From assembly GCF_030247195.1 (NCBI RefSeq), contig NC_080671.1, positions 82,458,370 through 82,522,369 on the forward strand: a stretch of DNA of 64,000 nucleotides. Direction: 5' to 3'. Under the pieces are notes generated by a model that saw only the letters and a program-made list of their open reading frames with translations, searched no databases and was not told the DNA's origin. Origin of the DNA: Topomyia yanbarensis (taxonomy: Eukaryota; Arthropoda; Insecta; Diptera; Culicidae). The stretch's first letter is position 1. Every line of letters starts with the position of its first letter. The translations under genes were made by a program, and so were the position numbers. Shown here piece by piece: positions 1-64,000 of this stretch.

Positions 1-231
1 GAAACGTTCGTTTGATTCACTGCACTGTTAACAAGCAGAACGATTGATTAAGTACTGGTATCGACCCTATATTAATTGCATGATCCCCAGCTCGAGAGAG
101 CGCTCAATGAAATTATTCTATGATAGTTGCTATTTTGCTTTTTATGTAATGGATTTCCAGTAAGACGAAAAAAGCCATTAACTCAGTAGAAGCAGAAACA
201 CCAAAACGCGGATGTATCTTTTGAAAGGTAC
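1..231. other. unassigned AT-rich sequence
   Basis: I see no gene, RNA or clear repeat boundary here. It abuts the retrotransposon scrap at 232-325 and may be an unrecognised part of the same decayed copy. Confidence 0.4.
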
Positions 232-325
232 CAAAGGGAATTCTTTGGGTCCCGGATTGAAAGACGATTTAAGCCGAGAAGACGCGCTGGTAACCATTGT
301 TTCATCGATATTGACGAGGCACTCT
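232..325 (-). pseudogene. scrap of jockey-type reverse transcriptase
   Basis: The reverse complement encodes about 30 residues including SSRLKSSFNPGPK. This aligns with SSRLKSSFNPGPDGF in the larger decayed retrotransposon at 44.3-49 kb, where the segment precedes the RT fingers. It is a small remnant of the same family with no open frame beyond this stretch. The identification rests on the in-window match and on the typical N-P-G-P-D-G motif of non-LTR RTs. Confidence 0.7.
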
Positions 326-489
326 TAAGATTAAAAAAAAACATCGGAAGGTACAATTGGGAGATTCGACTGTATTAAGTTTTGTTTGTCTCACATTCCG
401 ATCGAGGATATGCAGTTATAGTTATGGTCGGTCGTAACTGCGATCTGGAGCATAGTGAAAATCGAAGACTGAATAAATAGAAATATATT

Positions 490-608
490 AGGCTTACAGT
501 ATAAAAACCAGGACAAATCAAGCATTTTCCTCGACTTCCCAGGACACCAGGACAGTCAATGCAAAACCAGGACATGTCCTGGGAAACCAGGACGTATGGT
601 CACCCTAG
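490..608. repeat. terminal fragment of a CCAGGAC-repeat MITE
   Basis: CCAGGAC or its complement occurs about five times in roughly 90 bp, followed by GTATGGTCACCCTAG. That resembles one end of a widespread insect MITE type ending TAGGGTGACCATA. I could not find the opposite end, so this is a truncated copy. The open frame on the minus strand here is a by-product of the repeat. Confidence 0.4.
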
Positions 609-1140
609 TAAATGTGGTAGTAGAATCATCATCTGTCATTTTCTTATCATTTGTAATCTAAAGTGTGAAAATGGCACAATTTCATATTCGTACACTTTTG
701 AAAAGCCATTTAATTTGTAATTTAAGACCTGTTATTTCTTTATTTTTTTTGCTTTACTTTGAAAAATAGATTTTATGACCAGAGAAAAGTGTTCATTGGC
801 ATAGTTTCCTCAACACTAGTTTAAGAAATTCCCTCAAATTAACGTAATGGTTATAAAAAGTAAATTAACTGCCATTATGGGACGGAAACTAATTATTACT
901 CACCAAAATGAAGCTAAATCACTTCATAAAATCTTTGAAATTGTTCAAAGGTTGCGTCCAACTATTTAACATGTTGTTAAAAACTTTGATGTGGCGAAAT
1001 GCAGAACAGATATTGCAAAAAACTTGAGCTGTAAAAAAATTGCGATGAGGGATAAACGATTTTTAATTAGAAAAATTTGGGAAAATCGAGTAATTAATGT
1101 TATATACATGGTAAATAAATTGAATCATAGCATTTAAGTA
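609..1140. other. unassigned AT-rich sequence
   Basis: I see no supportable gene or RNA. The stretch between the two repeat elements is AT-rich, with no frame of useful length. Confidence 0.4.
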
Positions 1141-1630
1141 TACACACTAAGCCAGCCAAAAGTTGTTCGGTAATTTCTTTTGACGACTACCACAGTAAAG
1201 TGATATTTTTACGGAGCTTTCAGCAAATTATTTAAAAAATTGCGGTAAAGTTTTCATTTTTTAACGATTTTCTGTAATTTTTCGAATAATTTGCTGAAAC
1301 CCGCAATATTTTTCACTGAATTTATCAGCACTTCTGTTTTTTTCGGTACAAAAACATTATCCAGTAAAAAACTGACTGATTGTTCGGCAAAATTGTACCA
1401 ACATTACCGAACCTCGTCAAAAACTTACAAAACAGGTACAGCAAATCAGTTGTCAAATCGCCATTTTCAGAGGAAACTACTGACTGATCAGTATTTTTTG
1501 ACGTTTGGATAGAACGGATTACGGGGAGTTCGGTAACCGAATTGTTTTACTGAATTGATTACCGAACGGTTTGCTGTTCAAAAACCCAGTAAAATTTTAC
1601 TGTACCCAGTAATTTAAATTAAGTGTGTAA
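1141..1630. mobile_element. MITE-like element with TACACACT ends
   Basis: The segment begins TACACACTAA and ends TTAAGTGTGTA, a short inverted repeat about 490 bp apart. The interior has many short CAGTAAAA/TTACTG motifs in both orientations, including CAGTAAAATTTTACTG near the right end. A similar right end (TTAAGTGTGTA) occurs near 35,640. It has no coding capacity; the 73-codon frame inside is not convincing. The boundaries are inferred from the short terminal match only. Confidence 0.4.
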
Positions 1631-2865
1631 GTCTGCTCTGGTACGGCTCGTAATGTATGGAGAACTGACAATTACAATGCCTGTGTTCTGAGCAAGAAGC
1701 TGTTCATCAATGAGAAGAACAAAGAATTGATTTTTATACACTAAACAACTTTATTGGAATATTGGAAAGATGTTAAACTTTGTCTCCGAGTCCAAATTCA
1801 ACATGTTTGACTCAAATGGCTGTTGTTTTGGGTGGAGAAAATCGAACTCAGACCTGGACGTTATAGTCTTATAACAGCAGGTAAGCGCAGGGACAGTGGA
1901 ATTATTGTATGGAGTATTATATGTCCACTAGAAGTGCTAGAAATTTGGTCTTCATTGATGGAATGATGGATCAGAATGTGCATTTTAATATGAATATCTT
2001 AAAATAAATTTTAAAGCAAAGCTTCCGTAAAATGGTACTTTTACTAAAAAATGGTGGACATTGGAAATTCGATCAGGAGAAAAAACTATAGCATAAGGCG
2101 TGCATAAAACGTTCAGAGTAAATTTATTATTGTTTAAATGCTATGGATTCTCCACTGCAGACCCCGTTTATTAACTGATTAGAAAAATAAATGGGAGTAT
2201 TTGGATAAAAAGTTAAAAACTATCCGGATTATAATAAGAATGATCTTAGAAACTACTATTTAGAAGAATGGAATAAAATTTAAGTTGAATGCACACAAAA
2301 ACTAGTTGTTAGCATTCCAATAGATTGAAAACTGTAATTACAAACAAAAGGTACCACATTGAATATTTATTATAGAAATTTCAATTGATTTTTGAAGAAA
2401 TATGTGTACTGTACGAATATGAGATTGCGTGTATATTTGACTATCTTTAGAATTATGATTTTTGTGAAAAAATTAGCATTTGTAGTACAAAGATAATTAT
2501 TGTATCTTCCTTATGCTGTCTAGTAAACAATTTCTACATAAATAAAATGTCTCGTGAACTCATTTTTTACTTGTAAAATGCATATAAGCATTCCGCACAG
2601 CGGTGTACGAAAATGAGATTGTGCCACTGTATCAAGAACAACAGGATTCAACGAAAAGCGATTACCTTAACTGTCTCGAAATAGTTGTCGAAATAGATGT
2701 GATAATGCCTAGGTAATTTAAGATTTCGTAATATAAGTATCATTCATCGTGTATAAACTTTTAGTATTGTTATGGGCCATCAAACGACACCTATGAATTG
2801 ATTTCTTTCTCCATGAGCGATTGAATAAGATACCGACTTTTATGAGCAAAAAAATGTTCAAAGCA
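1631..2865. other. unassigned AT-rich sequence
   Basis: I find no gene, RNA or repeat boundary. The sequence is AT-rich with frequent stops in all frames. Confidence 0.4.
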
Positions 2866-3790
2866 GGAAAAAAATATACAAAACCAATAAGTCAAGGAAC
2901 GGGTTTGGGCAGCCACCCGACCCGCTAAAACAACTACTCTTGTATGATACCTGATTTCTCCCCGGCACTCCCTTACGACATTACTTCGGGGAGAGGTTTT
3001 ATAATGTCCACAAACCACATTCCAATCCAGCTACTTAGAAGTTCTTTCAGTAGGGTTACAGCACCCCTCCTCGATACACTACTAGTTTTCGACCATCCGC
3101 ACAAAGTGGTAAATTCTTTATGGCAGTGGGAGTGCTCGTCCCCTACGAGGACATTCTGAGCGGAAAACTTCAGATTGTCTAATACAAATTTACTGAACTC
3201 CTCGGTTCTCTTGTACCATGTAGCACCACTTCCTCGTTGAGCTTCCGACTTGTTCGCGAACTACTCGATCTAGTTCCCGACGGTTGACCTAGCCTACTCC
3301 GACGGAGAATCCCCCGGAGAAAGAAGTTCTCCCGAAACCGAGCCAACCAACCAGGTGCGGAGGTTAGTTCGGCGATTCCAGTAGAGCATGAGAGTTTCCC
3401 GGCGAAAGAAGTTCTTCCGATACCGATTCTTCTTTGCTTTCAGCGCTTGAGCCCTTTGGATCCCTGTCCAATGTCATTTTGCATCGCAACTTCTTTAAGC
3501 CCTTTGATTCACCTTCTCGTGCTATTTAGCACCACTTTCTCGATGAGCCATTCAGCTCCCGACTTGTTCGCGAACTACTCGGTGTAGTACCCGACGATGG
3601 ACCCAGCCTACTCCGACGGAGCATTCCCCAGCGAAAAAAGTTCTCCCGATTCCGATTCCTCTTTGATTTCTTATATTTCTATCGGGCCAACCGGTAGAGT
3701 ACCATCCGGCGATTTAGGATGGAGCGTGGCATCTGGTTCGCTAGCACCTACTACGGCGGAAAGTTCCCCGGCGGAGAGTTCCCCGGCGGT
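2866..3790 (-). repeat. 3' region of decayed R1-clade retrotransposon
   Basis: This GC-richer block lies directly downstream, on the minus strand, of the R1-type ORF2 relic. It contains two diverged copies of a roughly 100-bp segment (about 3,240-3,350 and 3,545-3,660), both with CGACTTGTTCGCGAACTACTCG and GCCTACTCCGACGGAG. Similar composition and position are usual for the C-terminal tail and 3' UTR of mosquito R1-like elements. The lower boundary near 2,866 is a guess based on the drop in GC. Confidence 0.5.
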
Positions 3791-5585
3791 GATTGCTCTC
3801 TAGAAGCTGTTGCTCGCCGTTCATCATGCCATTTCCGCTGTAAGGCCACCTTGATCTGTATCACCACTCTGTTGATCTCTTTTCGCGTGTCTACGTCGCT
3901 TGTCATTTTATAGACGGCATTATCCGGGTTGATGTCCGGTCATCCCATTACAAGCATCTCCATGCGTGTCGTTTCGAACCTCGGACATTCGAAGACCACA
4001 TGCTCCGGTGTCTCCTCGATGTTCTCACACTTTTGGTACAATAGTGACGTTGCGTACCCGAGCCGATGAAGATCCTTCTTGAAGCAGCCGTGGCCCGACA
4101 GCTGTGTCAGGTGGAAGTTCAATTTTCCGGGCTTTCTATTCTTTCTCTGGAAGTAGCTCTTCGGGATCTGGATAGTCGGGAATCCTCATTCTATGCAGCA
4201 TAGCGGTAATTGTCTCCCAGCTAGCGCTGTTAAATGCATTCTGCACATCTATCTTGACCACAGCGCAGTATCGATTTCCGTTTCGCTTCCTTTAAGATGC
4301 CTTTTCTGCATTCTAAATCGCATCCACTGTCGATGCTCCTTTGCGGAATTCGAACTGCATCTTGGACAGACCGCGATCGACCTCTGTACATTTCGTCAAC
4401 CTGTTATGGATGTTTTTTTTTCTCAGAAGTTTGCCGAGTGTATGCAGCAAACATGTAAGACCTCCCTGGCTTTGACAGCAACACCACATTTACTTTCCAC
4501 ATTTCGAAGAAGTTTCCTTCGTTTAGACACTCTTGCAGCACCTATCTGAACATTCGGACCGGGGGCTTTCTTTGATTTTGGTCGCTTTGATGCTTCTGCG
4601 AACTCATCGTTTGACACTTGCCGATCGTTCGTGTTTTCTCCTACTTCTTCCCCGTACGGTGTCGGTGACCAGGTAGTGAGATTGTGCTTCTGGAAAAGAC
4701 CCTTAAATATTATTTTTAGCTTACCTGGGCACATTTCGGCTGGCGTCGACGGTCCCTTCATTTTCGCCTTCACGACTCGGTAGGCATCGACCCCTAGCTT
4801 CCCAAAACGCAGCCTTGTGCTCTTCTCTATCTGGCTCCAATATTGCTCTTTGAGCCCGCCTTCTGGCTCTGAGGCAAGCAACGCGTAGCGTACTAAGCGT
4901 CTCGTTCCACCAGTAAGCTGGACGCCGTCTATTATGGCGTCACAAGTCGTCACAATCCTTCTGGTTTGATCAGACGTATCCACGTTCTTAGTCCCGCCGC
5001 CCAGCCGAAATGCCTCAACGAAGAGGTCCGTGCTGCAGTAGGGTTCCGTTGGCCAATACGGTAGCGAATCTTGTGGTGGTCGCTATGTGTATACTTCTCG
5101 CATACTCTTCAATCTATGTTCGCCGTCAGTGCATGGCGTCAGAACGTAACGTCGATGACAGACTCCCTCTCGGGTCTCCGAAAGGTACTCCTTCATTGCA
5201 CAATCTTACGTCTAACTTCGCTAGAGTTTCCTGCAGGATATACTATTGTTACTCTTCTGCCCCACAGCTCAGGTGTTGAAGTCACCATCAATGACAACCA
5301 GCTTTCGGCCGACCAACTGCTCAGTTAATTGCTTCATCATTCAGCTGAATTGCTCCATTGTCCACCTCGAAGGAGCGTAACAGCTGCACATGAAGATACC
5401 GTTGATGTTTGCGATCACGAAGCTTTCGTATGAGCGTTCTACCACTTCTTGAATGAGGAAGCTGCCCAGAACTTAAATCGCAGCCGTTTCCATTCTATCC
5501 GCCATCCAGTAGCCGTTTTCAGGGAAGTATTAATACGACTCGGCAATCAATGCTAAGCCACACATAGTTTCTGTCGTAGACTGTC
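3790..5585 (-). pseudogene. decayed R1-clade retrotransposon ORF2
   Basis: The minus strand shows pieces of an endonuclease-RT polyprotein in the right order, with frame changes. The endonuclease has LALIAESY, CSCYAP and VVIDGDFNT at about 5,560-5,240. The linker and RT start end in KKAPGPN (4,983-4,560). The fingers/palm show MQFEFRKGASTVDAI and DVQNAFNSASW (about 4,370-4,210). The C-terminal zinc region has LSGHGCFKKDLHRLGYA and HVVFECPRF (4,122-3,960), followed by a tail to about 3,800. The rest of the palm, including the catalytic YADD box, is missing: the sequence jumps from the first palm motif to the C-terminal cysteines, consistent with an internal deletion. In-frame stops and frameshifts are frequent, so the copy is dead. 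R1-clade assignment comes from the GDFN and 'AFNSASW' style motifs and the C-terminal GHGCF...HVVFECPRF. Confidence 0.85.
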
Positions 5586-5879
5586 ATAACAGTTGCTGTG
5601 CGGTGTCACAGTGATTCAGATTTATCGGGGTTATCGCCATCACCATTGGCCTGCAGTCACCCTCTTCTAGGCAGGGCATTTGAAGCCACCTGTCTGATGG
5701 TCGTTTACATTCACTGGAATGCAAAGCAAGCACTTCATGAAATTCAAAAAAGAGTTAATGAAATATACAATTTTTTGCATTATGTTAAGAATTTTACGTG
5801 ATCATTTCACTGAATTCAGAATATTCTTCATGTATTCATTAACTAGGAGAAAGTGAAATCTTCCATATCACTAGAGTTC

Positions 5880-6445
5880 CCGGATCGCGTGTATTATCGC
5901 GAAGGGCTCGAACGTTTGTACGTTAACGTGTTCGATCGCGTGTAGAATTGTAGGTCGCGTGTGCTTATTTGTATGTAACTTCGCGTGTATAAATTCTATT
6001 TTATGATCGTGTGTTCTTTTGCATTTTCGTGTGTGATCTTGGATGATCGCGCGCAGACCGTGAATCTGATACTTAATTTTCGGTGTACGGTTCAGATGCT
6101 AGAAGAAAGCGAATTCTTCCTTATCACTAGAGTTACCGGTCATGTCGTCATGGAACGTGTTGTCTAGTGGATATGAGCGTTATTTTTTGATTGGTCCAAC
6201 TGAATGTATGGACCTAAGTTGCTAGGGCGGAGAGTAAAGATTTCGGGACGTGACCGATACATTATCGCGTGAACACGGGTGTTAGTGGGTTCGCGTTTGA
6301 CTTCTTAAGTACGGAAGTGTCTGCTTATTACCGGGATGTTAGAAAATTTGCACGATCGCGGGCGTAGGTGTGCGTTCATGATCGCGAAGGGCTTAAGCGT
6401 CCGTATGTTATCGTGTTTGTCTCATGTGCTCGCGTTCTTAACAAC
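5880..6445 (+). repeat. promoter-like monomer array, upstream part
   Basis: Two block types alternate. Block A (about 5,880-6,010 and 6,348-6,445) is rich in ATCGCG/TCGCGTG and contains ATCGCGAAGG. Block B (about 6,078-6,320) contains CGGTGTACGGTTCAGAT and GTGTTGTCTAGTGGATATGA. A TATA-like TATAAATTC sits at the end of the first block A. The ATCGCGAAGG anchors are at 5,896 and 6,381. The same blocks recur downstream of the ORF at 7,518-8,245. I read them as 5'-UTR-type monomers of a retroelement, but a local satellite is also possible. Confidence 0.65.
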
Positions 6446-6471
6446 CGGAAAAGGAGTTCACCCGTCTCGAC

Positions 6472-6490
6472 TTTGACCTATAAATCAGTG
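6472..6490 (+). promoter_or_regulatory. candidate core promoter (TATA box) of PHD ORF
   Basis: CTATAAATCAGT lies about 130 bp upstream of the ATG at 6,612, immediately after the last upstream monomer. The spacing would allow a start site near 6,510 with a leader of about 100 nt. No transcript evidence is available. Confidence 0.4.
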
Positions 6491-6611
6491 CCAATTGCTA
6501 TTTTTGTAATTCGACCTGCGTGCAGCTGCTAAAACACCAAATTGTTTGCACTGAATAACGAAGCTCGTGCTGCCATTGTTTCGTTGTTGCTAATCGTCGG
6601 TGGCTAACAAA

Positions 6612-7355
6612 ATGAAATGTAAAAAGTGCTGTTTGTCAATCGAACTAAACACTGGTCTCATCGTGGTGTGTGAAGGAAGATGTGCTGATCACTTTCATGC
6701 AGCATGTGTTGGTCTCGAGGAAGTGCAAATTAACTCGTTCTCGAACAATGTAATTTGGCTCTGTGATGACTGTGCGTGTGTCTTTTACAAAATTCGGGAT
6801 ACGATGGGTTCAGCAGAGAAACCGCAAGTCAATGTTGAAGCAGAAATTACGGCGATGAAACGGCAGATAAGTGATATCTTGAACACGGTGTCAATGCTTG
6901 TTCCTGGTGATGATGCTGGAAAGAGCCACTCGACACCTGTTTCAACGTCTATAGTCCATAATAAAATGAGTGCAAGCATCAGCCAAATCGATGTAACTGC
7001 ACCTACCGTGCCACCCCTGTCATTACCGCCTAACAGGTCCGCGACAAACAGTGACATGAAATTTGCACTTTTCTTATCGAATGTTGACTGCAGTGTTTCG
7101 AAAAATGAAATATCGCTGTTGGTCTCCAATTCTCTCGGCATCAATAGTGTCGATGAGATAGAAACGAGCAAATTAGTGCCAAGATGGAAAAACTGCAGTA
7201 CGCTGGATTATGCATCGTTTAAAGTAGTTTTGTCTGACAGGTGGAAATCAAAAGCTTTGCAACCGTCATCGTGGCCTCGTGGTGGATTGAAATTTCGAGA
7301 ATTTGTGCATCGTGATACCTGGAAACCAGAGATTTTTAGAAAAACTTGTACCTGA
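6612..7355 (+). CDS. PHD-finger ORF1 protein of a non-LTR retroelement
   Basis: The frame of 247 codons opens at ATG 6,612; an in-frame GTG at 6,600 is not needed. The N-terminus is a PHD-type zinc finger at about residues 2-56, seen as CKKC, CEGRC, HFHAAC and CDDC. A Ser/Thr/Pro-rich linker follows. The C-terminal domain (about residues 145-240) contains LSNVDCSVS, DYASFKVVLSDRWK and SSWPRGGLKFREFV, typical of the nucleic-acid-binding ORF1 domain of insect non-LTR elements. There are no CCHC knuckles and no endonuclease or RT follows: the stop at 7,353 is trailed by AATAAA at 7,361. It may be an ORF1-only derivative, and its PHD plus WPRGG layout could match the jockey-type family at 44-49 kb. 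Function presumably is RNA binding in an RNP. The frame is intact; activity is unknown. Confidence 0.75.
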   Translation: MKCKKCCLSIELNTGLIVVCEGRCADHFHAACVGLEEVQINSFSNNVIWLCDDCACVFYKIRDTMGSAEKPQVNVEAEITAMKRQISDILNTVSMLVPGDDAGKSHSTPVSTSIVHNKMSASISQIDVTAPTVPPLSLPPNRSATNSDMKFALFLSNVDCSVSKNEISLLVSNSLGINSVDEIETSKLVPRWKNCSTLDYASFKVVLSDRWKSKALQPSSWPRGGLKFREFVHRDTWKPEIFRKTCT

Positions 7356-7360
7356 GCAGT

Positions 7361-7366
7361 AATAAA
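7361..7366 (+). terminator. poly(A) signal after PHD ORF
   Basis: AATAAA starts six bases after the stop codon of the PHD-finger ORF and would end a compact transcript of about 0.9 kb. Confidence 0.4.
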
Positions 7367-7517
7367 ATGTTTATGTTATGGTGTGTTTCGTTATAATTGT
7401 TAATTTGCCGTTTTACTATGAATTATATTGTTATAATATCGATTATTTTTGTTGGTGATCAAACTGGTATATGTATGATAACTATTTTAAGTAAAATTTT
7501 CAATAAGATCCCGTACA

Positions 7518-8245
7518 GTTTTCGGTGTACGGTTCAGATTCTGACAGAGAGTGAGGTACCCCATATCGATAGAGCTTCCGGTCATGTCGTCATGTGTTGT
7601 CTAGTGGATATGAGTGCTTTTTTTATTGGTCCAATTGAAGGCATGAACTTAGACTTCTGGTACCGAAAATAGAGAATTCCAGAAGTGACTGATTCATGAA
7701 CACGCAAATGCGGGAGTTTGTGGGTTCACGCTTGAGACCGCGTTTAAAAAAATTTAACTGCTAAGATGTTCACCTTATCATCGGGATGTTTTCATGCTTA
7801 CTAGATCGCGGGAGTAGGTTTCGTGGATAATCGCGAAGCACTCAAACATTTGTATGATAACGTGTTTGACGCATGTATGTGACTTCCTGGGTATAAATTC
7901 AATTTTTTGTCGCAATGGGACGTGTTGTTTAGTGGACATGAGCGCCCTTTTTATGTTTGGTCCACCTGAAAGCATTGGACCTATGCTACTAGGGCGAGGA
8001 TAGGGACTTCTTGACGTAACCGTTTCATTATCACGCGAACACGGGTGTTTGTAGGTTCACTCCTGAGACTACGTTTATGAATTTATAATTGTTAAAACGC
8101 TCACTTAGTCACCGGGTGTATCCTGTTCCCGAGATCGCAGGCGTAAGTGTGCATGAATGATCGCGAAGGACTCGAGCGTTTGTATATTAACGTGTTCGTC
8201 GCGTGTGGTAGCGTGCATGTAACTTCTCGCGCATAAATTATTTTT
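7518..8245 (+). repeat. promoter-like monomer array, downstream part
   Basis: The blocks seen upstream of the PHD ORF return in the same orientation: B (7,518-7,750), A (7,790-7,910), B (7,915-8,095), A (8,130-8,245). GTGTTGT(C/T)TAGTGGA anchors at 7,594 and 7,922 give a period of 328 bp; ATCGCGAAG anchors at 7,830 and 8,160 give 330 bp. TATA-like sequences occur at about 7,890 (GTATAAATTC) and 8,230 (GCATAAATTA). Finding monomers on both sides of an ORF suggests a head-to-tail arrangement of elements or insertion of the ORF unit into an existing array. Confidence 0.65.
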
Positions 8246-9774
8246 ATACACATGAGTAGTGGAAAATCAAACTACCAGAAGAACAACAAAAGCAGACTAA
8301 TGAAGTAGAATAAAAGAATACATGTAACATGCAATCAAACTCTTTGAAATCGTCTAAATGCCAGCAAATTATACTTATTTTCCATTATCGACAATTTTGT
8401 TAAAAAAAATTTCATGCTATGCTGACCGGAAATGGATGATTCATGAGCTTTGGTAAATTAGTCGTACATTAGTTTATCCATTCCGATCTTCCCGAATGAA
8501 TCGAATTGAATGTACGAATTCAACTCCGGTAAAAAGTGACCAACGAGTTCTAGGAAAGATTATCCACCATTCTATCATATACGTCAGTTCTGCATCAGAT
8601 GCTCAAGTACTCAGACGAACACATACACAGGTAGACTTACGACTAGCACATAAATATTGTGATCTAGTACTAAAAACTACAATCATTAGAACACAACAAG
8701 GCTTCTATTTTTTCTTCTTTTTTTAATTAGCCTGTGCACGATGACCGCAAATCGACACACAATGACCCCCACTGTGAGCCGTTTCCACAAACACTGTCAT
8801 TAAACTGTTGAACAATGTTTGCATATACAGTAGACAGAAAATATATGGCAATATATGGCGACCCGCCAGCGTGCACAGGCTCGGTCTCCTCGATGCACCA
8901 CAGGACGCGTAATGCAACCATCTTAAAGCAGATGAGTGTCAGAGGTTTTGTACTTTACCGAAGCACAAATATGCTTAATGATTGTTGCAATACCATCAAA
9001 GCCGTTAACCTAGGGGAGAGAGGAAGACTACTTACGACTGTAGATATTATGAACCGGAGTTACATTACTCCCCGTATCAAATTCGATAGATAGCTCAGAA
9101 ATAAAATATGATTGCGTGAATATGATTCATGAAAATCGTAACTAAGACCCTTAAATCATGAATATGAATCACATTACTCTATCAGAAAAATCCGATGGTA
9201 AACCAATGAATAAAATATAATAATATAAATAAAATAATAAAATATCAATATAAAATACCGTGAAGAGAAATTACGAAGATCGCTACTAAGCTTCTGAAAT
9301 CGATTCTTTTCGATGAGACAGACAACCAAACATTCGAGTGTAACTTCCTGTAAGTTTTTTCGGAAATACAAATAGTTTCAAAATTTCAGGAACTTGGTCA
9401 CGATTTTCGATTTTTGGTTCAGTTAAAGAAGTCGTGATTTTTTTTATGGATTTAAGAGCAGATGTTTTTCGCGCAAACACCAGCAGTAACGTCATGATAT
9501 CCCTATATAATTTATAATTCTTCAACGAAAAGTACGTAAAAATGGTATCCGTCGCAGTAAACTTTCCTAGCGCGCATAAGAAAGCGGCAATATGTTTTTG
9601 ATAAAAAATAATAATTGATAATTGTATATTTTCAAGATTTAAAAAAAAACTTCGCTTGAAAACTTCGTGGAATTATGAAGAGTAGATAAATCTATGAATA
9701 TCAATTTGAAGCTATGTATATTCCATTAGTATTGTTGTGCAATATACGCCGAAGAGCATTTAGCAATGACTGTA
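8246..9774. other. unassigned sequence, partly very AT-rich
   Basis: No gene was recognised. A moderately GC-rich patch at about 8,720-9,090 has overlapping short frames on both strands, none matching a family I know. 9,190-9,260 is a simple TAAAATA-type AT stretch. Confidence 0.35.
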
Positions 9775-9776
9775 TA

Positions 9777-11227
9777 CTAGAGTGGCTCGCAGTTGTATGG
9801 GAAAACTTCAAAATGATTTAAACTAGCGGGCACAGCACTTTTTGAGTGACTTTTGTGGTCTCAAATGCCTGTGCAAAATTTGGTAGCGATTGGTTGCTTC
9901 CCGGGTTTGCGCATTGCGTTCAAAGTTTGTATGGGATTTTATATGGCGAAATTAATTATTTTGCATTTATGTTAATAAAGATCGCTATTCCACTGAATAT
10001 GAAAAACCAGCTTTATAAAACTATAGTTCAAACCTTGGTTAACAACTTTGTCGAAGACAGTAACTAGCTACGAGTTTTCAAAAAATAGTTATAACGATTT
10101 TAAAACTTATGGTAAAATACAAATGCAGAAATTGATTACTTTTTCCAACACTGTCGGTGCACCACCGACATCGACATTAAAAACTTAAATAAATGAGAAT
10201 ATATTCAACGCAGAGACTTGGTACCTTTGAATGAAATGTTCAGAATGAATTGCTGAATATTCGTAGTCAGAATTTCTGACTCAGAAAATGAAAAAAATGC
10301 TTGAGACAAAAACTAACTCAGGTCTGGAAATCGCGTTGGGTTCTAACCTGAAGTATATTTCTGGTTCGCCAACATCACCTCTGTTTTGCGTGAACTCAAT
10401 TTCATCAAAAAACGCTTGTTTGAAATAACTATCATGGTTTCGTTCCTAGATTCTCAAACGAAAACGTCAATAGAAACAATTCGGAGACTTCAAGGAATCT
10501 AAGGATATGCATTTTAAAAAATTCTGACTCTGAACGGCTACGAAATAGGGTTTTAAGATATGTAAAACTTATAAACCGCTGTACTATTTTAAATGAGATA
10601 ACAGTAGACCCCTTAAATAGTAGCACTCAAACACGTAAGATTAATTTTTAATTCGGCGGTTTAAACCTGCGTTCAAGATGTGCTCCTTATGTTATACTAA
10701 ACTATCTAAACAGGGAATTGGGGAGTACACAAGCCACACCCCTTCCTGTTTTCATTTTCTGACTACGTCTATGTTATTCAGCAATTCATTCTGAACATTT
10801 CATTCAAAGGTACCAAGTCTCCGCGATGAATATATTCCCATTTATTCAAGTTTTAAGTATCGGTGTCGTGGTGTACTGACAGTGTTGGAAGAACTAATTA
10901 ATTTCTGCATTTGGATTGAGCCATAAGTTTTAAAATCGTTATAACTATTTTATGAAAACTCGTAGCTAGTTACCGTCTTCGACAATGTTGTTAACCAAGG
11001 TTTGAATTGTCGTTTTATTAAGCTGGTTTTTCATATTGAGTGAAATAGCGATCTTTATTAACGTAATTGCACAATAATTGATTTCCCCATATAAAATCTC
11101 ATACAAACTTTGAACGCAATGCGCAAACCCGGGATGCAACCAGCAAACTTTGCACAGACATTTGGGACCACAAAGGGAACTCAAAAAGTGCTGTGCTGAA
11201 AAATGTCATTTTCGAGCCACTCTACTG
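9777..11227. mobile_element. fold-back element with TA-flanked ends
   Basis: The ends are inverted: left CTAGAGTGGCTCG, right CGAGCCACTCTACTG, each bordered by TA (9,775-9,776 and 11,228-11,229). The inverted arms run about 9,777-10,275 and 10,755-11,227 and remain alignable throughout, for example GTAACTAGCTACGAGTTTTC... matched by the complement near 10,965. The middle is about 480 bp. The arm frames (73 and 72 codons, convergent) are mirror copies of each other and are not genes. A CAGT-type end with a TA target points to a Tc1/mariner-mobilised non-autonomous element. No transposase is present. Confidence 0.7.
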
Positions 11228-11229
11228 TA

Positions 11230-13363
11230 TACAGGTCGTTTGTGGCACTTTTTATTAGAATAACAACTTCATGTGATTTGTTATTGGAACTGATAAAAGA
11301 TTTGTGATAATTAACAAAAAAGACTGTATAGTATTCGAAGCGGATTGTGTGATTAATCGCGGGCATAATCATTCGAATAATCAATGATCGGCATTGTTAG
11401 TCACAAATTGGCATTGAAACCGATTGATAATTTGAATATTAAGTGGAATTTCTGACATTCCAATCCGATTTGCGTAAGATAAGCCCCCGCGAAAGGCGCT
11501 CCAAGTTTCCCATTTACACTTCAGCTCGGGTCCTATACAGCCCGACGAACTTGAACTTGCACGCATCGCATCTGATTAAAATGCAAGCTACTATTGCACG
11601 TGTATTCCCCCCGTAACTGCGGCGGGTGCGTGATGATGGTCTCGTGCCACTGCAGACTTGTTTATAAGAGTTAGAGTGATAGACAAAAGCTGACCTTCGC
11701 GTCGCTTCTTCAAATCGGCGCGTCCTTTCGATGGCGACGACAAAATATCGAACGGGGTTTCACTCGATGGTATCATCGCACAACAGCGCATAAGATTGCA
11801 ACTTAAGCGTTTGATGTCCATCGATCGGCTGCAAAAAAGCAGCATGATTCGGAAAAAGGTTTGAGAAGAGCGTCTCTTCTTTAAGGTGCACGATTAGCCC
11901 TTAATCGAGGTGTCCTTACTTTGCCTCGAGGTGCTCAGGTTCGCTGTGCCACCGTAATACGAGCCAATGGCCTTGGCGGCAGAGATTGTGCGTCTCTCAC
12001 ATTCTTACATACTAAGGTATCAAAAAACTGGTAACATTGGAATTTAAGTGCTATAATTGACACGGGTATTGTTTGGACATGATATATCTAAACTTACGTG
12101 TTTTGATGAGAGGGTTACAGGTGAACACCAGGAATCATATGCGATCGCAATTAACCACTTCATACACGGTAAATAGTGACTTCGACCACATACAAGGCCA
12201 AATGTCGGTTGTCGATTGGTAGAGTGCTAGAGTCTTTCTTCTATTAACTACAGATTTCCACTCATTTTAATTGGCAAACGATTTAAGTCCATCATTCAGG
12301 CAAGCGCGAATAACTGAAGTGACTGATTCAATTGATCACCCTGTGCGGGTTATTGATTACAGAGCTGGAGGGTCCTTTCTTGATGAGATGAGTTAACCAA
12401 CCTTGGTGAAAATCATGGCTCTATTCAACTAGTATGCTAGAAGTCGAGGTATAATATTTATTGTTAAAAAATAGTTAATTCGTCTGCGTAACTCTGAGTT
12501 GATGTCTGAAGTTATATTATTATGGTCATATTTTCATTAAAATTGATTACTATGTAAGTGGTTTGAAATTTAATGTTTTTCAAACAAAGCCGAACATTGC
12601 AAAAAAAAATTGAAAAATAATGCAAGCAAACAAACCTTAGTTATATAATTTTTAATGGTAGCTAACATCAGTCATTGTACGTTTTTGTCCCATTGAAACC
12701 TGCTACTGATTTGAAAATTTTACACCGACGTATGAAGCGCTAAGCGTTGATTTCGTTAACACATTAAATATATCTTTGTGTTTCTGCGGGCCTATGAGTA
12801 ATGATTCTCATCAATAATGCGGTGTTTACTTATTTTGGAGTCTGAGGCTGACCCATCACGAACCGGTTAACTCTATCTTTGTAAAGCAGATCTCTATAGG
12901 TCGATCGAACACGAAATACTGGTTCTTAAACAACGGGCTGCAAATAATTTCACGCCTATTCGCTGCAACTATGCGACACTAATCTTTTCTTGCGGTGTCA
13001 TGTATTTACACTTCCGTAAAAAAGACGAACTGTCTGTTTGACAATTAATCTTAAAATTAGGTGTCGGTAGAACATTACCTGCATATGCCGATTGAAACTG
13101 GACACGAAAATTCCATAAATAAACAAGAAGCTTGGTACTATATCCCGCTGCGGAATGCAACCTTCTATTATCGACTCGGTCGCGCAGGGCAATTTAAGGA
13201 TTAGTGTTACTATCCTACTGATCACGAAGAGTCTTTCTTGGCTTAAAGGAAGAACTGACTAGACAGCCTTGATAGAAAACGCTTACAAAACACATCATCG
13301 ATGGCCTGATTGGAAGAGTATCAAGCAACTAAGGAATCTTTTATCCTTACATAGTACGATCAA
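11230..13363. other. unassigned sequence with a GC-richer patch
   Basis: No gene was recognised. The stretch 11,480-11,870 is GC-richer than its surroundings and could be an exon or regulatory segment of a host gene, but its frames (61 and 84 codons, minus strand) show no motif I know. The remainder is AT-rich. Confidence 0.35.
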
Positions 13364-13422
13364 AATTTAGGCGCAGTGCTAACGTAGTACTATATGTTCT
13401 GAGTAAGCACTGCGCCTAAATT
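13364..13422. repeat. 17-bp perfect hairpin
   Basis: AATTTAGGCGCAGTGCT at 13,364-13,380 is the exact reverse complement of 13,406-13,422, with a 25-nt loop. The arms are GC-richer than the neighbourhood. No TSD or longer element was seen around it. Confidence 0.75.
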
Positions 13423-14359
13423 GAACCCATTGAAAAATTCATGATGGCTTCTTCGAGGCAATCACCTCTTGGCTGAAATGACAGAGAAAAAATTAGCTTA
13501 AATAAATTAGAAAAAGTATGGTGATAAAATTACTGTCACCCAGCGAATTAAAGGACAGCAAACAGTCTCCAACACGGATTGCTTGTAGTTCTGAGATTGA
13601 CTGGCACCTTTTGTAATCAATTTTGCCATAATCCGCAACGTTCCTCTGATAGTTACTGTAAAAATAATAAAACATTTAAATATCAAATTGAATAGAAATA
13701 TTTAATTGATGGTTTATTCTGATTACAATCACTTCTTTCTGAAATTAGTTTTGCTATATCAAATTTCCTAGCATACATAATTATTTTAATTAGATAGGGT
13801 TCTACACAGTGAACACCAGAAACTTTACTGAGCTCTAAACTGGTAGACGCGGGAAAAAACTTCTATAGTACTCATTTTAGGGCAAATGTCTTAACAATTA
13901 TCAGTGAATTAGACAATTTGATGTACTAAACCAATCTACTGATTGTCCGTAAGGCGAATTAATTATTTCCAAAACTGATAAAACATAGGAAAAACATTTC
14001 AACTAGTGTAAATTTCAGGAATATTTGCATATTTTTTCAGACATTCTGATCAAAAAATTTGAAATTTTTTGGTCGATTCTAAAAATCTAATCAGAGTACG
14101 TAGCACACGTCAAACAAATCAATAACTGCTACAATTATTTCGTCGTTAGTCTGACTAAATTTTTACAGGCGCCGCACACCATGGTCATGGTCTTGGCAAG
14201 CTGATTCCACCAATTTTTTGTCCGACCAATCTCACTGCTGTTTTCTCCCCACATCTTCAGTTTTTAATTTAGTATCGTCGAATATGTCTATATATTGGAC
14301 GGAACCAATATCCACAATTTTCTGTATTCGACTCTGGGATGAGATGGATTCCATTATCG
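13423..14359. other. unassigned AT-rich sequence
   Basis: No gene, RNA or repeat boundary is supportable here. Confidence 0.4.
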
Positions 14360-14397
14360 TTCTACTATTGAAGCAAGTTCTTGCTTCAATAGTAGAA
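14360..14397. repeat. 18-bp perfect palindrome with 2-nt loop
   Basis: TTCTACTATTGAAGCAAG (14,360-14,377) is followed, after TT, by its exact complement (14,380-14,397). The flanks ATCG and TATCG partly extend the symmetry. Overlapping frames on both strands here simply mirror each other. Confidence 0.8.
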
Positions 14398-14779
14398 TAT
14401 CGTAACTTGACCATATCGTAACTTTACCGTCATGGGATTTTATGAAGGGTAAAATCCGTTTGTTGAGGCACACTATTTTATATGCTTCCGGATGCTTAGT
14501 CTTATCAGTTACAAAAATGCTGACTTTTTTGCCACAGGAACAATTCCCTTGCCAAATCATATTTATTTTGAGAATTTATCCGCGCAAACAAACTTTAATC
14601 TGCTAGAAACCGCGAGCACTAATCTTGTAAAATTAGAGCCCCGGGATTCATTTGAAATCAACTTTCTCATAAGTTGCATCATCGATCCAGACACATCAAT
14701 CAAATTTCGTCAGCACCTGTTGTTTAGGGCTACTCTGTTTAGTTGTATACTTGTTCGGTGACATTTCTAGACCAACATT

Positions 14780-15013
14780 TGAAAAGGGCAGAGGTCCAAA
14801 TGAGAGTATCTCTGTGTTTACTTTCTCTTTCGATTATTATGACGTCAACATAAAACTTTCCAACTTGTTTCAATAAATATTGAAAGGCTCTGATGTCGAC
14901 TAGCTTATTATGCTAAGAGTTAAGGAGCAAACGTAGAAGCGGTCGAGTTATTGACGGAAGAGAGAGTAAACAAAGAGAGTCTCGCATTTGGACTTCCGCT
15001 CTTTTTTCATGTT
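14780..15013. mobile_element. small MITE, about 230 bp
   Basis: The left end GAGGTCCAAATGAGAGTATC and following TTTACTTTCTCTTTC are matched in inverted orientation by the right end, whose complement reads GGAAGTCCAAATGCGAGACT then GTTTACTCTCTCTTCC. This is an imperfect terminal repeat of about 40 bp. There is no coding capacity. TSDs were not resolved. Confidence 0.65.
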
Positions 15014-15948
15014 GATCTAGATTTGAAGTCTTCTCGGAGATGGATTTGACCTAGGATGGGATCCGCCAGCTCTGTCCCCTGTTTTCGAACCAATTCTGAA
15101 CCAGTTCGTGATTGGTGGAAAGTGACACCAGCAGACGCTCGGCTTGGAAACTAAAGATACAAAAGGGCTGCTTGGAAGTGTTGTCAGATGTTGTGATATA
15201 AAACGCCCTAGTATAAAACATAAAACGACGATTGTGTACTGTTCTTTTTTTGTTTTTCGAGATTTCGCTTTCTTTCCATAACGTCCATCTGTAATTATGA
15301 AGTATCAGGCATTGTTTTGCGGACGAAATAAAACATACTATCCAGAACTTAAGTTCTACAGGTACCCGAGAGAGCCGGTAGCGCATAAATTACAGATCTG
15401 AAACTACTGATTTAAGATCTAGGATAATGCATGAATTATTAGTTCTTCCAAAAGATATGTTCCACTGCGACGAATTCAGAATAAAACTAATAAAGCGTTT
15501 CTTATTATTTCGCTTGAAGTCTGGTTTTATCAACCTCGTGCGTCTAATTTACATAAGCATGACATATGCGGCCCGACTTGTCAACTTTGATTTTTCCAGA
15601 AACGTGAAATTGGTTTATACGGAATATTTTAATCTGAACAAATTAGGTTTTGTACACAATCGAAAAAAAGCTAATATTTTGGGAACATTGTTCAGGAGGG
15701 GTGTGTCATTTTCAACAGGGATTAGCAAAATATAAGAAGGGGTGAAGAAAGAAGCCAGCTGACGGATCCTATCCTAGGATTTGCAGCACAGCTCAGCGTT
15801 CAGTTTTTTCGCCAAGGCTGCTTAGATCTTTGACGAATAAACTAAAGCTCAATTATGCTAAGTAACTTCCGTGTGTAAAGCGTATAAACATTTTAACTAA
15901 GATAGAGCTTCAGGCACCAACCCTATGCTGTGGTAAGATATTGGATAC
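15014..15948. other. unassigned AT-rich sequence
   Basis: It holds two frames of 111 (minus) and 102 (plus) codons that show no recognisable motif. I do not support either as a gene. Confidence 0.35.
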
Positions 15949-16665
15949 TGTAATGTTTAAATCCAATTGATACAAACATTACATTGACCCATTCATGCCC
16001 ATGTTGTTTGTGAACAACAACGTTTTTAAACAGCTTTAACTTTTGATTGAGGCGAGATTTGCTCACAAAATCAAGTAAGGCTCATTAAAGTGATTATTGC
16101 CTTTAATTTGAGTATTAACAGTTACAAGGATCAGCTCTAGAACTGAAGTTATTGCAATTAGTCTGATTTGATTCCGATGGAGCAGTGCTGCCAGAGACAG
16201 TTGCGTTGACGACGGAAAATTATTTTTTTCATATATCTTCGTAATGGTGCAATATTACTGAAAAATGATAAAACTTAGCAATTTAGACTGTAGTTGGGTA
16301 CGTTTTCCACGTAGTTGGACTATTGTAATTATTCTAGGAGAATTGTATTGAGCATTAGAAGGTAAAAAGTGACCAGCTTCTAGCACTGCCATGGAAGTAC
16401 TTATTTTTATGAAAATAAACTTTTCGTGTTTCTCGACCGCACCGAAAAATTGTTTTGAAACCCTAAAAACTAAAAAAAAGTTGGGCATGAAAGGGTTAAG
16501 GCGGGGCTGGTTGATGGAACTTCGGAACATGTCTGGCGCTGTATACGAAATGGGTCATCGGAAAGTCAATTGAGCTATCACCTACCTAAATCCGTTCACC
16601 AAGTTTTGCATGAATATGTTTGAATACATGCAAACAGCTAGTGGGAGTGGTTAACGCACACATAT
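15949..16665 (+). repeat. dispersed repeat, copy 1 (interrupted)
   Basis: This is the first of two direct copies; the second is at 58,316-58,555. Both begin with a hairpin region containing AATCCAATTGATACAAACATT. Both continue with AAGGCGGGGCT(G/A)GTTGATGGA, GAAATGGGTCATCGGAAAG and TCAATTGAGCTA, ending near GTTAAC(G/A)CACACA. Copy 1 carries an extra segment of about 510 bp (15,987-16,495) lacking in copy 2. Confidence 0.75.
15987..16495. mobile_element. MITE with ACCC(A/T)TTCATGCCCA ends
   Basis: The left end reads ACCCATTCATGCCCA and the right end TGGGCATGAAAGGGT, inverted repeats of about 15 bp. Comparison with the uninterrupted repeat copy at 58,316-58,555 gives the empty site ACAGTAAGG, so the insertion is real and used a roughly 3-bp T(T/G/A)A-like target. 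A 60-codon frame inside is fortuitous. Confidence 0.75.
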
Positions 16666-17975
16666 ATCTACTCAAATTCAATTTAATGTGGACTTTTCCA
16701 AATGTTGAGTTATATCTACTCAAATCCAATAAAAAGTGGACTTTTCCAAATTTTGAGTAACTTCTACTTATTTTCAATTAAATGTGGATTTTTCCAAATT
16801 TTGAATAACTTCTACTCATTTTCAATTAAATGTGGACTTTCCAAATTTTGAGTAATATCTACTCAAATCCAATTAACTATAGACTTTTCCAAATTTTGAG
16901 TAATATTTACTCAAATACAATTAAAAGTGTACTTTTCCAAATTTTGAGTAACTTCTACTCATTTTCAATTAAATGTGGACCTTTCCAAATATTGAGTAAT
17001 ATCTACTCAAATCCAATTAAATGTAGACTTTTCCAAATTTTGAGTAATATCTACTCAAATCCAATTACATGCGGACTTTTCCAAATTTTGAGTAATATCT
17101 ACTCAAATCCAATTAAAAGTGCACTTTTCCAAATTTTGAGTAGCTTCTACTCTTTTTCAATTAAATGTGGACTTTTTCGAATTTTGAGTAACTTCTACTC
17201 ATTTCAATTAAATGTGGACTTTTCCAAATATTGAGTAATATCTAATCAAATCCAACAAATAGTGGATTTTTCCAAATTGTGAGTAACTTCTACTCATTTT
17301 CAATTAAATGTGGACCTTTCCAAATATTGAGTAATATCTACTCAAATCTAATTAAATGTAGACTTTTCCAAATTTTGAGTAACTTCTACTCATTTTCAAT
17401 TAAATGTGGACTTTTATAAATATTGAGTAATATCTACTCAAATCTAATTAAACGTAGACTTTTCCAAATTTTGGGTAATATCTACTCAAATCTAATTAAA
17501 AGTGTACTTTTCCAAATTTTGAGTAACTATGACTTTTCTAAATTTTGTGAAATATCTACTCAAATCCAATTAAAAGTGGACTTTTCCAAATTTTGAGTAG
17601 CTTCTACTCATTTTCAATTAAATGTGGACTTTTCCAAATTTTGAGTAATATCTACTCAAATCCAATTAACTATAGACTTTTCCAAATTTTGAGTAATATT
17701 TAATCAAATACAATTAAAAGTGGACTTTTCCAAATTTTGAGTAACTTCTACTCATTTTCAATTAAATGTGGACTTTTCCGAATTTTGAGTAACTTCTACT
17801 CATTTCAATTAAATGTGGACTTTTCCAAATATTGAGTAATATCTACTCAAATCCAATTAAATGTAGACTTTTCCAAATTTTGAGTAACTTCTACTCATTT
17901 TCAATTAAAAGTGAACTTTTCCAAATTTTGAGTAATATCTACTCAAATCCAATTAAATGTGGACTTTTCCAAATG
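16661..17975. repeat. 48-bp minisatellite array, about 28 units
   Basis: Units are 48 bp (a few 47, one about half deleted near 17,527). Two subtypes occur: A with TAATATCTACTCAAATCCAA and B with TAACTTCTACTCATTTTCAA; both end in CTTTTCCAAATTTTGAG. Each junction is palindromic: TTGAGTA-(ATATC)-TACTCAA in type A. Blocks of units repeat (units 4-6 resemble units 21-23, including the rare CTATAG variant). Because 48 is a multiple of three, a 134-codon frame runs through part of the array; it is an artefact, not a gene. Confidence 0.95.
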
Positions 17976-18307
17976 TCTACACCCTTTTGAAAAATTTCTT
18001 TTGTATCAAAATATTGCAATTGTCAGAGAAAATCATGGAGATTCATAAACTGAGCACAAGTTCAATGTTTCGTTCGAATCGACCATGGTCATATTTTGTG
18101 GTCGGTCGGTTTCTCATGGAATCCCTCTAGAACAAATCAGTTAATAACTAGAATATTCCGGCTCGTATGAGCATTATCCAACATAAAAATGGAGAAAATT
18201 TTGGCTTCTGTTTGTTGGGGGTTGGCCGAGCTCAAGTTTGCCGCTTTAAGTTAAAACTGATGTACTCTAGAATATCCGTCTTTCAATATTCATATCTTTT
18301 GTTTCTC
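17976..18307. other. unassigned sequence before MITE
   Basis: No gene or repeat boundary is recognised between the minisatellite and the interrupted MITE. Confidence 0.4.
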
Positions 18308-18375
18308 TTAGTCATCCATAAATGACGTAGCATTATATGGTGGCGGGGGACTTTGCCTTGCATTACATACAAGTA
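18308..18375 (+). mobile_element. left part of MITE split by retrotransposon
   Basis: TCATCCATAAATGACGTAGC followed by ATTATATGG matches the left end of the complete MITE at 24,261. The match fades near 18,375. The right part of this copy is at about 23,880-24,176, beyond the retrotransposon. Confidence 0.75.
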
Positions 18376-18699
18376 AAGAGGAATGCCAATTTTCATTCAT
18401 AAACATTGCTTTTGTGAAAGTGAATATGGTAACTTGTGTGTACATAGTGCAGGAAGCAATCGCTTAAATTTGTGAGAAATACTTTGCTTTTCGTTGAAAA
18501 CTTTGTGGGCGCTAATCGCTAATCGGAATATCATTCAGATAGGTATAGTGTGTAGTCATACAGACTATTATTGTTCTGTGATTTTCGGATTTCATTTCGC
18601 TGCATCGGCTGGCTTTGTACGTTTCCCAGCAGCGAGGTGACGCAGTGTTATATTTTTTGTTTTGTCCCGCTTCTCCAGCTGTTGTTTAATTTGCCTATA

Positions 18700-20136
18700 A
18701 TGAGTGGCCTGTGTGCAAAGTGTACGGGCACGGTGAGTCTCGCCGAAGGTCTTGTACTATGCCTTTTTTGCGGCGATAAATACCATCAAAAATGTTCCGG
18801 GTTAACAAAGGCCATGGTAAATTGGGTGGCTGATAATGCAAGTCTTTGCTACAAATGTGCAAAATGTTTATCAACCCAGTCTTCTGGTGTGCAGGATGTC
18901 AGTTCGATAATCATTGAGTTGGATAAGAAAATGGAACAATTCGCTTCCATTTCTGAATCTCTCACTGATGCCCGAAAAAACATCGATGCACAGATAAACA
19001 TCGCAGTAGAAAACGGAATAGAAAAACTGATCAGGTCTTTCAACAACTCTCTCGAGAGTAAATTGGCTGGCTTGGAAAACAGTGTTGCCAAAAAGTTGGA
19101 AGATTTTAAAAGTTGTTTTAATGAAAATGTTAAGCGTGAAATTGAATTAGTTGGAATGAACAGAAAGAGGAATTTTAGTAATACGAAGGTTCATTCTGAA
19201 TCGGACGGGAATTCCAGTAGAAAACGAAAAATTTTGACGAATAAAGAAGATGAACCGATGTTAATTGAAATAGACGATGATGGAAATAATGACGAGGTTT
19301 TTGATAAAAATAGTAGAATTACTTATGCGAATGTTTTGTCGGGAGCTACAGGGACGAATAAAATTAGAACTAGAAGTCAAACGAAACGTAAGGCTCGCCC
19401 GGTCATTGTGATTAAACCAGTCGAGCCGTTGCAATCGAGTGACGACACGAGGAATGAATTAAAAAATAAATTAGATCCAAAGGTGCACAAAATTAGCAAC
19501 TTTAAAAACGGTAAAGATGGCTCGATTATTGTGGAGTGTGCAACTCGGGATAATATTGAATCGGTGAAAGAAAACATTGTAAGCAATCTGGGTGAAAAGT
19601 ATAATGCTGTTATACCGATACCCGGTAAACCGAAGATAAAAATAATGGGGATGAGTGATCGACACTCTGAAGAAGTCTTCATTGACTTATTGAAGAGTCA
19701 GAATGAGGGTATTCCGTTTGAATATGTTAAAGTTGTTGCCAATTTCCAAAATCCACGCTTCAAATATAACAAATACAATGTTATAATTGAAGTTGATAAG
19801 GACACTTATAGCAGCCTGATGTCAGCCCGTGCGGTAAACATTGGTTGGGATAGGTGTTCTGTTTTTGATGCCTTTAACGTGCTGCGCTGCTTCAACTGTG
19901 GAGAATATGGTCATAAGAGCACGGGATGCGTGAATAAAGAAACATGCTCCAGATGTAATGGAGCACATAGAACATCTGAATGCTCGTCAACGGATTTTAA
20001 ATGCGTTAATTGTATTAAAAAGAATAATGAACGTAAAATGAATTTGGACGTAAATCATGCGGCATTTAGTAAGCAGTGTTCAGTATATCGGAGACTGCTA
20101 GAATTGAAAAAAAGCAACGTTTGGTCAAGTGAATAG
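18700..20136 (+). CDS. retrotransposon ORF1: PHD finger plus zinc knuckles
   Basis: 478 aa from ATG 18,700. An upstream in-frame ATG at 18,571 would add 43 residues of leader-like sequence, but the PHD finger starting at Cys5 favours 18,700. The PHD finger (residues 5-55: CAKC, CLFC, HQKC, CYKCAKC) is followed by a helical, probably coiled-coil region (about 65-150). Next come a basic stretch with SRKRK and a central domain with NVIIEVDKDTYSSL. The C-terminal part has three zinc-knuckle-like motifs: CFNCGEYGHKSTGC (397-410), CSRCNGAHRTSEC (416-428) and a third starting CVNC at 435. This is the gag-like RNA-binding protein of the element and should form the RNP with its mRNA. It ends at UAG, followed in frame by CAA CUA and the ORF2 frame. 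Clade call CR1/L2-like is from general resemblance. Confidence 0.9.
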   Translation: MSGLCAKCTGTVSLAEGLVLCLFCGDKYHQKCSGLTKAMVNWVADNASLCYKCAKCLSTQSSGVQDVSSIIIELDKKMEQFASISESLTDARKNIDAQINIAVENGIEKLIRSFNNSLESKLAGLENSVAKKLEDFKSCFNENVKREIELVGMNRKRNFSNTKVHSESDGNSSRKRKILTNKEDEPMLIEIDDDGNNDEVFDKNSRITYANVLSGATGTNKIRTRSQTKRKARPVIVIKPVEPLQSSDDTRNELKNKLDPKVHKISNFKNGKDGSIIVECATRDNIESVKENIVSNLGEKYNAVIPIPGKPKIKIMGMSDRHSEEVFIDLLKSQNEGIPFEYVKVVANFQNPRFKYNKYNVIIEVDKDTYSSLMSARAVNIGWDRCSVFDAFNVLRCFNCGEYGHKSTGCVNKETCSRCNGAHRTSECSSTDFKCVNCIKKNNERKMNLDVNHAAFSKQCSVYRRLLELKKSNVWSSE

Positions 20137-20142
20137 CAACTA
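20134..20142 (+). promoter_or_regulatory. candidate stop-codon readthrough signal UAG CAA CUA
   Basis: ORF1 ends GAA UAG, and the two next codons are CAA CUA. This fits the UAG-CAR-YYA consensus established for tobamovirus-type leaky termination. ORF2 continues in the same frame without another stop, and its first AUG (20,209) lies downstream of the endonuclease catalytic Asn. A readthrough product would be 1,413 aa. This is a prediction from sequence only. Confidence 0.6.
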
Positions 20143-20154
20143 ACAAACGAGAGG

Positions 20155-22941
20155 TTGTCTGAAACATTGTATTTAAATATAGCTGGGTTATCTACAAACT
20201 TTGTCGCAATGCGACATCTTGTAGAAAACAAACGTCCATTGTTGGTTTTAATATCAGAAACACATATTGTTGATGCTGATGCATTTGATCAGTATAGCAT
20301 TCCGGGTTATAAAGTTGCTTTTTGCCTATCTCATTCCAGACATACCGGTGGAGTTGCTATTTACGCCAAAGAATCGATTAAATTCAACGTTCGGTTAAAC
20401 GAAGCAGTTGATAATAATTGGTTCTTGGGTATATCAGTTGAAAGAGGCATGCAGATGGGAAATTTTGCAGTAGTATACCATTCTCCTAGTTCAAGCGATC
20501 GACGGTTTTTAGAAATTTTAGAAAACTGGTGGGAGAATTTCGTTGACTTAAGTAAACTTAATGTAATTTCGGGCGATTTCAATATTGATTGGCTCAATGA
20601 TCAAAATTCGAATCAGTTGAAGCAGTTGGCAGAGTTTTTCAATTTCAAGCAAACGGTTAGTGAGTTTACAAGAATTTCCAGACACAGTAGAACATTGATA
20701 GATCACGTGTATTCCAATTTTGATGGGGTTCATTCGTATGTAGAGGCCGATTGTAAAATTTCAGACCATGAGACAATTTCAATTTTACTGGAGAATGAAC
20801 CTAACCATGAAGAGGATAAAGTTAAAATCAAGTGCTGGAAAAGATATTCGAAACAAGCTATGTCTCAACTGGTTTCGAGAAGCATGGATTTTACGGAATT
20901 GAATGGAAATTTGGATAACAAGGCAGCTGTTCTAACTAACGTGTTAAAAGAGTGTACAAATAGTTTAGTTTCTCAAAAGTTTGTTAATTCAAATAAATCG
21001 AACAGCTGGTACTCTTTAGATCTTTTGCGTCTTAAACGTAAAAGGGATAAAAAGTACAAGAAATTTTGCAGAACTAATAGTGAACGTCTTTGGAATGGGT
21101 ACACACACGCGCGAAATATTTATTCACGGGCCTTGAAGAAGACCAAATGTGAATATATTCAAAGGAAGATCGATCAACATCAAAACAACAGCAAAGAGTT
21201 ATGGAAAATCCTAAAGAATTTAATTAAACCTAAACGTAGTTCCTCGCAGTCCATAACTTTTAACGGGATAGAAGAACAATCTGAACAAATAATAGCTGAA
21301 AAATTGAACAGTTATTTCGTTAACAGTGTCCAACTGATCAATCAAAGTATTGAGCTGGTCAGTGAACCTGTGGAAATAACACAGCCGATTAATACTAACT
21401 GTAGATTTGACGGATTTCACCCAATCACTTTTGAACAATTGAAAGATATTTGTTTTTCTTTGGGAAAATCGGCTGGTATCGATAATGTCAATGCAAAAGT
21501 GATACAGGATTGCTTTCATGTCATCGGACACGATCTGCTGGATCTTGTAAATGAATCGCTACAAACTGGGCACGTGCCGACAGTTTGGAAGGAGTCACTT
21601 GTGATTCCTATTCCCAAAGTTACTGGGACGGATAAAGCCGAAGAGTACCGCCCCATTAACATGTTGCACACATTAGAGAAAATTTTAGAACTTGTTGTTA
21701 AGGGCCAGCTGATGAGTTATTTGAATAATAATAATTTGCTAATTCCGGAGCAATCGGGATACCGAGAGGGACACTCTTGCGAAACCGCTTTGAATCTAGT
21801 GTTAGCAAAATGGAAAGAGAAAATCGAGGTTAAAGAGACTATATTTGCTGTATTTTTGGATCTGAAACGCGCTTTTGAGACAATTTCGAGACCTTTACTT
21901 TTGAAAACTTTAGAGCGATTTGGTATCGGAGGGATAGCACATAAGTGGTTTGAAAACTATCTATGTGATAGAACTCAGAAAACTAGTTTTAACGATTTTG
22001 TATCTAGTCCTCTCGACAATCCTCTTGGAGTGCCGCAAGGTAGTGTCTTGGGTCCTATTTTATTTATTATGTATATAAATGACATTAGGCGAGTTTTACG
22101 ATTTTGTGACCTAAATTTGTTTGCTGACGACACTGTTCTGTTCATTGCAGCTAAGGATATAGATGAAGCCGTGGCGCATTTGAACGAAGATTTGCATTCC
22201 CTTGCTCGTTGGTTAAAATTTAAACAATTAAAGTTAAATGTTGCTAAAACTAAATATATGATTATCTCTTCGGCTAATACTAGGCCTGACGTTAACGTTA
22301 AAATAAATGGTGAGACTATTGATCGCGTTAGTGAATTAAAATATCTTGGAATAATCATTGATGATAAGTTAACCTTTAAGTCTCACATCGACAATGTCAT
22401 CAAAAAGATTGCTAAAAAGTATGGTATATTGTGTCGTCTGAAAAATGATTTAACAATTAGTAGTAAAATTTTATTATATAAATCTATTGTTTCACCACAT
22501 ATTGACTTCTGCCCGTCCATTTTGTTTCTTGCCAATCAAACACAAATATTGAGGTTACAGCGATTGCAAAATAGAATCATGCGATTAATTTTAAAATGTA
22601 ACAGATACACTTCCTCTAGTTTCATGCTAAGCGCATTACAATGGCTCTCTGTGAAGCAAAGAATTTATTACTTAACAATGGTGTTCATTTTTAAAATTAT
22701 TAATGGAATGCTACCTCGATATTTGTGTGATCGAATTGAAAGAGGAAGTGATGTGCATAGGTACAACACTAGAAACGCGTCTGATGCAAGAACACCTAAC
22801 TTTTTATTTAGTAGATCACAGAACTCCTTGTTATACAAAGGAATAAGTTTTTTCAATTCGATGCCTAGACATATTAAACGTGCGGCAACATTAGCGGAGT
22901 TCAAAACACTATGTATTTCACACGTAAAATCTGCTTTGTAG
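20155..22941 (+). CDS. retrotransposon ORF2: endonuclease and reverse transcriptase
   Basis: An open frame of 928 codons, counted from TTG 20,155, although nothing marks that codon as a start. The AP-type endonuclease spans residues 1-225: Asn8 in LNIAGL, Glu35 in ISETHI, GDFN at 140-143 and SDH at 203-205 are the catalytic and metal-binding positions. The RT domain (about 440-710) shows SAGIDNVNA, FLDLKRAFETI, GVPQGSVLGP and the active site FADD at 656-659, then KLNVAKTKYM and the thumb (LKYLGIIID). A C-terminal region follows (HIDFCPSILF, RLQNRIMRLI). It would nick target DNA and copy the RNA by target-primed reverse transcription in the nucleus. No premature stops or frameshifts are present. 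It lacks a proper AUG, so expression probably depends on ORF1 through readthrough or reinitiation. Confidence 0.95.
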   Translation: MSETLYLNIAGLSTNFVAMRHLVENKRPLLVLISETHIVDADAFDQYSIPGYKVAFCLSHSRHTGGVAIYAKESIKFNVRLNEAVDNNWFLGISVERGMQMGNFAVVYHSPSSSDRRFLEILENWWENFVDLSKLNVISGDFNIDWLNDQNSNQLKQLAEFFNFKQTVSEFTRISRHSRTLIDHVYSNFDGVHSYVEADCKISDHETISILLENEPNHEEDKVKIKCWKRYSKQAMSQLVSRSMDFTELNGNLDNKAAVLTNVLKECTNSLVSQKFVNSNKSNSWYSLDLLRLKRKRDKKYKKFCRTNSERLWNGYTHARNIYSRALKKTKCEYIQRKIDQHQNNSKELWKILKNLIKPKRSSSQSITFNGIEEQSEQIIAEKLNSYFVNSVQLINQSIELVSEPVEITQPINTNCRFDGFHPITFEQLKDICFSLGKSAGIDNVNAKVIQDCFHVIGHDLLDLVNESLQTGHVPTVWKESLVIPIPKVTGTDKAEEYRPINMLHTLEKILELVVKGQLMSYLNNNNLLIPEQSGYREGHSCETALNLVLAKWKEKIEVKETIFAVFLDLKRAFETISRPLLLKTLERFGIGGIAHKWFENYLCDRTQKTSFNDFVSSPLDNPLGVPQGSVLGPILFIMYINDIRRVLRFCDLNLFADDTVLFIAAKDIDEAVAHLNEDLHSLARWLKFKQLKLNVAKTKYMIISSANTRPDVNVKINGETIDRVSELKYLGIIIDDKLTFKSHIDNVIKKIAKKYGILCRLKNDLTISSKILLYKSIVSPHIDFCPSILFLANQTQILRLQRLQNRIMRLILKCNRYTSSSFMLSALQWLSVKQRIYYLTMVFIFKIINGMLPRYLCDRIERGSDVHRYNTRNASDARTPNFLFSRSQNSLLYKGISFFNSMPRHIKRAATLAEFKTLCISHVKSAL

Positions 22942-23874
22942 ACAGATTTGTTGAATTTTCATATTTTGGAGTTATTTGAATAACTATGTAATACCACGAA
23001 GATTGTATTTTTTTTTCTCTTCTATTATTTGCATTTAGTCACACTAAGTTATTATATTCGCTATGATGATGATGGATTTTTGTTAATTGTTTATTATAGT
23101 TTTTAAAAATAATGAGATGTCTACAGAAGTCTGAGCCACGCGCGCGATAAACAGATAGAGACTAACTTGAAATCGAACATGGTGACCAGTACTAAGAGCT
23201 CATCGGGTTGAATTGAAGCTTTTAGACTTTTGTTGTGATCAGGGTCTGATTTGATGATGGAGTTGCTTTGCTGGCTTTGCTCGACAATAGAGTTAATCTC
23301 GGTTATTGCTGCCATAGCGGCAATAACGGAGTTGGTTCGTTGAGTGGGGGGCTTGGTGATTTCTTCTGATAAAACAAGATATCGGGTTCAATTCTTGATC
23401 AATCCAGGGTATTCCCGGAAAGGAATATCCCTGGGTTGCCTTGGGTTAGTGGTACGCAACTTTCAATAAAGGGGCCTGATGTGGATGATATAACTCGATT
23501 AGACTCTGCACTGCCACTAGGCTCGTCACTTCTCACCTTAGCAGGTGGTAGTACCGATGTCTTGGTCAGGCGGGAGGAGTCTTACAGAGAATTATCAGAA
23601 ATGGAAGCTATTGGGTTCAATTCCCGATTCTATCAAGTATCTTCCCGGAATGGAAATTTTCTTGATGGACCCTGGTTGTTGATGGAATATTCGAAATATA
23701 TCTGGTTACGTTCTTTTGAAGGAAAGGCTATGTCTGTAAATTGAACCAGTCCGTTTTTTTTGTTAACTGGTCTTGTCATGATTTAAAATATTAATTATCT
23801 TCTAGATAACTCGTTCAGCTCACACCTTTGTGGGGGTATGAGGTGGGACCATCATCATCATCATCATCATCATC
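22942..23874 (+). other. retrotransposon 3' UTR with hairpin and (ATC)8 end
   Basis: About 930 nt follow the ORF2 stop. 23,404-23,435 forms a hairpin (CCAGGGTATTCC / GGAATATCCCTGG with one bulge). GGGTTCAATTC occurs at 23,384 and 23,613; the second copy, GGTTCAATTCC, looks like a pol III B box, but no convincing A box or tRNA fold was seen. A 102-codon frame (23,436-23,744) has no motif I recognise. The (ATC)8 run ends the element. A TGATGATGATGG stretch near 23,062 could be an older terminus, in which case the rest was gained later. Confidence 0.6.
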
Positions 23875-23879
23875 AACGT

Positions 23880-24176
23880 AAGTGTGAGCAAATTATTTGG
23901 TTCTTTTACTGGATGGTTCATGCTTCGTTTTTCATTTTTTTAAACTTTCAAATTTCTCTAAATGCAATGGAAAATTATTGAACATGTGCGCAATTAAAAA
24001 CGGTCAGTTTTTTTCTTTGCTAATTCTCGAACAATACATACTCAGCTTTAGGGGGGGGAGGGTTTCCGTCAAGCTGTGTCATTACCAAGGGGAATTTGGA
24101 GGTTTGTGACGAAATGCTACGATGAGAGAGGGTGTTAAAAATCACTCAACAAATGCTACGTCATTTATGGATGGAG
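23880..24176 (+). mobile_element. right part of MITE split by retrotransposon
   Basis: It ends AAATGCTACGTCATTTATGG and contains CCGTCAAGCT, GAGGTTTGTGACGAAATGCT and GTTAAAAATCACTCA, matching the right half of the complete MITE at 24,261-24,560. Together with 18,308-18,375 it is one copy interrupted by the retrotransposon. Confidence 0.75.
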
Positions 24177-24260
24177 CCTCACGAGAATCGCTTGGATCGA
24201 GCTGAATGAACTCAATTCTAACATGTTTGTCACGGTGTTAACCGACTTGTCTCTCTGTAA

Positions 24261-24560
24261 GGGATCATCCATAAATGACGTAGCATTATATGGGGGAGGG
24301 GGGAGTTTTGTATTTTGTGATGATGTGTGACGACAGGGGGTAGGGGGTCATGTCATGCTACGTAGCTTTTTTAAAGGGGAATAACTAACATCGTTTTCTA
24401 TTTTTTTAATTTTACCGTGACAAGGGGGGGGGGGGGGGAGAATTACCGTCAAGCTACGTAATTACCAGGGGGTATTTAGAGGTTTGTGACGAAATGCTAC
24501 GATGGGGGAGGGGGTGTTAAAAATCACTCAGAAAATGCTACGTCATTTATGGATCGTCCC
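24261..24560. mobile_element. complete MITE, 300 bp, TAA target duplication
   Basis: The terminal inverted repeats are GGGATCATCCATAAATGACG and, complemented, GGGACGATCCATAAATGACG, both continuing TAGCATT. TAA flanks the element on both sides (24,258-24,260; 24,561-24,563). A 3-bp TWA target and G-rich ends fit PIF/Harbinger-type MITEs. It contains a G15 run at 24,424 and no coding capacity. Confidence 0.8.
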
Positions 24561-24563
24561 TAA

Positions 24564-27500
24564 AGGGGAATATTTATTGAAAGAAAATGTGTAAACTTAA
24601 CTGTATCCAGTTTCGTCATATTAGGAATGTGGTACTAATTTAGTTAATTACTACTTAAATATTCATTTCCTCAACATAAAAAACATCACAAATTTGACAT
24701 GAAATGTAATGTAACTGCGTTGTTATTATGTACTTTAAGCATTATCTTCGAGCAGAAATTCTAAAGTGGATTTTTATAAGTCAAACAATTGATTTGGTCA
24801 ATTATTTGGCTTAAAAATATACTACTGAAACGATGTGCTTCATGTAATTTCAGTAGCTTGGACGAAAACAATTTAAAAATTACACTCTATAAAAAGGGGA
24901 CTGATTATACGGAGAAATTCTTTCCCGTTTCCGTTGAAAATTAAATAAAGCTTGCCTAAACAGTAGTTCCTGTGATGTGGATGTGGATAAAATGTTATTC
25001 AATTTTTATCAACAACGCTGATGACCTATTGGCATCTAGTCACCATTTTGTATATGCACTACCAACCGTCAAACTTCCTGCTGACAAATGTCGAACACGC
25101 GCAGTTATTATTAGTTTTTTATGTTGATTAATTTAAATTTTAAACAGTTTTTTTCGCCGTCAGATTCATTCCAGGTTTTTTGCTATTGGCATGTTGCGCA
25201 TCCCCCTGTTTCCTTCCAAAGCAGATAGATTCGTTTGCACATCGATGAAAATCTAATTTTTCAAAGTGCTATCTGTCTAAGCTGACAGCATAATTTTTTT
25301 CTCTATCGATTTGCCTTGTGATCCCATATTCTTGCTAGCATAAATTTGTATTTTAATCACTCCGAACCGAATGAAACGAATCCAAAGTCCGGTTTGCCGC
25401 TTGCGTTCGCAAAAAGTTCGCGAATTCATTTTTGATTGATTGAAGCTGTCGTTCTTGATGCATAGCTGTCAACCGAAAATGTGATGAGATGAAGAATTTC
25501 AAAAGCAATCATCTGATAGATCTTAGAGCCAATTAGTCTCGATCAGAAGTGCTTCCTGTGAGAAACTCGTGTGTGCTGACTAGTGCATATCGAATTGCCT
25601 GTGGACACACCGGGTAAAGAGAAGTGCCCGTTGAAAAAAGGTTCAAAGGCTCAGCAGCACACGGGCTAGATCCGGCTGAATAGTTGTCCTCAGCCTGAGC
25701 TAAGCAGCCGGCAGAATGATGCCATGCTTCAAGAATGTGCGAATTTCATGAAAAAAGTGGCGACTGTATGTTGAAATTACTGCGGCTAGCTCCAAACTCT
25801 ATACTTGGAGTGCTAGCTCATCGTGAATTGAGCCGAGAAGAGAATCTCAATATCAATTGTTGATGTTCACTTCTCAGGATGTGGAAGCATGTATGCTGCA
25901 ACGAATTACTCGTGGGGCTCTTGGCCGAAAATAGCCACAAGCCGAAACTTGAGAGCCGGCAAACGAATTGGTGGAGCTTCTGCGCCATTCTGCTGCTAAT
26001 GGGGCAGCCTTTTCGTGCTAAACACACCCGAAGTGGGAAGACCTTGGCCACGAACTCTTTGTGGAACCGCAGGGTTTGAAGTGTACATATCTTCAATTTT
26101 GTGATGGTGTCATTAGCGACACAAATGAGTAGTACATAACGTTGTGGGTACGGTTGCGTTGTATTGGTGTGAAGTTGTTTTAAAGCATGATTTTCATTCC
26201 ACTTTAGTGAAAGTGAAAATAATAATTATATATTTAGTTGAATCAGACGTTGTTGTTTGAGGCGCAGTACTTGCACTAATCCTAATGAAAAAAATGATAA
26301 GTAATAGAACTGTTAAGATTATCAAGAAAATATATCCTTCTGCAGAAAAAATAGTCGTTTCCAAATCAATCATTATCATGCTATGATATGCGAAATGAGT
26401 AATAACTTCTATGCAATACATTGCGAATTTCATCCGAGTTGCTAACCACTAGCACCCACAAAAAAATTTCTATGGGGCATCACCAAATCTATGCTACGTA
26501 CAAAAAGGACAATGCGGTAATAAACATTTCAGTACACAGCGCCAGACAAAACGAAGCACAAACATAAAAAATCAAGCTCAAAAATCAACGCCACTTTTGA
26601 CGGAGACAGGGCGACGGCTCTTCAATAACCACGGTAACGATCCTCGAACCTATCCGATCCCGTATCAGTAAACACGAGTGCTGCTTACCTTGCCCGAAAA
26701 CGGTGTTTTTATGCGGTGGTTTTCAATTAACCGTTGCTCGTCATGCCGCGATACTGAGCCGATTGCTGCTGTGTCATTTACATACCATAGTTGGGGTTCA
26801 GTGTTTGTGGTTTCCATTTTATTCCGTTTAATTTGGTTATGTACCAGTCTCTTCTGTCAGCAAGACACGAACTTTGCTGGTCTTTTCTTCTCATTCTTGT
26901 TGGGGATGGGTTCATTCATACTCTGTCTGTGGGGCTCCTTTTGTCGTTGAACGGGCAAAATTTACAGCAGATTGAACATAAAATTCATCTGCGGCATTCT
27001 TCGTATATGATTTAACTTGTGGCTGCAACCTCATAACTTCCGCACCACGTTCCAGCTGGCGGAATCATTGCGAATATGACAGGCTATTGTCAGGTTTGTT
27101 GGGTTCATAGGATTAGCTTGCGGTTTTTTACACTTTCAACGTAACGATGATGAGAATATGGATTTGGCGGTTATTGCTTGTACATACTTTGTTCTTCTTT
27201 TTGTGTTCGACATTTAATATTTTCTGTCATTGATATGTTTATTCCAAGTCATGATTATGATGTCTATGATTTAATAGAGAAGATAGTCACTAAAACCTTT
27301 GAATTATTCAATTTATTAGTTATTATTTAGGGTACTTATTTGTCACATTCATAATGAGTGGAATGATTTTTTTTTCCGATAATTTAAATCGAATTAATAA
27401 ACTGAATAAATCAAATTAGTTCAGCTTATTAAATAGAAAATTAGAAACGTTGAAAAAAGTTACTAGAAAAAATTCAATTGTGTCAAATTAACAAACTGGA

Positions 27501-29689
27501 TGAAATGAATAAAAGAAATGACTGAACAGAATCATTAATATTAATAAAATAAAGAAACAGAATAAAATGTATGAAAAAAATCCCTTCACTGATTGTTATT
27601 GTTTTGATTCGCGTTGTACTGAATGAACGAATGTTTGCGCTATCTGATTGGAAAACAATTCTGTAAATAATTTCGTAGAATGCACACTTACTGAAAATAA
27701 CGGAAATAATAGATTTTGTGAAAGGAAAGGTGTCTACCTGTCAGCAGTGAAGAAATATCTTGCCGCGAGCGTATTGGAGCTGGCAGGAACAAATTACTCT
27801 CCGGCGTGAACATTGCCCAGGGGTGAACTGCTGCCTAACATCGCGTTTCTGGCCGAAAAAACGAAAAAACCTCTTGGAAAAAAACGGAGTAGGCCTTGAG
27901 TAGAAAAGACGTGAAAATTTTGATCTTGTCTTTTGTTCACAAAATATTCGCTATTTATTCGATATAATTTTTCAAGTCGACTGTTTCCAATTTTTGGGTT
28001 ATGGCTTTGCAGTCTAGTTTTTAAGCGGAAGCAGACTGTTTTGTCTTCGTCCGACGTTTCACTTCGTTTGAGACTTTGAAAAAGGTCCCAAGGGAACCGA
28101 AGCGTCTGATGGGGGCAGGATGCTTTGTTTTTGCTTAGGAATGGGACTGCGGAGCCATACACCCAACCTACAGATTTTATGATATTTCATTAATTTCCCT
28201 TTCTTCCTTGAATTGTTATTGCCATCTCAAACAGTTCCTCAACAACAAAATACGTAAACAGTTAAAGTTGATGTGTACCGAACCTCAACGTTTTCTTCAG
28301 TACTTATATTTTAGTTTAGTCTTACAAAGTACGCCAATTGTTTCTTCCTGTTTGGTTTTGCTGATATTTATTTTTGATAAATTTTCAACTCACATGTGCC
28401 ATTGATGCTGATAATTGAATGATAATATTTAGCCTTCAAACAAACTTCCTCGTGATCTTGTTTTATTATAATTGGCTCTACAATATGTCGTGAGATAAGC
28501 AATAATTTGAAGGATTTCGTCATTTCGATAGCAATAGTGTTTCGGGTATTCCGTTGTCATGTAAATATTTTGAATCACGTGTAAATACGAATATAATTTA
28601 TTATTTAGCAAACTCTCTCCCCTATCTCTCTTTCTGTGTGAAACCAGTTGCTTACCATTGAAACTTTAAGCATTAAAGAAATACTTAAAATGTTAAAGAA
28701 TACATACATGAATATTTAAACTCGAACAATTTCAACTACTTTTTCGTCAGATTTTTTTCTTTTGACGACGTTCAATTGGGTGTTGCGCGACTTTTCTTTT
28801 GTCGGTCCTCGTGGAAAATAGGGACGAATCGTCCTATGTTAAGTGACATGCTGGTAGACTCCCAGTAACTTTGCCTATGATCGACTCTTGCCAGCATAAC
28901 ACATGAAATTATTTCGTAAGATGTACTTAATGATACCGCCACTTCTGGTTTTACGATAGTATATTGCAAAACCTTGCTCTTATTTCAGTGCTATGGCTCA
29001 CGGTTTTTTGTAATTATGTTTAATACTAATAAACCGATTCCGCTAATTTTCTCTATCAATATTTCAGAGAGCGAGAAAAGGCGCTATAACCTAGGCCCAT
29101 TAGTCATGACAGGGCCAAATACCTCTGTCCCATCCCTGGAACCAAAGGAGTCACATAAACCCTCTTAGCAAAGTCACTCCCACCGATTTATTAAACCCCC
29201 ATCAAATTGAAACGGTTGTGTATGGTTGTCCACGTTTCTTCCTCATTCAAGGTTCAAAATAATCCGTTGATTAAATTTTTCATTAAATGAATAATTTTAT
29301 TGTCGTATAATTTTGAATCATCTTTATTTTGTACGCTGCACAGTTGGCCTGGCCGCTTTAATGCTTGTGTCATATTCAATATGTGCCACCAACATTAATA
29401 ATGACAAAATTGTGGGTGAACGCCTGCAATTTTCCAGGATCCCTACATGTATTGGCTGTGTATGTGTAGACTAGACTAGACTAGAAAAAACGAAAAAACC
29501 CTTGTAAGAGTGACTATTTTCATTGAATTTCCTCTTCCTCTCTAACTAATCTATATTTTAAGCATTGGACAATTTTTTTTTTCAATCCCACCACAAATAG
29601 TAAAAAGTCCATCGTCTAATGATCCGTACAGTGAAATAGCTTCTCATCTACTGGGCTTACTATTTTGATTAAATAAGATTTTTGCCTTT
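24564..29689. other. unassigned 5-kb stretch, no recognised gene
   Basis: I recognise no transposon boundary, RNA or known protein. Somewhat GC-richer patches lie at 25,540-26,090, 26,580-27,110 and 27,720-28,170 and might contain host exons or leaders, but their frames (up to 122 codons) show no familiar motif. A 79-codon minus-strand frame at 26,194-26,433 has one hydrophobic stretch (FLIILTVLLLIIFFI) and could be a small membrane peptide or chance. 27,360-27,580 is A/T-rich low complexity. Confidence 0.3.
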
Positions 29690-29804
29690 CTCATCTAGAA
29701 AGGTTATGCAATCGGTCGTAACTTCGACTTGTTAACCGAGGCCCGCAGTGCCGAATTTCTTATACCATTCGACTCAGTTCGTCGAGATCGGAAAAAGTCT
29801 GTAT

Positions 29805-29834
29805 GTGTGTGTATGTATGTATGTATGTATGTAC
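29805..29834 (+). repeat. (GTAT)n microsatellite
   Basis: GTGTGTGTATGTATGTATGT and continuing TATG units form a short tetranucleotide run. Confidence 0.85.
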
Positions 29835-30878
29835 GTGTCAAATAATCTCACCGATTTTTCTCAGAGATGGCTGGAGCGATTTACACAAATTTTGTTGCAA
29901 ATGAAAAGGTACAACCTTCCCATCGGTCGCTATTGAATGTTTTATTGATCCGACCACCTGGACCACCATGCAATACATATTGAATTGTGTGCAACATTAC
30001 TTGAATTTGCATGTTTAGATAATTAATGATCCATCGAAGTCGCTTTGCCAAAATTGGCCACTTTTGACGGTTCTTGATACCCCCAGTGAACTTGCCAAGG
30101 TACAGCTGCTGCTATTAAATTTCTAATTGGTCCGACTTCCGGTTCCGGAATTACAGGGTGATGAGTTCGAATACGCAGCAAATCCCGATTTCAAGGTATA
30201 TGACGATGAATACAGAAAGATGAAAACTTCCCCAAAATGTGTCCACAACTGCTGGGATTTGTAGTTCTAGGTCACTAACAATCATTCAAAGTCTCTTTGG
30301 TTACATTGGTCACCATTGACGGTTCCGGAAGTACCCAAATTCACAATAACATTTACATCGATTTCTTAGTGATGACTGGACCGATTTGACCAAATTTAAT
30401 CTCAAATGAACGGTGTTGCGTCCCCAGAAAATTATTATTATTGTTATTAAATTTTATTTTGATCCGACCACCTGTTGCGGAGTTACGGGTTGTGGAGTGT
30501 GGTCACAGAGAAAACTCCTATTCAAAACCGATTGATGGCCCATCGAAATCTGTTTGGCCACATTGACCACCATAGACGGCTCTGAGAGTGCTTGGAAAAA
30601 TCACCATCTTTCAAAATTAAAAAAAACTCACATCAGTTTCACATCAGATGGTACATGTGTGTGTATGTATGTGTGTGTCACATAGTGCCACTCAATTTTC
30701 TCAGAGATGGCTGAACCGATTTGCACAAACTTAGTTTCAAATGAACGGTATAACGCTCCCATAACCTTCTATCGGAGTTTTAGTTGAACCCACTTCTAGT
30801 TCCGGAGTTACGGATTGAAGAGTACGGTGACATAGCAAATCCGCTTATAAACTGGTAACACCATGGTGTCCGAATGAT

Positions 30879-31250
30879 ACACAGTGAAGACCCGGTTTTA
30901 TCAGCATCCGATTTTATCAGGCTCCGATTTTGTCTACCACGATTTCTTAGGAAAATTGATAGTTGGTAGTTTGATGGGCTCTAGCAGACAAACGAAGTTG
31001 AATTCGAGTAAATCGTTTCTTGAGCATGTTTTTCATATCTTAGAGATCCGAAATATGTAAAAATAATTTTTTTTAAAGTAAGTACCTAGAAGGGTTGTGT
31101 GGCAGTACCTAGAAACTATAGAAAAATATTTTAAGAGCTTCGGTTTATTAAAAAAAAGAAAAATAGCTATATGTCTCGATTTTGTCAATATACTTGTTCC
31201 ATCAGCTTAAAGTTCACCAAGGGGCTGATAAAAACGTATTTTCATTGTAA
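30879..31250. mobile_element. TA-MITE with CAGTGAAGACCCGGTTTTATCAG end
   Basis: The left end ACAGTGAAGACCCGGTTTTA and the right end (complement CAATGAAAATACGTTTTTAT) are diverged inverted repeats flanked by TA. Bases 30,950-31,090 match, inverted, the last 135 bases of the window (63,865-64,000), showing a second copy there. Tc1/mariner-type mobilisation is inferred from the TA target. Confidence 0.6.
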
Positions 31251-32154
31251 TACATATTCAAATAGGTTCAACATTACTTGGGTTTGCGGGTCTAGATCAC
31301 TAAAGACCAACCAAAGTTGCTTGTTCCTAAGCGTATGTCACCCCCCTTTTTTCCAGCGAGCTCCTAACCGATTTTTACAAACTTTTGGATTCGGAGTTAC
31401 AGCGTGATTTACGCGGTCACATAGGAATTTCTCATATAAACCGGTACAATCATTGTAGTGCCAACGGACCTCATAGGTTAAAAATCTATTGAAATTAACA
31501 TCAAACTACTTCGATTCGCTGGCCTAGATCACTGATTGTGAATCAAAGATTCTTAGAATAAATTGACCACTAGCGATAATTCCGAAAGTCTCGTCAAAAC
31601 GTCATTTTTCACCTCGAATTCAGCGTTGCCATTATTTATTTTGGGAAATCCGCAAATGTTATATCCCTGGCTGATGTAAAAATCCGCAAAAATCCGCAAG
31701 CAATAAAAGCCCCATTTTTTATTTTTTTCCACCATTAAGGGCTTTTCGAGCTTTTTAACAATCTATTATCATTACACATGCATAACTTTAATTTTTAAAT
31801 TTTTAAATATTTGGCTGAAAACTCTTTCCACACTCGCCGCTGAATGTGGGAGAATATCTACTTTCTCAATGAACTAAAGGAGCTGCGGGAATTCGACCAG
31901 ACGCATATTTAGTTTTGCGCACCTTGTTCCAGAAATTTTCAAAAAGGAACATTTAAAAAAATCATGAATTGAAAATATAAAAATTGAAAATTAAATGATT
32001 GAAAAATCACAAATAAAAACCTAATAAATTCCAAAATAAAAAATAAAAAACAATTAAAATTAAAAAATAGAAGCATCGAAAATTTAAAAAAAACATGAAC
32101 TGATAAAATGACGAAAAACAAAAAAAATTAAGGATGCGTCAATCAAATTCAAAG

Positions 32155-32315
32155 GGGCGGGCATAGCATAGTTGATCAATCGTTTGCCTTGTTCGCAGCT
32201 CACTTGGGTTCAATTATCAATCTCGCACATAGAGTTAAAGAGTTTTCTAAAGAGATTTTTCTATCCTGAAAAAGGAGGCAAATGACCCTAAGGCTAAAAC
32301 GTCTATAATCGAAAT
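32155..32315 (+). mobile_element. tRNA-derived SINE
   Basis: A tRNA-like head (GGGCATAGCATAGTTGATCA as A-box region, GGGTTCAATTAT as decayed B box) is followed by a body with GAGATTTTTCTATCCTGAAA, GGCAAATGACCCTAAGG and AAAACGTCTATAATCGAAA. This resembles the Feilai/SINE200-type SINEs of mosquitoes. The B box is mutated, so this copy is unlikely to be transcribed. Confidence 0.7.
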
Positions 32316-33110
32316 GCTTCAAAATTTCAAATTCAATGGTCTAAAATTTTAGAAATTAAATACTTTGAAATCTAAAAAAATTTAAATTAAAAAAAAGTGA
32401 TTTAAAACTTCAAAAATAAAATTATTTCAAAAAAGGTATGAAAAATTGAAAGATAAATTTTTTTAAAAAACATTCAAATCGGAGGATTCAAAAATTTTCA
32501 AAGTTAAAAATTTGCAATCCAAAAATTGAAGATTTAAAAATCTAATAAACAATTGAGATATAATTTTTTTGTATGTTTAATTGGAAATTTAAAAAAATAC
32601 AGGCCAAAACGCCTAATTTGAAATTTTGATTTTTTTATTTTAAATTTTGAAATGAATAAAAATTTGAAAATTGCAAAATAAATATATTTGAGAATTCAAA
32701 AATTTAAACATTTAAAAGTTTATAAATTTTGAAATTTGAAGATTCGTTAAGTTAAGATTTTATGACATAAAAATTATATCAGAATTAGGGAATTAAGGTT
32801 TAAAGGATTAAACATTAAAAACTTTAAAATTCAAAAATTTTAGAGTTCAATTTCTTCTCAAAATTAAAAAATCGGAAATATAAAAGTTTAAGAATCCAAG
32901 AATTTTGAAATTTAATAAATTCAAAATTGAAAAATATTCATAAATTCAAAACAAAAAAATTAAATATTTATTTTTAAATATTAAATTTGATAAGAAAGCA
33001 TCATATTTTCAAAATTATAGACTTTGAAATCTCTAAAATTTTAAAACCTTAGCGTTTTTAACTTTGAATGCTTAAAAATTTAAAATAATACATAACGAAT
33101 AGTTGAAACA
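32316..33110. repeat. A/T low-complexity interior of hAT element
   Basis: This is nearly all AAATTT/AAAATTGAA-type sequence with no coding or RNA signal. Similar to the A-rich blocks at 59.3 and 60.7 kb. Confidence 0.7.
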
Positions 33111-33303
33111 ACGAGAAAAGCGGGATCGAAGAAACAATCTCAGTTTATAGTATTTTTTGCCTTAATGTATTTTTATTTAGTTCTCAATGGTTGCTAAAAC
33201 TCGGAAACTATTTCGCTGAAATTCAGCAACCAAAATTTACTTTGCCATTTCGAAATCAATTGTTTACTCGTTCCGGAAATTTCCTAGCTGAGTTAAGTGA
33301 GTA

Positions 33304-34234
33304 GGGGAACATGAGGAGACTTGACCAAGCGCAGAATTCTATTATTAGCAATGACGGCAAATTTTTTCAAAAATGCTATTATGCTTGGTAATTTTAAAAT
33401 GTAATTTTAAATGTTTGGAATGAAAAATCCTATCCTTATAGCGTATATTTCGTAATTAATAAATTTAAGTTAAAGGAGTTAATTTTTTATCAAACTTTGT
33501 ATGGACATATCTACTCGACTAATAATTACTTTCAAAGTACTTATATCACATCTTATTCTTTGTGAAATAGCAAAACGATTTTACATTAATCGGAACATTA
33601 GAATTATTATTACTAAAATTTGCACGACATTGAACGTAAGAACCAATGTTGGGGAGACTTGACCAAGTGGCGATAAGCTGAAGAAAGATACCAAATTTCT
33701 GATATTTACTATGCTGTGGTTCCTACTGTAAATGTTATCACGTCACACAAAAATCGCACCTAAAATATCAGTCTATATCTTTTAGTATTAGTAATGAAAG
33801 TTATAGATAAGTTCGTAACGTGTGAATATGCAATGTAAGCAGTACAGATAATCTTTAAAAGGAAATACATTTAAAAATGGAAATTTATGAAACGCAACCC
33901 TTTTGTATTTTTTGCTGCTACCCAAGGATTTGGACAATATGAAAAAAGGATTACAGTATGTTTTATGTCTTTATTTTTCGTCCTGATGTTTTAATATTTT
34001 CTTGGTCAAGTCTCCCCAGGCCTTGGTCAAGTCTCTCCGCAGTTGACCAGAAAAAGCGTTCACAGAAAAACTTTTATAACTTTTGCAAAAATAATTTAAA
34101 AATTCTGCAAAAAAAACATGACCACGCACAATACTTTAGTGCATCATATCTCAATGAGTTTTGAGGAAATGAAAACTTGTTAGAGAGTTATACAGGTTAA
34201 GCCAAAAACCTGGTCAAGTCACCTCATGTTCCCC
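33304..34234. mobile_element. TA-MITE nested in hAT element, 931 bp
   Basis: The ends are GGGGAACATGAGGAGACTTG and, complemented, GGGGAACATGAGGTGACTTG, each next to TA (33,302-33,303; 34,235-34,236). The motif GGGGAGACTTGACCAAG also occurs inside at 33,651 and inverted at about 34,002-34,018 and 34,020-34,040, so the element has double, nested terminal motifs. A 68-codon frame inside is not a gene. Confidence 0.75.
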
Positions 34235-34499
34235 TATATGTGAAAGTCGGTTACATCCCTGTACGCCAATTATTGCATAATTAAATTTATTTAAATAATA
34301 TAATGTTCGTATTGTGATTAAACATGAAATTTTAAATTCAAAAATTAAGGCCAACCATTTGATTCATTCATGAAAAATCCGCAAAAAATCCGCTAATTCA
34401 GAAAATCCGCAGAAAAATCCGCCACTCTATTTCAAATTGCGGAAAATCCGCAGGATTGCGGAAAAATCCGCAACTATGGCAACGCTGCTCGAATTGAAC

Positions 34500-34850
34500 A
34501 TATATATTAAGAAGAACCACAATCCATTCTAAACATCCGCAAGAAACAGTAAATTTTAATATTTTGCATTGTGATCATCCTTTCTGCAGCATGTCCGTCT
34601 TACCCCTACCATATGTCCGTTTCACCCGCAGTCTGGAAAAAGTGCAGATATTTCTTCGTTTTCCAGTTCTTTAAAAAATGCTACTTATTGATTTTTGTAA
34701 TATAATTCCTCTGGACACTCCAAAGCCAACATATGGAGCTACAACATAGAGTATTACATGTTGACAAAAACATGCTCTTACTATGTTATATTTCAGTATA
34801 TGCTTAATATGTCCGTCTTACCCCCAGTTCCCCTATATATGGAACATTGA
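34500..34850. repeat. flank of hAT insertion plus MITE end fragment
   Basis: After the hAT target duplication the older repeat resumes briefly. ATGTCCGTCTTACCCC occurs near 34,594 and, with a modified copy, at 34,610-34,630. Near 34,808 it continues into CAGTTCCCCTATAT, resembling the end of another GGGGAACT-type MITE. Its partner end was not found. Confidence 0.4.
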
Positions 34851-37800
34851 AAAAAGCTAATTTAATACGTTCGTGATTAGTTCCCACTAATTTCTTGCAA
34901 ATTAAATCTCCCACCCAGAGAATATTTTCTTTGGAAAACAAATAAGCCTTTTTCAGCTCTATCAAACCATCAACCATTGCAAAATTTGTACATCTTTTCC
35001 TTCACCAACTTTTATTTTTATTGGAAAAACCCGATCTTAATTTTGAACAGTTTTCGTTCGAAGCTCTTTAAAGATGGAAGTAAACTGATTTCATTCGATG
35101 GCCAGCCCATTAAGCTTTAACATACTTAAAAGCCTACTGAATAACGTGGCAAAATTAGGAATATGTCAAAAATCGTTAAAGATTTGCATGGACGCAAAAT
35201 GGTAAAATTTTAAAGTGTTTTTAATTATTTTCCTTATGTATCCAGCAATATCGGTTTCCAGTGATGATGACTGTATTAAATAAGACAATATTAATACAAA
35301 CTTAGTTGAACACAACCATTTGTATAACTTCAACCTACAACTAACTGAAAATAGTAGTGTTGCTGTGCATTGCACCAACTTTAAAAAATATGTTTATAAG
35401 TATTTTATTCCAAACATGAATCACAAAAAAGTTATATTAAACGGCGAGATCCGGCAAAGTTGCTAAAGCAGTATTACAAAACAATATTCCAGCTTTCCAA
35501 AAAACATTCGAACTCTTCCAAATTTTCAAACGACACTTTTACTGAGATCTCAGCAAAAAATAATGTTTGCTGAATCTCAGCTGTTGAGATTTCGGTAAAA
35601 GGTGCAAAAAAAAGCTGAGATTCGGAAGAAAAAATTAAGTGTGTACTGTATGTCCCTTCCCCATCCCTTTTCCAATGATCATATGTTTATGCAACTAGAA
35701 AAACAAATGTATTCACAAGTTCTCCTCGAGATTACTAGTATTCGAAAGGATATATATAATTGACCTCTGCACTGGTAGGTGGATAGATGGCAAATTGTTC
35801 CAAAAACTAGTTGTTGTATATTTTTAGTTCATATTAAGGCATAATAACAGCAATAGCAGCAGTAAATAATTTTGGCCAGGATTCGACCCCTTTGTGCGAC
35901 GTTTCATGCATTTCTAATACTTTTTGCTTTAAAAATAAATTAAAAACTGTTAAAAATAAATTCCAAGTCCCAAAAAGGCTATAAAAAATTTCGATTTGAC
36001 ACTAGATCTAGACGGTTCATGACCATCTAAACCATTTTGCATCAGAACTATGAATTCGATTTTTGAATATTGAATATTTTTGGTGTTTTGCACGGGTGAA
36101 AATTTTCGCACTTTGACCGCTAAGCCCGACCCCTTAATCATATATATAAATGAATGCGGCTGAGATATATTTATTACTGATATGATTAAATATCAAATTT
36201 GGGGTATAAAAGAAAGTTTCAGTAAAAATGCTCTTATACAAAATGATTATTTTTAAATCGTGAAATGTTGAGCATAATTAAACTAACCGTAAACACGCAA
36301 CAATTGATGATCGAGACATTTTGTGAATTTAACTTTCCCTCTATCTCTTTTGAATTGTGAATTATATTATTATATTATTATTAATTCTATATTAAGAACA
36401 TTTTTCTCTAATCTATGACCAGTTGAATAACATTTTTGTATATCTGTCTAACATCGAAAAAACCATAGTTCAAGGGAAATATTTCTGCTGTCGTTTGCAA
36501 GAACTATAAACAATAAACTGCCTACTTGTAGGGATCTTCCGGCTCCCTAGGAGTCCGCAGACCCAAGGTTGAGAATCGCTCATCTATACATTCCTATTCT
36601 TTCCATTGACACGAATGCCACAACCGCGGTAAAATGTCATAAATAAACAAATCAAAAGTTCATGGTTTGAAGGAGGTGAACAAGTAAATACCCGATAAAA
36701 CCTGATCGATATTTTTCGCATTCAAAATTAAAAGATATTGATTCACTTTGTTTCACAAGTTTTTTAGAACAACAGCATTTTATTGAAATTTTGTTTTGTA
36801 TCCCAACATTGGCAACAAAGCTGATTACTAATCAGTGATTAGTGTATTCAGGTTAATTTTCTTATCTGCCATTATTCGAAACTTTCAAGAACACAGGTTA
36901 AAGAAAGAAATTGAACTAATGAAAAAAACTGACTTTAGGGTATCTTTTCCAACACATAGACAAACATCGCCTGCCTTATTATATAGATAAATTTACCCAA
37001 GTTACTTCAAATTAACAAACAGGCAAACAGCTACTTTTTATTGTTAAATAAATGATCTTTCCGAAATGGTGTTATTACCTTCAGAACAATTAAGATGTTA
37101 ACAATGGATACGTAATGAGGTGTTACAAACATGAAAACACAATGAGATCTTATAAAACTTTGTTGAAGATATGAAAATGTAATCGATAGTAATACTTTTG
37201 ACGGACTCTTTAGGGTTGGGGTCTACTGTGCAGCGACCCGAAATTGACCCACTAACTAACAGTGCTGATCGCTGATGGCGCTAGACACTTCAATGGGTAG
37301 TTGACAGGCCGGTGAAAAAATGAGCACAGCCGACAAACCGGTAAACATTAAAGCTTTTTTTTTGATAAATAACCTGACTAACCCGGTGTCACCACCAGCG
37401 ATAAATCACACAATGAATGGACTTATTTAGAATTCAGATTCTGACTAACGCATCTCCGATCTGCACCTTGTTCTGTAGAGACACCGCACCATTCATGCAG
37501 CAGCGGAGTAGATCAAATGAATTCGCCGTTGGTAGGAATGTAGGAAATCGGCAATACCCCGCCTTCTCTGCCACCATGTTGACATTTAGAACCCCAGAGG
37601 CCAGAACATACGAGTACATACTGATAATTTATTAATTAAGCAATAAATCCTGCTTCTAGACGCCTCCAGTGTCGAGCTTGACCAGGAGCAGGTGTCTGGG
37701 AAGGAAGGATCTTCTATCATCAGGGCTTTCAAAATTGCGTTCCACAGAAGCCCGAAAGAAAAACTACCTCCTAGACGATGAGCTGACAGTAATTAATTTA

Positions 37801-38623
37801 ATTTCAGTTTTGAAATGAAAATTAATGATTACATTTCCAGTGACACGAGGTAAGGGGTCTTCGTGGCGGCGGAGGTCAAACAGCAGTGGTGCAGAACATG
37901 GATTCCATTTATCGCACTCATGACTTCTTGGTTCGAAGGAGTGTGCGAAAGATTCGTATGTTAGTTAGACTGAGAAGCTCTGCGCATGTGAAGAATTGCA
38001 TGCTGGCGACAGCCACTCGGTCTCTGATTGCGGCGTCCGAATCACTTGACTATGCGATGAGATGCTGCGATAGCATATGGGGAGAATCAATTGAAGGCGA
38101 CACTGGCAATGGACAATAATCGATGATCCAACCTCCGCCGTCCCAGATAAACAACAAATCTTCATCATTTTTGTCGCCATCGTTTACGATTGTGGTGTTA
38201 TCCTTGGAAGAAATTTTGCAGCTTAAGCGAAGCGTGAAAATGGCCGGCTGCTTGCTCGCTCGTCGTCGGTCGTGCCAAACGGAATGTGTCGATTTGACCA
38301 GACTCGATCGGGTCAAATGTTAAGGATTTACAGCAACTTTGCCGAGTGAATAATGTAGTTTGCGAATTGAAAGTTCGGGCCGAATCACACGTAATAGGGT
38401 CAGGTGATCGGGGCATGCGCGTGATTAGTGGATGCTTGTTGTATTGGAATGCAGATAAATAACGATTAACAGTTTGTGGTCATCCCTTACTACTGTGGTT
38501 CATTTTATCGACAAGAGTAGTGTCTACTGAGGCACTATTTGAGTGTGCTATATCGATTTTGTTGGCTATTTTCGGAAAATTTAAGACTAAAAGAAACAAA
38601 AGCAATGCAATTGAAAGACGGAT
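34851..38623. other. unassigned stretch
   Basis: 35,520-35,650 holds repeated GAGATCTCAGC / GCTGAGATT motifs and ends TTAAGTGTGTA, like the MITE at 1,141-1,630. 37,230-38,420 is GC-richer and may include host exon or leader sequence, but frames of 60-88 codons on both strands show no known domain. The rest is AT-rich without recognisable content. Confidence 0.35.
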
Positions 38624-40628
38624 CACGGTGTTCCTAAAACCGTTATTAACTAAAAAAAATTACCATAAATTTGGCATACGGCATTCGAAAGACACAGTAT
38701 CCAAGCATCTTCTCAGTGAATTTCAAAATGATCCATCGAGGGATTCGAGAGATATGACGATTTGAAGTTTTATGATACGTTTCATAAGGCTACCAGCAAA
38801 CACCCACGGGTTTGGTCCAATCTCTATGAACAAAAAAATATTTGTCTACTTATTTAGTACATGGCATTCAAAAGATATAGTAATCAAGTATATTCCCTGC
38901 AAGTTTGGAAATATTTCATTGACGGTATCGAAAGTTATAACGGTTTGGATGTGGTATGCGGTCATAGTTGGGTTTTCTACCAGACTTCAAGCGTGAATCC
39001 ATGTTTGTCCATTGACTATTTAGATCGTTTATACGTGTCGCGATTTTTAAAGGTAACCCTTGCGATTTAATTACATAAATATAATGTACAAATGGTGTTA
39101 TTATTATGGTGCACTGAAAAAATATGACAATAGGGTTGTCTACCAAACGTTAAATATAATGTGTAAATTAAAAAAAATAGATGAAAGTTGGAATGTTTAC
39201 TTCAAAAGGCCATATCTCAATGGTATGTTAACAGGTAGACGTTTCATCGTTAATTTTCATCAAGAAGAATATAAAATAGAGTTGTCTACATAAATAAATA
39301 GACAGTATAATTGGTCTCAAATATATGTATTATAATTATTTAGTGATTATTTTTGTATTAAAAATAGCGGCCTATCAATTTTTATATACTAGTTGATTGC
39401 AATTGCTGTTTACTACAAATTATGGATATATGAAATGTTAAAACTAACACAGTCGTGATTCGCTGGTCGCTCAATTTTTAACAGGAGCCACTTTTTAGTT
39501 GGACCTCCGCTAGTTGGTCCATTGTCGACATCTGAATGTCAAATTCTCATGTTAAATTCAATTCGACAATAAAACTGACAATAGCTAGAGATATGAGCAG
39601 ATGAACTTATACTAATAACATTCCCTTTGATCCCCCTACTAATAACATCCCCCAGTTTTAACATCTGTCAACTCAACCAGCGAATCACGATTGTACAAAA
39701 TTTCCAACAAAAAACCGTATCATAACATAAATTGATCTGAATCAGCAAATACCTTCATATTTTTGAATATATGTATTGAATTTATGGTTTTATTTTTCCA
39801 TGATTTGTAGTTTGCGTTCGTTGCATTCAACTAATGTATAGAAATTGATAGGTCGTCGTTTTGAATATAAAGATATTTACTAAATAGTGATAATACATAT
39901 AGTTGAGGATAATTAACTTGTCTATTGTTTGAAGTAGCCAACTTTATTTTATATTCTTCTTGATGAAAATTAACGATGAAACGTCTACCTGTTCAATAAT
40001 GAAAAAATAATTAGAATCAGTCAACATACCATTGAGATATGGCCATTTGAAGTAAACATTCCAACTTTTATTCATTTTTTTAGTTTTCACATTATATTTA
40101 ACGTTTGGTAGACAACCCTATTTTCATATTTTTTAAGTGCACCATATTAATAACACCATTTGTGCATTATATTTATGTAATAAAATGGTTAGGGTTTCCT
40201 TTAAAAAACTCGACACGTATAAACGATCTAAATAGTCGATGGACAAACATGGATACACGCTTGAAGTCTGGTAGAAAACCCAACTATGACCGCATACCAC
40301 ATCCAAACCGTTATAACTTTCGATTCCGTCAATGAAATATTTCCAAACTTGCAGGGGATATACTTGATTACTATATCTTTTGAATGCCATGCACTAAATA
40401 AGTAGACAAATATTTTTTTGTTCATAGAGATTGGACCAAACCCGTGGGTGTTTGCTAGTAGCCTTATGAAACGTATCATAAAACTTCAAATCGCCATATC
40501 TCTCGAATCCCTCGATGGATCATTTTGAAATTCACTGAGAAGATGCTTGGATACTGTATCTGTCGAATGCCGTATGCCAAATTTATGGTCATTTTTTTTT
40601 AATTAATAACGGTTTTAGGAACACCGTG
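38624..40628. repeat. 2-kb long inverted repeat, about 800-bp arms
   Basis: The left arm (38,624-39,430) starts CACGGTGTTCCTAAAACCG and is matched in inverted orientation by the right arm (about 39,795-40,628), which ends CGGTTTTAGGAACACCGTG. Similarity persists along the arms with scattered substitutions: the 76-codon frames at 38,916-39,146 (minus) and 40,105-40,335 (plus) are mirror copies differing at roughly a tenth of residues. The loop is about 360 bp and contains a MITE. No TSD was found at the outer ends. A transcript across it could form very long double-stranded RNA. Confidence 0.85.
39452..39692. mobile_element. small MITE in loop of long inverted repeat
   Basis: The left end is GTCGTGATTCGCTGG and the right end CCAGCGAATCACGAT, inverted and about 240 bp apart. 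There is no coding sequence. The target duplication is unclear. Confidence 0.65.
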
Positions 40629-43239
40629 GGATAGGTATTCTAGAGCGAATCAGGTATAAATTTAGAACGGAAAACTAGGAATAGGCAGTCTCATATGGAC
40701 ATGACCAAAAGAAAATGTGAAGAATCCTTTGCCTTCTACTGGTAGAAGTTATGCTTTTCACCCAAGTCTACGCATGGTCGTTGATAGGACTCAACATCAT
40801 GTTTACCGCCGACGCCAGCGTGAAGGTGCGTACCACTTTCTTTTTTATCACAAAAAATTTTAACATTTGACATCTATTATAAAACAGTTCATTTAAAAGT
40901 GCGTATGGTATCGAAAATGGTTTAACAACCTTCAATCTAGATTTTCAGAGTGTTTTCAATTTTACAAATATGGTTTTATGCCCCATTCAATTAGTCCTAC
41001 AACCAACATTAGTCCTTTAAATTTGCTTATTTTTTAGTACAGTTCAATCACAAACAAGGTGCAATTGCTCGAATAAGTATTTTTTAAGTAACTTATAGGC
41101 AACTAACCCGATACCCGACTATCCGGAGTTCTATGGATAATTAATAGAAGACACAATGAACCCTTCAAACACGGCATGGATTCTTCAATCCCTAGCAATA
41201 GTAAGTGTTAGATCAAAATTTTATCCTTCCCCAAAAGATTTTCATTCGGACATGGCTGATGTTGAAATTGATTATCATGGCGGAATAATGAAAGATTGGT
41301 CAAAGGGAATCAACACATTATCCCCAAGTATGCTGCTCAAAACATATTTTACGATTTTTAATTGGTTTTGGTCAATAACATTGGAGTAAACAGGCGATCT
41401 GGTAGGTTTATTTTTACGCTTATGAATCAGCTGCAAAGTCTGTCGAAGTAGATGATTGGGCTTTGCAACGGAACATAGTGCCAAGGCTATACTTTTTAAC
41501 TGCAAATGTATTAGCGCAAGGTGAAAATCTTTTGTTCGAGCATTAAACTGTTTTTGTTGCATATTGCAAGTGCTCCTTGGGACAGTTATACCTAATTAAT
41601 TGCAGCGCCATACCATATTACAACACCTACACGTTAAAGTTCATGGGCAATCAATCGTTTTGGCACAGCTCATCACTTTGCTTATTTTGTCAGTGGGACA
41701 ATAAACTCCTCAAGTAAATGAATTGTTTTTGCTGTAGGTTGTGTTCTAACCGCAAAGAGCCAAACGTCAGTAGTTAATGTGGGTTGGCACATTTAGCCTT
41801 TCTCGTTAATATCCCTGCTGGAGCTAACGAACGAAGGACGCTAGAAGACTAATAAAAGCTCCGCCAATAAATGTCTCAATCACTCATGAGTGATTGGGGG
41901 TTCGTTTTGGCAACAAACTGTTGTATGTACGGTTTGCACTTTCCAGACAGGTTTATCGTAAAACATCGTAAATCATTGAAAAATATCAACCAACTTCATT
42001 GGGCTATGCAATACCCAATGAAGTTGGTTGATATTTTTCGATGATCAGACCCGAATCGAGCAACATCCATTTCATTTCTCGGTTATTTACTAGTTGGTAC
42101 ATGGCAAACTATTAATTTTTTATATTTAATTGGTTCGTCATATGTCGGGAAAAGTTAAGTGGAGATATTTTGCACAATATTATTGAAAATAGCTTCACAG
42201 ACTGGAATTTTAGTTAGTTATTTGACAACCTCAGCCCATTCAAAAAGATTTTTCCAAAAATCATGTAAATTGCGAAATGTGCGCAAAAAAAAATTCAAAT
42301 TTTTCCTAAGTTGTGTAATCATTTAAAAGGACAATTAGAATACTTTCCAGAAGAAATCGCGTATTTGGACAATCCGCACAAAAACCTAGTAAAAACCGTG
42401 TGGAAAAAGCTGAGTTTATGAAGAATTCTTCCTAGATTCGTCCAAAAATCATTAAATTCTTTTATACGCTTCACCCGCATGGAAGACTAAACATTTTTCA
42501 CCGTCAATTGGATCTTTTAGATTCAAGAGAAAATTTATTAAAAAGGAGTAGAAGTTTTCGGATGCTTCACTTTAAAAAAATGGTTCGATTATCGTATTTT
42601 GTACAGCAAAACTGTCTGAGGAAGAGTTACAGGGAATGAATATTTGGACACTGAAAAAAAGTTTTCTCAAAAACTAAATTTTATCTCAAAAAATTCAATC
42701 GCAAAAAAAACTTAATTTTTTTTTTGCAATAAAAGCTTAATCGCTTCAGTACCAGGTTCTAATATTTCTGAAAATTTTATTCTAGTTTTGCTTCGACCGA
42801 AAATTCGAAAACTGCCGCCCACAAATTCTGCAAAACAAAATGTAATGCAACAGAAATACATATGAAAATGTATTTCACATTACTTGAGGTAAATGTGCTA
42901 TAAGATCGATTCTTCCAAAAATCATCTAAACAAACATCAATTTTATACGAAACAAGGTAAACTTCTGTACGTCACGATTATTTGATAATGTATTAAGTTA
43001 TGTTGCAATTGAATATGGTACAATTTATCTGTATATTGAAAAATACTCGAGAAACTTAACAAAAAGCGATGTGTCGCCGTTTTATAGTAGAGCAAAAATT
43101 TTTGCAATCACATTCTGATGAACTTCCAGTACAAAATCTATGAATAGTTCCGTTGTTTTAATATTTTTCTATGAGGATAAGTTACCACTTTATGATATTT
43201 GCGGAAAAGGGACATCTAAACATTCAAAAACATTTATAT
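40629..43239. other. unassigned stretch with two hairpins
   Basis: No gene was recognised. It contains a 20-bp palindrome (41,877-41,896) and a 26-bp perfect hairpin (41,978-42,039), listed separately. The rest is AT-rich, with A/T runs around 42,220-42,800. Confidence 0.4.
41978..42039. repeat. perfect 26-bp hairpin with 10-nt loop
   Basis: 41,978-42,003 (GAAAAATATCAACCAACTTC then ATTGGG) is exactly complementary to 42,014-42,039; the loop is CTATGCAATA. Weak symmetry continues outside (AATCATT / GATGATC). Confidence 0.9.
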
Positions 43240-43400
43240 GGGTAAGTGCAAAAACCCGACGCGACCCGTACCCGGAATAAATATTTTTTAATGTACCCGA
43301 CCCGACCTGCACCCGGTGATAACAGAACCCGCCCCAATTCCTACGGTTACGGGTTCGGATAGGGTAATGTGTAAAAATACCCGTACCCGCCCATCTCTAC
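43240..43400. repeat. ACCCG-rich dispersed repeat fragment
   Basis: Dense ACCCGACCCG / ACCCGTACCCG motifs in otherwise AT-rich DNA. A related short ACCCGACCCGC stretch occurs near 2,915. Looks like a fragment of a dispersed repeat. Confidence 0.5.
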
Positions 43401-44261
43401 TGACAGTAGGTCAGCCGTTTGGAGGCAGTATAGGTCAATAGTACAATATATATTTGAATTATTTTGACGGAAAATGGTGCGTAATTTCGTGCGAAAAACG
43501 CCAAAATGAAGTGAAGAGGACAAAAAGAACGCAATTGCCTCTGTTCAAGATGGCGCCAGTATTCTATCAGCCTCTAAAAAATAAAGGTTCCGTTCAAAAC
43601 ATTACGTGCTCGAGCGAAATGGAAGCGCTTGTCATCAATGGAGGCACGTCAGATATTTCCCGTGAGTTAGCTATATAATATTTGAAAGTGTTGTTGAAGT
43701 AATCGAAAAAAAAACATCATCGAAAAAGAGAAAGAAATAGAATCCAAAAAATGCTCCAAAGCGCAAATGTGGTCATCCCACAGCTAAGCAACCACGTGAG
43801 CCAGAATACACAACTTCCATTTACACTCTGGGGACGACGAAGACACCGAAGAAGTCATGCACAAGTACAAAACCAGACGCAGCTGCTGTAAAAACAGGTT
43901 TTTCTACATTTCCTTCCGCGGTTTCATGGTTTTTCATATCATTTGCCACTTCCTCATTTTCTTACCTGAATGACGTCAATGGATTGCATTTATTATTTGT
44001 GTTATTAATTTTTAAATAATAAGCAGCATTTACACTCTTCAAATAAGCGTTGAACCGCTGATTTGCTAAGCGTGTACATTGTTTAACCTCGAACCGGATT
44101 TTTAACCTCGAACCGGATTTTAAAAACATTGGAAAAAGTACCTTCGCCTTGTTGGATTTATACTATGCTCATACTACAGAATTAAAACACGTTATAATAA
44201 TTAGTAACAAGAAAAATGTCATCAAGATTGCGTTAAAACACGTTTTAACTTTTGATCGTTT
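43401..44261. other. unassigned; possible decayed coding fragment
   Basis: 43,454-43,678 and the following 200 bp are less AT-rich and have codon-like stretches (for example MEALVINGGTSDISREL, then KCGHPTAKQPREPEY in another frame), but I know no family for them. 44,085-44,125 has a 20-bp tandem duplication of AACCTCGAACCGGATTTT. 44,150-44,258 is an inverted copy of 53,112-53,220. Confidence 0.3.
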
Positions 44262-46511
44262 ATTTGTTTATTTTGTTTAATACATCAACAGGCATATCAA
44301 AGCCCCAATCATGTTGGCCTAAATACTAATCTTATTTATAATAATCAAATCGCACATAAAAATAATAATCATACAATAATTATAAGCAAAGAATGAAAAG
44401 GTCAAGTGTTGTTAAAGAATTGATTAAAAAATCTGGAGAAACGAATACGCAGAGTTTGTCGAGAAACGTTGAAATCAAGTGCTGAAGCTACCTGGTTAAA
44501 AATTCGTTGCAGACATACCATACATACTATAATTTGTGCGTCGGAATGGCAATCGGAATATAATGTTGTTACGTAGTGCTCGAGGTGCGACGTTTATGTT
44601 GATTTATTCCAAAATAGCTGGGGCATCTATACGACCTTGCAGAGTGGCAGCGATGAACAAAGCTCTTGCGGTATTCCTTAATCGAACATGTAGGGGCTCT
44701 AGTTGAATCAGCTGACATCGGTTTTCATAGCTAGGTAGTCAGACAGGATCTCTCCACAGCAACCTACGGAGCGCGAAACGTAAAAAAGCGACGCTACACA
44801 CTTTCAATTCTTTCAACGCCATTATTATAGTTCGGGCTCCATACTTAAGGGCAATATTCTAGAATTGATCTGGATAAAGAGCAGTACAGCAATTTGAGAC
44901 AATAAACATCCGTAAAGTTTTTGGTTTTCCTGAATATGCATCCCAGTGCTCGAGACGCTTTACCAACTGCATAGAAGACGTGTTGTTTAAACGTAAGTTG
45001 AGAATCCAGAATCACTCCCAGATCCTTCACGTGACTGACACGTTCGATATCTGTTTCTAGTAGACGGTAGTTAAAATAAATCGAATCCTTCTTCCGTGAA
45101 AAAGATATTACCGAGCACTTCTTCGGGTTTACATACATGCGGTTCGTATTGCATCAATCAGCAAAGACTTGAAGCTGCTGTTGGAGAACTCTGCAATCTT
45201 CAATTGAACAAATTAGGCGAAAAATCTTGAGGTCATCCGCGAAGGATAATCGTGGAGTCTTCAAAATTAGATGTACATCATTGAAGTATATCAGAAACAT
45301 CAATGGTCCCAAGTGGCTTCCTTGAGGTATTCCAGATGTAGAAGTGAATGTAGGGGCCTGGTCAGTGAGGTAGGATCGAAACCATTGCAAAATACTACCA
45401 TTTATTCCAAATCTATCCATTTTTGCAATTGCGATATCGTGGTTTATCTTGTCAAAAGCGGCAGATAAGTCGGTGTAAGCAAAGTCGGTTTGAGCGCGAT
45501 GTTCCATACTCTCTGTTATGAAGGATGTTAAACATAATAGGTTAGACGCAGTTGACCGTCCAAACGTGAAGCCGTGTTGATCGTCACTTAGGTACTGCTT
45601 ACAGTGAGCCTGAAGAGGTTCCATAATCACAAGCTCGAACAACTTCGAGACAGTACCCAATGAAGTTATTTTACGGTAGTTATTGACGTCTCGCTTATTT
45701 CCCTTTTTATGTACTGGGAACATGTTCGCTGATTTCCAGCAAGATGGAAAAATACCTCTGTCAATAGATGTTCGAAAGATGTGAAGAAGCGGATTAACCA
45801 AAACTTCGATGTGCCTTATCAGAAAAGCGGCGGGGAACCCGTCGGGTCCCGGATTGAAGGATGACTTAAGTCGAGAGGAAGCTTTGGTAATCATCGTTGC
45901 ATTGACATCGATAGCACCCAGAGTTTGACCCACAAGTGGAGCTCTGCTAGCGGCGATAGTTAATTCCTCATCTGTGAACGCATTCGCGAATTTTTCCGAA
46001 AAAAAGTGCACAGCTGTGTTACCATTGAAAGTCATAGATGACGGCAGTCCAGATTCCTTGCGCTGCTCGTTCACATATTTCCAGAAACGTTAAGGATGCG
46101 ACTTAAGATTACGCTGAATATTTTGCTGATATCCATAGAAACAGTTTTGACTGTCTCGTTTATACGCATGGTTGAAACTGATGTAATAATCTCTGAGTGA
46201 TATTGTACGATACTTGGTAAATCTCCGCAGGGCAGCTCTCTTGATAGGCTTCAACCATCGCAATGTACTCGTTTGCCATGGAGAGCCGGTTTTTCGATGG
46301 TGAACTTTCTTCGGAACGTACCTGCCAATAAATATCGGAAATAAATGGAATATCGAAATCATGCACCACAGTGTTATCAATCGTAGCAATCAATGGAGGA
46401 TGATGCATCACTGGTTTTACTAGAGGAGAGGACGCCATCACTATTGATGTGGCGGAAACCTGATCGCTGGCAAAACAAAGATCGAGATGGCGGCTATTTT
46501 CATTGGCAATA
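44262..46511 (-). pseudogene. jockey-type retrotransposon ORF2, 3' part
   Basis: This continues the element from 48,166 after the Tc1 insertion. On the minus strand: end of the endonuclease (ANENSRHLDLCFAS), a linker in two frames, a UAA at 46,090-46,092, then RT (46,074-45,154) with SSFNPGPDGFPAAF, YTDLSAAFDKINHD, GIPQGSHLGPLMF and FADDLKIF. The thumb follows (45,138-44,845: VKDLGVILDSQLTFK), then a frameshifted C-terminal tail (PNYNNGVERIESVQRRF) to about 44,400. The 3' UTR ends in an A/T-rich tail near 44,262 with AAATAAACGATCAAAA. Several frameshifts and at least two stops make it inactive. The family is commonly annotated as 'jockey-like'; I am not certain of the clade. Confidence 0.85.
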
Positions 46512-48165
46512 TAGTACTGGACAAAATAAATCATACACCACTTATTTTTATTTTTCGTGATCAATATCTCAGCCGGTTTTGAAATTAGCAGGCTGGTCCC
46601 TTGGGGAATGTTACTGTATTTTGTCATGATAAAAATTTGCCGATATGGAAAATATAAGATAATGCATGACTTTCTCAATATGTATTGATTTATAATAAGG
46701 AAACTGTATTGATATGGACAAAATAAATCATACACCTTTTGTTTTGTTCTTCAATAACTTTTATCGATTTATTTTTCACTTTTCAATATTTGGTGTGACC
46801 ACCCTTTGCTTTCAACACTGCTTCCAATCGTCTTGGCATACTTTCGACGAGGTTTTTCAGATATTCCTGATCAATTTCTTCCCATGCGGTCTCGAGAGCT
46901 TCAAAATAGACATTTTTGTTGGAAACCGTCGTCTTGTCTACTTTTCCATCCAAATAACCCCACAAATTTTCGATTGGGTTCAGATCAGGAGATTGTGGAG
47001 GCCATTCAAGAACTTTTACCCTGTTTGATTTGAAGAACGCAGTAGTTTTCTTGGCAGTATGCTTCGGATCATTGTGTTGTTGGAAATGAATTTGGTTTCT
47101 AGACCAGTTTTCAAAAGAGAAACCTCCAAATTTTCAGACAGCAAGTCAATGTACACATCAGCAGTCATAATCCCCTTGATGTGTGCCAAGCTTCCGACTC
47201 CAGACCATGCGAACGATCCCCACACCATAATGTTACCACCTCCATGCTTCATCGTCTTTTGAATATATGCTTCCTTAAGTGCATCACCAGAATGTCTCCA
47301 AACTCTTGAAAGTCGCTTTTGTCCGAATAGCTCAAACTTACTCTCGTCCGTTCATAAAACTGTTTTCCAGAAGTCCATAGTCATACCAGCGTATTTTTTT
47401 TGGCAAACTCCAATCGCTTCTTTTGGTTTCGTTTGTTAATGAATGGGCGCTTAGATGCAAAACAGCTCTTTAGTCCACTTTCGGCGAGCCGCCGACGAAC
47501 AGTACGTCAACTAACATTGAGATCCAACGATTCCACAATATTTCTCGACGATAATTTCGGATTTTTTTTTAGCCAATCAAACAATTCTGACATCATCACG
47601 ATGCGTCGTCAAGCGATGGCGGCCTTTTCCGGATAAATTTCCAACAATTCCTTGTGTTTTATATTTCTTCCATATATGCTGCACAGCTTCAATCGAAATT
47701 GAGTATCGCTTAGCAATTTCCCGAAAAAAAATGTCTTTTTCACGGTCGCGTATCACCAGATTTCTAACGTCCAGCGAAATCTGCTTTCCAGACATTTTTA
47801 ATGTTCAAAATGGAACCAACTCAGAATGTCAAGTGAAAACTAAATCTATCTTGGCACTAGAGCTGTCAAAGAATGCAGTGATGCCAAAATTTCAAAATTG
47901 GTTTAATTGGTTTTATCGTAAAATGTGATTTTTGAAGTGTATGATTTATTTTGTCCAACGTATAATGAACAATTATTCATATAAAAATTTCTAGCAGAAA
48001 TACCTCATTATTATCAAAATCTCAGTCTCTACTATTGTTTGAACTGCAACAAATTAAAAAAAATTTCCATTCATGCCATCGTGCTTATTAAAGAAATAAC
48101 GCTAATATGATCAAAAATGCATTTTTAGAACAAGATGATGATATGATTTATTTTGTCCAGTACTG
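46512..48165 (-). mobile_element. Tc1-family transposon with IR/DR ends
   Basis: A 1,654-bp element flanked by TA (46,510-46,511; 48,166-48,167). Four copies of TGGACAAAATAAATCATA are present: outer pair at 46,518 and 48,159 (inverted), inner pair at 46,715 and 47,957 (inverted), about 200 bp inside each end. This is the IR/DR layout known from Sleeping Beauty- and Minos-type Tc1 transposons. Between the repeats within each end the two sides have diverged strongly. A decayed transposase lies between. It sits inside the endonuclease region of the jockey-type element. Confidence 0.88.
46760..47795 (-). pseudogene. Tc1-family (DD34E-type) transposase, decayed
   Basis: Starting at ATG 47,795, the N-terminal paired-type DNA-binding domain is readable for 72 codons (MSGKQISLDVRN, IFFREIAKRYSIS, GRHRL). 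Frames then change. TDESKFELFG (about 47,345-47,315) holds the first catalytic Asp; KHGGGNIMVWGSF (47,250-47,215) and the region near 47,075 (a decayed NDPKHT motif) follow; the C-terminus has IWMEK / WGYLDGKVDKT (about 46,965-46,935). Length and motif order match Tc1 transposases of about 340 aa. Multiple stops and frameshifts mean the copy cannot make active enzyme. It may once have moved this element. Confidence 0.85.
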
Positions 48166-48990
48166 TAGAATTGATTTGTAGTAACGTGGCTGAGCTATAG
48201 CTGTCAAGTAGCCTCAGTGCACCTGGGTGGAGTACGGAATGGTCCGAATCCGGATAAAGGAATTCATTGCGGGAAGACTTCCATGAAATGCTAGGAAGAT
48301 TAAAATCTCCTAGTACCATAATCTCAACAACTGCGTTAGCGGCTTCGAGGATAGTAAAAAGTGAGCTGCAGTGTGCTTCAACATATTCGACATCACGAGC
48401 GCGGTCGGGTGGAACATACAACGCACACAAGTACAACTTACGGTGGCCAAGCTCGACAATCGTCCAAGCCTGCTCTAGGCAAACCCAAGAAATATTTTCG
48501 ACAGTTTTTGCCTTTAAACTGGTATTAACTGCTACTAATGCGCTGCCTCTGGTAGATTTTCGGCTATTGCTAGGGCTCCGGTCGCAACGAAACACCTCGT
48601 ATCCAGTACCGAACACCTGACTGGAAAGCGTGTCATCGTTCAAGCACGTTTCGATGAAGACAATGATGTCAAAATTATTATCAGATATTGCAAGGCGGTA
48701 TTGCTCGACGATTGAGTTGATACCACCAACATTTTGGTAGTATAACAGCAGCTTATCCCGTCGTTGACCAAGGCTGGAAATCGAAGAGCTTTGAGGCAAG
48801 GAAGAGCTCACAGATGCATTGTACTTGCCTGAGGTAGGTTTGCGGAAGATCGCTCGTCCCAACTCCACCACAGGACCGGGACGGCTGCTGGTCGCTGGCA
48901 GGAATGGCTCGACTGTGATGGGGGACTAAGGGCTTCCTTACGACTGGCGGCAAGTGTGCGTCCTGGTTACCGAGGAGACGAGATTATGTG
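48166..48990 (-). pseudogene. jockey-type retrotransposon ORF2, 5' endonuclease part
   Basis: The minus strand from 48,871 encodes an AP-type endonuclease in one open frame: LLYYQNVGGINS (catalytic Asn), VFIETCLND (Glu), YVPPDRARD and VLGDFNLPSISW, ending in TLLQINS at the Tc1 junction. Removing the Tc1 element and one TA joins this frame to IANENSRHLDLCF at 46,509, so the insertion was clean. Upstream (48,953-48,871) is Pro/Ser-rich sequence that may be the end of ORF1 or the start of ORF2. No further 5' sequence is recognised, so the copy is 5'-truncated or too decayed. Confidence 0.85.
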
Positions 48991-51389
48991 GTATGTATGC
49001 AATATAGCTGGACTAGTTACTTGAATTGAATTCAAGAAAGAGTACTCCAGTGGGCCAAGTGGACGCTTTGAGTGCAGTATCCTTTAGCTCACTCGGAAGC
49101 TCAACTCAGTGTGAACGTAGTACTAGCTTGAAAAATATTTATCCAGGCATAAAATCATTATTGTCAAAAAGTCGTCAGATGTATAACCTTTCCAACGAGA
49201 GCTTGTTTGTCAAATTAGTGCAAAAATACCAACTCACTAGATCGCCAAAAAATGCCCTACTTGACCCCACTCTACTCTACTAATGTAAATCCAATTTATT
49301 TTCAAATGCTATACATAATCGTACTGTTAATAAACTATCATTCTGAAATGAATTAAAGTTTGCTTCCCCTACCAAGTCAAAAACGAAAATACTCTATGGC
49401 TATTCGGGTGCGTAGGGGAGCTCGCGGCTTTACGAGGAATTGAATGAATGCTTGGCCAAATCTATTTATTGTATACATGGGCATACAAATACAATGGGAT
49501 TCAAACTTGAATCTCGGTTAAACCGAGAAAGAATGTTAAAATTGACAAAATTTGCTTCATTCAGGCTTATTTAAATATGAGCAGAGTTGTTAATAAAAAT
49601 TACCGACGAATAATAATATAGTTAAGCGACCTAAGCGCCACTTCAATTATGTCCACGATTTTGCCCAGCCATAATTTTGGGAACAAGAACTTCAATACTC
49701 TCAATTTCAATTTCTCGCAATAAATAGATTTGTTACAAACTTTCTTGTAAATGTCGAGACTCGTTGCTGTTGATTGTGAGTCCACACATCGTTGGAACTT
49801 TGAGATGGCTACAGGTTATCCTTCAATTTCACCCAGAATATTTTTTCATAAGTTGATCAGCGCAGTTACAAACGGGTAACATGCCTATTGAGTCAATATA
49901 TTCCGATTCCTGATTCCATTCGGCGTTGTATGTATTCTTAACGATTTATTCACTTCCGGAATGCGCGATAGCTATTATTTGTTGGGATCAGCCGGTCTAA
50001 GCAGTGGTACAAAACATACCCTCAGCGTCAGCCGCGAACTGCGTAGAACTCCCAAATGTTATGAGTAAATCATACGCTTTGGATCCAATTATATTTTGAA
50101 AATAGATGACCGATTGTTTTGATAATTACCAACAAAAAACGATTAATATGTTTTTCAATTCCATGACAGGTTGAATTGGTCTTGACTCTTGAGGTGGGCG
50201 CTTTTTTGAGTTGGTCAGATAATAATAATTACTTCTCGTCTTAGAAGCTCAGTTCAAAAGCAAATGATCAGACATGTAACCATTAATTCATTTTTGGTTT
50301 CCTGTGCCCTTACTACGAAGCAAGCTGGTACAGTTCAGATATACTACACGTAGATTGAAAGGGGAGGCAATCCTTTGCAATGACCCTGTCGCAACTATTT
50401 CAAATTTACCTAAATTTCTGTAAGGGCTGTCAACATCGCATCACATTGCATTGCACTATTTTTCTTCTGACCCTTGCGAAACACTTCCCTTATTCACGCA
50501 ACTCTCGAGACAGGTCGGCTCGCTCCGCCACGCTCGATCTAGTTTCCGTTGCCTTTCCTGGGTCACGCAAAAACAAAGGTGGCTACATACCGCGTTAAAT
50601 TATGACGCCATTCGGGCGACTGAACCGGACTAAATAGATCAGCCCGCGGTAGAGATCTAGTCGCAAAAGTGGATCGTTTGGTTGGTCCAGCCGAGCGTAG
50701 AAAGCAGATCATCAGAATACAATGGGTCATTAAGATGCGGCTTATAAATGGACGGATCTTAGATCGGCGTGTAGCTATCGCTACTAATACACCCACCAGA
50801 TCGGGGCAGACAAACTTTTAGGTTAGATTACGATCTCGATGGCTACTACAATGTTGCAACATGAGTTAAGAGAAGGTGTTAAACCGTGTACTTGGCATGT
50901 TCGTGGCCATTAGCAGACAGATGTCATGAATAGTTTCAAGTTCATTTTATGATAATTATAAGGTGTGCAAGATAGGGAATGATATACTAAAACAATTTTT
51001 AGATCAGTAGTAGAAGAATCTGATCAAACGTTTGGCTCAAGCGATGTTTCCACAGACGTTTGTAATATTAGGTAGTCAATAAAGTTTTAAGGGTTTTTCG
51101 CATACAAGATGAACACAGGTTTCTCAATGCCCTGAAAAACGTTATTGTATCAAGTATTCACCACTTTGTTCGATTAACTTTTCTAATTCATTTGCCAAAA
51201 AAATTCCGCTGCTAAAAACTATAGAATTTCTGATCAAAATACTGATTCGAGTGAGCTTTGAAGTAGTATATGGAGGGAGATTTTTACTCTTGAGAGAGTT
51301 TCGGAGCGAATGAAAGAAATGGTTACTTGATGGCGCTATATCCGTGCAACAGTTATGTTCAATCAATGTCCTTTTATTTGTTTCGGTTA
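48991..51389. other. unassigned stretch
   Basis: No gene was recognised. 50,380-50,830 is GC-richer, with frames of 60-77 codons on both strands that show no known motif; it could be a host leader or exon, or an unrecognised repeat. The rest is AT-rich. Confidence 0.35.
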
Positions 51390-51877
51390 GTTGGAAATCT
51401 TGTGATTAGGCTTCCGATGTTCCACAACTTTGGCACCACTGTTGTGTCCACTTTATCTGATGCTGAGCGCCAATTTGCTTTGGATTGTTTCTCATTTCCG
51501 AACATTTTCTGAGTTTTCTTCAAGTTCTGTTTAAATATTACCCAATATTTTTTAATTGGACGCAGCTCTGGCGAAGGTTCGACTTACACGTTGTTGGAGG
51601 TTTACCATTGTCGAGCCAATTTTCCGTAGTAACAGGAAGCTAGGTCTAGCCAAAACAGTACAGAACAACTGTATTTCTTCAAAAAAGTAGGAAGCGTGTG
51701 TGTTAATGAGTCATAAATATCTTGATAGAGCCTGTTATCACGTCCATTTCGCTTTTCAGTTTGCATGTGTAAATAGCATGCCAAACCAAATATTTTTAGG
51801 AAACATTGTCAATTTTTTTACTTAAATTTATCTTGAATCTTTTCTTTTGTGGTAACCGTGTAAAGCTCTTAACGTGG
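51390..51877 (-). pseudogene. ITmD37E-type transposase, C-terminal fragment
   Basis: The minus strand, with frame changes, reads ELYTVTTKEKIQDKF, KYLVWHAIYTCKLKSE, SVLFWLDLASCYYGKLA and SPELRPIKKYWVIFKQNLKK. DLASCYY holds the second catalytic Asp. The third acidic residue, expected as Glu in RPIEKYW, is Lys here. Stops interrupt the frame. It starts at the boundary of the 4.07-kb insertion and its missing N-terminal parts appear in order at 55,945-56,150 and 58,560-58,845. The ITmD37E family was first described from mosquitoes. Confidence 0.75.
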
Positions 51878-53111
51878 CACAGTGGCACGATGAGTGACAA
51901 AACTCCCAAAATCAATGTCTTGTAATTCTTTTGTGAATATTTATTTTATTTTTCTTTCAGTTTGAATAAAAGTATCTCAAAATTTTACGATAATCGGATA
52001 AAAAATGGATTTTTAACATGTCGTTGAAGCAAGTGATGTCGAGGATTTCTGTTCAATTCAATTCATTAGAATTGTTAGTACTTTAAAAGTTCTAATAGCG
52101 ATATCTCAAGAACTACACAGCCGATTTGAGCAATGTTAAGTCCATTGGAAAGAAGAATGAATATGGTAAACTATAGATGTGAGTTTTTTGTGCAAAGCTG
52201 ATTTACGTTTGTTCTGCATCAAAAAACCCTAATTGAAAAATTTAATATCGTATTAGTAAATTATCTTTACACGTCTTCCAATTTTTGAGATGGTCTCCCA
52301 TGGGTCACTTATCATGAATCTGACTCAAAATTTAGTGTAGTTTCAAGATATATACGCCTCATCTTGCGCATTTTTGCGCCGAAGGTGGTATATCTATGTT
52401 TTCGAAAATACCCATATGGAGACGCCCCGTAGCTCATAAATTTCCTTACAAATTGGTTGTCTAAACAACATCATATTATTGAAAAATTAGTGGTTTTTAC
52501 TAGTTTTGTCAACCATTTCTGCTATCCGGTGTGATTGGCTACTATGATTAACGTCTATATTAACCCTTTAACGACCAACACCTTCAAATGGGTTTACATA
52601 AAAGTAGTCGAAAAAAAATTAAAGGGTTGTGTACAGGACACGACCACGGTGACATTAAAAATGTAGCTTTTTTCAAGAGCGTGCAAATGAATTTTATCTA
52701 TCACACATATCGACTCACGTTCTTGTTCACTCGCCTGTTTTCATATGTTACAATTTGTTATATACCCTCCCCATCAAAACATAATTTATCGAAGGTCTTT
52801 TAACGGTAATCTATTAATTAATCAAGTATCTCACTAGGTGATTGGCATTATTTGGCTGATCCATCTAGTAAAAATAGGCTGGTCTGTCCATAAAATATAT
52901 TCAAAAGAAAAGTTCCATATTGAGAGCTGTGATGAGGAAGCTCACGCCCGCCAACGGAAATATGCAGATTCTCCATGAAATATGAAATTTCATTTAAATT
53001 TTCAATAATGTACTAATGAACTTCAGTAAACAATCTTAAGTTTAAGTATTTCTTGATCGATTAGTGGTGGAAAAAATGAAATTATTTGATAAATTACATT
53101 GTTATGCAACG

Positions 53112-53220
53112 TTCGCACTACCAGTTAAAACGGGTTTTTATGCTATCTTGGTGACATTTTTCTTGTTGCTAATTATTAAAACGTGTTATAACTCTGTAGT
53201 GTAAACATTGTGTTATTAAA
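53112..53220. repeat. inverted copy of 44,150-44,258 repeat
   Basis: CAGTTAAAACGGGTTTTTAT through TTTTTCTTGTTGCTAATTAT to TAAAACGTGTTATAACTCTG matches the complement of 44,170-44,258. A dispersed repeat family with AAAACGTGTT ends; boundaries are uncertain. Confidence 0.6.
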
Positions 53221-54124
53221 CCAATTCTGCAGCGTTTTATGTTATATATGTGTTTTATGTGGTAATAGGACTGATATAATTATATCTTCAGTACAGCGGT
53301 TTGTTTCATAATTTAAAACAGATTTATTTTAAAATTTAAATTAGTATACCCAACCGTTCTATTTGTTGTATGCTTTAAAACGCAATTAGAACTGTGTTTT
53401 AAGTACATAGAGTAGGACAGATATTCTGACTGGATAAACTGTGAAAACAATTTTAAGTCCAGTAACGCTTAAGACATGGCTTGAATTTGAATCGAAAAAG
53501 AACACCCGCTTAAACTGCTGCTGGGACGGTAAGTTCTGTTTTAAAATTTTCCGTTGTGTGCAGTACGAAAAAAAAGTGTTTGAAATTAGAAAACAAGAAG
53601 TTCTGCTGGGAATGTGATTGTTTCCGATGCAATTACACTCAGATTTTTCACGCAGGGGATATAGGCCGTGTAAATGAAAACCGCGTAAATTAAAAAAAAA
53701 CGCGTTAATGAAAACCGCCTAAATTTCAAAATCCGCGTAAAAAAACCTGAGTGTACTCTCCTATATAAAATACTACGCTGCTGAACAGTGCAATAACTAC
53801 AGAAGCACGTTGTCAGATGCCTTACTGATACCTTACCTACGCAGCTACAAAGCGCCGTAAACATGAATTAACAAGTTACAACGCACACACATGCATAAAA
53901 ATAAATATATTTTTTTCAAACGCAACACTCTTAAGCAGCACACACCGTATTGAATCAAATCCAAACCACCCCGCCCACCCACTTTGCTAATCATTCTGTG
54001 ACACCGTGCTGGTACCCGAAAAATCCGCACACGGCCACCGCTGCCGAAAATGCATAGCGTCTACCGCTTATTGTAGTGCCCAGACGCTGCAGCCATGATC
54101 TTACCCGTTCGACATAAGAACAAA

Positions 54125-54161
54125 AACTGATTCAAACGGGTACGCGTCACCTCTATTTATA
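54125..54161 (-). promoter_or_regulatory. core-promoter-like module 1, copy 1
   Basis: On the minus strand TATAAATAG (54,161-54,153) is followed at about 32 bp by TCAGTT (54,130-54,125), the spacing and Initiator consensus of arthropod pol II promoters. Confidence 0.45.
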
Positions 54162-54284
54162 AACTAACCGTATAAGGTTTAGTCACTTAGGTGCGAGTGT
54201 GTGCAAATGCCAACGTTACCGAAAATCGGATAGCGCTTATTGCACCGCCCGGAGACGATGTTGCTCTTATGGGATAAGAGCAAC

Positions 54285-54320
54285 AACTGATTTAAACGGA
54301 CATGCGTTGCTTCTATTTAT
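54285..54320 (-). promoter_or_regulatory. core-promoter-like module 2, copy 1
   Basis: On the minus strand CATAAATAG (54,320-54,312) precedes TCAGTT (54,290-54,285) by about 31 bp. The surrounding 120 bp resemble module 1, so the two arose by local duplication. Confidence 0.4.
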
Positions 54321-54651
54321 GACTTTTCGTGTTTCATTGAGCAACTAAGCTGCCCTCTCTTGACGGCTGTGTCTGAGAAATCTGCCTCACGAATGGTAAT
54401 TTTCCCGTTTTTCGTGAACTTTTTAATTTTACCAATTTCCAAAAGTCTACTTTTATTGGGGAGATATTAAGTTATTACCAATATTTAAGTTAGGTGTTTC
54501 TGAATCGGTTGGTGTATGAATGATTAAAATCCATCCAGTAATATCGGAGTTATAAGCGTGCAAACCTTACATAGTTTCGTTACATGGGAGATAGTTTAGA
54601 TTTTAGAATGACACCTAGCCCCAGATAGTGGAGTAAGACATTTTTAATGTC

Positions 54652-55807
54652 AAAAGAACACCCGCTTAAACTGCTGCTGGGACGGTAAGTTCTGTTTTAA
54701 AATTTTCCGTTGTGTGCAGTACGAAAAAAAAGTGTTTGAAATTAGAAAACAAGAAGTTCTGCTGGGAATGTGATTGTTTCCGATGCAATTACACTCAGAT
54801 TTTTCACGCAGGGGATATAGGCCGTGTAAATGAAAACCGCGTAAATTAAAAAAAAACGCGTTAATGAAAACCGCCTAAATTTCAAAATCCGCGTAAAAAA
54901 ACCTGAGTGTACTCTCCTATATAAAATACTACGCTGCTGAACAGTGCAATAACTACAGAAGCACGTTGTCAGATGCCTTACTGATACCTTACCTACGCAG
55001 CTACAAAGCGCCGTAAACATGAATTAACAAGTTACAACGCACACACATGCATAAAAATAAATATATTTTTTTCAAACGCAACACTCTTAAGCAGCACACA
55101 CCGTATTGAATCAAATGCAAACCACCCCGCCCACCCACTTTGCTAATCATTCTGTGACACCGTGCTGGTACCCGAAAAATCCGCACACGGCCACCGCTGC
55201 CGAAAATGCATAGCGTCTACCGCTTATTGTAGTGCCCAGACGCTGCAGCCATGATCTTACCCGTTCGACATAAGAACAAAAACTGATTCAAACGGGTACG
55301 CGTCACCTCTATTTATAAACTAACCGTATAAGGTTTAGTCACTTAGGTGCGAGTGTGTGCAAATGCCAACGTTACCGAAAATCGGATAGCGCTTATTGCA
55401 CCGCCCGGAGACGATGTTGCTCTTATGGGATAAGAGCAACAACTGATTTAAACGGACATGCGTTGCTTCTATTTATGACTTTTCGTGTTTCATTGAGCAA
55501 CTAAGCTGCCCTCTCTTGACGGCTGTGTCTGAGAAATCTGCCTCACGAATGGTAATTTTCCCGTTTTTCGTGAACTTTTTAATTTTACCAATTTCCAAAA
55601 GTCTACTTTTATTGGGGAGATATTAAGTTATTACCAATATTTAAGTTAGGTGTTTCTGAATCGGTTGGTGTATGAATGATTAAAATCCATCCAGTAATAT
55701 CGGAGTTATAAGCGTGCAAACCTTACATAGTTTCGTTACATGGGAGATAGTTTAGATTTTAGAATGACACCTAGCCCCAGATAGTGGAGTAAGACATTTT
55801 TAATGTC
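54652..55807. repeat. 1,156-bp tandem duplication, copy 2
   Basis: Essentially identical to copy 1 at 53,496-54,651, head to tail, including both minus-strand promoter-like modules (55,281-55,317 and 55,441-55,476). Confidence 0.95.
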
Positions 55808-55944
55808 AAAATGAAATATGGAATTTCAAAACTGATAGCAGAAATGGATTCAGCGAACCAAAATTAGTTAAAACCCCAAGTTTTAGCCACATAGACCAAT
55901 TTTTATAATTTTGTCACAACTTTGTATGAACAGGTGCCACTGTG

Positions 55945-56150
55945 CGTGAAGTTGCTTGAAATCCTAATTGACGTACGTTTTGTTGTCCATTACGACGCAA
56001 TACAACTTGGTTAACACTGTTGTATTCAACGTACGCGCTCTTACTTCTGCAGTCTCCTTTCCAACCACTACGCGTTGGATGAGCATTGGCGGCATATTGG
56101 GCTTATGGGGAGCAAATGTGGTGACAGCTATCACCACATCGAACACGTTG
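55945..56150 (-). pseudogene. ITmD37E-type transposase, middle fragment
   Basis: The minus strand reads GKETAEVRARTLNTTVLTK, CVVMDNKTYVN, stop, DFKQLHA. CVVMDNKTYV contains the first catalytic Asp of the D,D37E triad. One TAG lies between TYVN and DFKQL. It stops exactly at the end of the 4.07-kb insertion; the continuing part is at 51,877. The upstream limit, near 56,090-56,150, is unclear. Confidence 0.7.
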
Positions 56151-58315
56151 TTTGGTCCAGTGCTGGTATATTACCGGTGTATTGTGCCATTAAAAGATTT
56201 CCCTCGGGCTCGAGGGAGACCATCCAATGTGTCTGTTCGTGATATCTTGGCAAACTGCGATCTACCTTATATGTCGCTCCATAGGCGTGTGAAGTCCATT
56301 GAAATAGGGTGAGGGAGGGTGTATATAACTTATACACTTTCGGTTATCTCAAGGATGGTTTATAAAAAAATTGGAGACCAACAAGAGTTTTTATAATGAA
56401 AACAGATTGTGATACTTAGTTTTTGAAACTTGCGATATTTTTGATATCTTTCGTATCGAAAACTTAACCCTCTCCATAGCTTCTACCCACTGTCAAAGTC
56501 TGGCAGTTAGGTAGGGGGCAAACAGTGATAATAAATATCTTAAGCCTTGAGCGCAGTCCACTGGACCAAAAAATAGATAACGAAAGAGATTTGTCCCGAT
56601 CGATGAGAGGGAGAGGTGACGATCTGCTTATAGGAGACATTGGGGGTCGATAGGTCAATTGGGAAGAATTGGAGGCTGCCGCGGTAATCACAATACTATT
56701 GGGAATTTGTGATGACATCATCACAGTTCCTCGATGAGAAGTGGCAGCACTGCCGAATCTCTCGGAAGTGATTTTGTGTTCCTCCCATAGTTTGCAAAAT
56801 TTTGCAGTGAAATGTAATATATTTGATAGGAAATCGAAGTTAATCGCTCGGTAGGTCGTTTCTCCTGTTGTGTTATGTGTTGGTAGGCAAAAGTATAGTT
56901 GGAATAGTGTAATTTGACGTAGTGATTTTTTCGTCATATCACAATTATTTTACTATGTATGTGCGCGAGCTACCAAAAAAATGTTCCCACTTAGCATCGA
57001 CAGCGCCATCTGAACTTGACTAGTTGATGCAACGATTTCACTGATTCCCAGTTAAACTCATTCCGGAACCGGTTCGGATATCTGAGTGGAGTCAGTACCC
57101 GGTCAAAAAAAATGCGGACTAAGATCGTCAGGCGATTTTAATAGTTTGACGTTTGACTCAACTCGCCTGTGCTAATTGCCCCTAGGAACAAATGCTATTT
57201 GCGAATGCGATTTAAAGGCAATTTCAATACTTAGACGACAAATTTTCTGGCGGCTGCAATGGATTTGGTTGTTTTTGCATTTTTCAAACATGGCGGTTAG
57301 TGTCATCCACATTTTTCATATTATTTATCTTATTAATTCAATAATTTTTTTTATTGTTTTATTCATGTTAATTGTTGCATTTGTTTTAATCATTTTATTA
57401 AATTGTTAGTTTTTCCCAGTTCATATATTGTTCAGTTTCTTCATTTTATTAATTCGATTTAGTCAGTTCTTTTAGTTATTGGATGACAGTTAGTTAGCTT
57501 GAAACAATTTAGTTTACTCTCTTAATTTCATAACTTTTTTAATATTGTCTGATTTTCATTTGAGCTAATTTAATTTGTTTTATTAATTTGATTTGTATGG
57601 ATCATTCTATCCATTTTATGAATAACTTTTTTTTGTTTAATAATTGTATTGATTTTTAGTTTGTTTTGTTATTGTTTTTTAATTTATTCAGTTTATTATA
57701 CGTGGCTGTGCTTGTCTCACATATAGTTGCTTGCCAGCTTTGCGTGCGTTTGGCAAATTAATGAATAATACAACAGTTATATGTATGAGAGGTGTCTCAT
57801 CCCACTGATGGGTGGATTAAATCGGTATTATGTATACATGTGTGTATATATGTGTATGTGTTTATGTGTGTATATGTACATATAAATGTGCAAAAAATGG
57901 TTGCATTATACACGGGATTATTTTGTAGTGTACATATATAATCTATTAATGTGAAAAACTGATACTTCTGGATAGAAGTCAGATCTTTCTCCAATTACAG
58001 CTCCTTGGAGATCTCCAATGGAACAACTTACACAAGTCCAACAGGCAGTGACACCAGACTAGGAGAAATGGAAGCGCTGAGGAAAACACGGAGTCTATCG
58101 GTTCTTTTTTTATTATTTCCCCTTTTCTTTCTTACATAAGCAGGAATTCAAGAAATGTGGATGAGAGTTAAAGGAGACATAAATGGAAGATATGAATGAA
58201 GGTAGAAAACTGAAAGAAATGGTAAGTTCTAGTACACATGTGTTATGTTATATATACAAATTGAACCATTATAATAAATACGCGTCGATTTCCTGCTTAA
58301 ATGGAATCGAAAGTT
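56151..58315. other. unassigned stretch between transposase fragments
   Basis: No known gene. A 157-codon minus frame (56,464-56,937) shows only a Ser/Pro-rich composition and no domain I know. 57,290-57,720 is T-rich low complexity. 57,825-57,890 is TG/TA-rich (TGTGTATATATGTG). It probably includes insertions that separate the middle and N-terminal transposase fragments. Confidence 0.35.
57825..57892. repeat. TG/TA microsatellite-like tract
   Basis: Alternating TGTGTATA, TGTGTATG and TATGTACATA tracts form an imperfect purine-pyrimidine alternating run. Confidence 0.7.
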
Positions 58316-58555
58316 TTACTGTAATGTTACAATCCAATTGATACAAACATTACAGTAAGGCGGGGCTAGTTGATGGAACGATGACCTCGGAACATGTCTG
58401 GCACTGTACACGAAATGGGTCATCGGAAAGTCAATTGAGCTAACACCTTCCTAAATCCGTGAACCAAGTTATTTGCATGAATGTTTAAATACATCTTTTT
58501 TCTGTAAATCACTACCAGCTAGTGGGAGATAGGAAGGTTAACACACACACACAGT
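58316..58555 (+). repeat. dispersed repeat, copy 2 (uninterrupted)
   Basis: It opens with a perfect 13-bp hairpin, TTACTGTAATGTT / AACATTACAGTAA (58,316-58,328; 58,346-58,358). It then runs directly into AAGGCGGGGCTAGTTGATGG, GAAATGGGTCATCGG and GTTAACACACACA. Compared with copy 1 at 15,949-16,665 it lacks the 510-bp MITE and so preserves its empty site. Confidence 0.8.
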
Positions 58556-58559
58556 AAAT

Positions 58560-58845
58560 AAACAGGCTGGCTCATTTTTGTAGCTCGATACACACTTATA
58601 GATGACACTCCCAGCTTGCTTGTGACATCCTGGACGGCAAGGTTGGGGTTCCGCTTAAAACAGCTGACCACTCTTTTCGTCGCTTTTGCGGCCTCCGGCT
58701 TTCGACTTCCTCCCCGATCTTGACTTTCTGTCTGCCAACAAATGTTTTTCGAACACTTCTATAGTTAATTTGACCACATTCTACAATTTCACTAACTGGG
58801 TAGGTGGGTAGGGCGGATTTTCACTTCTCTTGCTTCGATGCCATT
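58560..58845 (-). pseudogene. ITmD37E-type transposase, N-terminal fragment
   Basis: From ATG 58,845 on the minus strand: MASKQEK, stop, then LPTYPVSEIVECGQINYRSV and VRKTFVGRQKV; after a frame change, KRVVSCFKRNPNLAVQDVTS and KLGVSSISVYRATKMSQ. This is the helix-turn-helix DNA-binding half of a mariner-like transposase; RNPNLAVQDV is typical of the ITmD37 group. It is cut off at 58,560 next to the dispersed repeat. Collinear, same-strand middle and C-terminal fragments lie at 56,150 and 51,877. Confidence 0.75.
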
Positions 58846-59279
58846 TTCATAACTGAAGAGCAAATGTCAAAATCAAAAATAAGGGCCCCACCACTATTGA
58901 TGTTTCGAACAGTTAAAAGTTTAATCTCGATATCCATTGGAGGGAATAGCTCTCTGCTATTATGAGTAGAATATAGAATTGGATGGACTTTTTTGGATGG
59001 GTTGGCTTTGAGCTTTAAGCTATAGCTGAATTAATTTAGAATTTGTCAAAGAACAAACATATATTCAGTATGAATGGTCAAAGTGCAACAGTTTCTAGAA
59101 CATTGAATGTCTCTGAAAATACAGAGTCTAATTTGTTTCTTATTTTAGCTGACTTTGTCTTTGTTTAGTGAGAGAAGCTTGATTCATATTTGTTGAACAA
59201 TTTAGCTATCGCTACAATATTATTAAACAATTTAATTCAACAATAGCAAAAAATTCGAAAATATGAAAATAATGGATGT
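58846..59279. other. unassigned AT-rich sequence
   Basis: Possibly the 5' end of the ITmD37E-type element lies here, but I could not identify its terminal repeat. No gene was seen. Confidence 0.35.
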
Positions 59280-59815
59280 GAAATAAACTTTAATAAGAAG
59301 CTTATATAAAAATCAATGAAGCGGATAAAAGAAAAAAAAATAGAATTAGAATAAAATATTAGTTGAATCGAATTGAATGAAAGTGAATGAAAAAAAATAT
59401 ATTAATATTAAAAATAGAAACAAGAAAAATTTTAAGTTTGAAATGGCACAAAATTACAAAAATTAACAAAATTAAGAAAAGATTTAAACAGAACTAATGT
59501 ACAGAAATTCAATAGTATAGAAAAAAAAACAAATAAGTGGATAAATTGAATTCGGCAAACCGATTGTAGAAATTGAAAAAATAGAAAAATATTGAAAAAT
59601 GATAAAAATATTGGAAACGGCAAAGTAGTAAAACTAAGTAAAACAATAAAAAATGAAAAACATGTAGAAATGAAAGAAAATTGAATAAATAATTGAAAAA
59701 GTGAAATAAATGTAAAGTAAGTTAAAAAAGAGCAAAACAAAAAAAAGCGAAACATAATTCCGTATGGAAATAGTTAGGGATAGGAAAAATAATAAAACAG
59801 AAACAAATTTTAAAT
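59280..59815. repeat. A-rich low-complexity block
   Basis: Composed of GAAAATAGAA / AAATTGAAAA-like words. The complement gives a Phe-rich 107-codon frame that is an artefact of composition. The block resumes at 60,760. Confidence 0.75.
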
Positions 59816-60014
59816 TCTTAACCGTTGTGTATCCGACGCGGTACCCGGGTACCTTTTTAGGTTTCAATTAATAAAATTCCCATGTTTTATCCATAGCTGG
59901 AAATCGAAACTTTGCGACATCTTAGAACTTCACTAAGTCAAGCTTTTGGGTTAATAATATTGTTGATATAGTAAGGGAGGGAGTTAGGAGGGGCTCCTGA
60001 ATTTTTTTACTACG
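59816..60014. repeat. fragment of GGTACCCGGGTACC repeat
   Basis: TTAACCGTTGTGTATCCGAC precedes GGTACCCGGGTACC (59,840-59,853), a perfect 14-bp palindrome shared with the adjacent MITE. It looks like one end of a related element; its other end was not found. Confidence 0.5.
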
Positions 60015-60689
60015 TAACAGGCCGACGTGGGTACCCGGGTACCCACAAAACTGAAATACCAATAACTAAGGTAATTTCCAACCGATTTTGATGCTTTTGG
60101 GTGTTTTGGATTCAGGAACTCATTCGCTTTTGGACGTGGTAAAAATGAATCGGGTTACTTCATTCGGTTTCCGGGAATCCGGATTTCCGGAAGCAGGTTC
60201 CAGTACTGGGATACTATTTGTGAACTTCAATGGAATACTGGCAATATGGGTATCAAAATTCTTGGAATTGTATCAGTAGGCTGTATCTCGTGGTTTTGGA
60301 ACCATTTGGTGATTTGACCCCGGAACGGACATTCCGGAGCAGGTTCCCGTGGGGCCGTGAGTGGCCATTCCATTCCAATTCCATTTTTTAAATTGCCATA
60401 GGGTCCCGTAACAATAAATAACAGACTTCCGAGACAATTTGAAGAGTTTTGATACTAATATTGCTTGGACATTATTAAAATTTACAAATCATACCCTAGT
60501 ACTGGAACATTACCCCGGAAAATCCGGATTACCAAGAACCAGATCCATTCATCTGGTTCAACTTTACAGAATCAAAAGTGGACGAGTTTCTGAATCCAAA
60601 ACATCTAAAAGTGTCCAAATCGGTTAAAGGAAGCCATAGTTATGAGAATTTCAAATTGTGGGTACCCGGGTACCCACGTTGGCCTGTTA
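60015..60689. mobile_element. MITE with 20-bp palindromes in its ends
   Basis: A 675-bp element whose ends TAACAGGCC(G/A)ACGTGG are inverted repeats, alignable for about 85 bp. Each end contains GTGGGTACCCGGGTACCCAC, a perfect 20-bp palindrome (60,027-60,046; 60,658-60,677). The interior has CCGGAA/TTCCGG-rich sequence and 60-codon frames with no domain. TSD unclear. Confidence 0.75.
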
Positions 60690-61250
60690 AAGGTTTTTTT
60701 TTGTTGGGCACATAACTGTTAACAGAACAGTGAAATAAAAAAAGTCGAAAAAAAATCTGCCAAATAGAAACATGTAGAATTGAAGATAATGGAAAAAAAG
60801 AAAAAGAAAATAGAACAAAATAGAGTCAATTCAAAAAATAAGAAAACTGACAAAAAGCTAAATAAATAAAATTAATTGAAAAATATGGAAAATATAATGA
60901 AGGTAGAATAGAAAATAGTAAAATTGAGAAAAATACTGACTTAAATGTAAAAAGCAACAAAAGAATATTCGAAATAATACAAAAAGTTAAAAATTTAGAT
61001 AAAAATAAGTTATGTGGATTTTCCCCGAAAAAATGCTAGAAACGAAAACTGAGTTATAAAACAGACCAACGACAAATTGAAAAAAGAGCAACTTGCAAAA
61101 TGGAAGTAGCAAATAGATGGATAAATCAAAAATATAGTAACAATAGAAACTATAGTAGAAAAATGAGGGAATATATAAAAATGTGAAAAACATCGAAACG
61201 TGGATTAAGTAAAAAAGTTTGAAATGAAGATAATAAAAAAAAATCATAGG
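60690..61250. repeat. A-rich low-complexity block (continued)
   Basis: Same composition as 59,280-59,815, so the MITE cluster seems to have inserted into one A-rich tract. No genes; the Phe/Tyr-rich minus frame is compositional. Confidence 0.7.
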
Positions 61251-63864
61251 CTAAATTTCAAAAAGTTTCCGGTTGGATCAAACGAAATGCAGGTCCTTAA
61301 AAACCTTGATCGTTTACGAATTGAGGATTTTTTTTTTCAATTTTTGGAGTTATTTAACTAATTTAGCTTTAGAAGCTAAAATTTTTAGTTAGTAAAGTCG
61401 GACTTTTGGCGAAAATTGAAGTCAAGTATTTCGAGATGATACAGATCCCCAGCTGTTTTTGTTGGCACGACATAAGAGTTTTTACCCTGGATTATCGCTA
61501 TCAACGGCCGTTTTAAATTCATTTTAAAATCATCTGAATTATCTATTATAAAGTTGAACAAGTTTAACCATCAATTTGGTTGTCTAAATGGCTAATTAGT
61601 CAATCAAAATGGGAACTTTGCTTGAATGTTCTTTTTAATCTTAAAAATATTTTTCAAATTGGAAATAAAAAAATCGGAATTTTGGTTAGCTAAACAATTT
61701 CAGTCCTGCAATTTCAGGCCTGACCCCCCCCCCCCCTCGGAGGCTCTGGGCTATACACATGCATCTTTAAAATGAAGGTTTAAAAAGCACCCTTTATATG
61801 AGAAAACTGATGTACGACGTATGAAATATATATGAGTGTAACGAAGAAGCGAACAAATGATATTTTCAATTGTTTATTATCGGTTCTTCATAAGAAGTAA
61901 CTCAAGCGATCTCAATTTGACAATAGATCGTGATGATTGATTAGACGATTCCGAAACATTGAGACGACACCCAATAAAACTCACCAGCTGTCATGTCCTA
62001 CAATAAAAGTTTCTGTACAATCCACGAAACTAGTCAAAAGTTTATTGGATTAATTCCTTTGTTCCAAAGCTACACAATACGGTTCGATGATCATGATTTT
62101 ACGATAGTTTGATAGCGCCAAAATATACATGCACCGCTCCGATTTCGTCCAACCGAGCGGCGCTATTGATAGTTATTTACCGGTCGATGCAACGTCTGCG
62201 ATTTGGCAACAGAAGCAGCCCATGGTTCCAAAGCCGGTTCGTATCAAGAGGCGCTCTCGAGTACCGTTTTGAATAGATATTTATTACAACTCTACTCAAC
62301 TGACAGAACTACTCTCAAGTCTCAACCGATCTGTAGTAGGCAACCTTGCGTGAATTGGATGTGGCGATTCTGTGTCTACCCTTTAGGTAGCAGCCGCTTA
62401 TTTCTGCTTCGGTTAGGAAATTAGAATATTGGGCAACTCTCACGACATCGTTAGGCTCATCAATTTTATTGCGACAACACGCTTGCAAAAACACCCTGAA
62501 ACGAGACCCTCTCGTGGTGTACCGGATTAAAGGATTAGTGTCGCGCGCGCGCAAGTTTGACGCATCTTCAAGAAACATTGAAGATGTGTGTCCGTGCGGT
62601 AGAATCCTATTGGCCACGCTTTTGAAAAGTATCCCCTCGCGATGGTTGGTACAGCGCGCTGCTCGGAAAAGGTCAGACCATTGCTTCTGCAAATAATTAC
62701 CCTGCCTGCCGGGCGGTGGCGCGGCGGCTGGGATTGGTCGCGTCTGGTTCATCAGGTCTGCGTGTAAGAAGGATCTAAACCACGATCTAAACTATGTTCG
62801 CCGCTGTCGTCTCCGAATAGACTTGGCCGTTCACGCGAGCTGCGATGATTGAGATCGGTTATTTTTGATATTGTGTGCATAAAATGTTAATGGCGCATTA
62901 GCACTCAATAAATTCCTTGTTGATTCGTGGCATATTTTTTGTTGGTAATGGACTAGGGGTTTTATGTATATACTAGAAATTTTACCAGATTGGAATAATC
63001 TGCTTTGAATAGGCAGCCATTGGGCATACCATTTTATGGTTGCCAGTTGAAAGCTTTTGAAATCCTTCGTGAACGAATAGCTGATATTATGTCATCGGAA
63101 AGGATATCGCGAATTTTTGGTTGTAAACAATTTTATTTTTCGTTTAATTTAATTCATTCGGCCTAGTGACCCATTGGAATAACAGCTTTCGGGCTAATGA
63201 TCCAGAATCGAGTGCAAATCAGTTCACAACAAAACATACATATGCTGTTTGCTAGAAACTATGATTTATTTCTCAATGGAATAGTCTGATCACGCAGTGT
63301 ATTAGTTTTGAATACTAAAATAGCAGGAGTATGACCATAAAGGTGCTTTATATGAAATCGTACGACTAACGAAATATTCGTGCTATACACAATCAGTAAA
63401 ATAACAAAACATTTCGTTTCAATCATGAAAAACTCTTTAATTTTCTTCGGTAAATTTCATATAACGTACACTAATTATTTAAAATTACGAAAATTTTCGT
63501 TCGTCATTTCTGCAGTTCGCGAATGGAACGTAACCAAAAACCAAAATTGAGGCATCATTCTGCATACACAGGGTATGTTATTATAAATTAACGGTTGAGA
63601 GTACGGCATCAAGCATAAGTTGACAAAATGTTTGTTGATTTAATTCGGATATGGAACTTAAGCTCCGGATACCCCCTGGGACGCCAGAAACACAAAGTGT
63701 TTCAACTTAGTCTGGATGAATGAAATTTTCTGAAATCGTGGACTTGATATTTGCATCTTTCAATTTCTGATCTCCTTAAATGTTATTTGATATCTTTTAT
63801 ATAGCCTCATAAACCTTTCTGATTATTTTGTTTAAATTTCCCTTAAGGGGGTCTAACAGTGCAA
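61251..63864. other. unassigned stretch with GC-richer patch
   Basis: No known gene. 62,140-62,860 is GC-richer, with a 145-codon minus frame (62,752-62,315; starts MNQTRPIPAAAPPPG) that I cannot assign; it may be a host leader or exon. A C13 run lies at 61,724-61,736. The rest is AT-rich. Confidence 0.35.
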
Positions 63865-64000
63865 AATTCTTAAAAAAATTAAAAAAATTTTTTGCATATT
63901 TTGGACCTCCAAGATAAAAAAGGTATGCTCAAGAAAGGATTTACTCCAATTCAAGTTGGTTCGCCTGCTAGAGCCCATCAAACTACCAACTATCAATTTT
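63865..64000 (-). mobile_element. partial second copy of 30.9-kb MITE
   Basis: The complement of the last 135 bases (AAAATTGATAGTTGGTAGTT, GATGGGCTCTAGCAG, TTGAGCAT) matches 30,950-31,090. The element continues beyond the window edge. Confidence 0.7.

Follow-up and report, generated by a model that had tools for sequence, protein, structure and literature searches.

The window analysed here, a stretch of 64,000 nucleotides of the Topomyia yanbarensis genome (contig NC_080671.1, positions 82,458,370 to 82,522,369 of the forward strand), contains a non-LTR retrotransposon whose two ORFs are separated by a single in-phase UAG (Table 1). The ORF1 frame is open from stop to stop over 526 codons (18556-20136), and its ATG at 18700 gives a protein of 478 aa. 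A preliminary description of the locus had reported an in-phase ORF1-UAG-CAA-CUA-ORF2 arrangement; this is seen at 20134-20142 with 934 codons open downstream, and the fusion length of 1,413 aa given there corresponds to 478 + 1 + 934 residues. Parts of a MITE-like repeat flank the element (18312-18349 and 24051-24172), with another copy at 24260-24565, as if the LINE had inserted into one such repeat; in that case the 5' end of the element would be downstream of 18349.

Table 1. Features of the element, in window coordinates
Feature	Position	Strand	Basis
ORF1, Cys-rich zinc-binding-like N-terminus and CCHC knuckles	18700..20136, stop codon included	+	ORF translation; 37 relatives aligned
Best CCHC zinc-knuckle match, ORF1 residues 396-408	19885..19923	+	E 0.042, below Pfam cut-off
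Seven-A run near the ORF1 end	20107..20113	+	Sequence; 20 nt upstream of the stop
GAA, last ORF1 codon	20131..20133	+	Sequence; alignment column K23 E13 Q1 I1, 38 rows
UAG, proposed leaky stop	20134..20136	+	Same in 59/60 distinct own-genome loci
CAA-CUA, the CAR-YYA type I readthrough hexamer	20137..20142	+	CAA 20137-20139, CTA 20140-20142
ORF2 frame, EN-RT, 934 codons and stop	20137..22941	+	In phase with ORF1; ends at TAG 22939-22941
Endonuclease domain, model residues 7-219	20155..20793	+	AlphaFold2 model alignment; Pfam Exo_endo_phos 4.1e-10
Catalytic Asn, residue 14, equivalent of human L1 N14	20176..20178	+	Alignment and structure model
Predicted hairpin, 54 nt between stop and hairpin	20191..20225	+	RNA folding; farther than usual stimulators
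Nearest AUG downstream of the stop, all frames considered; ORF2 residue 25, within model helix 18-32	20209..20211	+	AUG scan; model
Reverse transcriptase domain, ORF2 residues 493-741	21613..22359	+	Pfam RVT_1 6.2e-32

Other repeats lie around the element. A tandem array of 48-bp units (16548-18118) is found upstream of it, and a long inverted repeat at 38652-40599 has 525-nt arms that are 96% complementary, with further inverted pairs inside. Reverse transcriptase (RT) and endonuclease (EN) fragments on the minus strand (44848-46317 and 48125-48925) come from another, apparently broken LINE, whose RT is ~25% identical to the ORF2 studied here. An open frame on the plus strand (6594-7355) encodes a PHD finger (E 0.00057), is followed by no ORF2 in frame over the next 600 bases, and is perhaps the orphan ORF1 of yet another LINE.

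The element is most likely a young non-LTR LINE of the CR1/L2 group (Jockey superfamily). ORF2 combines an APE-type endonuclease with an RT, as in APE-type LINEs, and the dispersed copies in the genome are shortened at the 5' side, as expected of this type, the matches of several of 30 copies beginning at differing internal points (e.g. 18864, 19017, 19174 and 19541). Placement in CR1/L2 rests on the ORF1 type, as set out in the available sections of the source paper (PMC4120745), and on the mosquito hosts of the annotated relatives. We found 68 ORF1 relatives, with annotated hosts including Malaya, Culex, Aedes, Wyeomyia and Toxorhynchites and most matches carrying no host. Of these, 37 near-full-length relatives were aligned with the window (38 rows) and 31 were set aside for being truncated, short or distant, a few of which also keep the C-terminus. 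A type IC ORF1 consists of a PHD finger, two RRMs and three CCHC knuckles (PMC4120745). No Pfam family matches the ORF1 of the window itself at E<=0.01; at the same threshold 33 of the 38 rows match zf-CCHC, with invariant Cys/His columns. A PHD model matches two rows, and the N-terminal Cys columns are conserved. For the 38 rows ten Pfam families were listed, none of them an RRM model, a type of domain that single-sequence Pfam scans may miss. Of the PHD-gag-EN-RT architecture proposed earlier, the EN-RT part is matched by Pfam Exo_endo_phos and RVT_1, and the PHD label is weak by profile (2/38 rows).

The hexamer after the stop is one that would be rare by chance: the probability of CARYYA calculated from the base composition of the element is 0.0018, and two of 933 in-frame ORF2 hexamers match it. 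We examined its conservation among copies in the same genome (1.17 Gb). A search with window positions 19900-20420 (521 bp) returned 433 candidates in a first look and 40 scored candidates, all matching the query over its full length and 28 of them, window included, with the top score. The junction was identical in all 30 copies fetched with this query, which are 98.6-100% identical to the window over the aligned stretches. An ORF1 relative from Aedes albopictus, used as query in a second search, gave 91 scored candidates out of 13,470 in the first look; the best 30 were fetched, as were ten further stretches from the same list, seven picked for differing frame lengths or an internal stop and three extending known loci. 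Dropping ten repeats of the same place left 60 distinct loci, which are best-scoring copies and not a random sample; some sit on small contigs and may duplicate chromosomal loci as alternative copies.

A sense codon, another stop context, a frameshift or an overlapping AUG at the junction, each of which the preliminary description had named as evidence against its reading, were looked for in these copies, and 59 of the 60 loci keep UAG-CAR-CUA after GAA (GAA-UAG-CAA-CUA in 58 and GAA-UAG-CAG-CUA in one), L066 being the sole locus without the junction sequence. In 53 of the 59, the frame of the ORF1 zinc knuckle runs uninterrupted into the UAG, and in 56 at least 100 codons are open past the UAG. 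ORF1 is out of phase in the other six (L074, L075, L076, L077, L078 and L080) through a frameshift farther upstream, TAG-CAACTA being unchanged; L074 and L075 share an identical shifted ORF1 C-terminus and L080 has a nearly identical one. Three subfamilies were seen, each including a copy with an open 934-codon ORF2, and codons change directly before and directly after the junction. The family comparison that had been proposed, in which UAG-CAR-YYA should be kept while flanking codons vary, therefore came out as anticipated among own-genome copies of three subfamilies, all young and best-scoring. Much of this conservation is due to recent descent, because the copies are very young and only the best-scoring ones were included. 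The in-phase UAG junction is a family feature and not a private mutation.

This pattern bears on the possibility that the UAG arose by accident in a dead copy, or as a nonsense mutation of an element with one ORF. All that favours it is that stops do occur in individual copies. Against it, the UAG is present in 59 of 60 distinct loci and the ORF1 alignment has a common end column in all 38 rows, that is in 37/37 relatives and the window. Moreover, among the 120 of 348 ORF2 matches listed, none with >=40% identity exceeds 952 aa, so that there is no fused relative among them. The chance that the stop is accidental is next to negligible, and a nonsense mutation confined to one copy was rejected as contradicted by the 59 loci.

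An AlphaFold2 model aligns over ORF2 residues 7-219 with residues 7-238 of the human L1 endonuclease (7n8k), with identical numbering at the N-terminal end, and the Asn at 20176 thus matches L1 N14. It had been numbered residue 8 in the preliminary description; in the ORF2 frame it is residue 14, which still places it ahead of the first ORF2 AUG (residue 25, 20209), as had been claimed. This Asn is kept in all 17 ORF2 rows that reach the position (26 rows aligned). A PDB sequence search returned two weak irrelevant matches. The AUG nearest upstream of the stop is at 20057 and the next in any frame is the in-frame AUG at 20209; no AUG in any frame starts within 20058-20208, and the overlapping or adjacent stop-AUG arrangement of SART1 is thus not found here. 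The element has no AUG that would yield an intact endonuclease.

Reinitiation at, or scanning to, AUG 20209 would give an ORF2 protein starting at residue 25. This is the first AUG after the stop and lies in frame, but its product would, according to the model, lose Asn14 together with strand 7-14 and a portion of helix 18-32. The corresponding substitutions N14A in L1 and N17A in Zorro3 reduced retrotransposition to 1% and <5% (available text of PMC1965478), and residue 25 is M in only 3 of 18 ORF2 rows, being L or I in the other 15. We regard initiation at this AUG as very improbable.

The predicted ORF2 N-termini of relatives are mixed, some beginning after the Asn and some with an M shortly before it. 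This is what is expected if gene callers take any start in an AUG-poor stretch, and gene callers write M for GTG and TTG starts too. An M precedes the Asn in five predicted proteins (P0001, P0007, P0009, P0010 and P0016), and the corresponding elements may have a real ORF2 start codon.

Selection around the junction was examined by comparing four copies, the window, L081, L082 and L083, of which L082 is close to the window. For the window and L081, pS and pN were 0.164 and 0.026 over ORF2 codons 25-934, and 0.229 and 0.055 over codons 1-24; the higher pN of codons 1-24 than of the rest of ORF2 in this pair (0.055 vs 0.026) counts against readthrough. In codons 1-24 pS exceeded pN in all six pairs (pS 0.06-0.29, pN 0-0.055), from small counts, and one-sided Fisher tests on these codons in three of the six pairs gave p values of 0.058, 0.058 and 0.015, the pairs sharing sequences and therefore not being independent. 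Between subfamilies the highest pS was 0.16 for ORF2 codons 25-934 and 0.20 for the final 150 codons of ORF1. These values are suggestive, though not strongly so, of protein-level selection on ORF2 codons 1-24, which could be translated only from an upstream entry.

Conserved codons at this place would also be accounted for by termination-reinitiation at a near-cognate codon, and two in-frame UUG codons (20155 and 20167) do lie ahead of the Asn, from either of which a separate ORF2 protein keeping Asn14 could be made. The available part of a review of reinitiation assigns termination-reinitiation to SART1 and proposes the same for L1. Such a process, however, requires neither in-phase ORFs, nor UAG-CAR-YYA, nor an xAR codon before the stop, and there is no AUG overlapping or close behind the stop. 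Near-cognate reinitiation therefore appears unlikely; set beside AUG 20209 and an accidental stop, it is the only serious rival.

The codon before the stop may add to the signal. The last ORF1 column holds K in 23, E in 13, Q in one and I in one of the 38 rows, with no R, and several neighbouring columns vary freely; over all 68 ORF1 matches the last residues are K30 E18 Q6 N5 I3 C2 V1 A1 D1 R1. Since the only codons common to K, E and Q are of the form xAR, this hints at an RNA-level constraint that would keep adenine at -2 and a purine at -1. The K/E/Q pattern by itself is not proof, because one other ORF1 column (K28 E5 Q2 and three others) passes the same filter. In yeast, adenines at these positions promote readthrough, and viral readthrough sites often have them (PMC3542737, available sections).

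UAG-CAR-YYA stimulates readthrough in tobamoviruses, and the preliminary description was right to call it a known leaky context: it is the published type I consensus, with CAA-CUA exactly as in Providence virus (PMC3542737). No clear RNA structure was predicted just after the stop, with z scores of 0.01 (60 nt), -2.5 (90), -1.3 (120) and -1.2 (150). The predicted hairpin at the start of ORF2 has its loop at AUG 20209. Readthrough is known from many genes of mosquitoes and flies, mostly at TGA, and in Anopheles and Drosophila the loss of readthrough is commoner at TAG (available text of PMC5100048), which counts against readthrough of a UAG.

A further alternative is internal ribosome entry for ORF2, or help from slippage at the A-run. 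The run of seven A lies close to the stop and several copies are out of phase after that region, but slippage would shift ORF1 out of the ORF2 frame, since the two are already in phase. We judge this route extremely improbable.

Programmed readthrough yielding an ORF1-ORF2 fusion is, on the sequence evidence, the best explanation and a likely one. It was the interpretation of the preliminary description, and the 59 of 60 loci, the varying flanks and the type I consensus support it. Most ribosomes would stop at the UAG and release ORF1 protein alone, while a minority would decode it as an amino acid, GAA-UAG-CAA-CUA being a type I leaky context, and produce the ORF1-EN-RT fusion. ORF1 protein in excess may then carry a little fusion into the RNP, as Gag does with Gag-Pol. 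If this is true, one short signal sets the ORF1:ORF2 ratio, as in retroviruses, and the enzyme is tethered to an RNA-binding protein. The signal is compact and present in young copies, so that a simple reporter could decide the matter.

Distant relatives are encoded on 11 contigs of bacterial and archaeal assemblies, which we infer to be eukaryotic contaminants. In four of these loci ORF2 is directly preceded, in the same phase, by an open frame of 117 codons or more; the four represent three independent elements, L006 and L008 being copies of one. The junctions read CAA-UGA-CUA in L007 (1088-1096), where ORF1 has a PHD finger above the Pfam cut-off, GAC-UGA-CUA in L009 (1438-1446) and GAA-UGA-CAA in L008 (1230-1238) and its copy. 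All four elements, the window's and the three distant ones, have C as the base following the stop. The lowest z score downstream of the stop in L007, L008 and L009 was -1.42 among four lengths. UGA-CUA has been described as a leaky context of type II, usually accompanied by a 3' stem-loop (PMC3542737); no stem-loop was found at these junctions. Ahead of ORF2 in L001, L003, L004 and L005, no more than 51 codons are open in phase and no more than 59 in another frame; L002 begins inside ORF2 and L011 is a fragment. In L010 a low-complexity ORF of 792 codons in another frame overlaps the start of the RT-bearing frame; this locus could be an out-of-phase case and was left out of the tally. No ORF1-ORF2 junction of a relative turned up in the viral contigs scanned, where L012 and L013 match distantly over a short length; a tblastn search of phages gave one distant partial match, and one of plasmids gave 13 records, all ten listed being group II intron RTs.

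The earlier view that readthrough would be an uncommon strategy may be wrong, given these three distant LINEs with a single in-phase stop followed by CUA or CAA. We lean towards in-phase leaky stops being a recurrent route of CR1/L2-like animal LINEs to a Gag-Pol-like ORF1-ORF2 fusion, with lineage-specific contexts (UAG-CAR-YYA, UGA-CUA and UGA-CAA). Should the distant UGA-CUA and UGA-CAA junctions prove sound, readthrough would be more widespread among LINEs, and standard annotation, which divides the gene into two, would conceal it.

SART1 has an overlapping stop and start, UAAUG, whereas the mosquito LINE has no overlapping or close AUG; the likeness lies in abutting LINE ORFs coupled in translation. 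Zorro3 and human L1 are likewise LINEs with ORF2 as second cistron, but their ORFs are non-overlapping with a spacer between, and Zorro3 requires its ORF2 ATG (PMC1965478, available sections). The same text, from 2007, calls second-ORF translation in LINEs with non-overlapping ORFs not known and suggests internal initiation or reinitiation. Among the open-access articles listed, none described, by title or opening of the abstract, a leaky stop between LINE ORFs. The CR1_3 and L2_2 mosquito LINEs with a type IC ORF1, also close in kind, share CCHC knuckles, a Cys-rich and possibly PHD N-terminus, an EN-RT ORF2 and, through the annotated relatives, mosquito hosts; the terms 'stop codon' and 'readthrough' are absent from the paper that describes them (PMC4120745).

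Among viruses, gammaretroviral gag-UAG-pol shows the same order of a nucleic-acid-binding ORF, a single UAG and an in-phase RT frame, but murine leukaemia virus belongs to type III and has UAG-G with a pseudoknot on its 3' side, whereas the mosquito LINE has a linear hexamer and no clear adjacent structure. The type I viral cassette (UAG-CAA-UUA in tobamoviruses, UAG-CAA-CUA in Providence virus) resembles it in the UAG, the CAR-YYA, the AA before the stop and the in-phase polymerase frame downstream (PMC3542737, available sections for both comparisons). The mosquito case differs in being a cellular LINE, not an RNA virus, and in being known from sequence alone. It is a LINE of a known group, with a recoding signal known from viruses at its junction.
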